Of a DNA stretch of 64,000 bases, positions 1-64,000 are shown piece after piece. The stretch comes from Algibacter marinivivus. Lineage in GTDB: Bacteria > Bacteroidota > Bacteroidia > Flavobacteriales > Flavobacteriaceae. The position numbers were made by a program, and so were the translations under genes. Location: NCBI RefSeq assembly GCF_003143755.1, contig NZ_QFRI01000004.1, forward strand, positions 124,001 through 188,000. Reading direction: 5' to 3'. The notes beneath the pieces were generated by a model. The model was not told where the DNA came from and did no database searches. It worked only from the letters and a program-made list of their open reading frames with translations. Positions within the stretch are counted from its first letter, which is position 1; each line of letters begins with the position of its first letter.

Positions 1-96
1 ATATATCCACATAAGTAATGATGGTACTCTATCGAAGAAATTTAAGACAATAGCTAAAACACCAAATATTGCCATGTAAGAACCTATTTTTTTCAT
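1..96 (-). CDS. Small membrane protein, 3' part outside window
   Basis: An open frame starts with ATG at 96 on the minus strand and runs without a stop off the left edge. The 32 visible residues begin MKKIGSYMAIFGVLAIVLNF, then a short charged turn and a second hydrophobic stretch. This looks like a short two-helix inner-membrane protein of a type common in flavobacteria. It lies just downstream of the ACMS decarboxylase gene on the same strand, 48 bases after its stop. Function is unknown and the family could not be named. Confidence 0.55.
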   Translation of the reverse strand, partial: MKKIGSYMAIFGVLAIVLNFFDRVPSLLMWIY

Positions 97-144
97 GATT
101 TTATAGTTTGATTAGTGGTTAAATATAAACAATAAAAATGTAGG

Positions 145-1233
145 CTAAGAGTTTTTAGTAATTCTATTTACTAATTTTTGTTTTGCAGTATCATCATCAC
201 CACATAACCATTGAATAACATTGTTTTCCCAAATATCATCATATTCTTTTTCATTTATAATATCACGTTCAATAGCCAAATCCAATAATTTTCCTGGGTA
301 AGAAGACTGTGGCTTACTTTCCATTTCACCTAAAGGATAAGGATCATCAAGCCCCATGATAACTTGTTTAGAACCATGATTTCTAATTAATAATTCCAAC
401 CCACCAGTATCATGCACCAAGGTGTCAAAGAAGATGTTTTTATGCCCTACAGCTTTTCTAGGGTGGTGTTTGCCTTCAAATAAATCAGGCCTACCATCAA
501 AACCTTGTATACGTCTTCCTAAGTTAATTTGTGCTAATTGACCACCATGTGCAAAACAGGTTCGCATATTTGGATATTTATCTTGATAACCATTTAAGGT
601 TAAAAAATGATAAGCATCACCACATTGCGCTAACATCCATATTAAATGAAAACGCCATGATGTGTTTTCTAATTTTATGAACTTCTCTCCGTCATAGGGA
701 TGAATTTCAACTGCCAAATTATACTTATCCGCCAATTCAAAAATAGGCTCGTTTTCTTCATCAAAAATACAACGCCATGTGCCAATAGTATCCATATAAT
801 GCGTTGGTAAACAAAGTAATTGCATACCATGAGTTTCAACACAACGCTCAATTTCCCAACAAGCACTTCTAATAAAAGCAGGATGCACCACAAACCCGCA
901 TGTAAATTTACTAGGGTTGTCATGTTGTACTTTGGCATTAAAATCATTTTGAAAACGCAGTGCTTTCTTCATTTCTTCAACACGCAATCCGTTTCCGTAA
1001 AGTTGAGATAAATTCAAAACAACCGCATGATCAAGTTTATTACGTTCCATCCATTCCAGTTTTTCATCTAAGAAAAAACTAGAATCAGTAACAGGGCGTT
1101 TCCAGCCTTTTTGAAGCATGAATTTTCGGTCTTTATCCACCCAAAAAATACCTTTTTCACGCATGAATTCAGGAATTTCTTCTGGGTAAGGAAGTAAGTG
1201 TGAATGACCGTTAATTCTAAGTTTGCGTTTCAT
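145..1233 (-). CDS. nbaD: 2-amino-3-carboxymuconate-6-semialdehyde decarboxylase (ACMSD), amidohydrolase family
   Basis: This metal-dependent decarboxylase of the amidohydrolase superfamily converts 2-amino-3-carboxymuconate semialdehyde to 2-aminomuconate semialdehyde, which diverts the kynurenine pathway away from NAD synthesis. The 362 residues show the metal-binding pattern of the family: H10 and H12 in GHSH, H178 in EIHPYDG, H229 in FAHGG and D296 in GLDDP. Length fits ACMSD (about 330-360). It is the last recognised gene of the kynurenine operon, 78 bases after the dioxygenase gene, and that spacer holds two small hairpin repeats. ATG at 1233 is the only sensible start. Assignment rests on motifs plus context; a generic amidohydrolase is the alternative. 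Confidence 0.9.
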   Translation of the reverse strand: MKRKLRINGHSHLLPYPEEIPEFMREKGIFWVDKDRKFMLQKGWKRPVTDSSFFLDEKLEWMERNKLDHAVVLNLSQLYGNGLRVEEMKKALRFQNDFNAKVQHDNPSKFTCGFVVHPAFIRSACWEIERCVETHGMQLLCLPTHYMDTIGTWRCIFDEENEPIFELADKYNLAVEIHPYDGEKFIKLENTSWRFHLIWMLAQCGDAYHFLTLNGYQDKYPNMRTCFAHGGQLAQINLGRRIQGFDGRPDLFEGKHHPRKAVGHKNIFFDTLVHDTGGLELLIRNHGSKQVIMGLDDPYPLGEMESKPQSSYPGKLLDLAIERDIINEKEYDDIWENNVIQWLCGDDDTAKQKLVNRITKNS

Positions 1234-1240
1234 GTTGAGG

Positions 1241-1300
1241 TCCTGAGAGGTCAGGAATCTTTAAGTTGTATTATTAGTTATCCTAAATTTATTTCAGGAT
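1241..1300. repeat. Two REP-like hairpins between nbaC and nbaD
   Basis: Two short palindromes fill the spacer. The first is TCCTGAGAGGTCAGGA at 1241-1256 (6-bp stem). The second, at 1280-1300, begins ATCCT and ends TTTCAGGAT, so its arms pair with one mismatch. The second resembles the widespread 'tcctgaaacaagttcaggat' class; a related sequence lies at about 50968-50988. They may be REP debris or an intra-operon RNA processing or stability element. Confidence 0.5.
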
Positions 1301-1311
1301 ATCATCATTAA

Positions 1312-1845
1312 TTAATCTATTTTAACCTTTTTAGGTGGCTGCATAACTTCGCCACAATTAGGGCATCTTCGTTTGTTTTTATCGCCGTAGTATTCGTCAA
1401 AAATCTTAGGCATATCCGTTTCAATATTATCTAGAGTAAAATCTTCTTCATAAAGCTTTGTTACACAATTTTCACAAAACCAAAGCAACGCATCTTTAAC
1501 ACCTTTTTCTCTAGGATATTCAATAACCAACCCAACAGTATTAGCCCCTCGTTGTGGAGAATGTGGCACTTTTGGTGGCAATAAAAATATTTCACCTTCC
1601 CTTATATGTATGTCTTTTGGAGTTCCTTTATCAATTACTTTTAATACAATATCGCCTTCAACCTGATAGAAAAACTCAGGTGTTTCGTTGTAATGATAAT
1701 CCTTTCTACTATTTGGTCCGCCAACAACCATTACTATAAAATCACCATCTTTCCAAACCACTTTATTTCCCACAGGAGGCTTTAAAAGATGTCTATTTTC
1801 TTCTATCCAAGCTTTAAAATTTATCGGAGGGAATAATTTACTCAT
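1312..1845 (-). CDS. nbaC: 3-hydroxyanthranilate 3,4-dioxygenase
   Basis: This cupin-fold non-heme Fe(II) dioxygenase opens the ring of 3-hydroxyanthranilate to give 2-amino-3-carboxymuconate semialdehyde. The 177-residue protein has the iron ligands H51, E57 (HYNETPEFFY) and H95 (VPHSPQR). It also has the bacterial-type C-terminal rubredoxin-like iron site made of two CxxC pairs, C124/C127 and C161/C164. It sits upstream of ACMSD and downstream of the SDR gene in the operon. The 161-base gap in front of it is occupied by a MITE-like repeat. The full family length and all ligands are present, so the enzyme should be active. Confidence 0.95.
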   Translation of the reverse strand: MSKLFPPINFKAWIEENRHLLKPPVGNKVVWKDGDFIVMVVGGPNSRKDYHYNETPEFFYQVEGDIVLKVIDKGTPKDIHIREGEIFLLPPKVPHSPQRGANTVGLVIEYPREKGVKDALLWFCENCVTKLYEEDFTLDNIETDMPKIFDEYYGDKNKRRCPNCGEVMQPPKKVKID

Positions 1846-1856
1846 TGTTTTATGTT

Positions 1857-1949
1857 TTGGGCGTTACCCCCAAAAAGGGGTCAGGCTATACGCTATATCT
1901 TTTTTGCTTTTAAGGGCAAAAAAGGATGCCGCTTCTATCCTTAACGCAA
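1857..1949 (+). repeat. MITE-like dispersed repeat, copy 1
   Basis: The element begins TTTGGGCGTTACC and ends CCTTAACGCAA, so GCGTTA and TAACGC form short terminal inverted repeats. Inside is a small hairpin (ACCCCCAAAAAGGGGT) followed by TCAGGCT and, near the end, GGATGCCGCTTCTATCC. The same ends recur at 18306-18406, 42421-42577, 50862-51071 and (inverted) 58502-58582. It lies in the spacer between the SDR and nbaC genes of the kynurenine operon. Confidence 0.8.
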
Positions 1950-2006
1950 ATTCCTTACTAATATACAAACACCTTAAATTTTATTAAAGTTATCGTAGTT
2001 AAATTA

Positions 2007-2789
2007 TTATAAAGATTTGGTGCGTCCACCATCAACCGGAACATTAATACCATTTATATAACTCGCAGCTTCACTAGCTAAAAAGGTAATAGCGTTTGCA
2101 GTTTCTTCAGGTTTAGCAAAACGTTTTGCTGGCGTATAATTTTTCATGATTTCGGTCATCTCTTCAATAGATCGTTCTTCAATACTCGCCTTAATTTTAA
2201 TAATTTCTGTTAAGCGTTCTGTGTCTGTAAAACCAGGAAGTACATTGTTTACTGTTATACCAAATTCAGCAACTTCAATTGATAAGGTTTTACTCCAATT
2301 ACCAACCGCACCTCGAGTTGTGTTACTTACTCCAAGTCCAGGAATTGGTTCTTTTACCGAAGTAGAAATTACATTAATAATTCTACCAAAACCTTCTTCT
2401 TTCATAAACGGTACTGTGGCTTGAGCTAAAAGATGATTACATTTTAAATGCATAGTATAAGCATTTTCAAAAGCTTCCAAACTAGCAGATAAAATAGCGC
2501 CACTTCTTGGTCCGCCAGTATTGTTTATAACAATATGAAATCCATGTTCCTTTTCAATAAATTTAATCACTTGCTCTTGCAATTCTCTTGGGTTAGAAAA
2601 ATCTGCAACAATATAACTATGGTTTCTATGGTCTGGTAATTCAGCTAAAACCGCTTTTAGTTTCTCTCTATTTCTAGCAACTAATGTAACGTTTACACCT
2701 TCTGCGGCCAATGCCATAGCTGTTGCTTTTCCAATGCCTTGTGTGCTTCCGCAAACTAATGCGTTTTTATTATTTAATTTTAAATCCAT
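2007..2789 (-). CDS. SDR-family oxidoreductase lacking the usual YxxxK
   Basis: A Rossmann-fold short-chain dehydrogenase/reductase of 260 residues. The nucleotide-binding motif GSTQGIG is at 14-20, NNTGG is at 89-93, and a Ser-containing segment (ISTS) is at 141-144. Where most SDRs carry YxxxK, this one reads SNTTR at 155-159, so the canonical Tyr and Lys are replaced. It starts 1 base after the GNAT gene and is surely co-transcribed with the kynurenine genes. A role in the later muconate steps, or in reducing a reactive semialdehyde side product, is only inference; the substrate cannot be read from the sequence. Confidence 0.8.
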   Translation of the reverse strand: MDLKLNNKNALVCGSTQGIGKATAMALAAEGVNVTLVARNREKLKAVLAELPDHRNHSYIVADFSNPRELQEQVIKFIEKEHGFHIVINNTGGPRSGAILSASLEAFENAYTMHLKCNHLLAQATVPFMKEEGFGRIINVISTSVKEPIPGLGVSNTTRGAVGNWSKTLSIEVAEFGITVNNVLPGFTDTERLTEIIKIKASIEERSIEEMTEIMKNYTPAKRFAKPEETANAITFLASEAASYINGINVPVDGGRTKSL

Positions 2790-2790
2790 G

Positions 2791-3231
2791 TTATTCGTAT
2801 ATTTTTTTAGCTCTGGGGCTTAGTTTTTCCATTAACTTTTCAGGGCTTTTAATGGCAACAAAATCAAACTTCTCATAGAGTTTGTGTGCATCTTTTGTGG
2901 CTAACATCCATTTGTCAATGTTTTTTAATTCTGGGAAATTTAATATTTTATCAATTAATAGTTTAGATAATCCTTTACCTTGATGGGTTTCAACTACAAA
3001 AACATCAAGAAGGTAAGCAAAAAACACTTTATCTGTCATAACTCTGGCGTAAGCAATTTGATTTCCATTTTGAAAAAATCCAAAGTTAATCGTATTCTCC
3101 GATGCTATTTTTTGTTCTTCAAAAGTTCTAGATGCTCCCCAATACGAGTTTTTAATAAACTTATAAATAAGCTCTAAATCCATATCATCAAAATCGGATG
3201 AAAAGTAAATATCGTTTTTTAGGGCTTCCAT
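2791..3231 (-). CDS. GNAT-family N-acetyltransferase
   Basis: A 146-residue acetyltransferase whose acetyl-CoA loop, QGKGLS at about 84-89, follows a beta-strand reading LLDVFVVE. The C-terminal ATKDAHKLYEKFDF is typical of GNATs that end in a Y..xGF-like motif. I start it at ATG 3231 (MEALKND) and not at an upstream in-frame ATG at 3309. The upstream start would overlap the dehydrogenase gene by 74 bases, whereas 3231 leaves a normal 4-base gap. It belongs to the kynurenine operon. The substrate is unknown; acetylation of an aromatic amine intermediate is possible but unproven. Confidence 0.8.
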   Translation of the reverse strand: MEALKNDIYFSSDFDDMDLELIYKFIKNSYWGASRTFEEQKIASENTINFGFFQNGNQIAYARVMTDKVFFAYLLDVFVVETHQGKGLSKLLIDKILNFPELKNIDKWMLATKDAHKLYEKFDFVAIKSPEKLMEKLSPRAKKIYE

Positions 3232-3235
3232 AAAA

Positions 3236-4675
3236 TCAATATTTAATACACACGTTTTTAGCTTCAGTAAAAAAGCGTAATGCTTCAAAACCACCCTCAC
3301 GACCAACACCTGACGCTTTTACACCGCCAAAAGGGGTTCGTAAATCTCTTTGCATCCAAGTATTAACCCAAATAATTCCAGCTTGTAATTGGTTGCTCAA
3401 ACGCATCGTACGTTTTAAATCATTAGTCCATAATGTAGCTGATAAACCGTATTTCACTTTATTAGCCATTTGAAGAACTTCACTTTCAGTTTCAAAAGGC
3501 ATAATGGTAACAACAGGTCCAAATATTTCTTCTTGATTTATTCTGCATTCATCAGTTTCTACTTCTATAATAGTGGGCTCTAAATAATAACCATTTTCAT
3601 AACCATCAACAGTTACTTGTTTACCTCCACAAAGTATTTTTCCACCTTCGTTTACACCAATTTCAATATAGTCCAAAACCTTCTTTAAATGTGGTTTTGA
3701 AACTAAAGCACCAATATTGGTAATGTTTTCTGATGGATGTCCAACTTTAAGTTGTTTTACTTTTTCAATAAAATCAATCTTGAATTTTTCATAAATAGAG
3801 GCTTCTACAAAAATACGACTGCCACATAAACAAATCTGCCCTTGATTAGAAAACGACGATTTTACAGTAGTCACCAACATATCGTCATAATCACAATCTG
3901 CAAAAATGATGTTTGGGTTTTTACCTCCAAGTTCTAATGATAATTTTTTAAACATAGGCGCAGCTACTTTGGCTATATGAGCTCCTGTTGAAGTGCCACC
4001 TGTAAAAGAAATGGCTTTAATTTCAGGATGGTCTATAATAGCCTGACCTGTTGTGGTCCCTAATCCATGAACGATGTTTAAAACCCCTTTTGGGAGACCA
4101 GCCTCATTTAGTAATTCACTTAAAAGATAAGCTGTCATTGGTGTTACTTCACTTGGTTTTGCAACTACACAATTTCCTGCTGCTATGGCAGGCGCTATTT
4201 TCCATGTAAATAAATAGAGTGGAAGGTTCCATGGGGAAATACAACCTACAACACCAATGGGTTGTCGTAGTGTGTAATTTATAGCGTTTTGTCCAACGCT
4301 CTCATGACTCTCACTAGAAAATTGTGTAATAGCATTTCCGAAAAACCTAAAGTTACTAGCTGCTCTTGGGATATCTATAGCTTTTGCGAAACTAATGGGT
4401 TTGCCATTGTCTATACTTTCAGCTTCAGCAAAGCGTAGCAAGTTTACCTCTAATAATTCTGAAATTTTAATAAGGATTCTGTTTCGTTCTTCAAAAGTGG
4501 TTTGAGACCATGTTGGAAAAGCTTCTTTTGCAGCTTTAAAGGCTTTTTCTACATCTGTTTTTGAAGAGTTTGGTATTTGCCCGTAAACTTCTCCATTAGC
4601 AGGACAATAGTTGTCTATCCATTCATTTGAGATTGGATTTTTGAATTTGCCGTTTATGAAGTTTTGGATGTTCAA
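3236..4675 (-). CDS. nbaE: 2-aminomuconate / 2-hydroxymuconate semialdehyde dehydrogenase
   Basis: An NAD-dependent aldehyde dehydrogenase of 479 residues that oxidises 2-aminomuconate 6-semialdehyde to 2-aminomuconate. It has N150 in SPWNLPL, the general base E248 in LELGGKNP, the nucleophile C282 in NQGQICLCGSR, and the C-terminal PFGG(V)KASG(V)GREGG signature. The neighbours supply the preceding (ACMSD) and following (deaminase) steps, which sets its role more precisely than the fold does. The GIY-YIG unit lies directly upstream, separating this gene from the deaminase gene by 429 bases in what otherwise is a tightly packed operon. Confidence 0.9.
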   Translation of the reverse strand: MNIQNFINGKFKNPISNEWIDNYCPANGEVYGQIPNSSKTDVEKAFKAAKEAFPTWSQTTFEERNRILIKISELLEVNLLRFAEAESIDNGKPISFAKAIDIPRAASNFRFFGNAITQFSSESHESVGQNAINYTLRQPIGVVGCISPWNLPLYLFTWKIAPAIAAGNCVVAKPSEVTPMTAYLLSELLNEAGLPKGVLNIVHGLGTTTGQAIIDHPEIKAISFTGGTSTGAHIAKVAAPMFKKLSLELGGKNPNIIFADCDYDDMLVTTVKSSFSNQGQICLCGSRIFVEASIYEKFKIDFIEKVKQLKVGHPSENITNIGALVSKPHLKKVLDYIEIGVNEGGKILCGGKQVTVDGYENGYYLEPTIIEVETDECRINQEEIFGPVVTIMPFETESEVLQMANKVKYGLSATLWTNDLKRTMRLSNQLQAGIIWVNTWMQRDLRTPFGGVKASGVGREGGFEALRFFTEAKNVCIKY

Positions 4676-4716
4676 ACTATATTTAAATCTTTACTTTTCT
4701 TAGTTTACTAAATGTT

Positions 4717-4741
4717 TGTCTGGTCGAGCGCAGTCGAGACC
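4717..4741 (+). repeat. GAGCGCAGTCGA hairpin repeat, left copy
   Basis: Reads TGTCT then GG, TCGAGCGCAGTCGAGA, CC. The outer GGT pairs with ACC around a conserved core. It ends on the first base of the GIY-YIG stop codon (4741-4743), so the hairpin could also serve as that gene's terminator. It is the partner of the copy at 5068-5092. Confidence 0.8.
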
Positions 4742-5061
4742 TATTTGGTTTCTGGATTATATTTTGAGTGTGTAGCGTTTCTACATTCAGCTAAAATTTT
4801 TAGCATATCAAATTTTTCATTTGCTAAAGCTAACTTTTTCTTTCCACTCCATTTTTTTATTTTCTTCTCAAAATATATAGCTTGATTTACGTCATTAAAT
4901 TCTTGATGGAAAATCAATTCTAGAGGTCTTCGTTTAAAAGTAAAACAATTTTTATTTAATCCATTTTGATGTTCTTCAAATCTTCTAGAAATATTATTTG
5001 TTACTCCAGTGTATGTTAAACCATCAGAACATTTTAGTATGTATACAAAATACGTTTTCAT
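4741..5061 (-). CDS. GIY-YIG nuclease family protein
   Basis: A 106-residue stand-alone GIY-YIG (URI-type) domain. The GIY-equivalent VYI is at 5-7 and YTG follows at about 17-19. RRFEEH supplies the conserved Arg, and YFEKKIKKWSGKKK carries the conserved Glu. Such single-domain proteins are predicted metal-dependent endonucleases of unknown target. I start at ATG 5061 (MKTYFVYIL) because the longer frame reads through the flanking repeat and over the deaminase gene. It has no partner domain and appears as a passenger inside a catabolic operon, framed by inverted hairpins. It may act on those hairpins; that is inference. Confidence 0.85.
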   Translation of the reverse strand: MKTYFVYILKCSDGLTYTGVTNNISRRFEEHQNGLNKNCFTFKRRPLELIFHQEFNDVNQAIYFEKKIKKWSGKKKLALANEKFDMLKILAECRNATHSKYNPETK

Positions 5062-5067
5062 AATAAA

Positions 5068-5092
5068 CCTCTCGACTGCGCTCGAGGAGACA
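5068..5092 (-). repeat. GAGCGCAGTCGA hairpin repeat, right copy (inverted)
   Basis: On the minus strand it reads TGTCT, CC, TCGAGCGCAGTCGAGA, GG. Compared with the left copy, the only changes are GG to CC at one side and CC to GG at the other, so base pairing is preserved by double compensatory changes. It lies immediately upstream of the GIY-YIG start codon, between that gene and the deaminase gene. Confidence 0.8.
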
Positions 5093-5104
5093 GTGTAGTT
5101 AAAT

Positions 5105-5506
5105 TTAAATTTTTTTATAAGCCATAACCTTAATCTCAACCACCAAATCTGGATGCGGTAATTGATGCACTGCAACTGTGGTTCGGGTTGGTCCTGTTTC
5201 CTTATCAAAAAACTCTGCGTAAGCCTTGTTGTAACCAGCAAAATCATTCATATTTACTAAAAAAGAAGTCACATCAACTACATCTTTTAAAGTGGCACCT
5301 TCATTGGCTAAATTCTTTTCAATATTCTTTAAAACTTCTCGAGTTTGAACTTCAATATTTAAATGTTTGGTTCCCATTTCGTCAATAATATCAACACCAG
5401 CTATAGTGTTATCTGCGCGTCGTGAACTGGTTCCTGATACAAATATAAAATCGCCAACACGTTTTGTGTGCGGATATGCGCCTCTTGGGGTTACTTTGTT
5501 GCTCAT
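5105..5506 (-). CDS. nbaF: 2-aminomuconate deaminase, RidA/YjgF family
   Basis: A 133-residue RidA/YjgF/UK114 protein. By operon position it is predicted to hydrolyse 2-aminomuconate to 4-oxalocrotonate and ammonia. Family features seen are [13 protein letters not shown] near residue 18, [16 protein letters not shown] near 70, and the acidic C-terminal strand [14 protein letters not shown]. General RidA proteins deaminate enamines or imines. Its place 2 bases after kmo and before the semialdehyde dehydrogenase argues for the dedicated aminomuconate deaminase, not a housekeeping RidA. Its stop is followed closely by the GIY-YIG unit. Confidence 0.82.
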
Positions 5507-5508
5507 AA

Positions 5509-6909
5509 TTATTGGTTTAACCCAGCTATTCTATCATCTTCAAGAATAGCTTCTGTTTCTGTTTTTACTTTATCTAAAATGTCTTTTAGATTTCCTTTTA
5601 TATCAATTTCTTTATCTGAAAGCATATTTATAATCGCCTTATCTTGTGCGCGACCTTTTAACATAGCTTCTTTATAACCAATAGCTTCATTAAATGTTAC
5701 TAATGAATATTTTGAAGAATACGCATTTGGAAACTCCTTTTCTAAAGCCATTTCTAATTTACGCTTTTCTTGGAAGATAGCGTGATTTACATGCCCTTTC
5801 ATTTCATGAAAGTTATCAATAGCTAAATCTGCAATAGCATCAGTATCTTTTTTACGAGTATTTTCATAAGCTTTAAATGTGGTTTCCCAATCGCCTAAAT
5901 TTTGGTCTAGTACTTTGTCAAATTCAACAACATCTTCAAAAGAGGCATTCATTCCTTGTCCGTAAAACGGCACGATAGCATGTGCTGCATCGCCCATTAA
6001 AAGCGTATTACCTTGATAATGCCAGGGAGAACATTTTATGGTTCCTAAAGGAGCCGTTGGGTTTTCAAAAAAGTCTTCAAGTAAATTTGGCATAACAGCT
6101 AAAGCATCTGGAAACTGGTTTTGGAAAAACTCCAATACTTTATCTTCGGTTGTTAAATTATTGAAATTGTATTCGCCTTCATCATAACTTAAAAAAAGCG
6201 TTACCGTAAAACTACCATCTAAATTTGGTAAAGCAATGAGCATAAAGCTACCACGAGGCCATATATGTAAAGCGTTTTTATGGATTTTATAATCGCCATT
6301 TTCTTTTGGTAGGATACTTAATTCTTTATAACCATGTGTTAAATAGGCTTGCGAAAAACTGAATAAGAATTTTTTACCTAAATAATAACTTTTTCGCATT
6401 GCTGAACCCGCACCATCAGTTGCTATAATAATATCCGCATCTTCAACAAATTCATCTTTACTATTATAATCTTTAAAAAGTGCAGTTGTTTTTTCAAAAT
6501 CAACCGATTTACATTTTTTATTAAAATGAATATTGACATTTTTATGTTTTTCAGCTTCATCGAGTAGTAAGGCATTCAATTCGCCACGAGAAATAGAATT
6601 GATATATTCATGCTCACGACCACTATAATTTGATTGGAATGTGTTGCCATGTTCATCATGAATCATACGTCCGTTCATAGGAATGCAAAGTGCTTTTACT
6701 TTATCTTCTAAACCAACAAGTTTCATGGCTTTATTGCCACGATTTGAAAATGCTAAATTTATAGATCGACCAGCACTAATGTCTACTTTTCGTAAATCTG
6801 GGCGCATTTCGTAAACAGAAACGTTATAGCCCCTTTGTCCTAATCTTAATGCTAGAAGAGAGCCGCACAATCCTGCGCCTATAATTAGTATATTTTGTTG
6901 TTTACTCAT
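5509..6909 (-). CDS. kmo: Kynurenine 3-monooxygenase
   Basis: An FAD-dependent aromatic hydroxylase that converts L-kynurenine to 3-hydroxykynurenine with NADPH and O2. The 466 residues include the dinucleotide motif GAGLCG at 11-16, the DG motif ATDGAGS near 164, and [16 protein letters not shown] at 306-321 that closes over FAD. The C-terminal helical region lacks an obvious membrane anchor, as expected for bacterial enzymes. It overlaps the kynU stop by 8 bases, which indicates translational coupling. Length and motifs are complete. Confidence 0.95.
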
Positions 6910-8200
6910 TCAATATAGCTTTCAATTTCTCAACTAATCTAAATACATCCTCAAAAGAATTATAGAGCGGTACTGGTGCACACCTAATAACATCAGGTTC
7001 TCTCCAATCACTAATTATATTAGCTTCAGTTAGTTTATTATGTAATGCTTTATCAGCATTTTTAACTTGAATGGATAATTGACAACCACGTTCTTCAGGG
7101 TTATTTGGTGTGATAATTTTAATAATATCTTCTCCTAATGTTTTGAGTAAAAACTCAAAATACCCTGTAAGCTTTTTTGATTTGTTAGTTAATTTTGCCA
7201 TACCAACCTCATTAAACATATCTAAAGATGCTTTTATAGCTGCCATAGATAAAATTGGTGGGTTGCTTAATTGCCAGCCTTCGGCTCCTGTAAGTTGATC
7301 GAACTCATCACGCATGTTAAAGCGGGTTTGTTTATTGTGACTCCACCAACCTGTAAAACGATTTAAATCTTTTCGATGTGCATGACGTTCATGTACAAAA
7401 CAACCTGCTAAACTTCCTGGGCCAGAGTTTAAATATTTGTAAGTACACCAAACTGCAAAATCTGCTCCAGAGTTGTGCAGATTTAATTGCACATTTCCTG
7501 CACCATGCGCGCAATCAAAACCAACATTACAACCGTGTTTGTGTCCTAAATCAGAAATACGTTTTAAATCGAAAAACTGCCCTGTGTAATAATTAACGCC
7601 ACCAATCATGATGAGTGCTATTTCGTCACCTTGTGCTTCAAGAATAGATTCTAAATCTTCATAATTTAGTAATTCTTCACCTTTTCTGGGTTTCCAAAGT
7701 ATCAATCCTTCTTTATCATCAAAACCATGATGTCTTAATTGCGATTCAACAGCATATTTATCAGATGGAAATGCATCACTTTCAATAAGTATTTTATACC
7801 GCGTTTTAGTGGGGTTGTAAAATGATACCATCATAAAGTGTAAGTTGGCTGTTAGTGTATTCATTACAACCACTTCTATAGGTTTTGCACCCACTACTTT
7901 GGCCATACTTTCTGTTAAAAACTCATGATATGGTAACCAAGGATTTTTCGCTTCTAAATGTCCTTCAACTCCTAAATTAGCCCAATCTTCAAGTTCTTGA
8001 TTTACGTAAGCTTTGGTTTGTTTAGGTTGAAGCCCTAACGAGTTTCCAGTCATATAAATCCAAGGGTTTCCTTGTTTATCTTTTGGAATATGAAAATGAC
8101 TTCGATACGCTTTTAGTTCGTCATTTTGGTCTTGTTGTAGAGCGTAATCAAGACCTAATTTATAGTCGGACAATGTGTTTTTGTTTTCGGTTTCTAACAA
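6902..8200 (-). CDS. kynU: Kynureninase
   Basis: A PLP-dependent fold-type I hydrolase that cleaves 3-hydroxykynurenine to 3-hydroxyanthranilate and alanine. The cofactor Lys is K255 in CTYKYLNSGPG. D229 and H232 (FDCAHG) contact PLP, and NSLGLQP is near residue 53. The 432 residues match the family. The start appears to be TTG at 8200: there is no in-frame ATG between the preceding sequence and residue 50, and homologues begin about here. A second TTG at residue 10 is the alternative. It is the first gene of the kynurenine operon and lies divergent from the Fe-S protein gene. Confidence 0.93.
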   Translation of the reverse strand: MLETENKNTLSDYKLGLDYALQQDQNDELKAYRSHFHIPKDKQGNPWIYMTGNSLGLQPKQTKAYVNQELEDWANLGVEGHLEAKNPWLPYHEFLTESMAKVVGAKPIEVVVMNTLTANLHFMMVSFYNPTKTRYKILIESDAFPSDKYAVESQLRHHGFDDKEGLILWKPRKGEELLNYEDLESILEAQGDEIALIMIGGVNYYTGQFFDLKRISDLGHKHGCNVGFDCAHGAGNVQLNLHNSGADFAVWCTYKYLNSGPGSLAGCFVHERHAHRKDLNRFTGWWSHNKQTRFNMRDEFDQLTGAEGWQLSNPPILSMAAIKASLDMFNEVGMAKLTNKSKKLTGYFEFLLKTLGEDIIKIITPNNPEERGCQLSIQVKNADKALHNKLTEANIISDWREPDVIRCAPVPLYNSFEDVFRLVEKLKAILNE

Positions 8201-8290
8201 AAATAAGCAATATAAAGTTAGTAATGAAGTCTTAAAATGGATGATTAGAATGCGCTTAAATTTTTGTATATTTAGTAAAAACTTAAGGCA

Positions 8291-8710
8291 ATGGGAAAAA
8301 TAAAAGAATATTCAAACGGAGAAACTACAGTAGTTTGGGAAGCTGAAAAGTGTATCCATTCTGCCATTTGTGCTAAGGGTTTGCCTAAAGTATTTCGCCC
8401 ACGATTAAGACCCTGGATTAAATTAGACGAAGCAAAAACCGAAGCTATTATAAACCAAGTGAAGCAATGTCCGTCTGGTGCTTTGCGTTATTATATGAAT
8501 GATGAAGGCGATAACACTTCTGAAACATTAGAAACTAAGGTTGAAGTTTTAGAGAATGGCCCTCTACTAGTTTATGGCACTTTAAAAGTAGTTGCTAAAG
8601 ATGGTTCTTCTGAAACAAAGAATAAGACTACAGCCTTTTGTAGATGTGGAAAGTCTGCAAACAAGCCTTATTGCGATGGCGCGCATGTAAAGGCGGCGTT
8701 TAAAGGATAA
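8291..8710 (+). CDS. Fused mono-cluster 4Fe-4S and CDGSH iron-sulfur protein
   Basis: A 139-residue two-domain protein. The N-terminal half resembles the divergent mono-cluster ferredoxin family (YjdI-like), with C21, C27 and C60 (CIHSAIC...QCPSGA). The C-terminal half is a CDGSH domain with C117, C119, C128 and H132 (CRCGKSANKPYCDGAH), which binds a 2Fe-2S cluster. Such proteins are thought to be redox or Fe-S handling proteins, but no exact reaction is known. It is a single gene, divergent from kynU and closed by a strong hairpin terminator. Confidence 0.9.
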   Translation: MGKIKEYSNGETTVVWEAEKCIHSAICAKGLPKVFRPRLRPWIKLDEAKTEAIINQVKQCPSGALRYYMNDEGDNTSETLETKVEVLENGPLLVYGTLKVVAKDGSSETKNKTTAFCRCGKSANKPYCDGAHVKAAFKG

Positions 8711-8731
8711 AAATATATTGTTAGAAAAGAT

Positions 8732-8762
8732 AAAGCGCCTCAACTTTTAATTGAGGCGCTTT
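8732..8762. terminator. Rho-independent, bidirectional terminator
   Basis: A perfect 12-bp stem (AAAGCGCCTCAA / TTGAGGCGCTTT) with a 7-base loop, 22 bases after the Fe-S gene stop. The A/T tracts are part of the stem, so it could work in both directions, between this gene and the convergent lipoprotein gene. Confidence 0.85.
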
Positions 8763-8859
8763 AGATATATATAGGCGCATAATGCGGAAAAAACAATCTA
8801 TAATTTATATACGTGTTTAGTCGTTATTTAGATGACTTCATTACATAATGCATAAAAAA

Positions 8860-9507
8860 TTAATTCGTTTTTATTTTTATATCTGAAAGTGTTAAATTCC
8901 AATCACCCTCAGCCTTTTTATGGTCTAATGCAATTTTAATGCCATTAAAATCTTGGTAATTTTCAAAAGTATTTGTTAATCCTGCTTTAGGTTTGTTTCC
9001 TTTTCTAAACCCCCATTCTTTAATTATATAAGAATCATCAAAATAAATATCGTAAGCATCACCTGGAGTATATCCGCCTTCAGAACCATATAAAAGTGTA
9101 ATTTTATTCATTTCATTTTTACTAATTGGAGCTATTTCTTTTGTAGATTCTGAAATAGTTATTCCAGAGTCCCAAACCAATTGGAATGGAATTAATAACC
9201 AAAACTTATCGTTTATAAAAGCGCGGTCTGCTTTTTTTGATAAACTGTCTATATGTTTTCTGTTATAGTTTAAGGTATCTTTTTTTCTGATTAATGAAAC
9301 ATCGTTAGTTTTTGGTTTCCATATCCAATGTCTGTTTTTATTGAAAGTGAATTGTATTTCAGAAACATTTCCCCAATTCTCAAAACCGTGAGCGTTAGCT
9401 ATTTTTTCAGCTGTAGAAATCGCTTTTTCTGGCTGTATGGTTTCTGTTTTTTGCTTACAAGAAAAGCAAATACTTAGTATACTGATGATGACTAGTAATT
9501 TTTTCAT
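8860..9507 (-). CDS. Predicted lipoprotein of unknown function
   Basis: A 215-residue secreted protein. It begins with a Lys-rich start, a hydrophobic stretch and a lipobox-like ICFSC with Cys at about residue 17, so it is probably anchored to a membrane by lipid. The mature part is rich in Trp and charged residues (NKNRHWIWKPKTND; SGITISESTKE) and has no catalytic motif I recognise. Similar proteins occur widely in flavobacteria as uncharacterised lipoproteins. It is transcribed alone from its own TAnnTTTG promoter, divergent from the methyltransferase gene. Confidence 0.75.
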   Translation of the reverse strand: MKKLLVIISILSICFSCKQKTETIQPEKAISTAEKIANAHGFENWGNVSEIQFTFNKNRHWIWKPKTNDVSLIRKKDTLNYNRKHIDSLSKKADRAFINDKFWLLIPFQLVWDSGITISESTKEIAPISKNEMNKITLLYGSEGGYTPGDAYDIYFDDSYIIKEWGFRKGNKPKAGLTNTFENYQDFNGIKIALDHKKAEGDWNLTLSDIKIKTN

Positions 9508-9522
9508 AATTTAGGTTTTTTA

Positions 9523-9530
9523 CAAAGATA
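9523..9530 (-). promoter_or_regulatory. Bacteroidota -7 box TATCTTTG for the lipoprotein gene
   Basis: The minus strand reads TATCTTTG, an exact match to TAnnTTTG, 15 bases upstream of the ATG at 9507. Confidence 0.6.
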
Positions 9531-9540
9531 TCATTTGAAA

Positions 9541-10341
9541 ATGACTAACAACTCTGATTACTTTAAAACGAATAAAGCCACTTGGAACGATAAAGTAAAA
9601 GTGCACGCTAAAAGCGAAATGTATGATTTGGAGGCTTTTAAAAAAGGAAAATTATCTTTAATGCATTATGAGTTGGAAGCTTTAGGTGATGTTTCAGGAA
9701 AATCATTGTTGCACTTACAATGTCATTTTGGGCAAGATACGCTAAGTTGGAGTAGAATGGGAGCTAAGTGCACAGGTGTTGATTTGAGTGACGAAGGGAT
9801 TAAACTAGCACAAAGTTTAAATGATGAATTAAAACTTGACGCTGAATTTGTGTGTTGTAATGTTTTAGATACTTCTGAGCATGTAAAAGATGAATTTGAT
9901 ATTGTATTTACAAGTTATGGCGTTATTGGTTGGTTACCAGATTTGAAACCTTGGGGAAAAGTGATTGCTGAACGTTTAAAAAAAGGAGGCACGTTTTTCA
10001 TGGCTGAGTTTCATCCGATTGTTTGGATGTTTGATTATTTAGATGAAAGACCTATTATGAAATATGGTTATATGCAAGATGAAGTGATTTACGAAGAATA
10101 TGAAGGCACTTATGCCAATGAAAATTCTAAAATGATAAGTAAAGAATATGGTTGGAATCACGGTTTAAGTGAAGTGATAAATGCTTTAACCGAAGCAGGA
10201 TTGCATATTGAATACTTAAAGGAATTTGATGAAAGCCCTTATGATGTGTTGCCAAATTTAGAGAAAACAGATTCTGGGATGTTTGTAACTGAGGATAAAT
10301 TATACCCTTTGATTTTTACTTTGAAGGCTACGAAGTTTTAA
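9541..10341 (+). CDS. Class I SAM-dependent methyltransferase
   Basis: A 266-residue methyltransferase of the Methyltransf_11/25 type. Motif I is degenerate (LLHLQCHFGQDTLSWSRMGA), followed by GVDLSDEGI (acidic end of strand 2) and FDIVFTSYGVIGWLPDL (motif around strand 4). The substrate is unknown; homologues are often annotated only as SAM methyltransferases. I start at ATG 9541 and not at the in-frame TTG at 9535, six bases earlier, because ATG is favoured and the promoter region is tight here. It stands alone, convergent with msrA. Confidence 0.82.
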   Translation: MTNNSDYFKTNKATWNDKVKVHAKSEMYDLEAFKKGKLSLMHYELEALGDVSGKSLLHLQCHFGQDTLSWSRMGAKCTGVDLSDEGIKLAQSLNDELKLDAEFVCCNVLDTSEHVKDEFDIVFTSYGVIGWLPDLKPWGKVIAERLKKGGTFFMAEFHPIVWMFDYLDERPIMKYGYMQDEVIYEEYEGTYANENSKMISKEYGWNHGLSEVINALTEAGLHIEYLKEFDESPYDVLPNLEKTDSGMFVTEDKLYPLIFTLKATKF

Positions 10342-10392
10342 TTAAATTTTAAGTAAAAATTTGCTTTTTTTATTTGATAGATTTGCTCGTTA

Positions 10393-11055
10393 TTAATGTG
10401 CTTCTTCTTTTAAAAACTCCTTTGGAAACTTAGCTTTAAAGCGATTCAACCTTGGAATGGATACGTTTTGAATATACGGATGGTTTGGGTGCAATTTTTC
10501 ATAATCTTGATGATAATCTTCAGCAATCCAAAATTTTTGAAAAGGGTATACTTCTGCGGCTATTTTAACACCTAATGATTTTGCTAATGCTGCTTTCTTT
10601 TTTAAAATGATTTGCTTTTGTATGTCGTTTTGATAAAAAATAATAGAACGATATTGTGAACCTCTATCATTGCCTTGTCCGTTCATTTGAGTTACGTTTT
10701 GTGATGCAAAATAAACATCTACTAAAGTTTCAAAACTAACTATTTTTGGATCGTAAATAATTTCTACTGCTTCTGCATGCCCTGTTCTACCTGTATTACT
10801 GGATCCGTAAGTAGGGTTTTTTGTATATCCTCCAGAATATCCAGAAATAGATTCGTCTACACCTTTAACGCTCTCGTAAATGGCTTCTACACACCAAAAG
10901 CAACCGCTTGCAAAGTATGCTCTGGCTTTTCCGTTTTTAATTGGAACTTCAATTGGTGCTGCATTAATTACGGCTTTTTGTTCTTGTTTTGTTTGTGCGG
11001 TGTTTTGACAACTAAAGAACAGCATTAAAGCTAATATTGGAATGATATGTTTCAT
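10393..11055 (-). CDS. msrA: Peptide-methionine (S)-S-oxide reductase MsrA, lipoprotein form
   Basis: This protein reduces methionine-S-sulfoxide in proteins. The 220 residues start with a signal sequence and lipobox (LFFSC, Cys16), so this copy is exported and lipid-anchored. The MsrA domain follows, with the catalytic C52 in GCFWC (51-55), the GYSGG turn, and a typical EYHQDY-like substrate segment (EDYHQDYEK). The periplasmic or outer-membrane location suggests repair of oxidised envelope proteins. It is a single gene, separated from the upstream gene by a terminator. Confidence 0.93.
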   Translation of the reverse strand: MKHIIPILALMLFFSCQNTAQTKQEQKAVINAAPIEVPIKNGKARAYFASGCFWCVEAIYESVKGVDESISGYSGGYTKNPTYGSSNTGRTGHAEAVEIIYDPKIVSFETLVDVYFASQNVTQMNGQGNDRGSQYRSIIFYQNDIQKQIILKKKAALAKSLGVKIAAEVYPFQKFWIAEDYHQDYEKLHPNHPYIQNVSIPRLNRFKAKFPKEFLKEEAH

Positions 11056-11132
11056 AATTTTATTTTTCTTTTTAAATAGACGTTTAAAATAACGAAACCT
11101 TAATAATTACTTTGAAAATTTCTATAATAAAA

Positions 11133-11158
11133 AAAGCCTCCAATAAGTTGGAGGCTTT
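11133..11158. terminator. Rho-independent terminator after the Nif3/coiled-coil pair
   Basis: A perfect 11-bp stem (AAAGCCTCCAA / TTGGAGGCTTT) with a 4-base loop, 25 bases past the stop of the coiled-coil gene, with A/T runs on both sides. Confidence 0.85.
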
Positions 11159-11182
11159 AAATATCTATTTAATTAAAATGGA

Positions 11183-11962
11183 TTAAAGTTTAGCAAACAT
11201 TTTTTCCATTTTTGTTTTTTGCTCATTTGCTAACTCAGCGTCAACTAGAATTCGTCCACTATGCTCGTCTGTGATGACTTTTTTGCGAGATGCAATTTCA
11301 ACCTGAACTTGTGGTGGAATAGTGAAGAAAGACCCTCCAGCAGCACCTCTTTCAATTGGCACAACTGCTAAGCCATTCTTAACATTGGTTCTAATTCTTG
11401 TATAAGCCTTAACCAAACGCTCTTCGATTTGCTTTTTGTAATCTTCAGATTTTCCTAGTAGAGCTTGCTCTTCTTTTTCAGTTTCAGCTAAAATAGCATC
11501 AAGCTCACTTTTCTTATGTTTTAAGTGATTTTCACGTTCTTTTAAACGCTCTTTTGTTTCAGCAATCACTTCTTTTTTCTGCTCTATTTGAACTTTAAAT
11601 TCTTTTATATGCTTTTCAGCTAATTCAATTTCTAGTTCTTGAAACTCAACTTCTTTTGTTAAAGAATTGAATTCTCTGTTATTTCTAACGTTTTTTTGTT
11701 GTTCTGCATATTTTTTCATTAAAGCTTTTGATTCTTCAATCAAATTCTTTTTGCCAGTAATATCGTTATCAATAACTTCTAAATTAGAAACTAATTTTTC
11801 TAGTCTGGTAGTTAATCCAGCAACTTCATCTTCTAAATCACGAACCTCTAAAGGCAATTCTCCACGAACATTTCTGATTTCATCAATACGAGAATCGATG
11901 AGTTGTAAATCGTATAAAGCTCTTAAACGCTCTTCAACAGTTACTTCTTTCTTTTTTGCCAT
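11183..11962 (-). CDS. Coiled-coil protein of the C4 zinc-ribbon (DUF164) family, Cys-less
   Basis: A 259-residue protein with a long coiled coil (about 20-190) rich in Glu and Lys, followed by the C-terminal region that normally forms a C4 zinc ribbon. Here the positions that usually carry the two CxxC pairs read GGSFF and DEHSGR, so all four zinc-binding Cys are missing. The gene follows the Nif3 gene with a 3-base gap, a pairing conserved in Bacteroidota. Function is unknown; a nucleic-acid or scaffold role is often proposed for the family. Confidence 0.82.
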   Translation of the reverse strand: MAKKKEVTVEERLRALYDLQLIDSRIDEIRNVRGELPLEVRDLEDEVAGLTTRLEKLVSNLEVIDNDITGKKNLIEESKALMKKYAEQQKNVRNNREFNSLTKEVEFQELEIELAEKHIKEFKVQIEQKKEVIAETKERLKERENHLKHKKSELDAILAETEKEEQALLGKSEDYKKQIEERLVKAYTRIRTNVKNGLAVVPIERGAAGGSFFTIPPQVQVEIASRKKVITDEHSGRILVDAELANEQKTKMEKMFAKL

Positions 11963-11965
11963 ACT

Positions 11966-13060
11966 TTAAAAATACTTAACAGGATTGGTATTTGTCTTTG
12001 ATAAAATGATTGCAAAATTAGTAATTTTTTTTGTAAGATATGCTACTAAAAGATTTTTTGTGAATTGCTCGCTTTCATAATGCCCAATATCTGCTAAAAG
12101 GATGCTGTCTTCTGATGTAAAAAAGTCGTGATATTTTAAATCGGAAGTTACAAAAGCATCGGCACCATTAGCTTTAGCAGCATTAATAGCAAAACTTCCT
12201 GAGCCACCCAAAACTGCCACTTTTTTTATTTTTTTGTTTAATAATGAAGAATGTCTGATGCACCCTGTTTTCATTTTTGTTTTTAGGTGATTTAGAAAAC
12301 CAGATTCGTCCATAGGTTCTGCAAATTCACCTATCATCCCCATACCAATATTTTGGTTTTTGTTTTCTAGGGTTAAGGTTTCATAAGCTACTTCTTCGTA
12401 AGAGTGACTTTTGAAAAGTGTTTGAAGTATTTGCGATTCTAGATGTTTAGCATAGGTTACTGTTATTTTTGTTTCGGTTTCTGTGTGTGTAAGTCCTTTT
12501 TGTCCTCTTGTTGGGTTTGAAATATCGTTACCTTTAAAAGTTCCGTTACCTTCTATATTAAAACTACAATCTGAATAGTTGCCAATAGCTCCTGCACCCG
12601 CTTTAAATAAAGCTGTTCTTAGTTGTTCTGCTTCGTCTTTTGGGGCGTACGTTGTTAGCTTTTTTATGGTTTCGCTTTGCGGAATTAAAATATGTTTATT
12701 CGTTAATCCTATTTGATTACAAATCATATCATTGACACCTTGTAGCGCATTATCTAGTGCGGTATGAATACTAAAAATAGCAATATCATGTTTAATGGCT
12801 TTCATAACCACTCGTTCTACATAATTCTTCCCCGTTATTTTTTTTAGCCCTTTAAAAATGATAGGGTGGAAGCTTACTATAAGGTTGCAATTTGCCTCAA
12901 TAGCTTCATTTACAACAGCTTCGAGCGTATCTAGAGTGACTAAAATACCTGAAACTTCTTGCGTTTTGTTGCCAACTAATAAGCCTACATTATCAAAATC
13001 TTCAGCATAAGCCAAAGGAGCAAGCTCCTCTAAATGATTTATAACGTCTTGTACAATCAT
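11966..13060 (-). CDS. Nif3-like dinuclear metal centre protein (YqfO type)
   Basis: A 364-residue Nif3/DUF34 protein made of two Nif3 halves with an inserted central domain (about 130-230), as in the YqfO form. Metal ligands are visible at H65 (SFHPIIF), H99 and D103 (HTALD), and the C-terminal IGHYESE. The family forms hexameric toroids with a dinuclear metal site and has been discussed as a GTP cyclohydrolase-I-like or metal-insertion protein; its true reaction is not settled. It is the first gene of a two-gene operon with the coiled-coil gene. Confidence 0.9.
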   Translation of the reverse strand: MIVQDVINHLEELAPLAYAEDFDNVGLLVGNKTQEVSGILVTLDTLEAVVNEAIEANCNLIVSFHPIIFKGLKKITGKNYVERVVMKAIKHDIAIFSIHTALDNALQGVNDMICNQIGLTNKHILIPQSETIKKLTTYAPKDEAEQLRTALFKAGAGAIGNYSDCSFNIEGNGTFKGNDISNPTRGQKGLTHTETETKITVTYAKHLESQILQTLFKSHSYEEVAYETLTLENKNQNIGMGMIGEFAEPMDESGFLNHLKTKMKTGCIRHSSLLNKKIKKVAVLGGSGSFAINAAKANGADAFVTSDLKYHDFFTSEDSILLADIGHYESEQFTKNLLVAYLTKKITNFAIILSKTNTNPVKYF

Positions 13061-13079
13061 ATTTATTTGTGTTTAAATT

Positions 13080-13087
13080 CAAAGATA
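13080..13087 (-). promoter_or_regulatory. -7 box TATCTTTG for the Nif3 operon
   Basis: An exact TAnnTTTG match on the minus strand, 19 bases before the Nif3 start codon, in the 47-base divergent spacer shared with lpxK. Confidence 0.55.
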
Positions 13088-13107
13088 AAATAATTACTTT
13101 CGCTTAA

Positions 13108-14106
13108 ATGAACTTAATTAGAAAAATATTATTACCAATAGTTCCGATTTATTATTTGATAGCTTGGTTTAGAAATAAGCTATACGATTCTGGTATTAAA
13201 AAATCGACTTCATATAATTTACCTGTAGTTTGCGTTGGAAATTTAAGTGTTGGTGGTACGGGAAAAACTCCAATGATTGAATATTTAATTAAGGTTTTAA
13301 AAGAGGATTATAAAGTAGCTACCTTAAGTAGAGGTTATAAGCGAAAAACTGATGGTTATCAATTGGCTGATAATAATGCTACTGCTGAATCTATTGGTGA
13401 TGAGCCTTTTCAGTTTTACTCTAAATTTAAAGATGAAATTACAGTAGCTGTTGATTCGGATAGACGAAACGGAATTGAAAATTTAAAACAGCAAGATCCA
13501 GATGTTATTCTTTTAGACGATGCTTTTCAGCATAGAAAAGTACAAGCAGGGTTTAATATTTTATTGACCACTTACGAAAATCCGTATTTTGAAGATATAG
13601 TTTTGCCAACCGGAGATTTACGAGAGCCACGTGCTGGTGCTAAACGCGCTGATATTATTGTGGTAACTAAATGCCCTAATAATCTAAGCGAAAAGAAAAA
13701 GGCTAAAATTATTAAACGTATTACTCCTAAGGCTAATCAGCATGTTTTTTTTAGTGCTATAGCTTATTCTGAAATGCTTTTTTCTGCTGAAAAATCTAAA
13801 AGTATTGATGACTTAAACAATTTTACTTTAGTAACAGGTATTGCAAATGCTTCACCATTAGTTGACTTTTTGAAAAGTAAAAATTTGAATTTTCAGCATT
13901 TAAATTTTAAAGACCATCACGATTTTACAAAAGAAGATATATCTACTTTAGAGAAAAAGGAGCTAATTGTAACAACTGAAAAAGATTTTATGAGATTAAA
14001 ACAATATGATGTTTTAAGAGATAAATTGTTTTATGTACCAATTTCGATCAGTATTGATGATGCTCCAAAAATAAATGAGCTGATAAGAGATTTTGTTAAG
14101 CGCTAG
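13108..14106 (+). CDS. lpxK: Tetraacyldisaccharide 4'-kinase
   Basis: This inner-membrane-associated kinase phosphorylates the 4' position of the lipid A precursor disaccharide. The 332 residues have an N-terminal hydrophobic segment (IPIYYLIAWF, about 10-21), a P-loop in GNLSVGGTGKTP (44-55), and the conserved LLDDAFQHRKV and TGDLREP motifs. A lipid A gene confirms a Gram-negative host. Its last 11 bases overlap the 3' end of the convergent hybrid kinase gene, so the two transcripts are antisense to each other there. Confidence 0.95.
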   Translation: MNLIRKILLPIVPIYYLIAWFRNKLYDSGIKKSTSYNLPVVCVGNLSVGGTGKTPMIEYLIKVLKEDYKVATLSRGYKRKTDGYQLADNNATAESIGDEPFQFYSKFKDEITVAVDSDRRNGIENLKQQDPDVILLDDAFQHRKVQAGFNILLTTYENPYFEDIVLPTGDLREPRAGAKRADIIVVTKCPNNLSEKKKAKIIKRITPKANQHVFFSAIAYSEMLFSAEKSKSIDDLNNFTLVTGIANASPLVDFLKSKNLNFQHLNFKDHHDFTKEDISTLEKKELIVTTEKDFMRLKQYDVLRDKLFYVPISISIDDAPKINELIRDFVKR

Positions 14107-16333
14107 TAGATGCGTCTTTTTTAGCAGCTAATGCATTGTAAAGTTTTTTCTCAAACTCCTCTTGTTTAAAAGGTTTTGGAATAATATCTGTAAATCCAGC
14201 TTCTTCAAACTCATGCATTTTATCTTCAATAGTAACTGCTGTAAGCGCAAATATAGTAAGCTCTTTATCAAATGATCTTACGCGCTTAGTAGCTTCAATA
14301 CCACTAATTCCTGGCATGTGAATATCCATTAATATGATATTGTAATCATTGGCTTTAATGCTTTCAACAGCAGCTTCGCCATTATCAACAATATCACAAT
14401 AAAGATCCATTTTGGTTAAAATCTTTTTGGTAATCATTTGGTTGATTTTATTATCTTCAACTACCAATATTTTAACGTTGCTTAAGTCAATTTCCTCTTT
14501 ATTACCCTCAAAATAAGTTACTTTATTTTCTTTTGCTTCTTTGATAGTTGTATGTTCAAGAGGTATTTCAAAATAGAATGTAGTTCCTTTTTCTAATTCA
14601 CTTTTTACGTAAATTTTTCCTTTTAAAATATCTATCAATCCTTTAACAATTGAAAGGCCTAAACCTGTACCACCGTATTTTCTATTAATTTGAATAGAAC
14701 CTTGAGAGAAGCTTTCAAACATATGGTCTTGTTTCTCTTGACTAATACCAATACCATTATCTTCTACTTCAAAACGTAAAGTATATATTTTACCTTCTTC
14801 CTCAATTTTATAAACACGAATCCAGATATCTCCATCTTTAGTAAACTTAATCGAGTTACCAACCAAATTAATTAGAATCTGTGAAATCTTTAATTGGTCA
14901 GCAATAAAGTTTTCTGGTAAATCTTTATCAAATTCAAAATGAATTTTCACATTGTTATCAAGAGCAGAATTATTTAGAGCTAAAACAATGTTATTTATTT
15001 TCTTTTTTAAGTTGAAAGATTCCGGCTCAATATCAACCTTATTAGCTTCAATTTTATTTATTTGAAGTATATCATTAATAAAGGTTAAAAGGTAATCTCC
15101 TGAAAACTTAAGTGATTTTAGATGCTGAACTTGTTCTGGTCTTGGGTTTTCATCCAAGAGCATGTTACTTAATCCCGTAACGGCATATAGAGGTGTTCGT
15201 AACTCATGAGTAACGGTAGACAAGAAATTAGCTTTAGTTTTCGATGCTAATTCAGCTTTTTCTTTAGCAATAATAAGTTCTCCATTCTTTTTGTGAAGCA
15301 TATTATTAGTCTTCAACCTAATATTATTATTCTTGTAAAGCGATAATGTTAAAAGTGATAAAATTGTAATTAAAGCAACACTTAATATAGAAATTAAAGT
15401 ACCTAAATTTTTGTCATCTTCAGCCTTTTCTAATTTTTGAACGACTTCTTTATTTTTTTCTATTTCTTCATTTAAACGAAATTGAGTTTCCTCATTACGT
15501 GAAGAATTAATTCGAGTTAAACTTCTAATAGAATCTGATAATTTTAGATGCGAATTTAAATATGTTCTTGAAACTTTATAATTCTCTAGGTTGTTATATA
15601 AATCACTAATTACTTTATAAGCTTCATTAGTTATGTTTGTATAATTGTTGGATTTAGCAATGTTTAAACCTCTAAGTGCAACTTCTAAAGCTTTTTCATT
15701 ATTACCTAATTTATTATAGATTTTTGCATGATTTATTAAAGCCTCACTTTGTGTTTTTAAATAATCATATTTTTTAGAAATAGCCAAAGATTGCTCTACA
15801 ACATCTCTTGCTTTTTTATAGTTTTTTAGTTCGCTATATGTTTTCCCTTCACACAATAAGGCTTCAGCTAATTCTTCATTTAAATCTTCTTCTTCAAATT
15901 TTGATTTAGCGGCTGTGTAAGAGTCTAATGCAGAATAATAATCTTTCTTAGCTAAATAAACATCTCCAAAAGTCTTGTAAGAGTTTCCTAAATTAGCATT
16001 ATCATTAATAATACGCTGAATTTCTATAGCCTTGTTTAAAGATTTTATAGCTTGATCTTCTTCTTCAATTATAAGCTCCAGCCTACCTTTAATAGCATAT
16101 ATAAGTCCAAGACTTTTCTTTTTACCAGCATTTTCAGCTAATTCTAGGGCTTCGTCTAGATTTTTTTTAGCTTTATAATAGTTATAATTTTCTAACTCTA
16201 ATTGCGATTGTGCAATACGGTAATTGATATTATTCTGAACTAACTCAGGATCTTCATCAATAGCTTTTTGAGCAAAAGTTATGATGCTGAATAGCATGAA
16301 AATAGCTAATATGTAGTTTTTAATTTGGGACAT
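14096..16333 (-). CDS. Hybrid sensor histidine kinase with TPR sensor region
   Basis: A 745-residue hybrid two-component protein. In order it has a signal peptide (1-21), a periplasmic TPR array (about 30-270), a coiled coil, a transmembrane helix (309-333), HisKA with phospho-acceptor H376 in THELRTP, HATPase with N box NLVGNS (489-494) and G box GGTGLGLS (554-561), and a C-terminal receiver with D670 in ILMDIHMPG. No DNA-binding output domain is fused, so a separate partner must act. TPR-type hybrid kinases are frequent in flavobacteria. The signal sensed is unknown. Confidence 0.93.
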   Translation of the reverse strand: MSQIKNYILAIFMLFSIITFAQKAIDEDPELVQNNINYRIAQSQLELENYNYYKAKKNLDEALELAENAGKKKSLGLIYAIKGRLELIIEEEDQAIKSLNKAIEIQRIINDNANLGNSYKTFGDVYLAKKDYYSALDSYTAAKSKFEEEDLNEELAEALLCEGKTYSELKNYKKARDVVEQSLAISKKYDYLKTQSEALINHAKIYNKLGNNEKALEVALRGLNIAKSNNYTNITNEAYKVISDLYNNLENYKVSRTYLNSHLKLSDSIRSLTRINSSRNEETQFRLNEEIEKNKEVVQKLEKAEDDKNLGTLISILSVALITILSLLTLSLYKNNNIRLKTNNMLHKKNGELIIAKEKAELASKTKANFLSTVTHELRTPLYAVTGLSNMLLDENPRPEQVQHLKSLKFSGDYLLTFINDILQINKIEANKVDIEPESFNLKKKINNIVLALNNSALDNNVKIHFEFDKDLPENFIADQLKISQILINLVGNSIKFTKDGDIWIRVYKIEEEGKIYTLRFEVEDNGIGISQEKQDHMFESFSQGSIQINRKYGGTGLGLSIVKGLIDILKGKIYVKSELEKGTTFYFEIPLEHTTIKEAKENKVTYFEGNKEEIDLSNVKILVVEDNKINQMITKKILTKMDLYCDIVDNGEAAVESIKANDYNIILMDIHMPGISGIEATKRVRSFDKELTIFALTAVTIEDKMHEFEEAGFTDIIPKPFKQEEFEKKLYNALAAKKDASTSA

Positions 16334-16352
16334 TTTTAATTAATGTTGCGGA

Positions 16353-16360
16353 CAAATATA
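16353..16360 (-). promoter_or_regulatory. -7 box TATATTTG for the hybrid kinase
   Basis: The minus strand reads TATATTTG (TAnnTTTG), 19 bases before the kinase ATG. It lies directly after the gap stop codon, so the kinase can be transcribed separately from lipA-gap. Confidence 0.5.
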
Positions 16361-16361
16361 A

Positions 16362-17378
16362 TTATTTTATCGACAAAATACACTTTTTTACCGATAAATT
16401 ACATAATAAATCGATAATTCTCTGTGAATAGCCTGTTTCGTTATCATACCAACCTATAATTTTTACCATGTTTCCAATAACTGATGTCATTTGCGAATCA
16501 AAAATGCAAGAATGTCGATTTCCAACAATGTCAATTGAAACGATAGGGTCTTCAGTATATTCTAAAATACCTTTATATTTTTTTTCTGAAGCTTCCTTAA
16601 AAGCATTATTAATATCTTCAATAGAAACTGTTTTTTTTACATTAAATGTAATATCAGTTAAAGAACCATTAATAACAGGAACTCTAATGCCACAACCACC
16701 AATAACATCAGATAGGTCTGGAAATATTTTAGTAAGTGCCTTTGCAGCACCTGTAGTTGTTGGAACTATAGACTGGCTCGCTGCTCTAGAGCGTCTTAAA
16801 TCACGATGGGGTTGATCGTGTAAACTTTGGTCGGTAGTGTAGGAGTGCACCGTAGTTATATAGGCTTGATTAATACCACAAAGGTTATTAATAATATCAA
16901 TCATAGGTGCTGCATTATTTGTTGTACACGATGCGTTCGATATTATGGATTCAGAACCATCAATACTATCATCATTCACACCCAATACAATAGTTTTAAT
17001 ATCATCTTCTAAAGCGGGAACACTTAAAATTACTTTTTTTGCACCATTATGTATATGGTGTTGTAATTCTGAAGTTAATTTAAACTTTCCTGTAGATTCA
17101 ATAACAAAATCAACATTAAAAGGGTTCCAATTAATGTCCTTAGGATGTTTTTTATTTAAAAGAACAATACTTCTGCCATTAACAATAATATCATTTTTAT
17201 TACAAGAGATATCGCCATCAAAAACACCGTGCACACTATCGTACTTGAGTAAATGACTCAGCGTTTTAGCATCTGCTAAATCATTAATAGCAACAACTTG
17301 AATGTTTTTATGGTTTTGAAGTAATCTAAAAACGCGTCTACCAATTCTACCAAAACCATTGATAGCAACATGAATCAT
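16362..17378 (-). CDS. gap: Type I glyceraldehyde-3-phosphate dehydrogenase
   Basis: Oxidises glyceraldehyde 3-phosphate with NAD and phosphate. In 338 residues it has NGFGRIGRR (7-15), the NAD-selecting D33, the nucleophile C151 in SCTTN, its partner H178 in TTVHSYT, and the C-terminal WYDNETGYS. The residue after SCTTN is Asn, where most GapA enzymes have Cys; the catalytic Cys itself is intact. It lies 2 bases after lipA, an unusual partnership. It may be a secondary GAPDH paralogue; the main copy cannot be judged from this window. Confidence 0.9.
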   Translation of the reverse strand: MIHVAINGFGRIGRRVFRLLQNHKNIQVVAINDLADAKTLSHLLKYDSVHGVFDGDISCNKNDIIVNGRSIVLLNKKHPKDINWNPFNVDFVIESTGKFKLTSELQHHIHNGAKKVILSVPALEDDIKTIVLGVNDDSIDGSESIISNASCTTNNAAPMIDIINNLCGINQAYITTVHSYTTDQSLHDQPHRDLRRSRAASQSIVPTTTGAAKALTKIFPDLSDVIGGCGIRVPVINGSLTDITFNVKKTVSIEDINNAFKEASEKKYKGILEYTEDPIVSIDIVGNRHSCIFDSQMTSVIGNMVKIIGWYDNETGYSQRIIDLLCNLSVKKCILSIK

Positions 17379-17380
17379 AA

Positions 17381-18259
17381 TTAATTGATGTGTTTTTGTG
17401 CTTTATAAGATGATCTAACAAGTGCGCTACTTTCAACATGTCTAAAACCTAATTCTAAACCAATGTCTTCATATTCCTTAAACTGGTCGGGGTTTATAAA
17501 CTGTTTTACAGGTAAGTGTTTTTTACTAGGTTGTAAGTATTGCCCAATAGTTACAACATCCACATCATTAGCCTTTAAGTCATGAAGCGTTTCAATAACT
17601 TCCTCTCGTGTTTCACCTAAACCAAGCATAATACCAGATTTTGTTCTGCGTTGTCCCTGTTGTTTCAAGTATTTTAAAACCCCCATACTTCTATCATATT
17701 GTGCTTGTATTCTAACCTCACGTGTTAATCGGCGAACCGTTTCAATATTATGAGATACCACTTCTGGTGCTACATCAATAATTCTATCAATATGTTTTTC
17801 AATCCCTTGAAAATCTGGAATCAGTGTTTCTAGGGTTGTTTCAGGGTTCATACGTCTCACAGCCTTAACTGTTTCCGCCCACATAATACTTCCCATATCT
17901 TTCAAATCATCCCTATCAACACTCGTCAAAACAGCGTGTTTAATTTGCATGATTTTTATCGAGCGTGCCACTTTTTCAGGCTCATCCCAATCCACGGTTT
18001 CAGGTCGCCCAGTTTTAACACCACAGAACCCGCAAGAGCGTGTACAAACATTTCCCAATATCATAAAGGTAGCAGTACCTTCACCCCAACATTCACCCAT
18101 ATTAGGGCAACTTCCCGAAGTACAAATCGTATTCAATTTGTATTTATCCACCAAACCTCTCAGTTCAGTGTACTTTTTACCTGTTGGCAACTTTACTCTA
18201 AGCCATTTTGGTTTTGGTGTACGTTCTGGTAATATATTCGAAGCCGTTTCGCTATTCAT
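17381..18259 (-). CDS. lipA: Lipoyl synthase
   Basis: A radical-SAM enzyme that inserts two sulfurs into octanoylated carrier domains. The 292 residues contain both cluster motifs: the auxiliary cluster C46, C51, C57 ([12 protein letters not shown]) and the SAM cluster C72, C76, C79 (CTRSCGFC). The conserved RSSY sits near the C-terminus (ALVRSSYKA). The start at ATG 18259 gives a 10-residue leader before ERTPKPKWL, which is normal. It is transcribed with gap from a TAnnTTTG box 21 bases upstream. Confidence 0.96.
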
Positions 18260-18279
18260 ATCCTAAAAAATATAGACTG

Positions 18280-18287
18280 CAAAGATA
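18280..18287 (-). promoter_or_regulatory. -7 box TATCTTTG for lipA-gap
   Basis: An exact TAnnTTTG match on the minus strand, 21 bases before the lipA start codon. Confidence 0.55.
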
Positions 18288-18305
18288 CAAAGTATTCTTC
18301 AAAAA

Positions 18306-18406
18306 TTTGGGCGTTACCGCAAGGGTCGGGCTATTCGTTACAAGTCCTCGCAAGCCCACTAAAAATTGGTCTTACTGTGGGCTTTTCTCTACTATCCCTA
18401 ACGCAA
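18306..18406 (+). repeat. MITE-like dispersed repeat, copy 2
   Basis: Begins TTTGGGCGTTACC and ends ATCCCTAACGCAA. The inner part has its own hairpin (AAGCCCACT ... TGTGGGCTT). It sits in the spacer between the NRAMP-like gene's stop and the lipA promoter. Confidence 0.8.
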
Positions 18407-18458
18407 TACAGAACACGGTTTTAGCTTTATGTAAAAGAAATAAACCTAGTAATACATT

Positions 18459-19709
18459 TTAAAGCGTTGTAAGAAACCAAACACTAACCCCTATTAAAAA
18501 GGCTATACCTAACCAGCTTAAAATATGTAATTGTTTTGATGGACGCCATGCTTTAGGCGTGTGTTTACTTGAAATAAGGATGTAATTTATAATAGCATAA
18601 AAAGGTGCGGTTAAAAATGATAATATAGTTGCTATTTTAATTAAAAGTCCCATTTCTGAAGCTAAAAATATAAAAATAAATATGGTACCTATTGCTAATA
18701 AAGCAATCCAAAAAATGTAACCAAATTTTGAAGATTTATTAAAAAGTAATTTTGTAGTTTTTGCCATGGCCCTAGGGTTAGCATCAAGTGTTGTTAATGT
18801 AGTACTAAACATGGTTGTAAATGCTGCAATGCCAATAATAATATATGCCAAATTAAAATTGCCTAAGCTTGTTTTATACATGTTAATTAACTGATTTGCA
18901 AATTTACCAGCCGAATGGCTAAAAGATTCCCCACTGTTAAACATTATTAAGGCTCCTAAAAGTAAAAAGCCTATACCTAATATAATAGTACTTATATAGC
19001 CTACATTAAAATCAAATATGGCTGATTTTGTACTAAATACTTTTAGCTCTTTTTTCTTTTCTACAACCCAAAGCGAATGAATTACAGAAAGGTCTAGGGG
19101 TGAAGGCATCCATCCCATAAAGGCAATTAAAAATGCAATTTCAATACTGTTTTCTGGAAGTATTTGTTTAAAACTAATAGGATCAGAATTGTTTAATAGC
19201 GCCATACTTACAGCTAATATTGTGCTAACTGTTAATACTATAATGATAACCTTCATCAGCTTATCTAATAATTTAAACTTACCAATTAACAATAAGGATA
19301 AACAAATAAAAGTAATAATGATAGTCCAAATTTCAATACTTTTAATGACTCTATTTCCAATTTCAAAAGTTAAAAACTCTCCAAATAAGGTGGATGCTAA
19401 ACCAGCTGTAACAATAGTAACTGCCGTTTGAATGGTAAACATAGTTGCTAATGTTATAATATAGTAGGTCATTAAAACACCTTTACCAAGTTTTTTATAG
19501 CCTTCAAGAAGGCTTTCTCCTGTTGCAGAAGCATATCTAGGACCGTATTGAAAAAAGGGGTATTTAAATAAATTAATTAAAAGTAAAGCCCAAATTAAGC
19601 CCAAACCAAAGTCTGCACCAGCTCTTGTAGATTGTACTAAATGTGAGACACCTATTGATGCTCCAGCAAAAAGTAAGCCTGGACCAAGGTTTTTAAGTTT
19701 AAAACTCAT
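18459..19709 (-). CDS. NRAMP-family divalent metal transporter, non-canonical metal site
   Basis: A 416-residue integral membrane protein with about 11 hydrophobic helices and the NRAMP layout. It begins GPGLLFAGASIGVSHLVQS, where helix 1 of canonical NRAMPs has DPGN. In helix 6 it reads FMGWMPSPLDLS, where classical Mn/Fe transporters show MPHN. Loss of both motifs suggests a divergent subgroup, like the NRAMP-related transporters with other substrates. Metal specificity cannot be assigned. It starts directly next to a sigma factor gene, with which it is probably co-transcribed. Confidence 0.8.
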   Translation of the reverse strand: MSFKLKNLGPGLLFAGASIGVSHLVQSTRAGADFGLGLIWALLLINLFKYPFFQYGPRYASATGESLLEGYKKLGKGVLMTYYIITLATMFTIQTAVTIVTAGLASTLFGEFLTFEIGNRVIKSIEIWTIIITFICLSLLLIGKFKLLDKLMKVIIIVLTVSTILAVSMALLNNSDPISFKQILPENSIEIAFLIAFMGWMPSPLDLSVIHSLWVVEKKKELKVFSTKSAIFDFNVGYISTIILGIGFLLLGALIMFNSGESFSHSAGKFANQLINMYKTSLGNFNLAYIIIGIAAFTTMFSTTLTTLDANPRAMAKTTKLLFNKSSKFGYIFWIALLAIGTIFIFIFLASEMGLLIKIATILSFLTAPFYAIINYILISSKHTPKAWRPSKQLHILSWLGIAFLIGVSVWFLTTL

Positions 19710-20255
19710 TTATTTTTGTTTAATAATTTCAGCCAATAACTTTTTTGCTCTAAGTAATTTTACTTTAATGTTGTTCATAGGCTCATCAAGTTCCTTAGAA
19801 ATTTCCTTATAACTCAACTCTTGGAAGTAACGTAAGTTTATAACCTCTTGGTAATGAGGTTTTAGTTTTTTAATGTCTCGCAGTAGTTTGGCTAAATGTT
19901 GCTCTGTAATTAATTTATCTTCAGCTGAGGGTGATTCATCTAAAACTTCAAAAACCTCTCGTTCATCTTTTGATATAACTTGATTAATAGAGTTTTTTTC
20001 TTTTCTTAATAAATCAATATGAATATTTTTTGAAATAGTGATTAGCCACGTTTTAAAGTTTAAGCTTTCATCAAAAGTATCAATTTTATCAAATGCTTTA
20101 GAAAAAGTTTGAATGGTAATATCTTCAGCGTCATTCTCATTATGAGTACGTTTTAATTGAAAACCATACACATTATCCCAAAAAGTATCTAATAAATAAT
20201 TAAATGCTTTTTGGTTGTTTTTTTTAGCACGCTTAATAGCTTCCTCTATTTCCAA
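19710..20255 (-). CDS. ECF-type RNA polymerase sigma factor
   Basis: A 181-residue sigma-70 family protein. Region 2 is near 10-75 (LLDTFWDNVYGFQLKRTHNE, then NENDAEDITIQTFSKAF) and region 4 is near 115-170 (LKPHYQEVINLRYFQELSYKEISKEL). There is no anti-sigma gene next to it; it sits between a GT2 gene and the NRAMP-like gene. The start is a TTG at 20255 that overlaps the last 10 bases of the GT2 gene; no ATG is available nearby, so coupling is likely. Target promoters are unknown. Confidence 0.88.
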   Translation of the reverse strand: MEIEEAIKRAKKNNQKAFNYLLDTFWDNVYGFQLKRTHNENDAEDITIQTFSKAFDKIDTFDESLNFKTWLITISKNIHIDLLRKEKNSINQVISKDEREVFEVLDESPSAEDKLITEQHLAKLLRDIKKLKPHYQEVINLRYFQELSYKEISKELDEPMNNIKVKLLRAKKLLAEIIKQK

Positions 20256-21358
20256 TGGTTGGGTTTTGAAATGAGATTGTTTATAAAGATAGTCAATTGC
20301 GAAATAATTAGAAAAATTTCTAAAAAAGGAAGGAAGATTAATAAGTCAAATTCATTTAATTTTTTTGATGATATTCCTAGTATTGTATACTGTAATACAA
20401 TTCTAATAAGGAAAAAAACTAATACGATTTCCCATTTAAATATTGGAATAAAAAGTATTAGAGCAAATAACCAGAACAATAAATTTGAAGCATATAACAG
20501 TGCAAGTAGCACTTTATGTTTCATTTTATAATGTTTTGCTGTTGAAACATGACGTCTTTTTTGCTTAAACCATTCTTCAAAAGTGGTTTTAGGAGTAGAT
20601 TCTGTAAAACTGTTTTTTGAATAACAAACAGCTGTATTTTTTTTAGTTGCTATTTGATTTATAAATAAATCATCATCCCCAGAACGTACTTTTATATGAT
20701 TTATAAAACCGTTGGCATCAAAAAACTCTTTTCTTGTATAAGCTAAATTTCTCCCAACACCCATGTATGGTAATCCTAATTTAGCAAAAGAAAAATAGTT
20801 AACTGCAGTTATTAGAGTTTCAAAACGAATTAGTTTGTTTAAAAATGATTTTTTAATTTTTGAATACGCACCATAGCCTAAAACAATAGTTTTTTTATTG
20901 CTAAAATGACTGCTCATTGTTTTTATCCAATGTTTTGAAAGTGGTTTGCAATCAGCATCGGTAAATAATAAAAAATCGTGTTTTGCAGCTTTTATGCCTA
21001 GGGTTAAAGCATATTTTTTATTTCCCCAAAAGGCTTCAATACCTTTAACGTTTACAACTTTTATATTGTCATGTAGTTTTGAAAAATCATTTATAACATC
21101 CAAAGTGTCATCATTTGAAGCATCATTAATCAGAACAATTTCAAAATTTGGATAATCTTGTTCAATTACATATGGAAGAAATGTCTTTAGGTTTTTAGCT
21201 TCATTTTTGGCACAAACAATAACAGAAATGGCTATATTTTTTGGAGTAGCTTTTTTTTGTTTTAAAAAAGCAAACCTTCCAAAGATGAAAACATAAAAAA
21301 TGACTTGAATAATTACTACAGCAATAAATCCGTAGAAAACAAAATCAAGAAACCCCAT
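20246..21358 (-). CDS. Family 2 glycosyltransferase, membrane-bound
   Basis: A 370-residue GT-A fold transferase. An N-terminal membrane helix (5-27) is followed by SVIVCAKNEAKNLKTFLPYV, a DDAS-like loop (INDASNDDT), the DxD-type FTDADCKP (about 138), GDDDLFINQ, and the KQKRRH segment that corresponds to the (Q/R)xxRW motif of processive enzymes. Two or three C-terminal membrane helices follow. The sugar and acceptor are unknown; polysaccharide or glycolipid synthesis is likely. It is adjacent to a small Cys-rich membrane protein gene upstream and the sigma factor downstream. Confidence 0.87.
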   Translation of the reverse strand: MGFLDFVFYGFIAVVIIQVIFYVFIFGRFAFLKQKKATPKNIAISVIVCAKNEAKNLKTFLPYVIEQDYPNFEIVLINDASNDDTLDVINDFSKLHDNIKVVNVKGIEAFWGNKKYALTLGIKAAKHDFLLFTDADCKPLSKHWIKTMSSHFSNKKTIVLGYGAYSKIKKSFLNKLIRFETLITAVNYFSFAKLGLPYMGVGRNLAYTRKEFFDANGFINHIKVRSGDDDLFINQIATKKNTAVCYSKNSFTESTPKTTFEEWFKQKRRHVSTAKHYKMKHKVLLALLYASNLLFWLFALILFIPIFKWEIVLVFFLIRIVLQYTILGISSKKLNEFDLLIFLPFLEIFLIISQLTIFINNLISKPNHWK

Positions 21359-21364
21359 GAAGTC

Positions 21365-21568
21365 TTAAGAATGTTGAGTTTCGTTACAATCTGCAAATTG
21401 ATCAGGTGTTTTTCCGCAAAAACCACAAGATTCCCCTTCTTTATTAAGCATAGGGTTTTGGCTAGCGCAAGTTCCTGCAAACTTACCGTCTTTTTTAGCC
21501 CAAATTTTAATAGCAATACCCGCTATTCCTAATCCTAAAAGTACAATAGTTATTAAAAAAAGTTTCAT
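21365..21568 (-). CDS. Small Cys-rich single-helix membrane protein
   Basis: A 67-residue protein with one N-terminal membrane helix (about 3-22) and a tail carrying four Cys in the pattern C-x13-CGFC-x9-C (TCASQ, ESCGFC, ADC). The pattern looks like a small metal or Fe-S site, but no family could be named. Conserved small proteins of this sort are common in flavobacteria. It is 6 bases upstream of the GT2 gene and has its own TAnnTTTG promoter, so it heads the small operon with GT2, sigma factor and transporter. Confidence 0.7.
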   Translation of the reverse strand: MKLFLITIVLLGLGIAGIAIKIWAKKDGKFAGTCASQNPMLNKEGESCGFCGKTPDQFADCNETQHS

Positions 21569-21590
21569 CGAAAGATTGTAAATATTTATG

Positions 21591-21598
21591 CAAAGATA
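21591..21598 (-). promoter_or_regulatory. -7 box TATCTTTG for the small membrane protein operon
   Basis: An exact TAnnTTTG match on the minus strand, 23 bases before the ATG at 21568. Confidence 0.55.
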
Positions 21599-21722
21599 TG
21601 ACTTTAGTTCATAAATTTAAGAGGAAACCTCACAGAAACTTATGTGACTATTTTAGGGTTTAGTGTCTAATTATTAATTATTTGTACATTTAAATACTAA
21701 CCGATTAAAAATTTATTTTATT

Positions 21723-22409
21723 ATGAAAAAATTATTCGCAGAGTTTTTTGGAACCTTTTGGCTTGTTTTCGGAGGTTGTGGTAGTGCTGTTTTTGCTGCC
21801 GGTTACCCAGATTTAGGAATTGGATTTGTAGGCGTATCATTAGCCTTTGGTCTTACCGTTTTAACTATGGCTTATGCTGTTGGACATATTTCTGGAGGAC
21901 ATTTTAATCCAGCTGTTTCATTAGGTTTATGGGCAGGAGGAAAGTTTGAAGCCAAAGATTTACTAGGTTATATCATTGCTCAATTAGTTGGTGCAGTTGC
22001 TGCTGCTGGGGCTTTATATTTAATTCTAACAAATAAAGCTGATTTTGTTACTATTGGAGGTTTTGCTGCCAATGGATACGGAGATTTATCACCAGATGGA
22101 TATTCTATGACGGCAGCATTAATTGCAGAGTTCTTATTAACTATGTTTTTCTTGTTAATTATATTAGGAAGTACTAATTCTAGAGCACCAAAAGGATTTG
22201 CTCCTATTGCTATTGGTTTGGGGTTAACTTTAATACACTTAATAAGTATTCCAATAACTAATACATCAGTTAATCCTGCGCGTTCAACTAGTCAAGCATT
22301 ATTTGCTGGAGGAGAATTTACAGGACAACTATGGCTTTTTTGGGTAGCACCTATTGCTGGTGCTATAGTTGCTGGATTTATTCATAAAGCGCTATTTGAT
22401 AAAGAGTAA
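21723..22409 (+). CDS. aqpZ: Aquaporin Z
   Basis: A water channel of 228 residues with six hydrophobic helices and both half-helix NPA motifs: N62-P63-A64 in GGHFNPAVS and N183-P184-A185-R186 in TSVNPARS. H171 and R186 match the narrow aromatic/Arg filter of water-selective AqpZ, in contrast to the wider GlpF type. It is a single gene with a 154-base upstream region and a perfect 16-bp terminator hairpin downstream. Confidence 0.95.
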
Positions 22410-22431
22410 TTATAGCTACTTTTCAAAATTT

Positions 22432-22466
22432 AAAAGCCTCATTTTACTAAGTAAAATGAGGCTTTT
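22432..22466. terminator. Bidirectional terminator between aqpZ and the anti-sigma gene
   Basis: A perfect 16-bp stem (AAAAGCCTCATTTTAC / GTAAAATGAGGCTTTT) with a 3-base loop. It is symmetrical, so it can stop transcription from both convergent genes. Confidence 0.9.
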
Positions 22467-22487
22467 ATGTTCAAAGTAAATTGTAAA

Positions 22488-23276
22488 TTATTGTAAACTA
22501 ATTTGTGCTACTGAGTTTTGTATAGATGCAATAGCATTACCGCCTTTAGGCTCAATAGTAATGCTTAAAGCAAGAGCATCTTCCATATAAGGGATGTTTC
22601 TAAGTTGTCTGTCGGCTTTATCTAAAATACCTAGGTTAACCATCTTACCTTGTAACTCTGCCCAAATTTGGTAGCATTGTTCTTCTGGTAATTCTGGTAA
22701 AGAAACTACATCAATCATAGATGTTTTTTCTTTTGGGTTAATATATGCAACTGTTTTTAAGTCTTTTGCACGTTCATTACCTTTAATGATGTATTTCTCA
22801 GTTTCAGGATTATTAAGCTTTAAAAGTTGCCTCATAACTTTATCAAGCATTATGTTATTTTGAGCAATATCACTTCGCAAATCTTCAATCTCTTCATCAA
22901 TTACTACAGTATCACTCTGCAATTTTTGATTTTGATCATAAAAATATGCAGAAGTCCCAGCAAATATTAATGCCGCAATACTAGCTGCAATACTAAACTT
23001 ATACCATTTCTTGTATTTATTCGGAGCTTTTAATTTAACAACTGGTGCATCATCAAGTTCATCTAAAATATTATTTAAGATGCTTTTAGGCGCTTCTACA
23101 GCATTAGCTTTAGCAACCACTTCAAGGTTGTGTTGCATGGTGTTGTAGGTGTTTTCGATTTCTGGGTGTCTTGCTATATAAGATTCCACCATTACTGTTT
23201 CTTCAGTAGAAGTGTTACCTAATAGATATTTATCTAAGAGGCCAGAATTTAAAAAAGTAGTTATTTTTTCATTCAT
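22488..23276 (-). CDS. Anti-sigma factor, RskA-like
   Basis: A 262-residue membrane protein. It has an N-terminal cytoplasmic anti-sigma domain (LDKYLLGNTSTEE, 14-26, and a long helix to about 75), a transmembrane helix (93-113), a coiled region, and the C-terminal RskA-type domain (about 160-262, LPELPEEQCYQIWAELQGK). It should bind and hold the neighbouring sigma factor at the membrane. It is 8 bases downstream of that sigma gene, a standard pair. There is no ZAS-type zinc motif. The inducing signal cannot be told from the sequence. Confidence 0.9.
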   Translation of the reverse strand: MNEKITTFLNSGLLDKYLLGNTSTEETVMVESYIARHPEIENTYNTMQHNLEVVAKANAVEAPKSILNNILDELDDAPVVKLKAPNKYKKWYKFSIAASIAALIFAGTSAYFYDQNQKLQSDTVVIDEEIEDLRSDIAQNNIMLDKVMRQLLKLNNPETEKYIIKGNERAKDLKTVAYINPKEKTSMIDVVSLPELPEEQCYQIWAELQGKMVNLGILDKADRQLRNIPYMEDALALSITIEPKGGNAIASIQNSVAQISLQ

Positions 23277-23284
23277 GACTTTTT

Positions 23285-23818
23285 TTATTGAGGGTCGTAA
23301 ATTTTTTTCAATTCACGTAATCCTATTTTTAATCTTGATTTTATTGTTCCTAACGGAATATCTAATTCATCGCTAGCTTCTTGCTGCGTCATGCCCTCAA
23401 AAAAGAGTGCATTAATTACTATTTGATACTTTTCATCTAAACTACTTAGATGTTTTTTTATATCTAAAACATCCTGATTTAGTTCGTTGGATGTTACTTT
23501 ATATACGGATGAAGTTTCCATTTGGACTTCATTCTTAATTTTATTTTTTTGAGAACGTACTTTATCAATAGCTGTATTGTATGCTATTCTATATAACCAA
23601 GTGAATAATTTTGCTTTACTAGAGTCGTATTTTTTTGCATACCTCCAAATCTTTACAAAAGTTTCTTGAAGTACATCATGAGCAGTATCATCATCAATAA
23701 TTACTTTTTTAATAACACCAAATAATGAGTCAGCATAGTTTTCATAAAGAAGACTTATAGCTTTTTTATCGCTATTTTGTAATAAATTAACTATTTGCTT
23801 TTCTATTGGTGAAATCAA
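23285..23818 (-). CDS. ECF RNA polymerase sigma factor (SigK-like)
   Basis: A 177-residue ECF sigma factor. Region 2 reads LYENYADSLFGVIKKV and DDTAHDVLQETFVKIWRYAKKYD; region 4 reads LNIVI-type EKYQIVINALFFEGMTQQEASDELDIPLGTIKSRLKIGLRELK. The start seems to be TTG at 23818, because an in-frame stop lies three codons upstream and no ATG occurs before the conserved region. It is co-transcribed with the RskA-like anti-sigma gene. A TAACTTTG box 44 bases upstream may be its promoter. Confidence 0.9.
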   Translation of the reverse strand: MISPIEKQIVNLLQNSDKKAISLLYENYADSLFGVIKKVIIDDDTAHDVLQETFVKIWRYAKKYDSSKAKLFTWLYRIAYNTAIDKVRSQKNKIKNEVQMETSSVYKVTSNELNQDVLDIKKHLSSLDEKYQIVINALFFEGMTQQEASDELDIPLGTIKSRLKIGLRELKKIYDPQ

Positions 23819-23862
23819 ATTAGGTTAGTTTTTTAATTGTTTTTTGGTTGTAATTGTTTTAC

Positions 23863-23870
23863 CAAAGTTA
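23863..23870 (-). promoter_or_regulatory. -7 box TAACTTTG for the sigma/anti-sigma operon
   Basis: A TAnnTTTG match on the minus strand in the spacer between murB and the sigma gene, 44 bases before the TTG start. Confidence 0.45.
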
Positions 23871-23885
23871 GATATTTAATTTAGA

Positions 23886-24899
23886 TTATAGGATATTTAC
23901 TTCAGCTTCAATTGAAATTCCAAAAAGACGATTTACCGTTTTCTGAATTAATTTAGAAAGATTAAGAATGTCTTCTCCTTTAGCACCTCCATAATTTACA
24001 AGTACCAAAGCTTGGTTTCTATGCACACCATAATTACCAAAACGTTTGCCTTTAAAACCTGCTTTTTCAATTAACCAACCTGCTGGGACTTTTACAGTAT
24101 CTTCAGAAACTGGGTAACTTGGAATATCTTCAAAATTTTCTTTAAGTGAATTAAAATGTGTTTTTGGAATTACAGGATTTTTAAAAAAACTACCACTATT
24201 ACCAATCTTTTTTGGATTAGGTAATTTGCTTTCTCTGATGCTTATAACCGCTTTAGAAATATCTTGTATGGTTGGGTTGGTAACTTCCATAACTTCTAAA
24301 TGAGAAGTGATAGCGCCATAATTAATGCTTAGTTTATGTTTGCCTTTTGAAAGTTTAAAACAAACACTTGTAATAATAAATTTTCCTTTTGCATCCTGTT
24401 TGAAAATGGAATTTCTATAACCAAAATTACAATCCGATTTAGAAAATGATTGGAATTGTTTTGTATCAATAGATAAAGCTTCACAAGATTCAAATACATC
24501 TTTTAATTCAATGCCATAAGCACCAATATTTTGAATAGGAGCAGTACCAACATTTCCAGGGATTAAAGATAAATTTTCAATTCCACCAAAATTGTTAGCA
24601 ATACACCAAAGCACAAAATCGTGCCAGTTTTCACCAGCATTAGCTTTAACAATAACAGTGTTATCTTCTTCAGAAATTATCTCTATTCCTTTTAGGTCTA
24701 TATGAATAACAAGTCCATCAAAATCTTTGGTGAGTAGCATATTGCTGCCTCCACCTAAAATAAGTTTGTTTGGGTATGATTCTAATGATAAAACTGCCTT
24801 TAAATCACTAATATTGCTAATTGAAACAAAATGTTTTGCCTTAGCATCAATACCAAATGTATTGTAAGGTTTTAAGGATATGTTTTCTTGAATTTGCAC
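23886..24899 (-). CDS. murB: UDP-N-acetylenolpyruvoylglucosamine reductase
   Basis: An FAD enzyme of peptidoglycan synthesis that reduces UDP-GlcNAc enolpyruvate to UDP-MurNAc with NADPH. The 337 residues show the NTFG start, the FAD-binding LILGGGSNMLLTKDFDG, IPGNVGTAPIQNIGAYG, and the catalytic Ser region KKIGNSGSFFKNP. This is the long (type I) form. Its first base overlaps the last base of the upstream aminotransferase stop, so the two are coupled. Confidence 0.95.
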   Translation of the reverse strand: MQIQENISLKPYNTFGIDAKAKHFVSISNISDLKAVLSLESYPNKLILGGGSNMLLTKDFDGLVIHIDLKGIEIISEEDNTVIVKANAGENWHDFVLWCIANNFGGIENLSLIPGNVGTAPIQNIGAYGIELKDVFESCEALSIDTKQFQSFSKSDCNFGYRNSIFKQDAKGKFIITSVCFKLSKGKHKLSINYGAITSHLEVMEVTNPTIQDISKAVISIRESKLPNPKKIGNSGSFFKNPVIPKTHFNSLKENFEDIPSYPVSEDTVKVPAGWLIEKAGFKGKRFGNYGVHRNQALVLVNYGGAKGEDILNLSKLIQKTVNRLFGISIEAEVNIL

Positions 24900-26089
24900 T
24901 AATCTTTATAAACTTTTAAAGCTTCTTTTAAAATATGTACAGCTTTTACCAAGCTTTCTTTATTAAGTACGTAAGCTATTCTTATTTGGTTTAAACCTAT
25001 ACCAGGAGTTGAATAAAATCCACCAGCTGGAGCAACCATAATAGTTTCATTATCAACATCAAAGTGTTCTAAAAGCCATTGCGCAAAATTATCAGAATTT
25101 TTTACTGGTAATTCAACAATACAATAAAAAGCCCCTTTTGGCTTAGCGACTTTAATTCCATCAATTTTCTTTAATTCAGCTATTAAGGTATTTCTTCTAT
25201 CTACATATTCTTCAATTACATCATCAAAATAACTTTGGGGTGTATCTAAAGCAGCCTCACTTGCTATTTGGGCATAAGTTGGAGGGCTTAATCTTGCTTG
25301 AGCAAATTTAAGTACCGTTTGCATAACGGTTTTGTTTTTTGAAACTAAACAGCCCACACGAGCTCCACACATGCTATAACGCTTTGAAACAGAATCAATA
25401 ATTACTGCATGCTGATCAATACCATCAACTTGCATAATTGAGTAATGTTTATGACCATCATAAACAAATTCTCGATAAACTTCATCTGCTACTAAAAACA
25501 AATCATGTTTAATGGCGATAGAAGCAAGCTTATCAATTTCTTCTTTTGAATATAAATAGCCTGTTGGATTACCCGGGTTACAAATTAGAATAGCCTTAGT
25601 TTTTGGAGTGATTAATTTCTCAAAAGATTCAATAGAAGGTAACGCAAAATTATCATCTATGTCACAAACAGCTGGCACTACTTTTACGCCAGAAGCAGTA
25701 GAAAAAGCTATATAGTTAGCATAAAATGGCTCAGAAATTATCACTTCGTCATCAGGATCCATAATGCTGCTAAATAGAAAAAGTAGAGCTTCACTTGCAC
25801 CAGTAGTTACAATTATGTCTTTGTGCGAAACTTTTATATTGTGATTGTTGTAATACTTAGCTAATTTTTTTCTGTATGTATCTGAGCCTTCAGATCTAGA
25901 GTAAGATAAAATTTCTACATCATTTTGTTTAACAGCTTCTAAAGCAACTTTAGGAGTCTTTATATCAGGTTGTCCAATATTAAGATAATAGATACTTTTC
26001 CCATTTTCAATAGCTTGTTCTGCATACGGAACAAGTTTCCTTATAGGGGAAGCAGGCATATTATACCCTTTTTTAGAAATTGACGGCAT
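24899..26089 (-). CDS. Class I/II aminotransferase (aspartate-aminotransferase-like)
   Basis: A PLP-dependent fold-type I aminotransferase of 396 residues. The cofactor Lys is K236 in IDSVSKRYSMCGAR. Other motifs are YSRSEGSDTYR, ICNPGNPTGYLYS (substrate carboxylate/PLP Asn) and ADEVYREFVYDG. The R residue near the C-terminus (NQIRIAYV) binds the substrate carboxylate. It may serve aspartate, aromatic or branched-chain amino acids; the exact substrate is not certain. It is coupled to murB by a one-base overlap. Confidence 0.88.
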   Translation of the reverse strand: MPSISKKGYNMPASPIRKLVPYAEQAIENGKSIYYLNIGQPDIKTPKVALEAVKQNDVEILSYSRSEGSDTYRKKLAKYYNNHNIKVSHKDIIVTTGASEALLFLFSSIMDPDDEVIISEPFYANYIAFSTASGVKVVPAVCDIDDNFALPSIESFEKLITPKTKAILICNPGNPTGYLYSKEEIDKLASIAIKHDLFLVADEVYREFVYDGHKHYSIMQVDGIDQHAVIIDSVSKRYSMCGARVGCLVSKNKTVMQTVLKFAQARLSPPTYAQIASEAALDTPQSYFDDVIEEYVDRRNTLIAELKKIDGIKVAKPKGAFYCIVELPVKNSDNFAQWLLEHFDVDNETIMVAPAGGFYSTPGIGLNQIRIAYVLNKESLVKAVHILKEALKVYKD

Positions 26090-26212
26090 TAATAACTGTT
26101 TAAGCTACAAAGTTGAGAAAATTATCTTAAAGTTTTTTTAAAATATTGAGCTAAATGAATTATATAAAACAAAGAATTGTAAATTGATTATTCAATTAAG
26201 GGGTTAGTTTAA

Positions 26213-27535
26213 ATGAATAAACGGTTTTCTTTCATATTTCTTTTTATCTGTTTGAGTCATTTTGGGTTTTGTCAAGATAAATTTGTTATTCAAAATAAAA
26301 AACAATCTGACAAGATAAGATTCAAATTAATAAACAATTTAATTGTTATTCCTGTAGATATTAACGGAGTTACCTTATCCTTCTTACTTGATACTGGAGT
26401 TAGTAAACCTATTATTTTTAATTTTTTAAATGTATCTGATACATTGCAGATAAAGGATACAGAAACTATACAATTAAGAGGACTTGGAGGAGGGGAATCT
26501 GTTGAGGCTCTTAAGTCAGCCAACAATATTTTTAAAATAGGTGATGCTATAAAATTGAATCAAGATTTGTATGCAGTATTTAATAATAATTTGAATTTCA
26601 CTCCTAGATTAGGTATTCCTATTCACGGAATTATAGGCTTAGATATATTTAAAGATTTTATAGTTGAAATAAATTATTCAACGGGATACTTAAGACTTAC
26701 TGAGCCCAAAAGGTTTAAATATAAACCATGTAAGAAGTGTGAAAGGTTTAATTTAGAATTCTATAATGGAAAACCATATGTAAATGTAATGGTTGAAATT
26801 GAGAACAAAACAATTCCTGTTAAATTATTGATTGATTCTGGTGGCAGTGATGCTTTATGGTTATTTGAAAATGACTCTTTGGATATAAAATCTGGTAAAA
26901 AGTTTTTTAATGATTTTCTTGGTCATGGGCTGAATGGCAGTGTTTATGGGAAAAGATCAAAAGTTCAAAATTTTTTTCTTAAAAGTTTTGTGCTTGAGAA
27001 TGCCAATGTAGCATATCCAAATGCTGAAAATGTATTATTTGCAGCTCAAATTAAAAATAGAAACGGAAGTATTGCAGGTAATATTTTAAAACGGTTTAAT
27101 ATTATTTTTGATTATAAGAAAGCAGTAATGACTCTAAGTAAGAACAGTTATTTTAAAGAACAGTTTAGTTATAATAAAAGCGGGATAGAGCTTGCGCATG
27201 ATGGAATAAGGGTAGTTAGGCAAATAAAGAATACTTTGAAAACAAAAAGTAATTCTCAAACAAGTAATAATAGTATAATTTTAGATCCTCAGTACAAAAT
27301 ATCATTAAAGCCTGCTTATGCTATAGTTGAATTGAGAAAAGATTCCCCAGCAGAAGAAGCTGGTTTAAAAATCGGTGATGTTATTTTGAGTATTAATGGT
27401 AAACAAACACATCAATATAATTTACAGCAAATAACCCAAATGTTTTATGCTCATGATGGGAAAAAGATAAAACTGAGTATTGATAGAGCAGGTATGGTTT
27501 TAAGTTACAGTTTTCTTTTAAAAAATCCCTTTTAA
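26213..27535 (+). CDS. Secreted retropepsin-like aspartyl protease with PDZ domain
   Basis: A 440-residue exported protein with a signal peptide at 1-20 (ending GFCQ). Two aspartyl-protease-like halves in one chain carry D60-T61-G62 (FLLDTGVS) and D208-S209-G210 (LLIDSGGSDALW). A PDZ domain occupies about 350-435 (AIVELRKDSPAEEAGLKIGDVILSIN). A two-aspartate chain could form the active site without dimerising. Retropepsin-PDZ proteins are widespread in Bacteroidota, but their targets are unknown. It stands alone and is followed by a terminator. Confidence 0.88.
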   Translation: MNKRFSFIFLFICLSHFGFCQDKFVIQNKKQSDKIRFKLINNLIVIPVDINGVTLSFLLDTGVSKPIIFNFLNVSDTLQIKDTETIQLRGLGGGESVEALKSANNIFKIGDAIKLNQDLYAVFNNNLNFTPRLGIPIHGIIGLDIFKDFIVEINYSTGYLRLTEPKRFKYKPCKKCERFNLEFYNGKPYVNVMVEIENKTIPVKLLIDSGGSDALWLFENDSLDIKSGKKFFNDFLGHGLNGSVYGKRSKVQNFFLKSFVLENANVAYPNAENVLFAAQIKNRNGSIAGNILKRFNIIFDYKKAVMTLSKNSYFKEQFSYNKSGIELAHDGIRVVRQIKNTLKTKSNSQTSNNSIILDPQYKISLKPAYAIVELRKDSPAEEAGLKIGDVILSINGKQTHQYNLQQITQMFYAHDGKKIKLSIDRAGMVLSYSFLLKNPF

Positions 27536-27539
27536 AAAA

Positions 27540-27566
27540 AAGGCCTGAACAATTAGTTCAAGCCTT
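27540..27566. terminator. Terminator after the protease-PDZ gene
   Basis: Stem AAGGCCTGAAC / GTTCAAGCCTT with one mismatch and a 5-base loop, starting 5 bases after the stop and preceded by an A run. It lies between convergent genes. Confidence 0.8.
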
Positions 27567-27592
27567 ATATTTTTATAAGTATTGTAGTAAAA

Positions 27593-28009
27593 CTATTGTT
27601 GCATTACACTTTTCTCTTTTTTGTCTAACACACTTACTTTACTAGGGTCTATTACTAAACCTTTAATTTTTAAAGCTACAGTTGGAGTTTCTGCATTAGA
27701 CATAACTGTAATTGTTTTTCTAATAGGATTTACTCTTTTAGTGTCATATTTCACCTCTATTTCTCCAGTTTCACCGGGCATAATAGGGTCTTTCGGTTTT
27801 TTTGGAATTGTACATCCACAACTTGAAGATACTTTAGAGATAATTAAAGGCTCATCACCAGTATTTGTAAACTCAAAAACTCTAACACCGTTAGCGCCTT
27901 TTTCTATAGTTCCATAATCAATAGTTTCAGCTTTAAATTCAATTTTCGCTTGAGCATTGACAGAAAAACTGATTAAACCAACAAATAAAATTGTAATTAA
28001 TTGTTTCAT
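27593..28009 (-). CDS. Secreted DUF1573 protein
   Basis: A 138-residue periplasmic protein with a signal peptide (1-19, ending VNAQA). A single DUF1573 (immunoglobulin-like) domain carries the family motifs: FEFTNTGDEPLIISKVSSSCGCTIP at about 48-72 and GEIEVKYDTKRVNP. Bacteroidota often carry several copies; no biochemical role is established. It is a single gene. The 297 bases upstream to valS are AT-rich and hold the valS promoter; nothing else was seen there. Confidence 0.9.
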   Translation of the reverse strand: MKQLITILFVGLISFSVNAQAKIEFKAETIDYGTIEKGANGVRVFEFTNTGDEPLIISKVSSSCGCTIPKKPKDPIMPGETGEIEVKYDTKRVNPIRKTITVMSNAETPTVALKIKGLVIDPSKVSVLDKKEKSVMQQ

Positions 28010-28245
28010 GATTTTATTTTTATTGTTCTTAATTCTCTTTATTTAATCCTAATTTCTTTAATCAAGGATTGTTACTAAATTCATTCTTTTTCAAGTCAAA
28101 CATAGTTACTTTTTCCACAACCTACAAAAATAATAGACGTAATGCAGGGATATTAACATATTCAACTCGGTTAAAAGTACGTATGGTTTTCTTTAACTTT
28201 CTTCAAAAATGCTTATTTCTATGTGTTTTATAAACCTTTATAGCT

Positions 28246-28276
28246 TTTGTAGAAAAAAGAAATATAAGTACTTTTG
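28246..28276 (+). promoter_or_regulatory. valS promoter, -33 TTTG and -7 TACTTTTG
   Basis: TTTG at 28246-28249 and TACTTTTG at 28269-28276, spaced by 19 bases, match the Bacteroidota consensus TTTG-N19-TAnnTTTG. The -7 box contains the TTG that would be the first codon of the longest valS frame, so translation must start later, at ATG 28307. Confidence 0.75.
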
Positions 28277-28306
28277 CAAATCATTATTCAAAAACTATTC
28301 CAAAGC

Positions 28307-30940
28307 ATGCAAATACCTTCAAAATATGATGCAAGTCAGGTAGAAAGTAAGTGGTACGACTACTGGATGAAACATAATTATTTTCATTCAACACCAGATG
28401 AAAGAGAGCCTTACACCATAGTTATACCACCTCCAAACGTAACTGGAGTATTACACATGGGGCATATGCTTAACAATACCATACAAGATGTTTTAATTCG
28501 TCGTGCACGTTTATTAGGTAAAAATGCCTGTTGGGTACCGGGAACAGATCATGCTTCTATTGCAACTGAAGCTAAGGTGGTTGCAAAATTAAAGGAGCAA
28601 GGAATAGATAAAAATGATTTGTCACGTGATGAGTTTTTAAAACATGCTTGGGATTGGACTGAAGAATACGGAGGTGTTATTTTAGAACAATTGAAAAAAT
28701 TGGGTTGTTCATGTGATTGGGATAGAACCAAATTCACAATGGACGATGATATGAGTGAAGCTGTAATCAAGGTTTTTGTTGATTTATATGAAAAAGGCTT
28801 GATTTATAGAGGTTACAGGATGGTAAACTGGGATCCAGAGGCAAAAACAACACTTTCTGATGAAGAAGTTATTCATGAAGAACGCCAAGGAAATTTATAT
28901 TATTTAGAATATAAAATAGAAGGAAGCGATGATACTTTAACTATTGCTACCACACGTCCTGAAACAATTTTTGGAGATACCGCAATTTGCATAAATCCCA
29001 ATGATGAGCGTTTTTCTCATTTACGTGGAAAGAAAGCTATTGTACCTATTTGTAATCGTGTAATTCCTATTATTGAAGATGAATACGTTGATGTAGAATT
29101 TGGAACAGGATGTTTAAAAGTAACGCCTGCACACGATGAAAATGATAAGAACCTTGGTGATAAACATAAACTAGAAGTTATTGATATCTTTAATGAAGAC
29201 GCATCTTTAAATAGTTTTGGCTTGCATTATGAAGGAAAAGATCGGTTTGTTGTAAGAAAGGAAATTTCAAAGGAATTAGAAGCAAATGGTGTTTTGGTTA
29301 AAACTGAAATTCACACCAATAAAGTAGGTGCTTCTGAAAGAACTAAGGCTGTTATAGAGCCTCGATTAAGTGATCAATGGTTTCTTAAAATGGAGGATTT
29401 AGTAAAACCTGCCATTAAGTCTGTTTTAGAAGATGATGATATTAAGCTGTTTCCAAAGAAATTTGAGAATACCTATCGTCATTGGATGGAAAATATTCGT
29501 GATTGGAATATCTCTCGTCAATTAATGTGGGGACAACAAATCCCTGCATATTACTATGGCGATGGGAAAGAGGATTTTGTAGTTGCTGAAAATATAGAAG
29601 AAGCGCTTTTAAAAGCAAGAGAAGCAACTTCAAATTCAAAACTAGAAACCTCTGATTTAAAACAAGATAAAGACGCTCTAGATACTTGGTTTTCATCATG
29701 GTTGTGGCCAATGAGTGTATTTGATGGGATTCGTAATCCTGAAAATGAGGAGATAAAATACTATTACCCAACCAATGATTTGGTTACTGGTCCAGATATT
29801 CTTTTCTTTTGGGTGGCACGAATGATTATTGCAGGGTATGAGTATAAAGACGAAAAACCTTTTGAAAATGTATATTTAACAGGCTTAGTTCGTGATAAGC
29901 AACGCCGAAAAATGAGTAAATCATTAGGTAATTCTCCTGATGCTTTAAAGCTTATTGAAGAATACGGTGCAGATGGTGTGCGTGTTGGTTTATTGCTGAG
30001 TTCTGCTGCTGGAAACGATTTAATGTTTGATGAAGCCCTTTGTCAACAAGGAAAAGGTTTTGGAAACAAAATATGGAATGCGTTTAGGTTAATTCAAGGA
30101 TGGGAAATAGACGAAACTATTCCACAACCTGAAACAGCAAAGATAGGTTTAGAGTGGTACGAATCTAAATTCCAAAAAGCTTTAGTTGAAATTGAAGATC
30201 ATTTTGGTAAATATAGGTTAAGTGATGCGTTGATGGCTATTTACAAATTAATCATGGACGATTTTTCATCATGGTTATTAGAAATTATTAAGCCTGCTTA
30301 TCAAAAGCCTATTGATGTAAAAACCTATAAAGCGGTTATTGAAGCTTTAGAGAATAATCTTAAAGTTTTACACCCTTTTATGCCATTTTTATCAGAAGAA
30401 ATTTGGCAGTTTATTTCTGAAAGAACTCCAGATGAAGCTTTAATTGTTGCTAAATGGCCAGAAACTAAAACTATAAATGAAGATTTAATAGCAGAGTTTG
30501 ATTTTGCATCAGAAGTTATTTCGGGAATCAGAAACATCCGAAAGCAAAAAAACATTGCTTTTAAAGATGCTATTGGTTTTTCAGTGATTAATAATGAAAA
30601 AGCGAATACTACTTTTAACGGTGTTATTTCTAAATTAGGTAACCTTGAAAGTATTGAGAATACTTCTGAAGCTATTGAAGGCGCATTAACATTCAGAGTA
30701 AAATCAAACGAATATTTTATTCCTATGGTTGGAGCTATTGATGTTGAAGCTGAAATTAAAAAGCTTACGGAGGAATTAAATTATACTGAAGGCTTTTTAA
30801 AATCTGTACAAAAGAAACTTTCTAACGAGCGTTTTGTTGCAGGAGCTCCAGAACAAGTTGTGGCTAGCGAAAAGAAAAAAGAAGCAGATGCTTTGGCTAA
30901 AATTGAAACTTTGAAGGCTAGTTTAGCTAGTTTGAATTAA
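28307..30940 (+). CDS. valS: Valyl-tRNA synthetase
   Basis: Charges tRNA-Val. The 877-codon class I synthetase has the HIGH-type motif HMGH at 50-53 ([12 protein letters not shown]), the CP1 editing domain ([15 protein letters not shown]), the KMSKS motif in [12 protein letters not shown] (about 542), an anticodon-binding helical domain, and a C-terminal coiled coil that clasps the tRNA ([14 protein letters not shown]). The start is set at ATG 28307 because the in-frame TTG at 28274 lies inside the promoter -7 box. It is a single gene with a terminator downstream. Confidence 0.97.
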
Positions 30941-30956
30941 AAAGTATAAATCATAA

Positions 30957-30986
30957 AAAAAAGCTTCAAATTATTTGAAACTTTTT
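30957..30986. terminator. Terminator after valS
   Basis: An imperfect hairpin (AGCTTCAAA ... TTTGAAACT type) flanked by A and T runs, 16 bases after the valS stop and before the convergent ACBP gene. Confidence 0.6.
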
Positions 30987-31018
30987 TATTTATAAACTTT
31001 TAGTTTAGTATTTAATAG

Positions 31019-31285
31019 TTACTCCCTGTATAAGAAATAATTATTAACCAAATCAATATATTCTTGTTTAGCTTCATCTTCAGTAATATTTTTAACTTGA
31101 AATAAAGCATTGGTTTTAAAAGCATTAATTATAGCTTTTTTTCCTCTTGGTTTATTGTAATTATTAGTCGCTTTCTTATAGTAAGCATAAAGTTTTAAAA
31201 GAGTATCAGCAGGAAATGGATCTGTGTATGCATTTACACGATCGACAGCTTGTTGAAATTCTATATCTAATTGCTTATCACTCAT
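31019..31285 (-). CDS. Acyl-CoA-binding protein
   Basis: An 88-residue ACBP fold protein that binds and shuttles long-chain acyl-CoA. The conserved segments are LDIEFQQAVDRVN, the FPADTLLKLYAYYKKAT helix, NKPRG, and the C-terminal AKQEYIDLVNN. ACBPs are typical of eukaryotes and scattered bacteria; among flavobacteria they occur beside phospholipid genes. Its ATG overlaps the psd stop by one base, so it is the last gene of the cdsA-psd operon. Confidence 0.92.
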   Translation of the reverse strand: MSDKQLDIEFQQAVDRVNAYTDPFPADTLLKLYAYYKKATNNYNKPRGKKAIINAFKTNALFQVKNITEDEAKQEYIDLVNNYFLYRE

Positions 31286-31935
31286 TAATTTTCAGCAATA
31301 ATACTTTCGCCACCTTTAACTTTTTGATTTAAAACTACTTTTATTTTAGTGTCTAAGGGTAAAAATAAATCTACTCTAGACCCAAATTTTATAAAACCAG
31401 ATTCTCCACCTTGTATAGCTTTATCTTCAACTTTAGCATAGTTTACAATACGTTTTGCTAATGCTCCAGCAATTTGCCTATGCAATACTTTACCATAAGT
31501 TTCATTTTCAACAACAACGGTTGTACGCTCATTTTCTTCACTGGCTTTAGGATGCCATGCTACTAAATACTTTCCAGGATGATATTTACTAAAAACAACA
31601 TTGCCACCAATTGGATAACGTGTTACATGAACATTAAGAGGCGACATAAACACACTAACTTGTAAGCGTTTTTCATTAAAATATTCTTTTTCAAAAACTT
31701 CTTCAATAACTACAACTTTGCCATCTACAGGAGATATAACTTGGTTGTCATTTAAGTTAGTATTTCGCTTAGGGTTTCTGAAAAATTGTAATATCAAAAT
31801 CAAGAAAGCTAATAGAACTATCATGACTATGGTTCTTATCCAAGTTACATCAATAAAACTATCAACTAACAAAAAACATCCAACAACAATAACAAGTGTT
31901 ATAATTATGATTTTATGGCCTTCTTTATGAAACAT
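31285..31935 (-). CDS. psd: Phosphatidylserine decarboxylase (short type)
   Basis: Makes phosphatidylethanolamine. In 216 residues it has two N-terminal membrane helices (10-25, 32-52), VISPVDGKV (66-74), VFMSPLNVHVTRYPI, and the self-processing site FGSRVD, where cleavage between G185 and S186 would leave a pyruvoyl group on the small chain. It is the PSD-B-like short form found in Bacteroidota. It overlaps cdsA by 11 bases upstream and the ACBP gene by one base downstream. Confidence 0.95.
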   Translation of the reverse strand: MFHKEGHKIIIITLVIVVGCFLLVDSFIDVTWIRTIVMIVLLAFLILILQFFRNPKRNTNLNDNQVISPVDGKVVVIEEVFEKEYFNEKRLQVSVFMSPLNVHVTRYPIGGNVVFSKYHPGKYLVAWHPKASEENERTTVVVENETYGKVLHRQIAGALAKRIVNYAKVEDKAIQGGESGFIKFGSRVDLFLPLDTKIKVVLNQKVKGGESIIAEN

Positions 31936-32746
31936 AATTTAAAATTCTTAAAAATAAATATATAAATGGTGCTGCAAAAATAATACTATCTAGTCTATCT
32001 AATAGACCTCCATGACCAGGCATAATTACACCACTATCTTTAACTTTTGCCTGTCTTTTAAATTTTGACTCAATAAGGTCTCCTAATGTGCCAAAAACAC
32101 TAATTATGATACTTAAAATTAACCAGCTTGTAAAATTTAGAGTATCAGTAAAGGTAGCTATAAAATAACTTGCTATGCATGAGAAGAATAAACCACCTAG
32201 AAAACCTTCTACTGTTTTTTTAGGCGAAATAATTTCAAACAGTTTTTGTTTGCCAAAGTTTTTTCCAACTAAATAGGCAAAAGAATCGTTTACCCAAACT
32301 AGAATAAATGCGCCTAGTAATATATTTGGATTATAATCTTGATAATAATTAGCAATTAAAATTAAAAAGACAAAAGCGCTGGACAAATAAAATGTAGTTA
32401 ACAAAAATCGTTTTGTTGCAAACAAAGGGATGGTTTTACTGGAAAACAAATCTTTTATTAAAAATAACTCTACAAAAATGGATAGCACCATTAAGATTTG
32501 AGTGGCTTCGTTTAATCCAATATTAGTGTTTAAAACCGTTTGCCAATAACCGAAAATAGCATAAAGTAAAATGAAAATTAAATATGGAATATTACTTTTT
32601 AGTTGAATTAATTTTTTGAATTCTCCAATGCAAATTAGCCCAAATACAAAGAAAAGTGCTAATAAAGCTTGTTCAAAGCAAATGCAAATAAGTAATAATG
32701 TAACATAGATTAAACCAGAAAGTGATCGGACTAGCGTTTCTTTCAT
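31925..32746 (-). CDS. cdsA: Phosphatidate cytidylyltransferase
   Basis: Makes CDP-diacylglycerol, the branch point for phospholipids. It has 273 residues, about eight membrane helices, and the CTP_transf_1 signature at the C-terminus (SGVIMPGHGGLLDRLDSIIFAAP). It is followed by psd in the same operon, so two successive parts of phosphatidylethanolamine synthesis are co-encoded. The phosphatidylserine synthase gene between these steps is not in the window. Confidence 0.95.
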   Translation of the reverse strand: MKETLVRSLSGLIYVTLLLICICFEQALLALFFVFGLICIGEFKKLIQLKSNIPYLIFILLYAIFGYWQTVLNTNIGLNEATQILMVLSIFVELFLIKDLFSSKTIPLFATKRFLLTTFYLSSAFVFLILIANYYQDYNPNILLGAFILVWVNDSFAYLVGKNFGKQKLFEIISPKKTVEGFLGGLFFSCIASYFIATFTDTLNFTSWLILSIIISVFGTLGDLIESKFKRQAKVKDSGVIMPGHGGLLDRLDSIIFAAPFIYLFLRILNYVS

Positions 32747-32747
32747 T

Positions 32748-33356
32748 CTATAAGTCTTCTAACAATAAAAGATATAGGTTTTTTGCACTACTACCATAAC
32801 TTAAAAAGTCTTTCTCATCGCCAGATTTAAAGTGTTTTATGGTTGTAATATTTGTTGGGATTCTTTGTCTGTTTTTTGATTTTATTCCTCTTAATCCTTC
32901 CCCGATATTATCAACAATCTGACTTGTAGTGGCAAAAACGATGAAGTTGAAAGGAAGTTCTGGAAGTTTTTTCTCGAAAATTTGTTTAGACGAAATTAGT
33001 AAAGAACCATCATTAGCAATTAGATTTTCACAAGTGGTTAAAAAGTATGTGGCTTCACTTATTTTTCTAGTAGGAAGTAAATTTGAATTATTAAATTTAC
33101 TTTCTAAATCAGAATCAAGTATTAAGGCCTGCTTTTCTTCCCATTCATTTTCATCCAAGATATGGCCTAAATTTTTATAAATTTCATTTAAATTTTCGCA
33201 ATACAAAAACTTTCCACCATTAGCTTTAAAATTTATAGTAAATCTTTCGTCTATAGGTAGTTTAATTTCAGGCATATATTTGCCACGGTCAACAGATTTT
33301 AATTCTTCACCTGTACGATCAGATTTCGAACCAAAAATTTTTCTAAAAAGACTCAT
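32748..33356 (-). CDS. LUD-domain protein
   Basis: A 202-residue protein of the LUD/LutC-YkgG superfamily (lactate-utilisation domain). The N-terminal part is basic and may contact the membrane or nucleic acid. The C-terminal third shows the LUD-like segments TTCENLIANDGSLLISSKQIF and VFATTSQIVDNIGEGL. In Bacteroidota this gene is regularly placed between ftsH and cdsA, but its function there is unknown. No LutA/LutB partners are present, so a role in lactate oxidation is unlikely. Confidence 0.78.
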   Translation of the reverse strand: MSLFRKIFGSKSDRTGEELKSVDRGKYMPEIKLPIDERFTINFKANGGKFLYCENLNEIYKNLGHILDENEWEEKQALILDSDLESKFNNSNLLPTRKISEATYFLTTCENLIANDGSLLISSKQIFEKKLPELPFNFIVFATTSQIVDNIGEGLRGIKSKNRQRIPTNITTIKHFKSGDEKDFLSYGSSAKNLYLLLLEDL

Positions 33357-33404
33357 TTATTGTATTGCTATTAATCGAATCTCATTCAATGTTCATCAAA
33401 TATA

Positions 33405-33444
33405 AAAAATCTTAAATTAACCTTGCGATTAATTTAAGATTTTT
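33405..33444. terminator. Terminator between ftsH and the LUD gene
   Basis: A perfect 15-bp stem (AAAAATCTTAAATTA / TAATTTAAGATTTTT) with a 10-base loop, 33 bases past the ftsH stop. It separates rsfS-ftsH from the phospholipid genes, or makes their linkage conditional. Confidence 0.85.
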
Positions 33445-33477
33445 ACCATATGCTTAACAAAACATGTTATTTGACGA

Positions 33478-35442
33478 CTATTCTTCTTCGTCTTTTATGT
33501 CTGTTTTTGTATTGATAGATTGCTCTTTTTCAAAAGGTCGTTTACCAAATATTTTTTCAAGATTATCCTTAAAAATCACCTCTTTCTCTAACAATACTTC
33601 CGCAAGTTGAGTTAACTTATCTTTATTAGCTTCAAGTAATTTTATAGCACGTTGATATTGCTCTTCAATGATGCTAGATATTTCTTTATCAATAAGTTCT
33701 GCAGTCTCTTCACTGTAAGGTTTGGTAAAACCATACTCACTTTGGCCTGAAGAATCATAGTATGTTAAGTTTCCAATTTTATCGCTTAAGCCATAAACAG
33801 TAACCATGGCACGAGCTTGTTTAGTAACTTTTTCTAAATCACTTAAAGCTCCAGTTGAGATTTTATCAAAAATGACTTTTTCAGCAGCACGACCTCCAAG
33901 AGCAGCACACATTTCGTCTAACATTTGTTCCGGACGAACAATTAAACGTTCTTCTGGTAAATACCAAGCTGCTCCTAAAGAACGACCACGAGGTACTATA
34001 GTAACTTTTACTAATGGCGCAGCATGCTCAAGCATCCAACTTGTAACGGCATGACCTGCTTCATGAAAAGCAACAGCACGTTTTTCACTTGGAGTAATAA
34101 TCTTGTTTTTCTTTTCAAGACCGCCAATAATTCTATCAACAGCATCAAGAAAATCTTGTTTATCAACAGCTTTTTTGCCATTTCTAGCAGCTATTAGAGC
34201 AGCCTCATTACAAACATTAGCTATATCTGCACCTGAAAATCCAGGTGTTTGTTTTGAAAGGAAGTCTAGGTCTAAATCTTTAGCTTTTTTAAGTGGTCTT
34301 AAATGTACTTCAAAAATTTCTTCACGTTCACGAACGTCTGGTAAATCAACAAAAATTTGTCTATCAAAACGTCCAGCACGCATAAGGGCTTTATCTAAAA
34401 TATCGGCTCTATTTGTAGCGGCAATAACAATTACGTTTGTGTTTGTGCCAAAACCATCCATTTCAGTTAGTAATTGATTAAGCGTGTTTTCTCGCTCATC
34501 ATTACTTCCTGACATAGCATTTTTTCCTCTGGCACGACCAATGGCATCAATTTCATCAATAAAAATAATTGATGGTGATTTTTCCTTAGCTTGTTTGAAT
34601 AAATCTCTAACACGAGATGCTCCAACTCCAACAAACATCTCTACAAAATCAGATCCTGATAATGAGAAGAATGGTACTTTTGCTTCTCCAGCAACTGCTT
34701 TTGCTAATAATGTTTTACCTGTTCCAGGAGGTCCTACAAGTAAGGCTCCTTTTGGTATTTTTCCACCTAGAGTGGTATATTTTTCTGGAAACTTAAGGAA
34801 GTCTACAATTTCTTGAACTTCTTCTTTTGCACCTTCTAATCCAGCAACATCTTTAAAGCTTGTTTTTACCTCTGTGTTTTGATCGAATAATTTAGCTTTA
34901 GATTTTCCAATATTAAAAATTTGTCCACCAGCACCTCCACCAGCTCCACCAGACATACGGCGCATAATAAAAATCCAAACACCTATTAATAAAATAAAAG
35001 GTAGAATACCCATCAGTAAATTTCCCCAATCATTTGTTTCTGTATCAAAAGTAACAATTGGTTTAACTGTCAAATCACTAGTATTCTCTTTTAATTGATT
35101 TTCAAAATTTTGAAGATCACCAAATTCAAATCTATAATTTGGTAATGGTGTAGCTGAAGGAATAAATGTTTGAGGTTTTGATCCTTTATGAACCTCTTTA
35201 GCTTCAGCATCTTGTGTAAGATACACTTTTGCAACCCGTGTATTTTTTACAATGTCAACACGTTCAATATCTCCTGCTTCTAGATACTTAAAAAAGTCAG
35301 ATGGTGTTGTTTTATTCGCATCTTGATAGCTTCCACCATTGAATAATTGATACCCTAGAAAAAGGGCTATTAGAATACCATAAATCCAATATGGATTAAA
35401 TTTAGGCTTCTTGTCTTTTATTTTTTTCTTATCGTTTGCCAT
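33478..35442 (-). CDS. ftsH: ATP-dependent zinc metalloprotease FtsH
   Basis: A membrane-anchored AAA+ protease for damaged or short-lived membrane and cytosolic proteins. The 654 residues have two membrane helices (about 18-36, 142-160) around a periplasmic domain. Then come Walker A GPPGTGKT (237-244), Walker [15 protein letters not shown] with ATNRADILD and GRFDR, and the zinc site HEAGH (460-464). The tail is acidic (ending DEEE). It follows rsfS after 9 bases and shares its promoter. Confidence 0.97.
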
Positions 35443-35451
35443 TTGATTTTT

Positions 35452-35823
35452 TTAGTAACTCGTTTCTATAACTGTTGTTTTAGCATCTCCCCAAAGACTT
35501 TCAATATCATAATACTCTCTAATATGCTTTTGAAACACATGCACTACAACATTTACGTAATCAATTAATACCCACTCTGCATTATCTGCACCTTCAGTAT
35601 GCCAAGGATTATCTTTAAGTGTTTTACTTACTTTCTTTTGAATGGAATTAACTATAGCGTTTACTTGCGTATTTGAAGTTCCTTCGCAAATAATAAAGTA
35701 ATCGCAAACCGTGTTTTCAATTTCTCTTAAATCTAGAATATTTATTTCTTTACCTTTAACATCTTCAATCCCACTGATTATAACTGATATTAATTGATCT
35801 GCGCTTATTTTTTGTTTCGCCAT
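35452..35823 (-). CDS. rsfS: Ribosomal silencing factor RsfS
   Basis: A 123-residue RsfS/Iojap protein. It binds uL14 on the large subunit and blocks subunit joining when nutrients are short. Conserved segments are DISEL-like ILDLREIENTVCDYFIICEGTSNTQVNAI and the C-terminal WVLIDYVNVVVHVFQKHIREYYDIESLWGDA. It sits ahead of ftsH, divergent from birA, with a TAACTTTG box upstream. Confidence 0.95.
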   Translation of the reverse strand: MAKQKISADQLISVIISGIEDVKGKEINILDLREIENTVCDYFIICEGTSNTQVNAIVNSIQKKVSKTLKDNPWHTEGADNAEWVLIDYVNVVVHVFQKHIREYYDIESLWGDAKTTVIETSY

Positions 35824-35842
35824 TAAATATATTTAATTTGTG

Positions 35843-35850
35843 CAAAGTTA
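35843..35850 (-). promoter_or_regulatory. -7 box TAACTTTG for rsfS-ftsH
   Basis: An exact TAnnTTTG match on the minus strand, 19 bases before the rsfS start codon. Confidence 0.55.
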
Positions 35851-35915
35851 TTATTTTTTTAGTTCTTTATACTTCAAAATAATCATAAGATTTAGAGTAT
35901 TTTAATAACCTATGT

Positions 35916-36644
35916 ATGCGTATAGTCAAACTTAATGCCATTGATTCAACAAATAGTTATTTAAAAACATTATACAATACTGAATCTATTGATGATTATA
36001 CTGCAGTTTTAGCCGAAAATCAAACCAAAGGCAGAGGGCAAATGGGGGCTGTTTGGGATTCTGAAGCATCTAAAAACCTCACGTTTAGTATGTTTAAAGA
36101 ATTACACGATTATAAATTAGAAGAGGCTTTTTATGTGAGTATAGTAACAAGTTTAGCAATAATAAAAACCTTAAAAACACTTTCAATTCCTAAATTAAGT
36201 GTGAAATGGCCTAACGACATTTTGTCAGCAGACAAAAAAATATGTGGTGTTTTAATTGAAAATGTCATAAAACAAGCTATTAATGCTTCAATAATTGGTA
36301 TTGGTCTAAATGTAAATCAAGTTGTTTTTAAAAATTTGCCCAAAGCATCTTCCTTAAAACTAATTTCAGGAAAACATTTTGATATAGATGAATTAGTAAT
36401 TACAATTATTAATAATTTGAAAGGCTATTTTTTACTATTGAAAGATGAAAAATATGATGTTTTGAAAAATGAATATGAATCATATCTCTTTAGAAAAAAT
36501 AAACCTTCAACATTTAAGAACGCTGAAGGAATTATGTTTTCTGGTTTTATAAAAAGCGTGTCTAATTCTGGTAAACTTCAAGTGTTGTTAGAAGATGATA
36601 TTCTGAAAGAATACGATTTAAAAGAAATTACACTTTTATATTAG
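35916..36644 (+). CDS. birA: Biotin--[acetyl-CoA-carboxylase] ligase
   Basis: Attaches biotin to carboxylase carrier domains via biotinyl-AMP. The 242-residue monofunctional form lacks the N-terminal winged-helix repressor. It shows DSTNSYL (10-16), the biotin loop KGRGQMG (38-44), SVKWPNDIL (about 94-102) with the conserved Lys, and ISIIGIGLNVN. The last 4 bases overlap the end of the convergent SRPBCC gene. Confidence 0.93.
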   Translation: MRIVKLNAIDSTNSYLKTLYNTESIDDYTAVLAENQTKGRGQMGAVWDSEASKNLTFSMFKELHDYKLEEAFYVSIVTSLAIIKTLKTLSIPKLSVKWPNDILSADKKICGVLIENVIKQAINASIIGIGLNVNQVVFKNLPKASSLKLISGKHFDIDELVITIINNLKGYFLLLKDEKYDVLKNEYESYLFRKNKPSTFKNAEGIMFSGFIKSVSNSGKLQVLLEDDILKEYDLKEITLLY

Positions 36645-37036
36645 ATTGACTTTGGAATACTAGTTGCAAGAGTTTCAATAAATTTACTTATTGGACTTTT
36701 TATCATCATAGCCATCATTGGGTTGAAGTCTCCTGTAAAATCAAGTTTTACTTCACTAGAAGTTGGGTTTACTTCAGAAATATTAGCAATCAGAGAAAAA
36801 TCAATTTTACCGCCTGCAGCACCTAAAACAATTTTATTTGGGTGTATAACTTCTTTCTTTTTTAATATAATCTCTGGCATACCTTTTAGGGCAAAAAGAA
36901 ATTTATCTTCATCTAAGACTTCAAATTTGCTAATGTTTTCAGGCATTAATGATTCAAAGTTTTTTATATCTGATAGAAAGTTAAAGACTTCTTCTGGAGA
37001 TTTGCTAACGCTAATTTTTGGAGATTCTAAATTCAT
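36641..37036 (-). CDS. SRPBCC-family (START-like) protein
   Basis: A 131-residue protein of the polyketide cyclase / SRPBCC fold: SPEEVFNFLSDIKNFESLMPENI at the start and a long C-terminal helix (MMAMMIKSPISKFIETLATSI). Such proteins bind hydrophobic ligands, but the ligand here is unknown. It is downstream of pyrE on the same strand with a 27-base gap, a neighbourhood that recurs in flavobacteria. Confidence 0.82.
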   Translation of the reverse strand: MNLESPKISVSKSPEEVFNFLSDIKNFESLMPENISKFEVLDEDKFLFALKGMPEIILKKKEVIHPNKIVLGAAGGKIDFSLIANISEVNPTSSEVKLDFTGDFNPMMAMMIKSPISKFIETLATSIPKSI

Positions 37037-37063
37037 AAATTTAAATTTTTTATAAAGTGTATA

Positions 37064-37708
37064 TCAATTAGCGTTCCATTCACTAGGATTGGTATTCCAC
37101 TCTGATAATGTGTATAGTTCTTTTTCTGAAATATAATTAGTTTCTAAAGCTTCTTCAAGCAAATTTTCATAATTACTTAATGTATTTAGATTGATGTTTT
37201 CTTTTTCAAAATTTTTATTAGCTACATCAAAGCCATAGGTAAAAATAGCAACCATACCTTTTACATTTATTCCAGCCTCTTTTAATGCTTTTACAGCATT
37301 TAAACTACTTTTTCCAGTGCTTATTAAGTCTTCAACAACAACAACATTCTGTCCCCTTTCAACAAATCCTTCAATTTGATTTTTACGCCCATGTCCCTTT
37401 GCATCAGGTCTAACATAAATAAAAGGCAGACCTAAATATTCGGCTACCAATATACCTATTCCAATAGCTCCAGTTGCAACCCCAGCAATAACATCTGGCT
37501 TACCATATTCTTTTTCAATATGTTTACCCATAGTTTCACGAATGTAGTTTCGGATTGGAGGAAATGATAAAATTATTCTGTTATCACAATAAATTGGCGA
37601 TTTCCATCCTGAAGCCCAAGTAAAAGGGTCTTTCGGACTCAGTTTTATAGCATTTACTTGCAATAAAACTTCAGCGGTTTTTTTAGCGGTGTCTTTGTCA
37701 AAAATCAT
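37064..37708 (-). CDS. pyrE: Orotate phosphoribosyltransferase
   Basis: Converts orotate and PRPP to OMP in pyrimidine synthesis. It has the PRPP motif VVVVEDLISTGKSS in the middle, the catalytic loop Lys/His region (RPDAKGHGRKNQIEG), and WASGWKSPIYCDNR near the N-terminus. The start is placed at ATG 37708 (MIFDKDTAKK): the longer frame to 37726 would run through the promoter -7 box. Homologues begin with the same MIF(D/N)KDTAKK. It gives 214 residues. Confidence 0.94.
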   Translation of the reverse strand: MIFDKDTAKKTAEVLLQVNAIKLSPKDPFTWASGWKSPIYCDNRIILSFPPIRNYIRETMGKHIEKEYGKPDVIAGVATGAIGIGILVAEYLGLPFIYVRPDAKGHGRKNQIEGFVERGQNVVVVEDLISTGKSSLNAVKALKEAGINVKGMVAIFTYGFDVANKNFEKENINLNTLSNYENLLEEALETNYISEKELYTLSEWNTNPSEWNAN

Positions 37709-37713
37709 GTCAG

Positions 37714-37721
37714 CAAAATTA
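37714..37721 (-). promoter_or_regulatory. -7 box TAATTTTG for pyrE
   Basis: A TAnnTTTG match on the minus strand ending 6 bases before the chosen pyrE ATG, which implies a very short leader. It argues against the upstream in-frame ATG at 37726. Confidence 0.5.
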
Positions 37722-37842
37722 CACATTAATTTAAATTTATTTGATAGTTAAACTCTCAATAAAAATTATTTTTTCAACAATGTTTATAATGCGAGTAAAA
37801 ATGATATTTTTACCATGTTCAAATTGTTAATAGTAACAAACT

Positions 37843-38424
37843 ATGTATAAAGTTTTTGTTGGTGATAAACCAATAATTTTAACCAACAAAGTTGAGAAAG
37901 AAACCAACTTTAAAAATTATTTACTTAAAACAGTAAATATGGCAAAGGTTATTAGAAAGCTTAATAGAACATCTTTAGCTGAAGTTCGTTTAATACACAA
38001 AAATCCAGATAAAATTTTAAAAAAGTTTTTAAAAAAACTTCCCAATGTTATTGCAGGTGGTGGAAAAGTTTATAATGATAAAGGCGAAATTCTTTTTATT
38101 TATAGAAATGATAAATGGGATTTACCAAAAGGAAAAGCTGAAAGAAAAGAAACCATAGAAGAAACTTCAATACGTGAGGTTGAAGAAGAAACAGGAGTTA
38201 AAGGTTTACAAATTACTAAACCATTAAATACAACATACCATATATTTAAACGTAATGGGCGTTATAAAATAAAAATCACCTATTGGTTTGAAATGAAAAC
38301 CAATTATGATGGAAAGTTAGACCCTCAAGAAAACGAAGGCATTACAAAAGTAGCTTGGTTAAACAAAAAGGAATCTGAGAAAGCGCTTGATAATTCCTAT
38401 GCAAATATCAAGTTGTTGGTTTAA
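37843..38424 (+). CDS. NUDIX hydrolase
   Basis: A 193-residue NUDIX protein. The Nudix box GKAERKETIEETSIREVEEETGV occupies 97-119 with the metal-binding REVEEE. An N-terminal extension of about 70 residues precedes the NUDIX fold (IYRNDKWDLPKG), as in the flavobacterial type encoded opposite pyrE. It hydrolyses a nucleoside-diphosphate-linked compound; the true substrate cannot be predicted. It is divergent from pyrE and ends 1 base before the convergent peptidase gene. Confidence 0.9.
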   Translation: MYKVFVGDKPIILTNKVEKETNFKNYLLKTVNMAKVIRKLNRTSLAEVRLIHKNPDKILKKFLKKLPNVIAGGGKVYNDKGEILFIYRNDKWDLPKGKAERKETIEETSIREVEEETGVKGLQITKPLNTTYHIFKRNGRYKIKITYWFEMKTNYDGKLDPQENEGITKVAWLNKKESEKALDNSYANIKLLV

Positions 38425-38425
38425 A

Positions 38426-40162
38426 CTATTTTATTCTGTAAATAGGATATTGTAAATGTGCTTTCTCGTAATGTTCACTTTGCTTAAATATCCAATCTAA
38501 TTGTGCATACCAACTATTATTAAATTCTGTTAGATCTTGTTTCCTATGTTCAAACTCCTCTTTTAGTTTTGGATTATTATTTAATAATTCTAAAGCTTTG
38601 TCTTCCCAAACATAAGGTGAAAAACCTTCTTTTTGCTGTAAAGTAGTGTCGAAAAAATTCCAATTGAAAAAAGAATCTGGTGCGTTTGGTTCCAGAGTTT
38701 CTAATAAATATCTAATTGCATTCTGTTTTGAGTAAATTAGAAAATCACCTTTGCTGAAAGACATATCAAGCACATCCGTTTTCAACTTAACATTATAATG
38801 AGGGTAATGACCTTCGTAAGCATTTTTCCTGGTTTCAAATGATTGAATTTTATAACGCTCAACATGTATAACAGTATCATTTTTTAGAGTTGTCATTTCA
38901 ACTTGATTCAATTTTAATAAATCAATTACATTGTGCCAACCTTTAGGAATAATATAAGCAGATGGAATTTCAACGCTCAAACTTGGTTTAAAGTAATTCA
39001 GGTACTTTACTTTCTTCACAAAAGGTTTTGTTGTATCGTATTTTAATCTTTCCAATCCAGTTATTTCACTTTTTATTTTATCAGCTTCATAGCCTTTAAA
39101 ATTTAATATTGTTGATGCAGAAGTGTCTATTTCCCAATCTAATTGATACCTTTTGCTATTATAAAGTTCATCCAATGTTTCTTTTCTAATTTTTGAAATC
39201 TTTTCACCATCATCTTCTGTGATTTCAATCATACTTTTCATAAGTTCATAAGTGCCTTCAACACGTTGTTTATATGGTTTTAGCATGTGGGTTTCAACCA
39301 TAATTCCCAAACAATTAAACAATGTGGTGTAACCAGTTGAATACCTTGGGTAATCCATAAATTGTGAAAATCCTTTTTCAGGAACACTATTAAAAACATT
39401 CACATATGGGGTAATATCCCAACTTTTATTATCTAACTTTTTTTCCAATTTAGGCATCATTTCGGTATGTATATAATGACCTAAATCTCCACCAAGTTTA
39501 TTATGTTGTGTGAATAAATGTGTGAGGGTATATTGATAATTAGCACCATTACTTACGTGGTTATCTATAAAAACATCTGGTTTTATTTTGTGAAATATTT
39601 TTGCAAATGTTCTAGCATTTTTAGTGTCACATTTAATAAAATCTCTATTTAAATCGTAATTTCTTGCATTACCTCTAAATCCATACTCAATTGGTCCATT
39701 TTGATTGGTTCTGGTTGATGAGTTTCTATTTAAACTACCACCAACATTATAAATAGGAATGGTTACTAAAACGGTGTTTTTTGGCGCTTCAATTTTACCT
39801 TGCACAATATCTCTAAAAAGCATCATGGTGGCATCAATACCATCAGGTTCTCCAGGGTGAATACCATTATTAATAAGTAAAACTCTTTTGTTATCAGTTT
39901 TTATTTTGGAAAAATCAAATATCTCATCATTATTTAATGTAACAATATGAAGCGGTTTTCCTGAATCTGTCTCACCAATTGAATCTATAGATATTTTAGA
40001 ATATGCTTTAGCTAAATCAGAATAAAATTTTATGGTTTGTTTATATGTGGCTGTTTCTAACCCGTTAGATTTTTCAAAATGAGTTTCAAAATTATAAACT
40101 GTTTTATCTATTGAATGGTTACAGGATACAATTAAAAAAATGATAAATAATACTTTTCTCAT
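38426..40162 (-). CDS. M14-family zinc carboxypeptidase lipoprotein
   Basis: A 578-residue exported metallopeptidase. Its lipobox is IVSC with Cys14. The M14 zinc ligands are H102 and E105 (NNGIHPGEPDG) and H202 (IDNHVSNG). The substrate-binding NARNYDLNRDF lies between them. About 250 further residues beyond the catalytic region have no recognised motif. It probably trims peptides or cell-wall fragments at the outer membrane; the precise substrate is unknown. Confidence 0.88.
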   Translation of the reverse strand: MRKVLFIIFLIVSCNHSIDKTVYNFETHFEKSNGLETATYKQTIKFYSDLAKAYSKISIDSIGETDSGKPLHIVTLNNDEIFDFSKIKTDNKRVLLINNGIHPGEPDGIDATMMLFRDIVQGKIEAPKNTVLVTIPIYNVGGSLNRNSSTRTNQNGPIEYGFRGNARNYDLNRDFIKCDTKNARTFAKIFHKIKPDVFIDNHVSNGANYQYTLTHLFTQHNKLGGDLGHYIHTEMMPKLEKKLDNKSWDITPYVNVFNSVPEKGFSQFMDYPRYSTGYTTLFNCLGIMVETHMLKPYKQRVEGTYELMKSMIEITEDDGEKISKIRKETLDELYNSKRYQLDWEIDTSASTILNFKGYEADKIKSEITGLERLKYDTTKPFVKKVKYLNYFKPSLSVEIPSAYIIPKGWHNVIDLLKLNQVEMTTLKNDTVIHVERYKIQSFETRKNAYEGHYPHYNVKLKTDVLDMSFSKGDFLIYSKQNAIRYLLETLEPNAPDSFFNWNFFDTTLQQKEGFSPYVWEDKALELLNNNPKLKEEFEHRKQDLTEFNNSWYAQLDWIFKQSEHYEKAHLQYPIYRIK

Positions 40163-40324
40163 AAATGGTTAGATATTTTTATAAAACTACAATTTCTTTA
40201 TAAATAAAGTCTCAACTAGCCACTCAGTAAAAGAAAAAACACTAAATTAGGTGTTGTAAGTGCTATTACACAAGATTATTTAGTTTGAATGTGTTGTTTT
40301 TTGTCTCTCATAAAAAACAATACT

Positions 40325-40702
40325 ATGAGTAGTTATAAACTGTCATTTGGTACTATTAATATTTTGCAGAATAATTTAGCCGAAGTTATTGTTGACGAAG
40401 GTGTTGTTATGGATGAAATTTCAGTTGATGAATACCATGATTTTTTGCTTAATAATTTGGAGGCTCCAATGGGTTTGTTAATAAACAAGAAAAATTCATA
40501 CTCTTATACTTTTGAGGCTCAAAAAAGTATTGTGCATTTAGATGCAATAAAATCTATGGCTGTAGTTACCCAAACAAGTGGAGCAGTTATGTCTACCAAA
40601 ACCTTAATTAATGTAAATGGTAATATTTACAGAAACATTAAATTATTTCAAGAAAGAGAAAATGCTTTAAGTTGGTTGTATAAAGAACTTTCTACTCAAT
40701 AA
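40325..40702 (+). CDS. SpoIIAA-like (STAS-fold) protein
   Basis: A 125-residue soluble protein with an alternating strand-helix pattern (LAEVIVDEGVVMDEISVDEYHDFL, then SYTFEAQ and SALSWLYKEL-like C-terminal helix). This resembles the SpoIIAA-like family of flavobacterial STAS-fold proteins. It starts at ATG 40325 (MSSYKLSFG), not at the upstream in-frame ATG at 40289, because the extra 12 residues look like leader sequence. It lies 96 bases before the SulP gene, though the latter has its own promoter. Confidence 0.6.
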   Translation: MSSYKLSFGTINILQNNLAEVIVDEGVVMDEISVDEYHDFLLNNLEAPMGLLINKKNSYSYTFEAQKSIVHLDAIKSMAVVTQTSGAVMSTKTLINVNGNIYRNIKLFQERENALSWLYKELSTQ

Positions 40703-40749
40703 TTTTCAAACGTTTTAGCTTTCTCAAATATAAATTATAAGGCTTAGGC

Positions 40750-40779
40750 TTGCTAGCCAACTTATTAAGCTTAAATTTG
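40750..40779 (+). promoter_or_regulatory. sulP promoter, -33 TTG and -7 TAAATTTG
   Basis: TTG at 40750-40752 and TAAATTTG at 40772-40779 with a 19-base spacing, 20 bases before the SulP start. Confidence 0.6.
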
Positions 40780-40798
40780 CAGCTTGAAAAAATAAACC

Positions 40799-42412
40799 AT
40801 GACTGAATTTATTAGAAAGCGTGCAGCCAATGCCAAAAACGATATTTTAAGTGGAATAACTGTTGCTTTAGCATTAGTTCCAGAAGCTGTTGCATTTGCG
40901 TTTGTAGCAGGTGTAGATCCATTAGTTGGGTTGTATGCAGCATTCATGATTGGTTTAATAACTTCAATTTTTGGGGGTCGCCCAGGAATGATTAGTGGTG
41001 CAACTGGTGCTTTAGCTGTTGTTATGGTAAGTTTAGTAGCCGAAGGGAACGCCATGGGAGAACCAAGCGAGCAACTAGGTTTATATTACCTTTTCGCTAC
41101 TGTTATTTTAATGGGTATTATCCAAATGTTGGCAGGTGTTTTTAAGCTTGGTAAGTTTGTTCGGTTAATTCCACATCCCGTAATGATGGGGTTTGTAAAC
41201 GGACTAGCAATTGTGATATTCTTATCACAATTAGGAATGTTTAAAGATGTTAATGGAGACTGGTTCTCAGGAACTCAACTTTGGACGATGTTAGGCTTAG
41301 TTGGTCTTACTATGGCAATTATGTTTGGTTTACCTAAATTAACCAAAAAATTACCAGAAGCACTTATAGCTATTTTAGTAGTCTCAGGAATTGTAATCTT
41401 CGGAAATTTAGATGTAGCCACCGTAGGAAGTTTTATTCGTGATGGAGGCGGAACAGGTTTAGAAGGTGGTTTACCAGCATTCCAAACCGATATTTTTTCT
41501 AAAGTACCATTCAATTTTCAAACGTTAAAATTCATTTTTCCATATGCTTTAATACTTGCAGCAATTGGCTTAATAGAATCGTTAATGACGCTTAATTTAG
41601 TAGACGAATTAACTGAAACCAGAGGAAATGCTAACCGCGAGTGTATGGCACAAGGCGGTGCAAACATCGTAACAGGTTTCTTTGGAGGTATGGGTGGTTG
41701 TGCCATGATTGGGCAATCCTTAATCAATATAAAATCAGGGGGTAGAACACGTCTTTCAGGAATTGTAGCCGCAGTACTATTACTCATATTCATCCTTTTT
41801 GCATCAGGATTAATAGAGCAAGTTCCAATCGCAGCCTTAGTAGGTGTTATGTTTATGGTTGTAATTGGTACATTCGCTTGGAGTAGTTTCAGAATTCTTA
41901 ATAAAATCCCGTTAAGCGATGTTATTGTTTTAGTAGCCGTATCATCCTTAACAGTAATTTTCGATTTAGCCATTGCCGTAATTGCTGGCGTTATTATCAG
42001 TGCTTTGGTGTTTTCTTGGGAAAACGCAAAACGTATCCGTGCACGTAAACGCATTAAGGAAGACGGCACTAAAATTTACGAAATCTGGGGGCCTTTATTT
42101 TTCGGTTCTATCATCGCTTTTAATGAAAAGTTTGATGTGAAAAACGATCCAGATAAAGTAGAAATAGACTTTGTTGAGTCGCGTATAAGCGATCATTCTG
42201 CAATAGAAGCTATTTTCAATCTCGTAGAAAAATACGAAGCTGCAGGAAAACAAATTAAGCTTAAGCATTTAAGCGAAGACTGTAAAGTATTACTTTATAA
42301 ATCCAGTCCAAAATTCAGAGAGGTTATTGTAGAAGATATTGACGATCCGCGTTATCACTTAGCCGAAAACCCAGAGGCATTTACCAAAGGGCTTTCAGAA
42401 TATAAGTTTTAA
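40799..42412 (+). CDS. SulP-family anion transporter with STAS domain
   Basis: A 537-residue membrane transporter of the SLC26/SulP family. It has about twelve hydrophobic helices with the signatures SGITVALALVPEAVAFAF and GLYAAFMIGL(ITSIFGGRPGMISG). The C-terminal cytoplasmic STAS domain (about 430-537) carries YEIWGPLFFGSIIAF and a conserved DHSAIEA. Members carry sulfate, bicarbonate or dicarboxylates; no carbonic anhydrase is beside it, so the ion cannot be fixed. It is followed by a MITE-like repeat. Confidence 0.92.
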   Translation: MTEFIRKRAANAKNDILSGITVALALVPEAVAFAFVAGVDPLVGLYAAFMIGLITSIFGGRPGMISGATGALAVVMVSLVAEGNAMGEPSEQLGLYYLFATVILMGIIQMLAGVFKLGKFVRLIPHPVMMGFVNGLAIVIFLSQLGMFKDVNGDWFSGTQLWTMLGLVGLTMAIMFGLPKLTKKLPEALIAILVVSGIVIFGNLDVATVGSFIRDGGGTGLEGGLPAFQTDIFSKVPFNFQTLKFIFPYALILAAIGLIESLMTLNLVDELTETRGNANRECMAQGGANIVTGFFGGMGGCAMIGQSLINIKSGGRTRLSGIVAAVLLLIFILFASGLIEQVPIAALVGVMFMVVIGTFAWSSFRILNKIPLSDVIVLVAVSSLTVIFDLAIAVIAGVIISALVFSWENAKRIRARKRIKEDGTKIYEIWGPLFFGSIIAFNEKFDVKNDPDKVEIDFVESRISDHSAIEAIFNLVEKYEAAGKQIKLKHLSEDCKVLLYKSSPKFREVIVEDIDDPRYHLAENPEAFTKGLSEYKF

Positions 42413-42420
42413 AATAATTT

Positions 42421-42577
42421 TTTGGGCGTTACCACAAGGGTCGGGCTTTTCGTTGCAATCTTTTTAAAAAGTCATTGCGAGGAGTGGTCGACGTGGCAAT
42501 CTGTCAAATTCTATTTTCAACCCAATAAAAAGTTTATCAAGTTTTAAAAAGGATTTCCACTGCAATCCCTAACGCAA
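42421..42577 (+). repeat. MITE-like dispersed repeat, copy 3, with nested REP
   Basis: Begins TTTGGGCGTTACC and ends ATCCCTAACGCAA, like the other copies, but is longer because it holds a second palindromic segment, GTCATTGCGAGGAGTGG to GACGTGGCAATCTG (about 42471-42504). That segment resembles a REP class common in other bacteria. The 421-base gap after SulP (42413-42833) is made of this repeat plus the hairpin region that follows. Confidence 0.8.
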
Positions 42578-42593
42578 GTATTTGCTAATTTCA

Positions 42594-42829
42594 GTTTTTA
42601 ATTGAAAGTTATTCTGTTTTTGGATAAGTTCGTTTAACGGTTTAGCTATGAACAGCTCGGGAGCAAACTAGCGTTTGCTTACCGCTACGCAAATAGCAAA
42701 ATCTTTTTGTTTTGTTTTTTCTTTTACTATTTAAAGCAACATACAAAAGATTTTGCTGACTTTATAAAAATACTCAAACCCTGCGACTAAGCACTAAGCC
42801 TGTATTGTTTATAGGTTGTGTTAGCTATA
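42594..42829. repeat. Hairpin-rich repeat region, attC-like left arm
   Basis: A 47-base block at 42594-42640 is close to 51087-51133, ending TTCGTTTAACG. It is followed by several inverted repeats: AGCAAAC / GTTTGCT at 42662-42679, and GCAAAATCTTTTTG (42696-42709) against CAAAAGATTTTGC (42744-42756). TTAGCTAT occurs at about 42642 and 42821. The region adjoins the stop of the lipoprotein gene; it carries no gene. Confidence 0.55.
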
Positions 42830-42833
42830 GTTT

Positions 42834-44225
42834 TTATTCAACATCAATGGTGACAATTGCCCATTCATTTTGAGCTCCAGAACCTTCATCAACCTTAACC
42901 AAGACATAATATTTTGTTCCATCTGAATTAAAGAAACCAAAGTATCCAAGAGATTTATTGATTTCACCTCCTCCATTTCCATCAGGAATTAGAAAACCAG
43001 GGAGTTCAATTGTGCCTTTAAAAGCTAAAAAATCAGTTTCATATTTTCTAATTTCACTACTGGGTTTTTCATCCCAAATATTACCATTAGTAAATATGGC
43101 ATATACTCTTTTAGAACTACTACTATAATCCAAGGTAATTACATTTCCATCTCCCACCAATTCACCATTATATGTTATATCATTAGATTGACTAGATGAT
43201 GAATTAAAGACGCGTCTGCTCTTTGCAAACAATCTATTACCATCTTCAGAAATCCAGATATTACCGTTAAATGGAAAGTCGCCATGGTAAGGAGAGTCAT
43301 AAAGATATTGAGCTGTTCCATTACTGATTTCGTACTTTTCGAAATCTGAAGGCGATAATCCGTTATTCGCACCGTATATATAGTTACCTGATGGGTGTAG
43401 TTTTACCTTTGTTTGCTCTCTTATAGAATTTCCGATATGCTGTGTTTCTACTCCGTTTAATAAGTTAATGCATCTTATTCTTTCCCATTGATCTTCTTTT
43501 GGAAAAACATATACCCAGTCATTTGGAGCAAGTATAATATCATAAACATTTGCTGTAACTGCAAAGTTATTTACTAATTGCATGGTAGATAAATTTATGT
43601 ATGAAAACCAACCATTATGCCCAACTACTGCATTTTCTCCATCCAATCCAATAGAAACGGATGAAGGGGGGAGATTTAAAGGTACAGATGCAATTGAATT
43701 ATTAGCAGGGTTAAATATTCTTAATTCATTAGGGTTTTCCGAAACAACGACAATTACATTGTTATTTCTATCATATTCTGCATCTATAACAGTACCCTCT
43801 ATCAACCATTTACTTTCGATAAAATGGTCAAATTGAATACTTAGGTTTTCTGATTGACCAGCGTCGTTAGTGATAAAGGTATCTAAACTATAGTTCTGTG
43901 GAAGAAGGTCTTCTCTATCCAGAGACATATTAACTGCAATGGAATCTCCGGCATTTAAATTACCCGAACTTGGATTTAGATGAAGAAAAGAATTAGAATT
44001 ATTGTTCCAATTCCAATTAAAATTTGTTTCGCCATCATTCTTAATAAATAAAGACAAACTATTATTGAAAAAGCCATAGTTTAAAGATGATATAGATAAA
44101 GTCATAATTGTTGATAGATTATCATCCTTTAGAGGTTCTTCCATCGTGTCATCAGAATTACATCCCCAAAATATGATGATTGATAATGACAAATAGAACA
44201 AATTCAGATATTTATTTCCTTTCAT
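42834..44225 (-). CDS. Lipoprotein with beta-sandwich and propeller-like repeats
   Basis: A 463-residue exported lipoprotein with a lipobox ending in Cys at about 22 (IIFWGC). The next ~110 residues look like a BACON or DUF1573-type sandwich (NDGETNFNWNWN, HLNPSSGNLNAGDSIAV). The rest has six or so repeating WxxI/V-x-D units typical of a beta-propeller (VSENPNELRIFNP, GDGNVITLDYSSSS). No catalytic motif was seen. It is flanked on both sides by repeats and is not shared with the neighbouring operons, so it may be an acquired accessory gene. Confidence 0.72.
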   Translation of the reverse strand: MKGNKYLNLFYLSLSIIIFWGCNSDDTMEEPLKDDNLSTIMTLSISSLNYGFFNNSLSLFIKNDGETNFNWNWNNNSNSFLHLNPSSGNLNAGDSIAVNMSLDREDLLPQNYSLDTFITNDAGQSENLSIQFDHFIESKWLIEGTVIDAEYDRNNNVIVVVSENPNELRIFNPANNSIASVPLNLPPSSVSIGLDGENAVVGHNGWFSYINLSTMQLVNNFAVTANVYDIILAPNDWVYVFPKEDQWERIRCINLLNGVETQHIGNSIREQTKVKLHPSGNYIYGANNGLSPSDFEKYEISNGTAQYLYDSPYHGDFPFNGNIWISEDGNRLFAKSRRVFNSSSSQSNDITYNGELVGDGNVITLDYSSSSKRVYAIFTNGNIWDEKPSSEIRKYETDFLAFKGTIELPGFLIPDGNGGGEINKSLGYFGFFNSDGTKYYVLVKVDEGSGAQNEWAIVTIDVE

Positions 44226-44273
44226 ATTTAATTGACTTTATTTTATAATTATAGCTAATGTTTTCACTGCTTT

Positions 44274-44338
44274 GCGTCGTTTTAATGACTTATATCCAAC
44301 GTTAAACGAAGGTAGCAGATTTTTTTTACAAAGTCAAG
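44274..44338 (+). repeat. attC-like right arm, copy of 51148-51212
   Basis: A block starting GCGTCGTTTTAATGACTTAT and ending in TTAAACGAA differs by one base from 51148-51184. Both copies are then followed by TTTTTACAAAGTCAAG. It lies upstream of the lipoprotein gene start, within the 259-base spacer 44226-44484. TATAGCTAA at 44250-44258 is the inverse of TTAGCTATA at 42821-42829, so the gene is framed by inverted 9-mers. Confidence 0.7.
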
Positions 44339-44484
44339 TTAAAAACTAAAATCGGTATTACAAGTTTATGGCTTAGTAATACCGAAAAATATAAGATGAA
44401 ATTATAAAGATTCAAGTATAATTCAAAACATTCAATTTAACCTAATCAAACTGAATACTGAGACTGAACACTGCGACTAACTTT

Positions 44485-44931
44485 TCACCGTATAGGCTTT
44501 TTCAATTGTTCTTTAACTCTATCAAACGATTCTTTACTCGTTCGTCTCCAACGGTAAATAGTATGTTTTACGTCTTTATTAGCTTCAAATTTAGCTCGCT
44601 TCTCACGGATATCATTAACCCATTTAAAACGTTTATTTACAACGGTTTTAATAAGCTCATCATTAGGAGAAATACGCTCCAAAGCATTTAAGCAAGCAAT
44701 AGATACATTTTGTACTTTATCATTAATGCATTTTAGTAATGCAGGAATAGAACACGGTTTAGCAATTTGCTCTAAAGCCTCAGCAGCCAGTTTTCTGGTT
44801 TTATAATTACCATGTGCCAAAGCATACTCAAGCTTATTAGTATCCTCACAATCCATCCAATAGTTTATGGAGTTTGCAGAAGGCTGAATAAGTTTCAGTT
44901 TAAAAAGCAGATATATTAGTTTGTGGAACAT
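44485..44931 (-). CDS. HEAT-repeat protein
   Basis: A 148-residue helical protein with two or three HEAT-like repeats: YALAHGNYKTRKLAAEALEQIA, then CSIPALLKCINDKVQNVSIACLNALERI. The C-terminus is basic (EKRAKFEANKDVKHTIYRWRRTSK). HEAT proteins are scaffolds and partners cannot be predicted. A single gene, oriented with the neighbouring minus-strand genes. Confidence 0.75.
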   Translation of the reverse strand: MFHKLIYLLFKLKLIQPSANSINYWMDCEDTNKLEYALAHGNYKTRKLAAEALEQIAKPCSIPALLKCINDKVQNVSIACLNALERISPNDELIKTVVNKRFKWVNDIREKRAKFEANKDVKHTIYRWRRTSKESFDRVKEQLKKPIR

Positions 44932-45008
44932 GGCAGTTAATTGTAACCTTTATTTATTAGTATTTAAAAAATAAATTTTGTTACACTACAACGTATAGAA
45001 GCCTATTT

Positions 45009-45371
45009 TTAAATATCCTCAACAAAAAAAATAGCATTTTTATTTAAATCAAAAAAACCAAATTCATTGGTATTCCAAGGAGTGTTTAATCTTAGTTTAT
45101 TAGGGGATACGGTACCGTTTTCAACAAATTCATCAAAAACAGGGCGGATGTTTTTTACAAATATTTTAATAACAGAACCACCAAGTAAAGGATCATCTTC
45201 AGTATCTGCATGCCATTGTAAATGAATAGAAAGGTTTTCTCGCCGCATTACAGCATACATATTGTCTTTATGCAGAAGTTTAAAACCAGCATACTTTTCA
45301 TACCAAATTACATCTCGATTAATATCTTGACTTGGTAACACTGGCGATATTTTTAGAAATTCAGTTTTCAA
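45009..45371 (-). CDS. VOC-family (glyoxalase/bleomycin-resistance-like) protein
   Basis: A 120-residue single vicinal-oxygen-chelate module: a beta-alpha-beta start (ISPVLPSQDINRDVIWYEKYAGFKLL), a mid strand with HLQWHADTEDD, and a C-terminal GFFDLNKNAIFFVE. It resembles the bleomycin-resistance-like clade, which sequesters or modifies small molecules. Without a partner gene its ligand is unknown. Confidence 0.85.
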   Translation of the reverse strand: MKTEFLKISPVLPSQDINRDVIWYEKYAGFKLLHKDNMYAVMRRENLSIHLQWHADTEDDPLLGGSVIKIFVKNIRPVFDEFVENGTVSPNKLRLNTPWNTNEFGFFDLNKNAIFFVEDI

Positions 45372-45395
45372 AATTCTTTTTTTAATATAAGCAAT

Positions 45396-46934
45396 TTACA
45401 AAATTGCTTTAGGAAGCACTTTTCGAGTCCAAGTTTTTAAACGTTTATAATTACTAACTTCAGAATCAGGATTAAAATCTAATGTCGTTTCCCAAGAGTT
45501 TTCAGGTTGAAACTCTATTTCCATGCCTTTTAAAACACCTTCAGAAATTTTTTCGGAATCAACTACAACAATACATTCCGTGTTTAAGTTTGCACTTCTT
45601 GGGTCTAGATTAAAAGTGCCAATAACTGTTGTTTTTCCGTCAATAACCATAGATTTTGCATGAAGTCCAAAAATAGGTGTATACTCCAATTCTTCTTGCA
45701 GTTCTCCAGTCATTATCTTTTTTCGTTCTTCGGCATCAGGCTTAAATTCAAAAACTCTAACGCCAGTTTTTAATAGCGTTTCCCTGTCCGATTGGTAACT
45801 ACTAAAAGCCTCAACATTATCTGTAGAAGCTAGACTATTAGTAAGTATTCTGATTTTTACACCACGCTTTATAGCATCTTCAAATAAATCTTGACTTGTT
45901 TTTGAAGTAATTAAATAAGGTGTTTGTATGTCAATAGACGATTTGGCATTATTAACTAAATCAACCAAAGCAGAAGTAGAAATCCCACCACCAAATAAAC
46001 TGTGTGGTTTATCATTTTTTCCAGGTAAATCAGAAATAAAATAAACATCGTCAAGCCAAATTAAATCACCAGAGTTTTTTATAGCATCAAATGTTTCTGG
46101 TAAATTTTCAATACGTTTTCTTACTTGAGGCCAAAAATTTTCAGGGTTACAAGCATACTCATGGAGTTTGTCAAATCTATTTTCGTCATTTAAGTTTTCA
46201 GGTTCATCTTTAATCACATTTGTAACATCTTCACTTAATTCGCTATTCCAGAAGGTTTCAAAAGATTCTTTTACAGATTTAGATTCTTTACCTAGTAAAA
46301 GAATGTCCCTATCTCTAAAGTTATATTCATGATCGTAATCAAAATACTCATTTGCTATATTTCTTCCGCCGGTAATAACAACTTGGTCATCAACAATAAA
46401 GGTTTTGTTATGCATGCGTTGGTTAGCAGACACAAAGTTTGTTGCAAATTTGCCAATTTTCTGGAAGATATTTTTTCCTAAATTAACTCCAGGGTTATAT
46501 ATTTTAACCGAAATGTTTTTATGAGAATTGAAGATTAATATATCAGAAGCTTTTGCATTTACCATAATATCGTCAACAAGCACACGAACTTTAATACCTC
46601 TATCTGCTGCTCTTACCAAATAATCGCAAGCAATAAGACCAACATTATCTGTTGAGAATATAAAGTATTGAATATCTATAGTTTTTTCAGCGTATTCAGT
46701 TAACCAAGCTCTTGCAACCATAGAGCCACTTCCGTCTTCAAGAACATAAACACCTGTTTTGTCTTGCATTAAGGGCTTGATGTCTTCAAGTTCTTTAGAA
46801 ATTGTCATACTATCATTTCTTTGAATTTTTGAACAAAAATCAGTTTCTATTTTTACAACTTTCTTGTCAGTACAAGATATTAACAGGATAAAAAGTAAAA
46901 GAAAACAGTTTTTGAATTTCAGAATAGAATTCAT
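45396..46934 (-). CDS. Phospholipase D / cardiolipin-synthase-like lipoprotein
   Basis: A 512-residue PLD-superfamily enzyme with two HKD motifs: H175-K177-D182 (MHNKTFIVDD) and H425-K427-D432 (HAKSMVIDGKTTVIGTFN). The N-terminus is a lipoprotein signal (LLFILLISC, Cys21), so it is exported. The GGRNIANEYFDY segment after HKD1 is that of the ClsC-like subgroup. It could make cardiolipin or cleave phosphodiesters; which one is not decided by the sequence. It is 8 bases downstream of coaD. Confidence 0.9.
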   Translation of the reverse strand: MNSILKFKNCFLLLFILLISCTDKKVVKIETDFCSKIQRNDSMTISKELEDIKPLMQDKTGVYVLEDGSGSMVARAWLTEYAEKTIDIQYFIFSTDNVGLIACDYLVRAADRGIKVRVLVDDIMVNAKASDILIFNSHKNISVKIYNPGVNLGKNIFQKIGKFATNFVSANQRMHNKTFIVDDQVVITGGRNIANEYFDYDHEYNFRDRDILLLGKESKSVKESFETFWNSELSEDVTNVIKDEPENLNDENRFDKLHEYACNPENFWPQVRKRIENLPETFDAIKNSGDLIWLDDVYFISDLPGKNDKPHSLFGGGISTSALVDLVNNAKSSIDIQTPYLITSKTSQDLFEDAIKRGVKIRILTNSLASTDNVEAFSSYQSDRETLLKTGVRVFEFKPDAEERKKIMTGELQEELEYTPIFGLHAKSMVIDGKTTVIGTFNLDPRSANLNTECIVVVDSEKISEGVLKGMEIEFQPENSWETTLDFNPDSEVSNYKRLKTWTRKVLPKAIL

Positions 46935-46942
46935 TTTAGAGT

Positions 46943-47401
46943 TTATTTCTTAACCCGAACATTATCAGGAACCAGCTTGGTGTAATCTCCATTATTTCTA
47001 ATCACATCACGCACAATAGAAGAGGCGATGTAAGAGGTGCTAGCCGAGGTTAAAAGAAAAACGGTTTCAATAGGAGCAAGGTCTCTGTTGGTGTGGGCAA
47101 TAGCCTTTTCAAATTCAAAATCGGCAGGATTTCTAAGTCCTCGTAAAATAAATTCGATACCTAATTCTTTACAAAAATCAACTGTTAAACCTGTGTATGA
47201 AACTACTTTTACTTTAGGCTCGTGTGCAAAAGCATCTTCAATAAATTTTATACGTTCTTCAAGAGAAAACATATATTTTTTATCAGCATTTACCCCAATG
47301 GCAACGATAATTTCATCAAATACTGGTACACCACGTTTTATAATATCGTAGTGTCCTAAAGTCAACGGATCAAAAGACCCTGGAAATAATGCTCTTTTCA
47401 T
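46943..47401 (-). CDS. coaD: Pantetheine-phosphate adenylyltransferase
   Basis: The penultimate step of coenzyme A synthesis. In 152 residues it has the nucleotidyltransferase motif PGSFDPLTLGHYDI (7-20), ILRGLRNPADFEFE (catalytic Arg), and SSTSYIASSIVRDV near the C-terminus. Length and motifs are complete. Confidence 0.97.
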   Translation of the reverse strand: MKRALFPGSFDPLTLGHYDIIKRGVPVFDEIIVAIGVNADKKYMFSLEERIKFIEDAFAHEPKVKVVSYTGLTVDFCKELGIEFILRGLRNPADFEFEKAIAHTNRDLAPIETVFLLTSASTSYIASSIVRDVIRNNGDYTKLVPDNVRVKK

Positions 47402-47443
47402 TAAATTACTTTTTTGTTATTTACTACGAAATTGGGAATTCTT

Positions 47444-48049
47444 CTAATTCCTATCTATATTATAAATCGTTTTATTTTCATATAAAGATACTATTTCTTC
47501 TTTAGTATACCCGTCTATATAATCACCATAGTTTGAAGCTTTATCAATTTTATAAATTGCACTTCGTTTATCAATTTCATAATCATTAAAGACAACATAA
47601 ATACTATCGCCCTTAACTTCAGTTACTTTCATTGTTGTAAAATGCCCTGGGGATTCAGATTTAATTGAATAAACATCTCCAATAGCAGGAGTTTTAATAA
47701 ATTCAGCTTCATCTTCTTTATGCTTAGAATTCGAGTAAGTAAAATAAGCTATAGCTAATACAATTATAGCCAAACCACTAAAATGCAATAACGGAATACC
47801 TGTATGCTTTTCGGTTTCAAATTTACGTTGAATTTGTTCTGGAAGTTCTGTTAGTTTATAGGTGCGTTTACAATGGTTACATTCCAAAACATTTACTTTT
47901 CCCATGGGGAAAACAGGAATCCAATAGAGATAAGCGTATTTGCCAAAAACACTATAAGTCATAGAAGTTTGGGTTTCGCAATTTGGGCAAGTTACATTTG
48001 GTAGTTGACCATCTTTTAATCTAGAGGAATTTGTTCCGTAAAATATCAT
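47444..48049 (-). CDS. Zinc-ribbon single-helix membrane protein
   Basis: A 201-residue protein. An N-terminal zinc-ribbon-like fold has two CxxC pairs (TCPNCETQ, ECNHCKRTY; about 20-60), followed by one membrane helix (about 90-107) and a C-terminal domain of beta character (GDVYSIKSESPGHFTTMKVTEVKGD). Orientation suggests the ribbon is cytoplasmic and the C-terminal part periplasmic. No family name could be given; it lies between ddl and coaD on the same strand. Confidence 0.75.
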   Translation of the reverse strand: MIFYGTNSSRLKDGQLPNVTCPNCETQTSMTYSVFGKYAYLYWIPVFPMGKVNVLECNHCKRTYKLTELPEQIQRKFETEKHTGIPLLHFSGLAIIVLAIAYFTYSNSKHKEDEAEFIKTPAIGDVYSIKSESPGHFTTMKVTEVKGDSIYVVFNDYEIDKRSAIYKIDKASNYGDYIDGYTKEEIVSLYENKTIYNIDRN

Positions 48050-48102
48050 AAGTTTTGGTTTGTATTAAATTCGTTTTTTTTATTGTATGCTGAAAACTGC
48101 TA

Positions 48103-49077
48103 CTAGGTTAGTGCCTCTTCAATAGCATTATCAAATAAATCAGCTAACGGAATATTTGCGGCGGCAGCTTGTTGTGGCAAAATACTTTCTCTGGTTAACC
48201 CAGGAATAGTATTCATTTCTAATAAATGTGGCTCACCATCTTTAAAAATAAATTCGCTTCTACTAAAACCTTTCATTTTTAAAATCTCATAAACTTTTTT
48301 GGCTTCTTTATTTACTTTGTCTTCTTGTTCTTTGGTTAATCTAGCAGGTGTTATTTCTTGAGATTTTCCTAAGTATTTTGCTTCATAATCAAAGAAATCA
48401 TTTTCAGAAACAATTTCTGTAATTGGTAAAACTTTAGTTTCGCCTTTGTATGTGATGACTCCAACAGAGACTTCAATTCCATCTAAAAAAGATTCAATAA
48501 TAATTTCATCATCTTCTTTAAAAGCAACATCAATAGCATGTTGTAAGTCTTCTTGTTTATGTACTTTACTAATACCAAAGCTACTTCCTGCTTTATTGGC
48601 TTTTACAAAACAAGGTAAGCCAACAGCATTTACAATAGCAGTTTCATCAATAGTATCACCAAGATTTAAATAATAAGACTCGGCAGTTTTTATTCCATAA
48701 GGTTTTAAAACACTTAGGCAATCGCGTTTATTAAAAGTAACGGATGCTTGATACATATCGCAACTAGTATGCGGAATATTGAGTAATTTAAAATACCCTT
48801 GCATAAAACCATCTTCTCCTGGGGAGCCATGTATGGCATTAAATACACAATCAAAAGTTACTTTGTAAGAGTTTATATTTATTGAGAAATCGTTTTTGTC
48901 AATTGGAAATTCATCATCATTATCGTCAACATAAACCCATTTATCTTTAAAAATATGAATACGGTATGGCGTATATTTAGAAGTGTCTAGTGTTTCGTAA
49001 ACGACATTTCCGCTGGTTAATGAGATTTTGTATTCGCTTGAATACCCACCCATAATGATAGCAATGTTTTTTTTCAT
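48103..49077 (-). CDS. ddl: D-alanine--D-alanine ligase
   Basis: An ATP-grasp ligase that makes the D-Ala-D-Ala dipeptide for peptidoglycan. In 324 residues it shows MGGYSSEYKIS (N-terminal loop), HGSPGEDGFMQG (ATP-grasp turn), LPCFVKANKAGSSFGISKV, EEDDEIIIESFLDGIEVSVGVI and EMNTIPGLTRESILPQ (Mg-binding acid). The substrate region fits D-Ala-D-Ala. Divergent from the PASTA gene. Confidence 0.96.
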   Translation of the reverse strand: MKKNIAIIMGGYSSEYKISLTSGNVVYETLDTSKYTPYRIHIFKDKWVYVDDNDDEFPIDKNDFSININSYKVTFDCVFNAIHGSPGEDGFMQGYFKLLNIPHTSCDMYQASVTFNKRDCLSVLKPYGIKTAESYYLNLGDTIDETAIVNAVGLPCFVKANKAGSSFGISKVHKQEDLQHAIDVAFKEDDEIIIESFLDGIEVSVGVITYKGETKVLPITEIVSENDFFDYEAKYLGKSQEITPARLTKEQEDKVNKEAKKVYEILKMKGFSRSEFIFKDGEPHLLEMNTIPGLTRESILPQQAAAANIPLADLFDNAIEEALT

Positions 49078-49188
49078 TAAATGAAGAAATAATTTAGTAT
49101 CAGTCTAAAACTAACAATAAAACGTAACTATTATTAGTTAAGCTAAAATATCATATATATTGCAAAAGAAAAAACAGTTCTGTTTTTA

Positions 49189-49196
49189 TATATTTG
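49189..49196 (+). promoter_or_regulatory. -7 box TATATTTG for PASTA-rluD
   Basis: An exact TAnnTTTG match 20 bases before the ATG of the PASTA gene. Confidence 0.55.
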
Positions 49197-49216
49197 CCTA
49201 ATCGAAAATTCTATAG

Positions 49217-49774
49217 ATGAGCATCATAAAATTTATAACAAGTAAAACGTTTTTAAAGCAACTTGCATTAGCTATTGTTGCTCTTGTAGTATTGTGCTTT
49301 TTTGCATTATTTTGGTTAAATAACACAACTAATCACGGTGAATTTGAAACCGTACCAGATTTAAAAGGTAAATCTATTAGTGTTGCTGAGGATGAGTTAG
49401 AGGATAATAATTTGGTAATGAAAATTCAGGATTCGGCTAATTATAATCCTAATTACCCTAAATTTTCGGTAATAGAGCAGGAGCCTTTGGCGGGGACTAA
49501 AGTTAAGGAAGATAGAAAAATATATATTACGCTTAACCCATCGGGTTACAGAAAAATGAACATCCCTATGGGGTTAATAGATAAAACGTTTAGGCAAGTA
49601 AAACCTACTTTAGAGGCTTTAGGTTTTAAGGTTGGTAAAATTACTTATGTTGATAATATAGGTAAGGATATGGTTTTAAAGCTTACACACAAAGGTAAAA
49701 CCCTAAAAGCGGGCGACAAATTAGCCAAAACTTCGGTTATAGATTTAGTACTTGGTAACGGTAACCGCCCATAA
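49217..49774 (+). CDS. PASTA-domain membrane protein
   Basis: A 185-residue protein with one membrane helix (about 14-34) and a periplasmic part with two PASTA-like modules: FETVPDLKGKSISVAEDELEDNNL and the second half starting MNIPMGLIDKTFRQVKPTLEALGFKVG. PASTA modules bind peptidoglycan stem peptides. There is no kinase domain. It is 3 bases upstream of rluD, a linkage seen in many Bacteroidota, and near ddl, so a cell-wall role is plausible. Confidence 0.88.
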   Translation: MSIIKFITSKTFLKQLALAIVALVVLCFFALFWLNNTTNHGEFETVPDLKGKSISVAEDELEDNNLVMKIQDSANYNPNYPKFSVIEQEPLAGTKVKEDRKIYITLNPSGYRKMNIPMGLIDKTFRQVKPTLEALGFKVGKITYVDNIGKDMVLKLTHKGKTLKAGDKLAKTSVIDLVLGNGNRP

Positions 49775-49777
49775 ATT

Positions 49778-50812
49778 ATGGATAGCCACACACCGCAATT
49801 ACCAGACGAAAACGATCTTTACGAACACCATGCATTTACAGTAGATAAAGGACAAACGCCTTTGCGTATAGACAAATATTTAATGAATTTTGTTGAAAAC
49901 GCTACCCGAAATAAAATACAAGCCGCTGCAAAAGAAGGGAGTATTTTTGTTAATGATGTGGCTGTAAAATCCAATTACAAAGTAAAACCTTTTGATAAAA
50001 TTAGAGTGCTATTTTCGCATCCACCATTTGAAAATTTATTGGTAGGTGAGGATATTCCAATTGATGTGGTTTATGAAGACGATGACCTTTTGGTGGTTAA
50101 TAAAGAAGCCGGCATAGTGGTACATCCTGGGCACGGAAATTACTCTGGCACACTCATAAATGCCCTAATTCATAGGTTTGATAATTTGCCAAATAACTCT
50201 AGCGAACGTCCAGGATTGGTACATCGAATTGATAAAGATACTAGCGGACTTTTAGTAGTTGCCAAAACCGAAGAAGCCATGGCACATCTTTCTGCTCAAT
50301 TTGCTAATAAAACTAGCGAGCGCGAATACGTAGCACTTGTTTGGGGAAATATTGAGGGAGAAAACGGCACTATAGAAGGTAACATTGGCAGGCATCCTAA
50401 AAACCGTTTACAGAACACTGTTTTTCTTGATGATGAAGCCGAAAAAGGCAAACCAGCAGTAACACATTACAAAGTTTTAGAGCGCTTAGGTTATGTAACT
50501 TTGGTGTCTTGCAAGCTAGAAACGGGGCGTACACACCAAATTCGTGTGCACATGAAACACATTGGGCATACTTTGTTTAACGACGCCCGTTACGGTGGCG
50601 AAAAAGTATTAAAAGGCACCACATTTACCAAATACAAACAGTTTGTAGATAACTGCTTTAAAGTACTGCCAAGGCAAGCTTTACATGCTAAAACACTGGG
50701 TTTTGAGCATCCCAGAACAGGTAAATTTATGCAGTTTAATACCGAAATTCCAGACGATATGCAGCAATGTATTGAGAAGTGGCGTGGGTATGCTAAGCAT
50801 CAGGAGATGTAA
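49778..50812 (+). CDS. rluD: 23S rRNA pseudouridine synthase, RluD-type
   Basis: Isomerises uridines in 23S rRNA. The 344 residues have an N-terminal S4 domain (about 27-85: LRIDKYLMNFVENATRNKIQ), then the RluA-type catalytic domain with D152 in HRIDKDTSG, and ETGRTHQIRVHMKHIGH. The C-terminal extension (KQFVDNCFKVLPRQALHA) fits RluD. Its stop is directly followed by a palindrome and a T-tract that serves as a terminator. Confidence 0.94.
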   Translation: MDSHTPQLPDENDLYEHHAFTVDKGQTPLRIDKYLMNFVENATRNKIQAAAKEGSIFVNDVAVKSNYKVKPFDKIRVLFSHPPFENLLVGEDIPIDVVYEDDDLLVVNKEAGIVVHPGHGNYSGTLINALIHRFDNLPNNSSERPGLVHRIDKDTSGLLVVAKTEEAMAHLSAQFANKTSEREYVALVWGNIEGENGTIEGNIGRHPKNRLQNTVFLDDEAEKGKPAVTHYKVLERLGYVTLVSCKLETGRTHQIRVHMKHIGHTLFNDARYGGEKVLKGTTFTKYKQFVDNCFKVLPRQALHAKTLGFEHPRTGKFMQFNTEIPDDMQQCIEKWRGYAKHQEM

Positions 50813-50837
50813 ATTCCTGCGAAGGCAGGAATCTTTT
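50813..50837 (+). terminator. Palindromic REP acting as rluD terminator
   Basis: ATTCCTGCGAAGGCAGGAAT (50813-50832) is a near-perfect 8-bp hairpin followed by CTTTTT, directly after the rluD stop. The same palindrome class occurs after yaaA at 52080-52099. Confidence 0.75.
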
Positions 50838-50861
50838 TAATCAGAGTAGAAATCTTAATCA

Positions 50862-51071
50862 TTTGGGCGTTACCCCGAAAAGGGGTCAGGCTTTTATTCA
50901 TGCAATTCTATTTTAAATTATTGAATTCGTGAACATAAATGTTTCGCTATATCTTTCTGCGTAGCTGTCCCGAACTTGTTTCAGGATCTTCACAAAATAT
51001 GCTCTCTTTGCATAAGGCATTGGCACTAAAGCTATCTCGCATAAAGGATGCCGCTTCAATCCTTAACGCAA
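50862..51071 (+). repeat. MITE-like dispersed repeat, copy 4, with nested repeat
   Basis: Begins TTTGGGCGTTACC and ends ATCCTTAACGCAA; the inner hairpin is ACCCCGAAAAGGGGT. It is about 210 bases long because a second repeat, GTCCCGAACTTGTTTCAGGA (about 50968-50988), is inserted. With the next repeat it fills most of the 501-base gap 50813-51313; no gene was seen there. Confidence 0.8.
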
Positions 51072-51086
51072 TTATCAACTAGCTGA

Positions 51087-51212
51087 TGTTTTTAATTGAA
51101 AAGTTGTTTTATTTTTTGGGAGGTTCGTTTAATGTTTTTACGGATATGCGTCGTTTTAATGACTTATATCCGACGTTAAACGAATGTAGTGGAAAATTTT
51201 TACAAAGTCAAG
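51087..51212 (+). repeat. attC-like two-armed hairpin, complete copy
   Basis: The outer arms TTCGTTTAA (51124-51132) and TTAAACGAA (51176-51184) are a perfect 9-bp inverted repeat. The inner arms CGGATAT (51141-51147) and ATATCCG (51166-51172) are a perfect 7-bp one. Asymmetric spacers of 8 and 3 bases separate outer from inner arms, and an 18-base tip lies between the inner arms. The 45 bases upstream match 42594-42640 and the right part matches 44274-44338, so the unit is repeated but split at the other site. Confidence 0.75.
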
Positions 51213-51313
51213 CACATCAATTCCATTTATAACTCCATCACAAATAATTCTAAGCTTAAATTTTTAAAGTAAATTAGTAATCGTAAATTTGAGTTGAAAA
51301 AATAGCTTGATTC

Positions 51314-52072
51314 ATGAAACTAGTATTATCACCAGCAAAGTCACTTAACTTTGAAAGCCCATTACCAACAACTCAATATACAAATCCTGATTTTTTAAAA
51401 CAATCAGAGCGTTTAAATAAACTGCTTAAAACAAAATCAGCAAAAGGTTTATCAAAACTTATGAGTATTTCTGATGCTTTGGGGCAATTAAACCATCAGC
51501 GAAATCAAGATTGGGAAATACCTTTTACTCCAGAAAATGCAAGACCTGCGGTTTATGCTTTTAATGGTGATGTGTATAGAGGTTTAGATGCCTATACTAT
51601 TCCACAAGAGAAAGTTGAAACCCTTCAAAATACTGTGCGAATTCTTTCAGGTTTATACGGTGTTTTAAAACCAACCGATTTAATACAACCTTATCGTTTG
51701 GAAATGGGAACCAAATTAAAAGTTGGTACCAAAAAGAACCTTTACGAATTCTGGAAAAAAGATATCACAAAAGCCCTAAACGAAGAACTTGAAGATAACG
51801 AGTTATTCTTAAACCTAGCGAGTAACGAGTATTTTAAAGCTGTTGATACCAAAGCTTTAAAAGTGCCAGTAGTAACCGCAAATTTTAAAGATTTTAAAAA
51901 CGGAAAGTATAAAGTGATTTCGTTTTTCGCTAAGGAAGCACGTGGTGCTATGGCAAGATATATTGTTGATACTAACGCACAAACCTTAGAGGATTTAAAA
52001 GGTTTCAATTATATGGATTATGGTTTTAGCGAAGACTTATCTAAAGAAAACGATTTAGTTTTTATTCGATAG
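51314..52072 (+). CDS. yaaA: Peroxide stress protein YaaA
   Basis: A 252-residue YaaA/DUF328 protein. It lowers free iron under hydrogen peroxide stress in other bacteria. It matches the family at [16 protein letters not shown] (start), the RGLDAYTIP segment, [21 protein letters not shown] and the C-terminal [16 protein letters not shown]. Length matches the family. A single gene, closed by a palindromic terminator. Confidence 0.93.
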
Positions 52073-52079
52073 ATTTGTT

Positions 52080-52099
52080 ATTCCTGTGCATGCAGGAAT
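52080..52099. terminator. Palindromic REP after yaaA
   Basis: ATTCCTGTGCATGCAGGAAT forms a near-perfect hairpin, 7 bases after the yaaA stop. It is the same class as 50813-50832, and a half copy (ATTCCTG) lies at about 53092-53098. Confidence 0.65.
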
Positions 52100-52122
52100 T
52101 CACTTTTAATAGTTTATTTTAG

Positions 52123-52848
52123 ATGTATTTCTACTTAATAATTGCCCTTCAAGGTTACTGTATTTATCACATGTACCAAAACAGAAACCCATATTATTGG
52201 GCTTTATTAATTATGTTTTTACCTGTGGTTGGTTCTGTTATATACTTAATTACGCAAGTTTATAACAAACGTGATGCAGAGAAAATAACCAACGAGATTG
52301 CGCATGTTATTAACCCTAGTAAGAAAGTTAAAGATTTAGAAAAGCGTTTAGAGTTTTCAGAATCTTATCAAAATCGTTTAAACCTTGCTGATGCATATTT
52401 GGAAATAAAAGATTATAATAATGCTATTACGCATTATCTAGAAGCTTTAAAAGATAACTCTCAGAATAACTTTTATGCTATCAAGCAACTTATTGAAGCC
52501 TATTTCAATATTGAAGATTGCAAGAAGGTTATTCACTATGTTGGAAAGATAAAAGACCATCCTGAATTTAAAAAATCTAGAACGCAGTTTTTATACGGAT
52601 TAGCCTTGGAAAGAGAAGGCAAAATAGAAGCAGCAGAATCCAATTTAAGACAAATTGATATTCGTTATTCTTTTTATGAAGAAAGACTGATATTAGCCAA
52701 ATTTCTGCTAAGTATCAATAAAAATGAAGAGGCTAAGGAGATTTTAAAAGATGTGCAAACAGAGTCTAGTCATATGACAAAACCCAATAAACGACTATAT
52801 AGGACAACAATCCTTGAAGTTGATAAGCTTCTAAAAGAATTAGAATAA
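52123..52848 (+). CDS. TPR protein with N-terminal membrane segment
   Basis: A 241-residue protein. The N-terminus has two short hydrophobic helices in the style of phospholipase-D nuclease N-terminal segments (YLIIALQGYCIYHMYQNRNPYYWALLIMF). The rest is helical with TPR-like repeats (LADAYLEIKDYNNAITHYLEAL; QLIEAYFNIEDCKKVIHYV; YGLALEREGKIEAAESNL). Probably a membrane-tethered scaffold. Function is unknown. Confidence 0.83.
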   Translation: MYFYLIIALQGYCIYHMYQNRNPYYWALLIMFLPVVGSVIYLITQVYNKRDAEKITNEIAHVINPSKKVKDLEKRLEFSESYQNRLNLADAYLEIKDYNNAITHYLEALKDNSQNNFYAIKQLIEAYFNIEDCKKVIHYVGKIKDHPEFKKSRTQFLYGLALEREGKIEAAESNLRQIDIRYSFYEERLILAKFLLSINKNEEAKEILKDVQTESSHMTKPNKRLYRTTILEVDKLLKELE

Positions 52849-52857
52849 TTATATATT

Positions 52858-52880
52858 AGGTTGAGCGCAGTAGAAACCTT
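52858..52880 (+). repeat. GAGCGCAGTCGA hairpin repeat, third copy
   Basis: AGGTTGAGCGCAGTAGAAACCT, stem AGGTT/AACCT around the same core, 10 bases after the TPR gene stop and 22 bases before the end of the convergent bTHX gene, followed by a T-run. It may terminate both transcripts. Confidence 0.7.
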
Positions 52881-52901
52881 TTTTTAAGTTTATCTAAAAT
52901 G

Positions 52902-53036
52902 TTATTTAGGTTTCGCTTTATTACCTACACTTATCTTTTGCTCAATAGAAGGTTTCTTTTTAATTCTTGGACGTCTTGCTCCAAAGGTTCCTCTATTTAT
53001 TTTTCCTCGTTTTGTTTTTTTATCGCCTTTTCCCAT
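52902..53036 (-). CDS. Ribosomal protein bTHX (30S, small)
   Basis: A 44-residue, very basic protein starting MGKGDKKTKRGKINRGTFG and then RRPRIKK. This is the signature of the THX family that binds the small subunit, found in Thermus and in Bacteroidota. ATG is at 53036 and the TAA stop at 52902-52904. It is too short for most gene callers. Its place is between the TPR gene (convergent) and the UDG-like gene (divergent). No other frame in 52849-53109 shows coding signs; the hydrophobic 63-residue frame on the opposite strand is its shadow. Confidence 0.92.
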   Translation of the reverse strand: MGKGDKKTKRGKINRGTFGARRPRIKKKPSIEQKISVGNKAKPK

Positions 53037-53109
53037 ATCTTTATTTTTTGTAGATATAAAATAATAAAAATTATAGTTTTTAGCAAATAAGATTCCTGTC
53101 TTCTATGAA

Positions 53110-53799
53110 ATGAAAGAAATGTTCAAACACAAGCATCCATACATACCATTCATCCAAAAAGATACCACAAAATTAATAGTTGGTACATTGCCACCACCAC
53201 GATTTTCAACAGGAGAATTGTTAGAAAAGGACGTTAATTTTTGCTATGGAAGCTATTACAATTCCCTTTGGTTATTTATAGATAAAATTCATAATTTGAA
53301 TTTACGATACGACAATTCGAATGAAGCGATTGAAGAACGAAAAGCATTTCTTATTAAAAGTAAAATAGGCGTTTGCGATATTGTTGAAAGCGCAGAACGC
53401 GATAAAATTGATGCTTCAGATTTAGGAATGAAAAACATAAAGCTTCGAGATATTATTGGCTATTTAAAGCAATATCCAAATATTGATACTTTATTATTCA
53501 CTGGCGGAAATAGTAAAAACGGTCCCGAATATTTCTTCAGAAAGCATCTAAAAGATTATAATTTGAAGTTGGAAATCGTTTCAAATGAAGTACCTCGAAT
53601 TCATAAATTTGAATTACCTGTCAGGTTGAGTGCAGTCGAAACCTCAATTAGAACAATAAAAACCGTTTCCTTAACCTCAGGTTCAGGAGCAGCCAATATT
53701 TCAATAAGCAGAATGCCACTTTATAAGCAGTTAAAAGCTAAAAATCCAGAATTTAATACGTTTGATTTTCGTGTGATGCAGTATAGAGAGTTTTTTTGA
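53110..53799 (+). CDS. Uracil-DNA-glycosylase-like protein with in-frame repeat insertion
   Basis: A 229-residue protein resembling the uracil-DNA-glycosylase superfamily: LIVGTLPPPRFS near 22-33 and NFCYGSYYNSLWLFI near 43-57 fit the family's motif I region, and KTVSLTSGSGAANISISRMPLY near 187-208 fits the C-terminal motif. It may act on a damaged or deaminated base; specificity is not known. A GAGTGCAGTCGA hairpin repeat is read in frame as PVRLSAVETS (residues about 171-180). The insert adds residues ahead of the last motif. Start ATG 53110; ATG 53119 is the alternative. Confidence 0.75.
   Translation: MKEMFKHKHPYIPFIQKDTTKLIVGTLPPPRFSTGELLEKDVNFCYGSYYNSLWLFIDKIHNLNLRYDNSNEAIEERKAFLIKSKIGVCDIVESAERDKIDASDLGMKNIKLRDIIGYLKQYPNIDTLLFTGGNSKNGPEYFFRKHLKDYNLKLEIVSNEVPRIHKFELPVRLSAVETSIRTIKTVSLTSGSGAANISISRMPLYKQLKAKNPEFNTFDFRVMQYREFF
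53623..53644 (+). repeat. GAGTGCAGTCGA hairpin repeat, fourth copy, inside a gene
   Basis: AGGTTGAGTGCAGTCG followed by AAACCT: the same core with AGGTT/AACCT arms, entirely inside the UDG-like coding sequence without breaking the frame. Confidence 0.75.
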
Positions 53800-53901
53800 A
53801 ATAATTTTCGCATGTTTTTTTTAAACTTCTGATTATTAGATTTTTATTAATATTTTTTTGTAAATTTCACTTACTAAATTTAATTTAAATAGGTGTTTGT
53901 T

Positions 53902-54324
53902 ATGAAAGTATCAAAAACAGTATTAATAATTTTAATACTTAATTTAAGTTTTATTAATACTACTTTTAGTCAAGTGTTAGTAGAAGAAAAAAATCAATCT
54001 CCTCAAGAATTATATGATTTTCATATAAGTAAAAAGAAGGCAAATAAAACTGCAGGTTGGATAACTTTTGGAGGGGGAATAGCTATGATTATTGGAGGTT
54101 TTGGAATTAATACAAGTGGAGGAATTATAGATGGTGATACAACAAATAATAATAAAGGGCTTTGGTTGTCTTATTTGGGTGGAGCTACAGCTTTAGCTAG
54201 TATCCCTCTGTTTATTTCTGCAGGTAAGCATAAAAAAAAGGCAAATATTCAATTGCAAAATGGTGCTTTAGGATTTAAAAATGAAGTTAATTTTACAGGT
54301 GTTTCCCTTGTGGTTTCATTTTAG
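53902..54324 (+). CDS. Exported membrane protein of unknown function
   Basis: A 140-residue protein with a signal peptide (about 1-24, ending TTFSQ) and two hydrophobic Gly-rich helices (WITFGGGIAMIIGGFGI; LWLSYLGGATALASIPLFISAG) joined by an Asn/Asp-rich loop, then a beta-rich end. It could be a small outer- or inner-membrane protein. It starts at ATG 53902; an in-frame GTG at 53893 was not chosen. No family was recognised. Confidence 0.7.
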   Translation: MKVSKTVLIILILNLSFINTTFSQVLVEEKNQSPQELYDFHISKKKANKTAGWITFGGGIAMIIGGFGINTSGGIIDGDTTNNNKGLWLSYLGGATALASIPLFISAGKHKKKANIQLQNGALGFKNEVNFTGVSLVVSF

Positions 54325-54461
54325 TATAATTAAAATTTTCTAATTGGATATGCAACAACCAATTGATGTTAAAAAACTGTTTTAGTAATCTATATTAAAT
54401 TAAAGTTGATATTTTTTCTTGCATAGTCTAACATAGACAAAGCAGAATGATAAATTAGATG

Positions 54462-54469
54462 TACATTTG
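54462..54469 (+). promoter_or_regulatory. -7 box TACATTTG for the helicase operon
   Basis: An exact TAnnTTTG match 55 bases before the helicase ATG. The implied leader contains a small hairpin (GTGTTT / AAACAC, 54501-54519) ending five bases before the start codon, a possible control point such as cold regulation; this is inference. Confidence 0.5.
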
Positions 54470-54524
54470 CACCAAATTACAGGAGTGACCTAACTTAATA
54501 GTGTTTGCTTCATAAACACAATAT

Positions 54525-55811
54525 ATGTCATTTCAATCTTTAGGCTTATCCGAAGCCTTGCTAAAAGCAGTTAGCAAAAAAGGATACAAAACCCCAAGTC
54601 CTATTCAACAAAAAGCCATTCCTCCAGTTTTAGAAGGTAAAGATGTATTAGCATCAGCACAAACAGGAACAGGGAAAACAGCAGGTTTTACATTACCGCT
54701 TTTACATATACTTTCTGAAAACCCAAAGCAAAAATTCAGACCCATTCGTGCGTTGATTTTAACACCAACTAGAGAATTAGCAGCCCAAGTTTATGCAAAC
54801 GTTAGAGAGTATAGCGAGTTTTTAAACTTACGAAGTGCGGTGATTTTTGGAGGAGTTAATCAAAAACCACAGGCTGCAACTATCCGTCAAGGTGTTGATA
54901 TTTTAGTTGCTACACCTGGGCGTTTATTGGATTTACAAAGTCAAGGTTTATTATCACTAAAACGTATCGAAATATTTGTTTTAGATGAAGCCGATAGAAT
55001 GCTTGATATGGGCTTTTTAAGAGATATTCAAAAGGTTATTAATTCGATGCCAGATAAACGTCAGAATTTGATGTTTTCTGCAACGTTTTCAAAAGATATC
55101 AAGAAGCTTGCACATGGTATTTTAAATCATCCAGTACAGGTTGAAGCAACTCCAGAAAACACAACGGTTGAAGCGATTACTCAAAAAGTATATCGTGTTG
55201 CAAAAGGCAAAAAAACGGGTTTAATTATAAAATTAATTTCTGAAGGTAACTGGAAACAAGTTTTAGTGTTCACAAGAACAAAACATGGCGCCAACAGACT
55301 TTGTGAAAAAATGGTAAAGTCTGGAATTACAGCAGCGGCAATTCACGGTAATAAAAGTCAAGGTGCTAGAACTAAAGCATTATCTGGTTTTAAAAGTGGT
55401 CGCGTTCGTGTTTTAGTAGCTACCGATATAGCTGCGCGAGGATTAGATATTCCGTTATTACCGCATGTTATTAATTTTGAATTACCAAATATCTCTGAAG
55501 ATTACGTGCATAGAATTGGTAGAACAGGTAGAGCAGGAGCTAACGGTCAAGCTATATCTTTAGTAAGTGCAGATGAAACATCTTTTTTAAGAAATATTGA
55601 AAAATTAATAGGAGAAAAAATTGAAGTAGAAATTGTTGAAGGTTTTGAACCAGATCCAAATGCATCTACTGAGCCTATTAAACCAGGGCAAAATAGACAA
55701 CCGCGTAATAAATCTAGAAATTCTAATTCGAATAATTCAGGAGGAAATAGAAACAGCCGAAGTAGGAGTAACAAAAACAATTCTAGAAGACGAAACGACA
55801 GACGTAATTAA
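54525..55811 (+). CDS. rhlE: DEAD-box RNA helicase, RhlE-type
   Basis: An ATP-dependent RNA helicase of 428 residues. It has the Q motif ([15 protein letters not shown]), motif I AQTGTGKT (45-52), Ia PTRELA, II DEAD (in [10 protein letters not shown]), III SAT (FSATFSKDI) and [12 protein letters not shown]. The C-terminal tail (about 375-428) is Asn/Arg/Ser-rich and basic, a typical RNA-binding extension. It is followed 5 bases later by a 71-residue gene and then a VF530 gene, probably one transcript. Confidence 0.95.
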
Positions 55812-55816
55812 AATTT

Positions 55817-56032
55817 ATGCAACAGGTTCTAAAAGATAAAATCATAGAAGTTTGTAATAAGAAAATAGCAGCAAAAGGTGAAAATGTTGGTGTTTCTTTT
55901 TATGCGTTTTTTAAGAATAAAAATGATAATCCAGAATTATTAATGGAAGCTGCAACTTGGTGGATTAAAACTCATAAGTTGAATCATTTTGAGAAGGCTG
56001 TGAAAATTAAAAATTTAGTAGAAAATTTATAA
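55817..56032 (+). CDS. Conserved 71-residue protein of unknown function
   Basis: A small helical protein ([20 protein letters not shown] then [22 protein letters not shown]). It contains the AATWWI segment of a small bacterial family for which I cannot give a role. It lies between rhlE and the VF530 gene, with a one-base overlap to the latter, so a link with RNA or DNA binding is likely from context only. Confidence 0.75.
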
Positions 56033-56256
56033 TGGAATCTCAACCAAATAATCCACTTCACGGTGTAAAGCTAGAACAAATTATTAATGATTTAGTAGCG
56101 CATTATGGTTGGGAATATATGGGCTATACCATAAAAATAAAATGCTTTACAGATAACCCTTCAGTAAAATCAAGTTTGAAATTTTTAAGACGTACACCTT
56201 GGGCTAGAACTAAGGTTGAAAATATGTATTTGAACTATTTAAAAAACAAAAATTAA
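56032..56256 (+). CDS. VF530-family DNA-binding protein (DUF2132)
   Basis: A 74-residue member of the VF530 family, with the signatures [28 protein letters not shown] and [22 protein letters not shown]. The fold is known, and a DNA-binding role has been proposed, but no pathway is established. It overlaps the end of the 71-residue gene by one base and closes the helicase transcript; the next gene is convergent and begins 3 bases on. Confidence 0.9.
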
Positions 56257-56259
56257 TAA

Positions 56260-57210
56260 TTATGCTTGTTGCCAAAGTTGTTGAACTGTTTTTAAATCTT
56301 TTGAAATAGCGTTGTAAATTTCTTTTTTACTTATACTTGGTGTTTTACTACCGTGTTCAGCACCACCTAAATCATATTCACAATGTAAAGACACAGGAAC
56401 ATTTATTTTATACTTTTTTAATAATTTAAAATATCTATCAAAATCAACCATACCTTTACCAATAGGTACATTAATAGGTTTCCAAATACCATTTATTTGT
56501 CCCCATTTAAAGTCTTTTAAAACAATAGTTTTGATGTTGTCTTTAACTAATTTTAAGCTATTGGTCCAAGATAAACCACCTTCTACTAGAGCGTGTCGTA
56601 TATCATACTGTACTCCAAAAGTATCTAAGTTAACAAATTCTAGTATTTGTTTTATTTCCCATAAAGATGCTCCAACTGATGTGCCAGCATGATTTTGATA
56701 ACAGCCTACTAATCCGTGTTTAGCATTATAAACACTTAAGTCTTTAACGATAGTTTTATAGTCCTTTAAACTAGCTTCCATTGATTTATCTTTTGAATAT
56801 TTAAACCAATTGGTCCTATAATATTTTATGTCACATTCTGCAGCTGTTTTAAGAACATTAATGTCTGTTTGGTTGTTAGCATTATTAACTGCTGTAGACA
56901 TCATTATACACTGTGCACCACTTTGCTTAATAGCTTCAACAGCTTTAGGTAATATATCAAAAACCTCTTCTGGCTGCACATGCCCCTTAGGTCTTACAGT
57001 TAAATCGACACCAGTAAATCCCATTTCTAGAGTACGCTCTCCTAATTCTTTGAAGTCTAAAAACTGAAGATGTTTAGAAAAAATATTAATATTAAGTTTG
57101 TCTAATGGGGCTTCAAATTCTAACAAATTAATTGGCAATGCAGCAAAAGGAATCATGCTCAATGCAATTCCAGATTTTTTAGTAAACTCTCGTCTAGAAA
57201 TTGATGTCAT
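56260..57210 (-). CDS. Sugar phosphate isomerase/epimerase-like TIM-barrel protein, Tat-exported
   Basis: A 316-residue xylose-isomerase-like TIM-barrel protein. It begins with a Tat-type signal (SRREFTKKSGIALSMIPFAAL), so it is probably exported folded. Barrel features include GFTGVDLTVRPKGHVQPEEV, YQNHAGTSVGASLWE, VQYDIRHALVEGG and VSLHCEYDLGGAEHGS with metal-ligand-like His/Glu/Asp. It likely acts on a carbohydrate; substrate unknown. It is a single gene, 39 bases from the trmL stop. Confidence 0.83.
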   Translation of the reverse strand: MTSISRREFTKKSGIALSMIPFAALPINLLEFEAPLDKLNINIFSKHLQFLDFKELGERTLEMGFTGVDLTVRPKGHVQPEEVFDILPKAVEAIKQSGAQCIMMSTAVNNANNQTDINVLKTAAECDIKYYRTNWFKYSKDKSMEASLKDYKTIVKDLSVYNAKHGLVGCYQNHAGTSVGASLWEIKQILEFVNLDTFGVQYDIRHALVEGGLSWTNSLKLVKDNIKTIVLKDFKWGQINGIWKPINVPIGKGMVDFDRYFKLLKKYKINVPVSLHCEYDLGGAEHGSKTPSISKKEIYNAISKDLKTVQQLWQQA

Positions 57211-57249
57211 GTGTTTTGTTTATTTTAAAGATTTTCTAATTTAAGAAAA

Positions 57250-57699
57250 TTAAATATGTTTTAACCCTTCATAAATTACTATACTAACTGCATTTGCTAA
57301 ATTCAAACTTCGAACATGCTTACTATATAAGGGGATTTTAAAAAGTTGATTTTCGTATTTTTTAAGAAGTGGTTTGGGCAAACCCACAGATTCTTTTCCA
57401 AAAACTAAAAACATATTATCTTCAAAAGGAATGTTCCAATGATTTTTTGAACCATGACTAGAAAGAAAAGCCATAGTTTTACCTTTATTTATTTTGAAAA
57501 ATTCTTCAATATTCTCATAATAGGTAACTGATAAATGTTGCCAATAATCTAAGCCAGCACGTTTTAATCTAGTATCGTCAATGGTAAATCCAAAGGGTTT
57601 TACTAAATGCAAATTTGAACCTGAAGCTAGAGCTAGTCTTCCTATGTTGCCAGTGTTATTAGGTATTTCAGGTTCTATTAAAACAATATTTAAAGGCAT
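57250..57699 (-). CDS. trmL: tRNA (cytidine(34)-2'-O)-methyltransferase
   Basis: A SPOUT-fold enzyme of 149 residues that methylates the wobble nucleotide of certain leucine tRNAs. Motifs are PEIPNNTGNIGRLALASG (5-22), DYWQHL, FLSSHG, LVFGKESVGLP and RSLNLANAVSIVIYE. It overlaps the trpA stop by one base, so it is carried in the trp transcript, although it is not a tryptophan gene. Confidence 0.95.
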   Translation of the reverse strand: MPLNIVLIEPEIPNNTGNIGRLALASGSNLHLVKPFGFTIDDTRLKRAGLDYWQHLSVTYYENIEEFFKINKGKTMAFLSSHGSKNHWNIPFEDNMFLVFGKESVGLPKPLLKKYENQLFKIPLYSKHVRSLNLANAVSIVIYEGLKHI

Positions 57700-58463
57700 T
57701 AGTTTTGTATGGTTTTTACAAATGTACCAGTTCCATCAGCGCCATGTTTTGTCATATGCTTCACAAAAGCACTACCAATAATAGCGCCTTTAGCATATTG
57801 TGTGGCTTGTGTAAACGTTTCATTATTACTAATGCCAAAACCGATAATTTGTTGATTTTTTAGGTTCATTTTAGCAATACGCTCAAAATATGCAGTTTGT
57901 TCTTCTCCAAAACCAGATTGCGCTCCGGTTGTACTCGCGCTACTTACCATATAAATAAATCCGTTTGAGATAGAGTCTATATATCTGATGCGTTCATCAC
58001 TGGTTTGTGGCGTAATTAAAAATACATTTATAAGTCCGTATTTCTCGAAAATAGCTTGGTATTCCTGATGGTAAACATCCACTGGTAAATCCGGAATTAT
58101 CAAACCGTCAATGCCTAATTCCTGACATTTTTTACAAAATGCTTCAACACCATATTGAAACATTGGGTTGAAATAACCCATGATAATCAAAGGGATATTA
58201 ACTGTTTTTCTGATGTCTTTTAGTTGGTCAAAAAGTACTTCTGTAGTCATTCCGTTTTTAAGCGCTTTTGTAGAACTATCTTGAATAGTTGGACCATCAG
58301 CTAATGGGTCGCTAAAAGGCAAGCCTATTTCAATCATATCAACGCCGTTTTTTTCTAGATTTTGAATGATGGAAACGGTATCATTAATATTTGGGTAACC
58401 TGCTGTAAAATATATAGACAGTAACTTTTTGTTTTCTTGTAATTTTTGATTTATTCTGTTCAT
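57699..58463 (-). CDS. trpA: Tryptophan synthase alpha subunit
   Basis: Cleaves indole-3-glycerol phosphate to indole for the beta subunit. In 254 residues it shows the catalytic Glu in EIGLPFSDPLADGPTIQ (about 47-63) and the catalytic Asp region (QELGIDGLIIPDLP), plus GFIYMVSSASTTGAQ. It is separated from the trpF-trpB gene by a 121-base spacer that holds MITE-like copy 5. Confidence 0.96.
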   Translation of the reverse strand: MNRINQKLQENKKLLSIYFTAGYPNINDTVSIIQNLEKNGVDMIEIGLPFSDPLADGPTIQDSSTKALKNGMTTEVLFDQLKDIRKTVNIPLIIMGYFNPMFQYGVEAFCKKCQELGIDGLIIPDLPVDVYHQEYQAIFEKYGLINVFLITPQTSDERIRYIDSISNGFIYMVSSASTTGAQSGFGEEQTAYFERIAKMNLKNQQIIGFGISNNETFTQATQYAKGAIIGSAFVKHMTKHGADGTGTFVKTIQN

Positions 58464-58501
58464 TTTCTTTTCTATGAATTTTTAATCAATGTTCTAAACC
58501 C

Positions 58502-58582
58502 GCGTTAGGGATTGAGCGATTGTTGGATCCCGATTTTTATCGGGAGACTCGTGAAAGCCCGACCCTTGTGGTAACGCCCAAA
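58502..58582 (-). repeat. MITE-like dispersed repeat, copy 5 (inverted), inside the trp operon
   Basis: Read on the plus strand it goes GCGTTAGGGATTG ... TGGTAACGCCCAAA, the inverse of the other copies. The centre has ATCCCGATTTTTATCGGGA. It fills most of the spacer between trpB and trpA, so it must be transcribed with the operon. Confidence 0.8.
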
Positions 58583-58584
58583 TC

Positions 58585-60441
58585 TTATATTTTAAAATAA
58601 TCTATATAATTTTCTAAATCTTTATCACCTCTACCTGATAAACTTACAACTACAACATCATCTTCTTTAAACTCTCGTTGCCCAAAAATTGCAAGCGCGT
58701 GCGAGGTTTCAATGGCTGGAATAATACCTTCTAACTTTGATAATTCTAAGCCAGCTTCCATAGCATCACTATCTGTAATAGACATGAATTCTGCACGACC
58801 AGTTTTTGATAAATGGGCATGCATAGGGCCAACACCTGGGTAATCTAACCCTGCTGAAATGGAGTAGGGCTCTGTAATTTGTCCGTCTTTGGTTTGCATT
58901 AATAAGGTTTTACAACCGTGAATAATGCCTTCTTTTCCAAGTACAGAAGTTGCTGCGCTTTCTCCAGAATCAATACCTAAACCTGCAGCTTCAACGGCAA
59001 TAATGCCAACATCTGGCTCGTGTAAATAGTGGTAATAAGTTCCGGCTGCGTTGCTCCCGCCACCAATACAAGCTACAACATAATCAGGGTTTTTACGACC
59101 TTCTTGCTCTTTTAATTGCCATTTAATTTCTTCTGATATTACAGCTTGAAAACGCGTTACCATATCTGGATATGGGTGAGGACCAATTGCAGAACCTATA
59201 ATATAATGTGTATTTACAGGGTTGTTAATCCAATCACGAATCGCTTCATTAGTTGCGTCTTTGAGCGTACGACTTCCAGACAATGCAGGTACTACTGTAG
59301 CGCCCAACATTTTCATTCTAGCTACGTTTGGTGCTTGTCGTGCAATATCAATTTCGCCCATATACACAATACACTCTAATCCCATTAAAGCACAAACTGT
59401 AGCAGTAGCAACACCATGTTGTCCCGCACCAGTTTCGGCTATAATTCTAGTTTTACCTAAACGCTTCGCCATTAAAATCTGTCCAATAGTATTGTTGATT
59501 TTATGTGCGCCTGTATGGTTTAAATCCTCACGTTTTAAGTAAATTTTTGTATTGTATTTTTCCGAAAGGCGTTTTGCAAAATAGAGTGGAGAAGGACGAC
59601 CTACATAATCCTTTAAAAGTTGGTCGAATTCTTTTTTAAACTCAGGTTCTGCCATTACTTTTAAATAGTTTTGGCGTAACTCTTCTACATTTGGGTAAAG
59701 CATTTCTGGGATGAATGCACCACCAAATTCGCCATAATAGCCTTTTTCATCTACATTGTAATTCATAACTATTTCTTTATTATTGTCTAGAATTGAACTT
59801 AGGTTCTTTTTGAATGTTTTTAAATCTTCAATATCTTTTAATCCAGGTTCAATTTCAAATTTGCTATTAACATCTAAAGCGTAGCAATATTTTGACGCCT
59901 TACTGTTTACAAATTGATTAATTTTTTCAACTTCGTTTAATCCTAATCCACCACTTAAAAAGAAAGGTTTAGTTGAAGGATAATTATTTAATACATTCCA
60001 ATTGAAAGTATAACCGTTGCCACCAGGGTGTTTGCCTTTAGTATCGAAAAGAAAGTAATTACATGTATTTTCATAGGGTTTTAGAATACTAAAATCGAAT
60101 TCATCTTTTATAGAAAAAACTTTGATGATCTCTAAATTATGAGATGCTGAAACAAGTTCAGCATGACGATTTTTTAAATCGTCACAATATTCAGGAGATT
60201 CCTTTCCGTGTAATTGAACAGCTTGCAAATTGTGTTTATTAACTAACTTGATAACAATATCTATATCTGCATCAACAAAAACACCTGTTTTTTTAATTGA
60301 TTTTGGTAACTCTGGAATCGATTCAGTATCAAAGTTTCTTGCGGATTTTTCATAAAATATAAACCCAAGATAATCAGGTTGCAATGCAGCAACTTGTTCA
60401 ATATTATCTTGATATTTCATGCCACAAACCTTTAATCTCAT
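58585..60441 (-). CDS. trpF-trpB: Phosphoribosylanthranilate isomerase / tryptophan synthase beta fusion
   Basis: One 618-residue frame. Residues 1-225 are TrpF: VCGMK with the general base Cys, GVFVDAD with the Asp, and [13 protein letters not shown] (phosphate loop). Residues 226-618 are TrpB, starting [12 protein letters not shown], with the PLP Lys314 (K89 of TrpB) in HTGAHKINN and the GGGSNAAG phosphate loop. No stop separates them, but Met226 at 59766 could be an internal start. A repeat encoding RHAELVSAS is inserted in TrpF at about 92-100. Both halves otherwise appear complete. It overlaps trpC by 4 bases. A sequencing error is the main alternative for the fusion. Confidence 0.9.
60141..60168 (-). 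repeat. REP element encoding RHAELVSAS inside trpF
   Basis: On the minus strand the sequence starts CGTCATGCTGAACTTG and continues TTTCAGCATCTC. It is a palindrome (GATGCTGAA / TTCAGCATC) of a class known in many genomes, where its translation gives RHAELVSAS. It is in frame and adds about 10 residues between DDLKN and NLEIIKVF. Confidence 0.85.
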
Positions 60442-61223
60442 CCTTCTAAAATTTTAATGAATTGCGTTGCACTTGCACCAGGATTATCTGTTTTCATAAA
60501 GTTTTCACCAATTAAAAACCCTTGATAACCGTAAGGCTGTAATGCTTTGATAGCTTCAATATTACTAATACCACTTTCTGATACTTTTACAAAATCATCT
60601 GGAATGATGCTACTTAAACTTTTACTGGTGTTTAAACTAACCTCAAAGGTTTTTAAGTTTCTATTATTTACTCCTAACATATCTAAACTAGGCATGACCG
60701 ATTTGTGTAATTCTTCTTCGTTATGAACTTCTAAAAGGACGTCCAAATTCAAACTTTTAGCAAACTCTGAAAATTGTTTGATTTCATCTCTAGATAGTAT
60801 TGCTGCGATTAAAAGAATGACATCAGCTCCGTAAGCTTTGGCTTCTAATAATTGGTATTCGTCTATGATGAACTCTTTACGTAATAAAGGCAGGTTACAA
60901 CTTGCCCTTGCAGTTAGTAAATCATCTAACGAGCCACCAAAATATTTCCCATCTGTTAAAACAGACATACCACAAACACCAGCGTCTTCATAGCCTTTTG
61001 ATACATCTTGGACGTTTAGTGTGTTGTTGATAACTGACTTTGACGGAGATCGTCTTTTATGTTCTGCTATAATACCGGATTTACTGTTTCGTAAGTTATT
61101 AGATAGTGAAACGGTTTGTCTTTCAAATAGAATAGATTGTTCCAGTTGAGAAACTGGAATTAAGCCTTTTCTTAAAGCTACTTCTTTACGTTTATCTAAT
61201 GTTATTTTATCTAGAATGTTCAT
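60438..61223 (-). CDS. trpC: Indole-3-glycerol-phosphate synthase
   Basis: Cyclises the ribulose-linked anthranilate to indole-3-glycerol phosphate. It has 261 residues with [15 protein letters not shown] (catalytic Glu and Lys), [40 protein letters not shown] and VSESGI. It is monofunctional, with no fused TrpF, since TrpF is fused to TrpB here. It overlaps trpD by one base and trpF by four. Confidence 0.96.
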
Positions 61224-62215
61224 TATTTACTCAACTCAATCAATTTATTTAAACTCGTTTTTGCTTTACCTGAAAACAATGATTCTTTTGCTAATTCAAA
61301 ACCTTCTTGATGCGAAATTTGCTTGCTAGTTGCAATGGCTAATCCTGCATTGGCACAAACCACGTTATTTTGTGCTTCTGTTCCTTTTCCATTAATTATA
61401 TCAATGAATATACTAGCTGCATCTTCAACGGTATTTCCTCCAAAAATAGCATCTTGAGTTATTGTTTTTAGTCCTAAATCTTCAGGAGCAAACAATTTTT
61501 CAGAGTGATTAGAAACAATTTTAGCTTTTCCGGTTAAAGAAATTTCATCATAGCCATCTAAAGCGTAGACGATATTATAATTATGCCCTGAGTTTTGATG
61601 TAAAAAACTATAAAGTCTTAAAACTTCTAAATTAAAAACACCTAGCACATGATTTTTTGGAAATGAAGGGTTTACTAATGGACCTAATATATTGAAAAAG
61701 GTTTTAACGCCTAATTCTCGTCTTATAGGAGCCACATTTTTCATGGCTGGATGAAACAACGGTGCATGTAATATGCAAATTCCAGCTTGCTCTAAACAGC
61801 GTTTTAAAAAATCTTCATCATTGGAAAATTTTACACCAAGGTTTTCCATAACATTTGATGATCCTGATGTTGATGATACACCATAATTACCATGTTTTGA
61901 AACATGAACTCCAGCCCCCGCTGTTATAAAAGAGGATAATGTAGAAATGTTGAACGTATTTTTACCATCGCCACCAGTACCAACTATATCAATAGTATTA
62001 AAATCTTTTAAATCTACTGCAACACAAAGTTCTAAAAGTGCGTTTCTAAAGCCCTGTAATTCCTCAATGGTTATACTACGCATCATAAAAACGGAAAGGA
62101 AACATGTTATTTGACTTGGGTTATACATATCGTTTGATATGTTGACAATAACTTGTTTAGCCTCCTCTGTTGAGATGGTTTCGTGGTTTATTAATCTGTT
62201 AAGAATGTCTTTCAT
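61223..62215 (-). CDS. trpD: Anthranilate phosphoribosyltransferase
   Basis: Joins anthranilate to PRPP. In 330 residues it shows the PRPP-binding VGTGGDGKNTFNIST (79-93), KHGNYGVSSTSGSSNVME, and the basic AGICILHAPLFHPAMKNVAPIRRELGVKTFFN region. It is not fused to the amidotransferase. Twelve bases separate it from trpG and it overlaps trpC by one base. Confidence 0.96.
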   Translation of the reverse strand: MKDILNRLINHETISTEEAKQVIVNISNDMYNPSQITCFLSVFMMRSITIEELQGFRNALLELCVAVDLKDFNTIDIVGTGGDGKNTFNISTLSSFITAGAGVHVSKHGNYGVSSTSGSSNVMENLGVKFSNDEDFLKRCLEQAGICILHAPLFHPAMKNVAPIRRELGVKTFFNILGPLVNPSFPKNHVLGVFNLEVLRLYSFLHQNSGHNYNIVYALDGYDEISLTGKAKIVSNHSEKLFAPEDLGLKTITQDAIFGGNTVEDAASIFIDIINGKGTEAQNNVVCANAGLAIATSKQISHQEGFELAKESLFSGKAKTSLNKLIELSK

Positions 62216-62227
62216 TTTTACTATTGA

Positions 62228-62794
62228 CTAATTATTAACCCAGTTTTCTAAAATCTTTTTTCCATCTGGTGTTAAAACAGATTCTGGGTGATATTGCACA
62301 CCTCTAACATCATATACTTTGTGTCTAAGTGACATGACTTGTCCGTTTGCATCAAAAGAAGTGGCTTCTAAAGGTTCTGGTAATTCTGAATTTACAACCC
62401 AAGAATGGTAACGTCCCACTTCAATATTCTTATCTAAATCATTAAAAATATATTCATCATCAACACTAATAGTTACATTGGTTGCAACCCCGTGATATAC
62501 ATCTTCTAAATTAACTAATGAACCTCCAAATACTTCACCGATAGCTTGTTGTCCGAGGCAAACTCCAAAAATACTTTTAGTGGTTGCATATTTCTTAATA
62601 ATAGGTTTAAGCAATCCAGCTTCATCTGGAATTCCAGGACCTGGCGATAAAACTATTTTATCAAAAGGTTCAACATCTTCTAAGGCTAACTTATCGTTTC
62701 TTACAACGGTTACATCACAATTTAAATCTTCTAAATAATGAACAAGATTATATGTGAAACTGTCGTAATTGTCTATAACTAATACTTTTTTCAT
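62228..62794 (-). CDS. trpG: Anthranilate synthase glutamine amidotransferase subunit
   Basis: Supplies ammonia to TrpE. In 188 residues the class-I GATase triad is C79 (FGVCLGQQ), H169 and E171 (VQYHPES). The LSPGPGIP oxyanion segment is near 49-56. It could also serve 4-amino-4-deoxychorismate synthesis (PabA), as in other bacteria; no pabB is seen here. It starts 1 base after trpE ends. Confidence 0.96.
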   Translation of the reverse strand: MKKVLVIDNYDSFTYNLVHYLEDLNCDVTVVRNDKLALEDVEPFDKIVLSPGPGIPDEAGLLKPIIKKYATTKSIFGVCLGQQAIGEVFGGSLVNLEDVYHGVATNVTISVDDEYIFNDLDKNIEVGRYHSWVVNSELPEPLEATSFDANGQVMSLRHKVYDVRGVQYHPESVLTPDGKKILENWVNN

Positions 62795-62795
62795 C

Positions 62796-64000
62796 TTAAA
62801 TATCTTCTGCTAATTGAATAGCTTTTGTTAAAGCTCCTAACTTGTTATATACTTCCTGTAACTCGTCTTCTTTATTTGATTTAGATACTAAACCAGCACC
62901 AGCTTGCCAGAACAATTTGTAATCTTTACTTAAAAAAGTACGTATCATTATAGCGTGATTAAAATTTCCGTCAAAGTCCATAAAACCAATTGCACCACCA
63001 TAAAAGGCTCTACTTGTTTTTTCATAGTCTTCTATGAGTTGCATAGCTCTGTGCTTTGGTGCGCCACTTAAAGTTCCTGCTGGAAATGTATCTGCAACAA
63101 CTTGCATGGTTGAGGTAGTATCATGTTTTTGCCCTGTAACTTTACTTACCAAATGAATAACATGCGAAAAGAATTGAACTTCACGATAAGTTTCAACTTT
63201 TACTTGACTACCGTGGCGACTTAAATCGTTTCTAGCTAAATCTACTAACATCACATGTTCTGCATTTTCTTTGTCGTCTTTCTTAAGCTTTTCTGCTAGA
63301 ATTTCATCTTGTTGCTCATCTCCAGTTCGTTTGAAGGTTCCAGCAATAGGGTGAATTTCGGCTAATCCATCATCAACAATAAGTTGAGCTTCTGGCGAAC
63401 TTCCAAAGATTTTAAAATCGCCATAATCAAAATAGAATAGGTAAGGAGAAGGGTTAATGCTTCTTAAAGCACGATAAATATTAAAATCATCACCAGTATA
63501 TTCTTGAGAAAAACGTCTTGATAACACCAATTGGAATACATCTCCACGTTGACAATGTTTTTTTGCAACATCTACGTTTGCTCTAAATTCATCATCCGTC
63601 AAATTCGACATAATGTCGCCTTTTGAATTGAAATTGTAAGATGCGAAATTTTGAACGTTGATTAGTTTATCAATTTCATCAATGTTGTTTTCAACACCTT
63701 CATAACAATGTGCAAAAATATAGGCTTCATTTTTAAAATGATTTATGGCAATGATATTTTGGTAAACAGCATAATACATATCTGGAATAACAACCGAATC
63801 ATCTTTTTTGCTAATTTGAATATCTTCAAAATAACGAACCGCATCATAAGCTGTATAACCAAAAATACCGTTGTTGATGAACTTAAAATTTTCTTCAGAT
63901 TTGGTATCAAACTTTTTGGTGAAATTATAAATCTCATCAACTACATTTAAATCTTCTGTTATTTCAATAGATGTAGAACTTCCATCAGGAAATGTTTCAG
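62796..64000 (-). CDS. trpE: Anthranilate synthase component I, 5' end outside window
   Basis: Makes anthranilate from chorismate. The frame is open from 62796 to the right edge; I read it upstream through GYTAYDAVRYFEDIQISKKD, so the ATG at 63779 is internal and the true start lies beyond 64000. 401 codons are visible of an expected 460 or so. Core motifs are PIAGTFKRTGDE, ENAEHVMLVDLARNDLSRHG and FPAGTLSGAPKHRAM, and the end has GGAIGFMDFDG. The tryptophan-feedback site and any leader attenuator lie outside the window. Confidence 0.95.
   Translation of the reverse strand, partial: ETFPDGSSTSIEITEDLNVVDEIYNFTKKFDTKSEENFKFINNGIFGYTAYDAVRYFEDIQISKKDDSVVIPDMYYAVYQNIIAINHFKNEAYIFAHCYEGVENNIDEIDKLINVQNFASYNFNSKGDIMSNLTDDEFRANVDVAKKHCQRGDVFQLVLSRRFSQEYTGDDFNIYRALRSINPSPYLFYFDYGDFKIFGSSPEAQLIVDDGLAEIHPIAGTFKRTGDEQQDEILAEKLKKDDKENAEHVMLVDLARNDLSRHGSQVKVETYREVQFFSHVIHLVSKVTGQKHDTTSTMQVVADTFPAGTLSGAPKHRAMQLIEDYEKTSRAFYGGAIGFMDFDGNFNHAIMIRTFLSKDYKLFWQAGAGLVSKSNKEDELQEVYNKLGALTKAIQLAEDI

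Follow-up and report, generated by a model that had tools for sequence, protein, structure and literature searches.

A small GIY-YIG nuclease gene between inverted TGTC-tagged hairpins in a Flavobacteriaceae operon: a candidate partner of dispersed repeats

In Algibacter marinivivus (GCF_003143755.1; 11 contigs, 3.34 Mb), the gap between a RidA-like gene and an aldehyde dehydrogenase gene is occupied by a 376-bp unit, which consists of a repeat, the gene of a 106-aa GIY-YIG protein and an inverted repeat. The question raised by this locus is whether the enzyme and the repeats belong together and, if so, what the unit is. The stretch of DNA analyzed, referred to below as the window, comprises 64,000 nucleotides. 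According to our reading of the open reading frames (ORFs), the surroundings of the unit are a kynurenine-type operon. The features concerned are as follows:

3236..4675, minus strand: aldehyde dehydrogenase gene, which in the host operon lies downstream of the unit (named by reading of the ORF, with synteny compared in relatives)
4717..4742, plus strand: 3'-side hairpin repeat, TGTCTGGTCGAGCGCAGTCGAGACCT, with the unpaired foot TGTC, T, stem GGTC...GACC, inner GA...TC, bulged GA and loop GCGCAG (inner pairs and bulge by our reading)
4741..5061, minus strand: intact gene of the 106-aa GIY-YIG nuclease, its stop codon including the outermost base of the 3' hairpin stem
5067..5092, minus strand: 5'-side hairpin repeat, TGTCTCCTCGAGCGCAGTCGAGAGGT, with TGTC, T and stem CCTC...GAGG, the loop and bulge being as in the 3' copy
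5105..5506, minus strand: RidA-like gene, which in the host operon lies upstream of the unit (named by reading of the ORF)
53615..53640, plus strand: further repeat copy, TGTCAGGTTGAGTGCAGTCGAAACCT, in frame within a 229-aa ORF

The feet of both hairpins at the unit are directed outward. The 26-nt arms differ only at positions 6–7 and 24–25, i.e., at four positions forming two paired stem dinucleotides (GG...CC versus CC...GG), as the initial annotation had stated. This arm pair was also recovered by an independent search. The real flanks (about 200 bp on each side) reach an inverted-repeat score of 36 at best; after shuffling in blocks of two (2000 rounds), the mean was 17.3 and the maximum 31.

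It had been concluded from the paired difference that a double change kept the hairpin. Conservation of the folded shape is borne out by covariation: among 280 distinct copies, stem pairs x1–x4 are Watson–Crick in 257, 261, 263 and 270 (shuffled means 103, 80, 137 and 137), these copies including several loop types, coming mostly from loci picked for a GIY-YIG gene and being non-independent where related. The change itself does not follow, as GG/CC and CC/GG represent standing diversity of the family (59 GGTC/GACC and 30 CCTC/GAGG stems among the TGTC-footed copies) and no change is shown at the locus. An obligatory stem difference between the two ends was rejected: the same dinucleotide is found in 25 of the 69 gene-spanning outward pairs, with 21.6 expected. 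The structural evidence is provided by covariation and not by energy, since single arms fold no better than shuffled sequence (z from +0.11 to +0.40).

In the window-type repeat the TGTC foot, present in 220 of the 280 copies, is unpaired and separated by a single free base from four variable pairs; GA/TC and the loop follow, and GA is bulged on the 3' side, the inner pairs and the bulge being our reading. A second type, designated GTG, shares this frame and has a long inner loop. In its 247 copies covariation is clear for x1 (paired in 231, shuffled 114) and x2 (239 versus 196), slight for x4 (237 versus 230) and absent for x3 (241 versus 239). The foot of this type is TGTC in 159 copies and CGTC in 77, the search script having demanded a GTC ending.

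The window repeat is shown by computation to be a TGTC-tagged hairpin of conserved structure with copies scattered over the genome. With up to two mismatches allowed, TGTCNNNTYGAGCGCAGTCGARA has 28 matches in the host genome (none for the reversed control) and at least one match in 178 of 299 family genomes, with a maximum of 150 in one genome; the reversed control gives a single match in each of five genomes of this set. Twelve of 20 inspected host-genome copies (24 matches minus 4 judged likely chance) lie outside long ORFs, as do 10 of 80 control points. Such a distribution is compatible with hairpins working in RNA around the gene, as terminators or mRNA stabilizers, with no link to the substrate of the enzyme, and the excerpted text of Di Nocera 2013 (PMC3733652) mentions that repetitive extragenic palindromes (REPs) may act as RNA elements. 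This explanation is unlikely: neither the conserved unpaired foot nor the agreement of repeat type with enzyme clade (see below) would be expected from it. The in-frame copy at 53615..53640 has a parallel in the in-frame REP-like elements known from Rickettsia (PMC3733652, excerpt).

REPs are widespread bacterial repeats. For one of their two large classes, tagged with CGTC or TGTC, the excerpted text of Di Nocera 2013 (PMC3733652) stated that there was no dedicated transposase. The window repeat resembles this superfamily in its unpaired CGTC/TGTC tag and in being a short dispersed palindrome. As described in the same excerpt, CGTC-tagged REP families 1–4 possess a loop of 4–5 nucleotides and a stem of 8–9 bp whose first two positions are complementary AT, whereas the first pairs of the window repeat are mostly G–C or C–G. 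Having four variable and two inner pairs and a bulge, and lacking fixed AT pairs, it therefore falls outside these four families as the excerpt describes them.

The enzyme belongs to the GIY-YIG nuclease superfamily by its score against PF01541 (65.3 bits; gathering score 22.6), and its predicted GIY-YIG fold is clear from profiles. Residues Y7, Y17, G19, R27 and E65, which we take to be catalytic, are invariant across 16 diverse family members. The best solved matches to the family profile are UPF0213 proteins (PDB 1zg2 and 1ywl; 77.7 and 63.4 bits) deposited as hypothetical. Among the 80 named loci of 579 relatives, the best protein matches are found in Flaviramulus and Flavivirga (88–89% identity), and no Neisseria is named there. 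The profile of group I intron homing endonucleases (TIGR01453) gives 15 bits against a cut-off of 56.05. A viral origin and a defence system were considered and rejected: there is no PHROG match at E ≤ 0.01 and none in one single-protein scan of viral contigs reaching close relatives only, and the PADLOC matches are just two, both weak (13.7 and 13.4 bits).

GIY-YIG genes like that of the window are often situated between inverted copies of the repeat with outward feet. An inverted flanking pair with a score of at least 28 accompanies 79 of 142 GIY-YIG genes (133 loci) and none of 163 neighbour ORFs, a comparison of the kind that the initial annotation had proposed; 63 of the 142 have no strong pair. 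At a score of at least 24 the counts are 98 of 142 and 6 of 163. In named genomes, inverted flanks with a score of at least 28 are seen for 55 of 83 GIY-YIG genes and 3 of 303 neighbour ORFs; this set shares organisms, and some contigs, with the set of 142. Neighbouring repeat pairs spanning a gene have outward feet in 69 cases, inward feet in 6 and the same direction in 9 (six-base-loop types only). REPs could instead be hot spots capturing passing genes, the GIY-YIG gene being mere cargo, and IS elements can indeed target REPs for insertion (PMC3733652, excerpt). A capture of this kind is very unlikely in view of the outward bias, of the rarity of inverted repeats around neighbour ORFs and of repeat type tracking enzyme clade.

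Repeat type follows enzyme clade, as shown by computation on a protein tree: 12 changes are required over 180 rows, versus a mean of 88 and a minimum of 80 in 200 shuffles (tree of 189 proteins, poorly resolved, with 18 of 185 inner branches starred). The same is suggested by a more distant clade. In a Winogradskyella MAG (locus L223, 1188–1508), the RidA/ALDH gap holds another GIY-YIG gene with 39% identity, framed by ATTCCTGCG...CAGGAATCT palindromes, so that two GIY-YIG clades with two repeat types fill two gaps of one operon. Flanks of ATTCCTGCG...CAGGAAT-like palindromes reach a score of at least 28 in 18 of 30 relatives of the distant clade and in 1 of 37 control ORFs; the strict pattern occurs on both sides in just 2 of the 30. 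These palindromes have the 8-bp AT-first stem of CGTC-tagged REPs as given in the excerpt of PMC3733652, but seldom the tag. The TGTC tag is not established for them, because the four preceding bases are TGTC in only 17 of 99 copies (all loci).

Genome-wide repeat numbers point in the same direction. Where a close window-type enzyme is present, 51 of 54 genomes hold at least five repeats, compared with 61 of 245 where it is absent; the enzyme threshold (E ≤ 4e-34) and the repeat-number thresholds of 5 and 10 were chosen after seeing the data. With a looser GIY-YIG set (E ≤ 1e-8), the proportions are 91 of 164 and 21 of 135, and 17 of the 92 genomes with at least ten repeats have no match at this level. 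GTG-type repeats track the enzyme clade P2 (32 of 42 genomes versus 37 of 257; E ≤ 5e-34, likewise chosen after seeing the data), and where P2 is absent they show no link to the window clade (8 of 39 versus 29 of 218, p 0.2). The specificity is leaky: window-type repeats are raised with P2 where the window clade is absent (15 of 27 versus 46 of 218, p 0.0003), as are GTG repeats with the window clade overall (22 of 54 versus 47 of 245, p 0.001). Of eight same-genus pairs differing in the GIY-YIG gene only six fit (sign test p 0.29, Wilcoxon 0.06), and part of the genome-level association is therefore attributed to shared ancestry. The flanks, the repeat type on the enzyme tree and the genome-wide counts agree that the GIY-YIG gene and the repeat belong together, as had been proposed.

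Mobilization of the repeats by a Y1/RAYT transposase, with the GIY-YIG association being secondary, is the least probable of the explanations considered. Of the 299 family genomes, 117 have a Y1 match. Such matches go with at least five repeats (OR 2.2, p 0.0015), and when only genomes lacking a close GIY-YIG enzyme are considered, a rank test still gives p 0.012, although the test at five repeats yields OR 1.7 and p 0.09 there. The host genome, however, has no Y1 match (PF01797, E ≤ 0.001), in accordance with the initial annotation, which had noted no transposase or RAYT inside the unit. In addition, the GIY-YIG association with at least five repeats stands both in Y1-bearing genomes (30 of 31 with the close enzyme versus 27 of 86 without it) and in Y1-free ones (21 of 23 versus 34 of 159). 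As a driver, Y1/RAYT was accordingly rejected as weak, being absent from the host genome and tracking repeat number weakly. The window unit resembles REPIN/RAYT systems (PMC3733652, excerpt) in that an enzyme gene is bordered by its presumed substrate repeat and few enzyme genes accompany many repeats; it differs in having GIY-YIG instead of Y1 and the tag TGTC instead of GTAG.

Comparison of the operon site within the genus concerns the mobility of the unit. A close RidA relative marks the site in four of ten genomes, two being filled (the host genome and G009) and two being without the unit. In one of the latter (G004), the RidA stop codon directly abuts the ATG of the aldehyde dehydrogenase gene; in the other (G003), a 114-bp spacer contains no window-type core at up to two mismatches. 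The empty site suggested for the kyn operon of relatives does exist, and comparison of filled with unit-less sites reveals no target-site duplication or exact insertion boundary. In G009 (L034/L062) the GIY-YIG gene at the operon site is broken by a stop and a frame change, while both hairpins are intact. In G003 (L064, 1897–1916) a palindrome of a second kind, ATTCCTGAGTAGGCAGGAAT, spans the RidA stop codon.

The window clade is found in the kynurenine-type operon across many Flavobacteriaceae genera, the gaps being different. Among 30 distinct proteins the slots are RidA/ALDH (11), ALDH/SDR or GNAT (12), after KMO (4) and after ACMSD (3). These labels were assigned by hand: a GNAT case was placed in ALDH/SDR, a KMO/HAO case in KMO/RidA, and two rows with ALDH downstream only in RidA/ALDH. 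On the protein tree the slot requires 10 changes, versus 14.5 in shuffles (minimum 10). Two slot-B proteins (L102, L262) group together with good support in the slot tree, and the branch leading to them is long (0.47). In two loci with a filled ALDH/SDR slot (L209, L216), the aligned RidA and ALDH ends are 5 and 11 bp apart, and in L211 two copies of the unit occupy two gaps. The 79 window-clade entries at 68% identity or above fall into 14 context clusters, the largest having 43 entries, 38 of them with an operon gene as a neighbour (the same organism sometimes being entered twice).

Because of the changing gaps and the sites without the unit, it appears to relocate slowly, mostly nearby among the gaps of one operon. 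The same pattern could result from insertion on several occasions or from losing one copy where several were present. The freely spreading minimal mobile unit of the initial annotation is not supported in that form, as GIY-YIG matches number 1 to 7 per genome with a match, the site is common to many genera and the apparent relocation is among the gaps of one operon.

We consider it probable (about 0.68) that the gene encodes a nuclease whose own putative target sites border it on either side, the enzyme recognizing its own hairpin, probably as single-stranded DNA. The GIY-YIG enzyme may then be the missing partner of the TGTC-tagged hairpin repeats. It would bind and cut its hairpin when the latter is single-stranded, during replication, DNA uptake or excision. 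Repair of the break at homologous repeats would lead to copying or relocation of the repeat and, rarely, of the whole unit, which could explain the changing operon slots and the unit-less sites.

A serious possibility, though short of an even chance, is that the enzyme is a domesticated host nuclease, which cuts single-stranded DNA at the repeats and polices natural transformation or recombination, the repeats serving as marks and movement of the unit being incidental. This would agree with the occurrence of the window clade in one operon over many genera, with the low number of matches per genome, with the codirectional orientation of the GIY-YIG gene and its scored neighbours in 38 of 38 rows (some organisms counted twice) and with what is reported of Ssn. 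Ssn, a GIY-YIG nuclease of Neisseria meningitidis said to have been described in 2025, is reported to be specific for single-stranded DNA at dispersed NTS repeats and to have many homologues. Domestication alone leaves unexplained the position of the gene between two of its own sites and the changing slots. A nuclease acting on its own flanking hairpins could also perform a host role, for instance limiting incoming single strands in transformation as reported for Ssn; such a role is compatible with the embedded unit and, given the operon site common to many genera, may be why the gene is kept.

The initial annotation had regarded a GIY-YIG nuclease as a different route for repeats. The association with repeats stands, but the route is not categorically new, mainly because Ssn is reportedly a GIY-YIG nuclease acting at dispersed repeats. 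Like Ssn as reported, the window enzyme is a small stand-alone GIY-YIG protein with many homologues and short repeats dispersed in its own genome, the 28 host-genome matches representing a candidate cognate repeat. Apparent differences from Ssn are the position of the window gene between two inverted repeats, the agreement of repeats with enzyme clades inside a single bacterial family and the changing operon slots, cleavage being presumed here. Among the matches listed from the open-licence literature, no paper pairs GIY-YIG with REP or Ssn, and the repeat strings occur there in eight papers with titles unrelated to REPs. A term search of a 2025 REP survey (PMC12306157) gives no word that starts with nuclease, transposase or RAYT.

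More tentatively, and with considerable doubt, small GIY-YIG nucleases could supply the dedicated enzymes still missing for the CGTC/TGTC-tagged REP superfamily as a whole, including dRS3. They would drive transposase-free spread by cutting single-strand hairpins, repair making the copies, and a gene framed by two sites would be an autonomous unit. The 106-aa nuclease with its clade-wise repeats represents a concrete candidate enzyme for CGTC/TGTC REPs, testable clade by clade, and the clades offer natural enzyme–hairpin pairs of different specificity for direct comparison.

Several loci show other arrangements of gene and repeats. The host genome has a second enzyme of the window clade (L002, 1492–1942), with both hairpins located 3' of the gene and the gene start 9 bp past the preceding ORF. 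In L087 (G220) two adjacent GIY-YIG genes are surrounded by many direct and inverted repeat copies, as in local duplication. In L206, L160 and L192 the GIY-YIG domain opens ORFs of 417–458 aa, possibly through fusion with the next gene.
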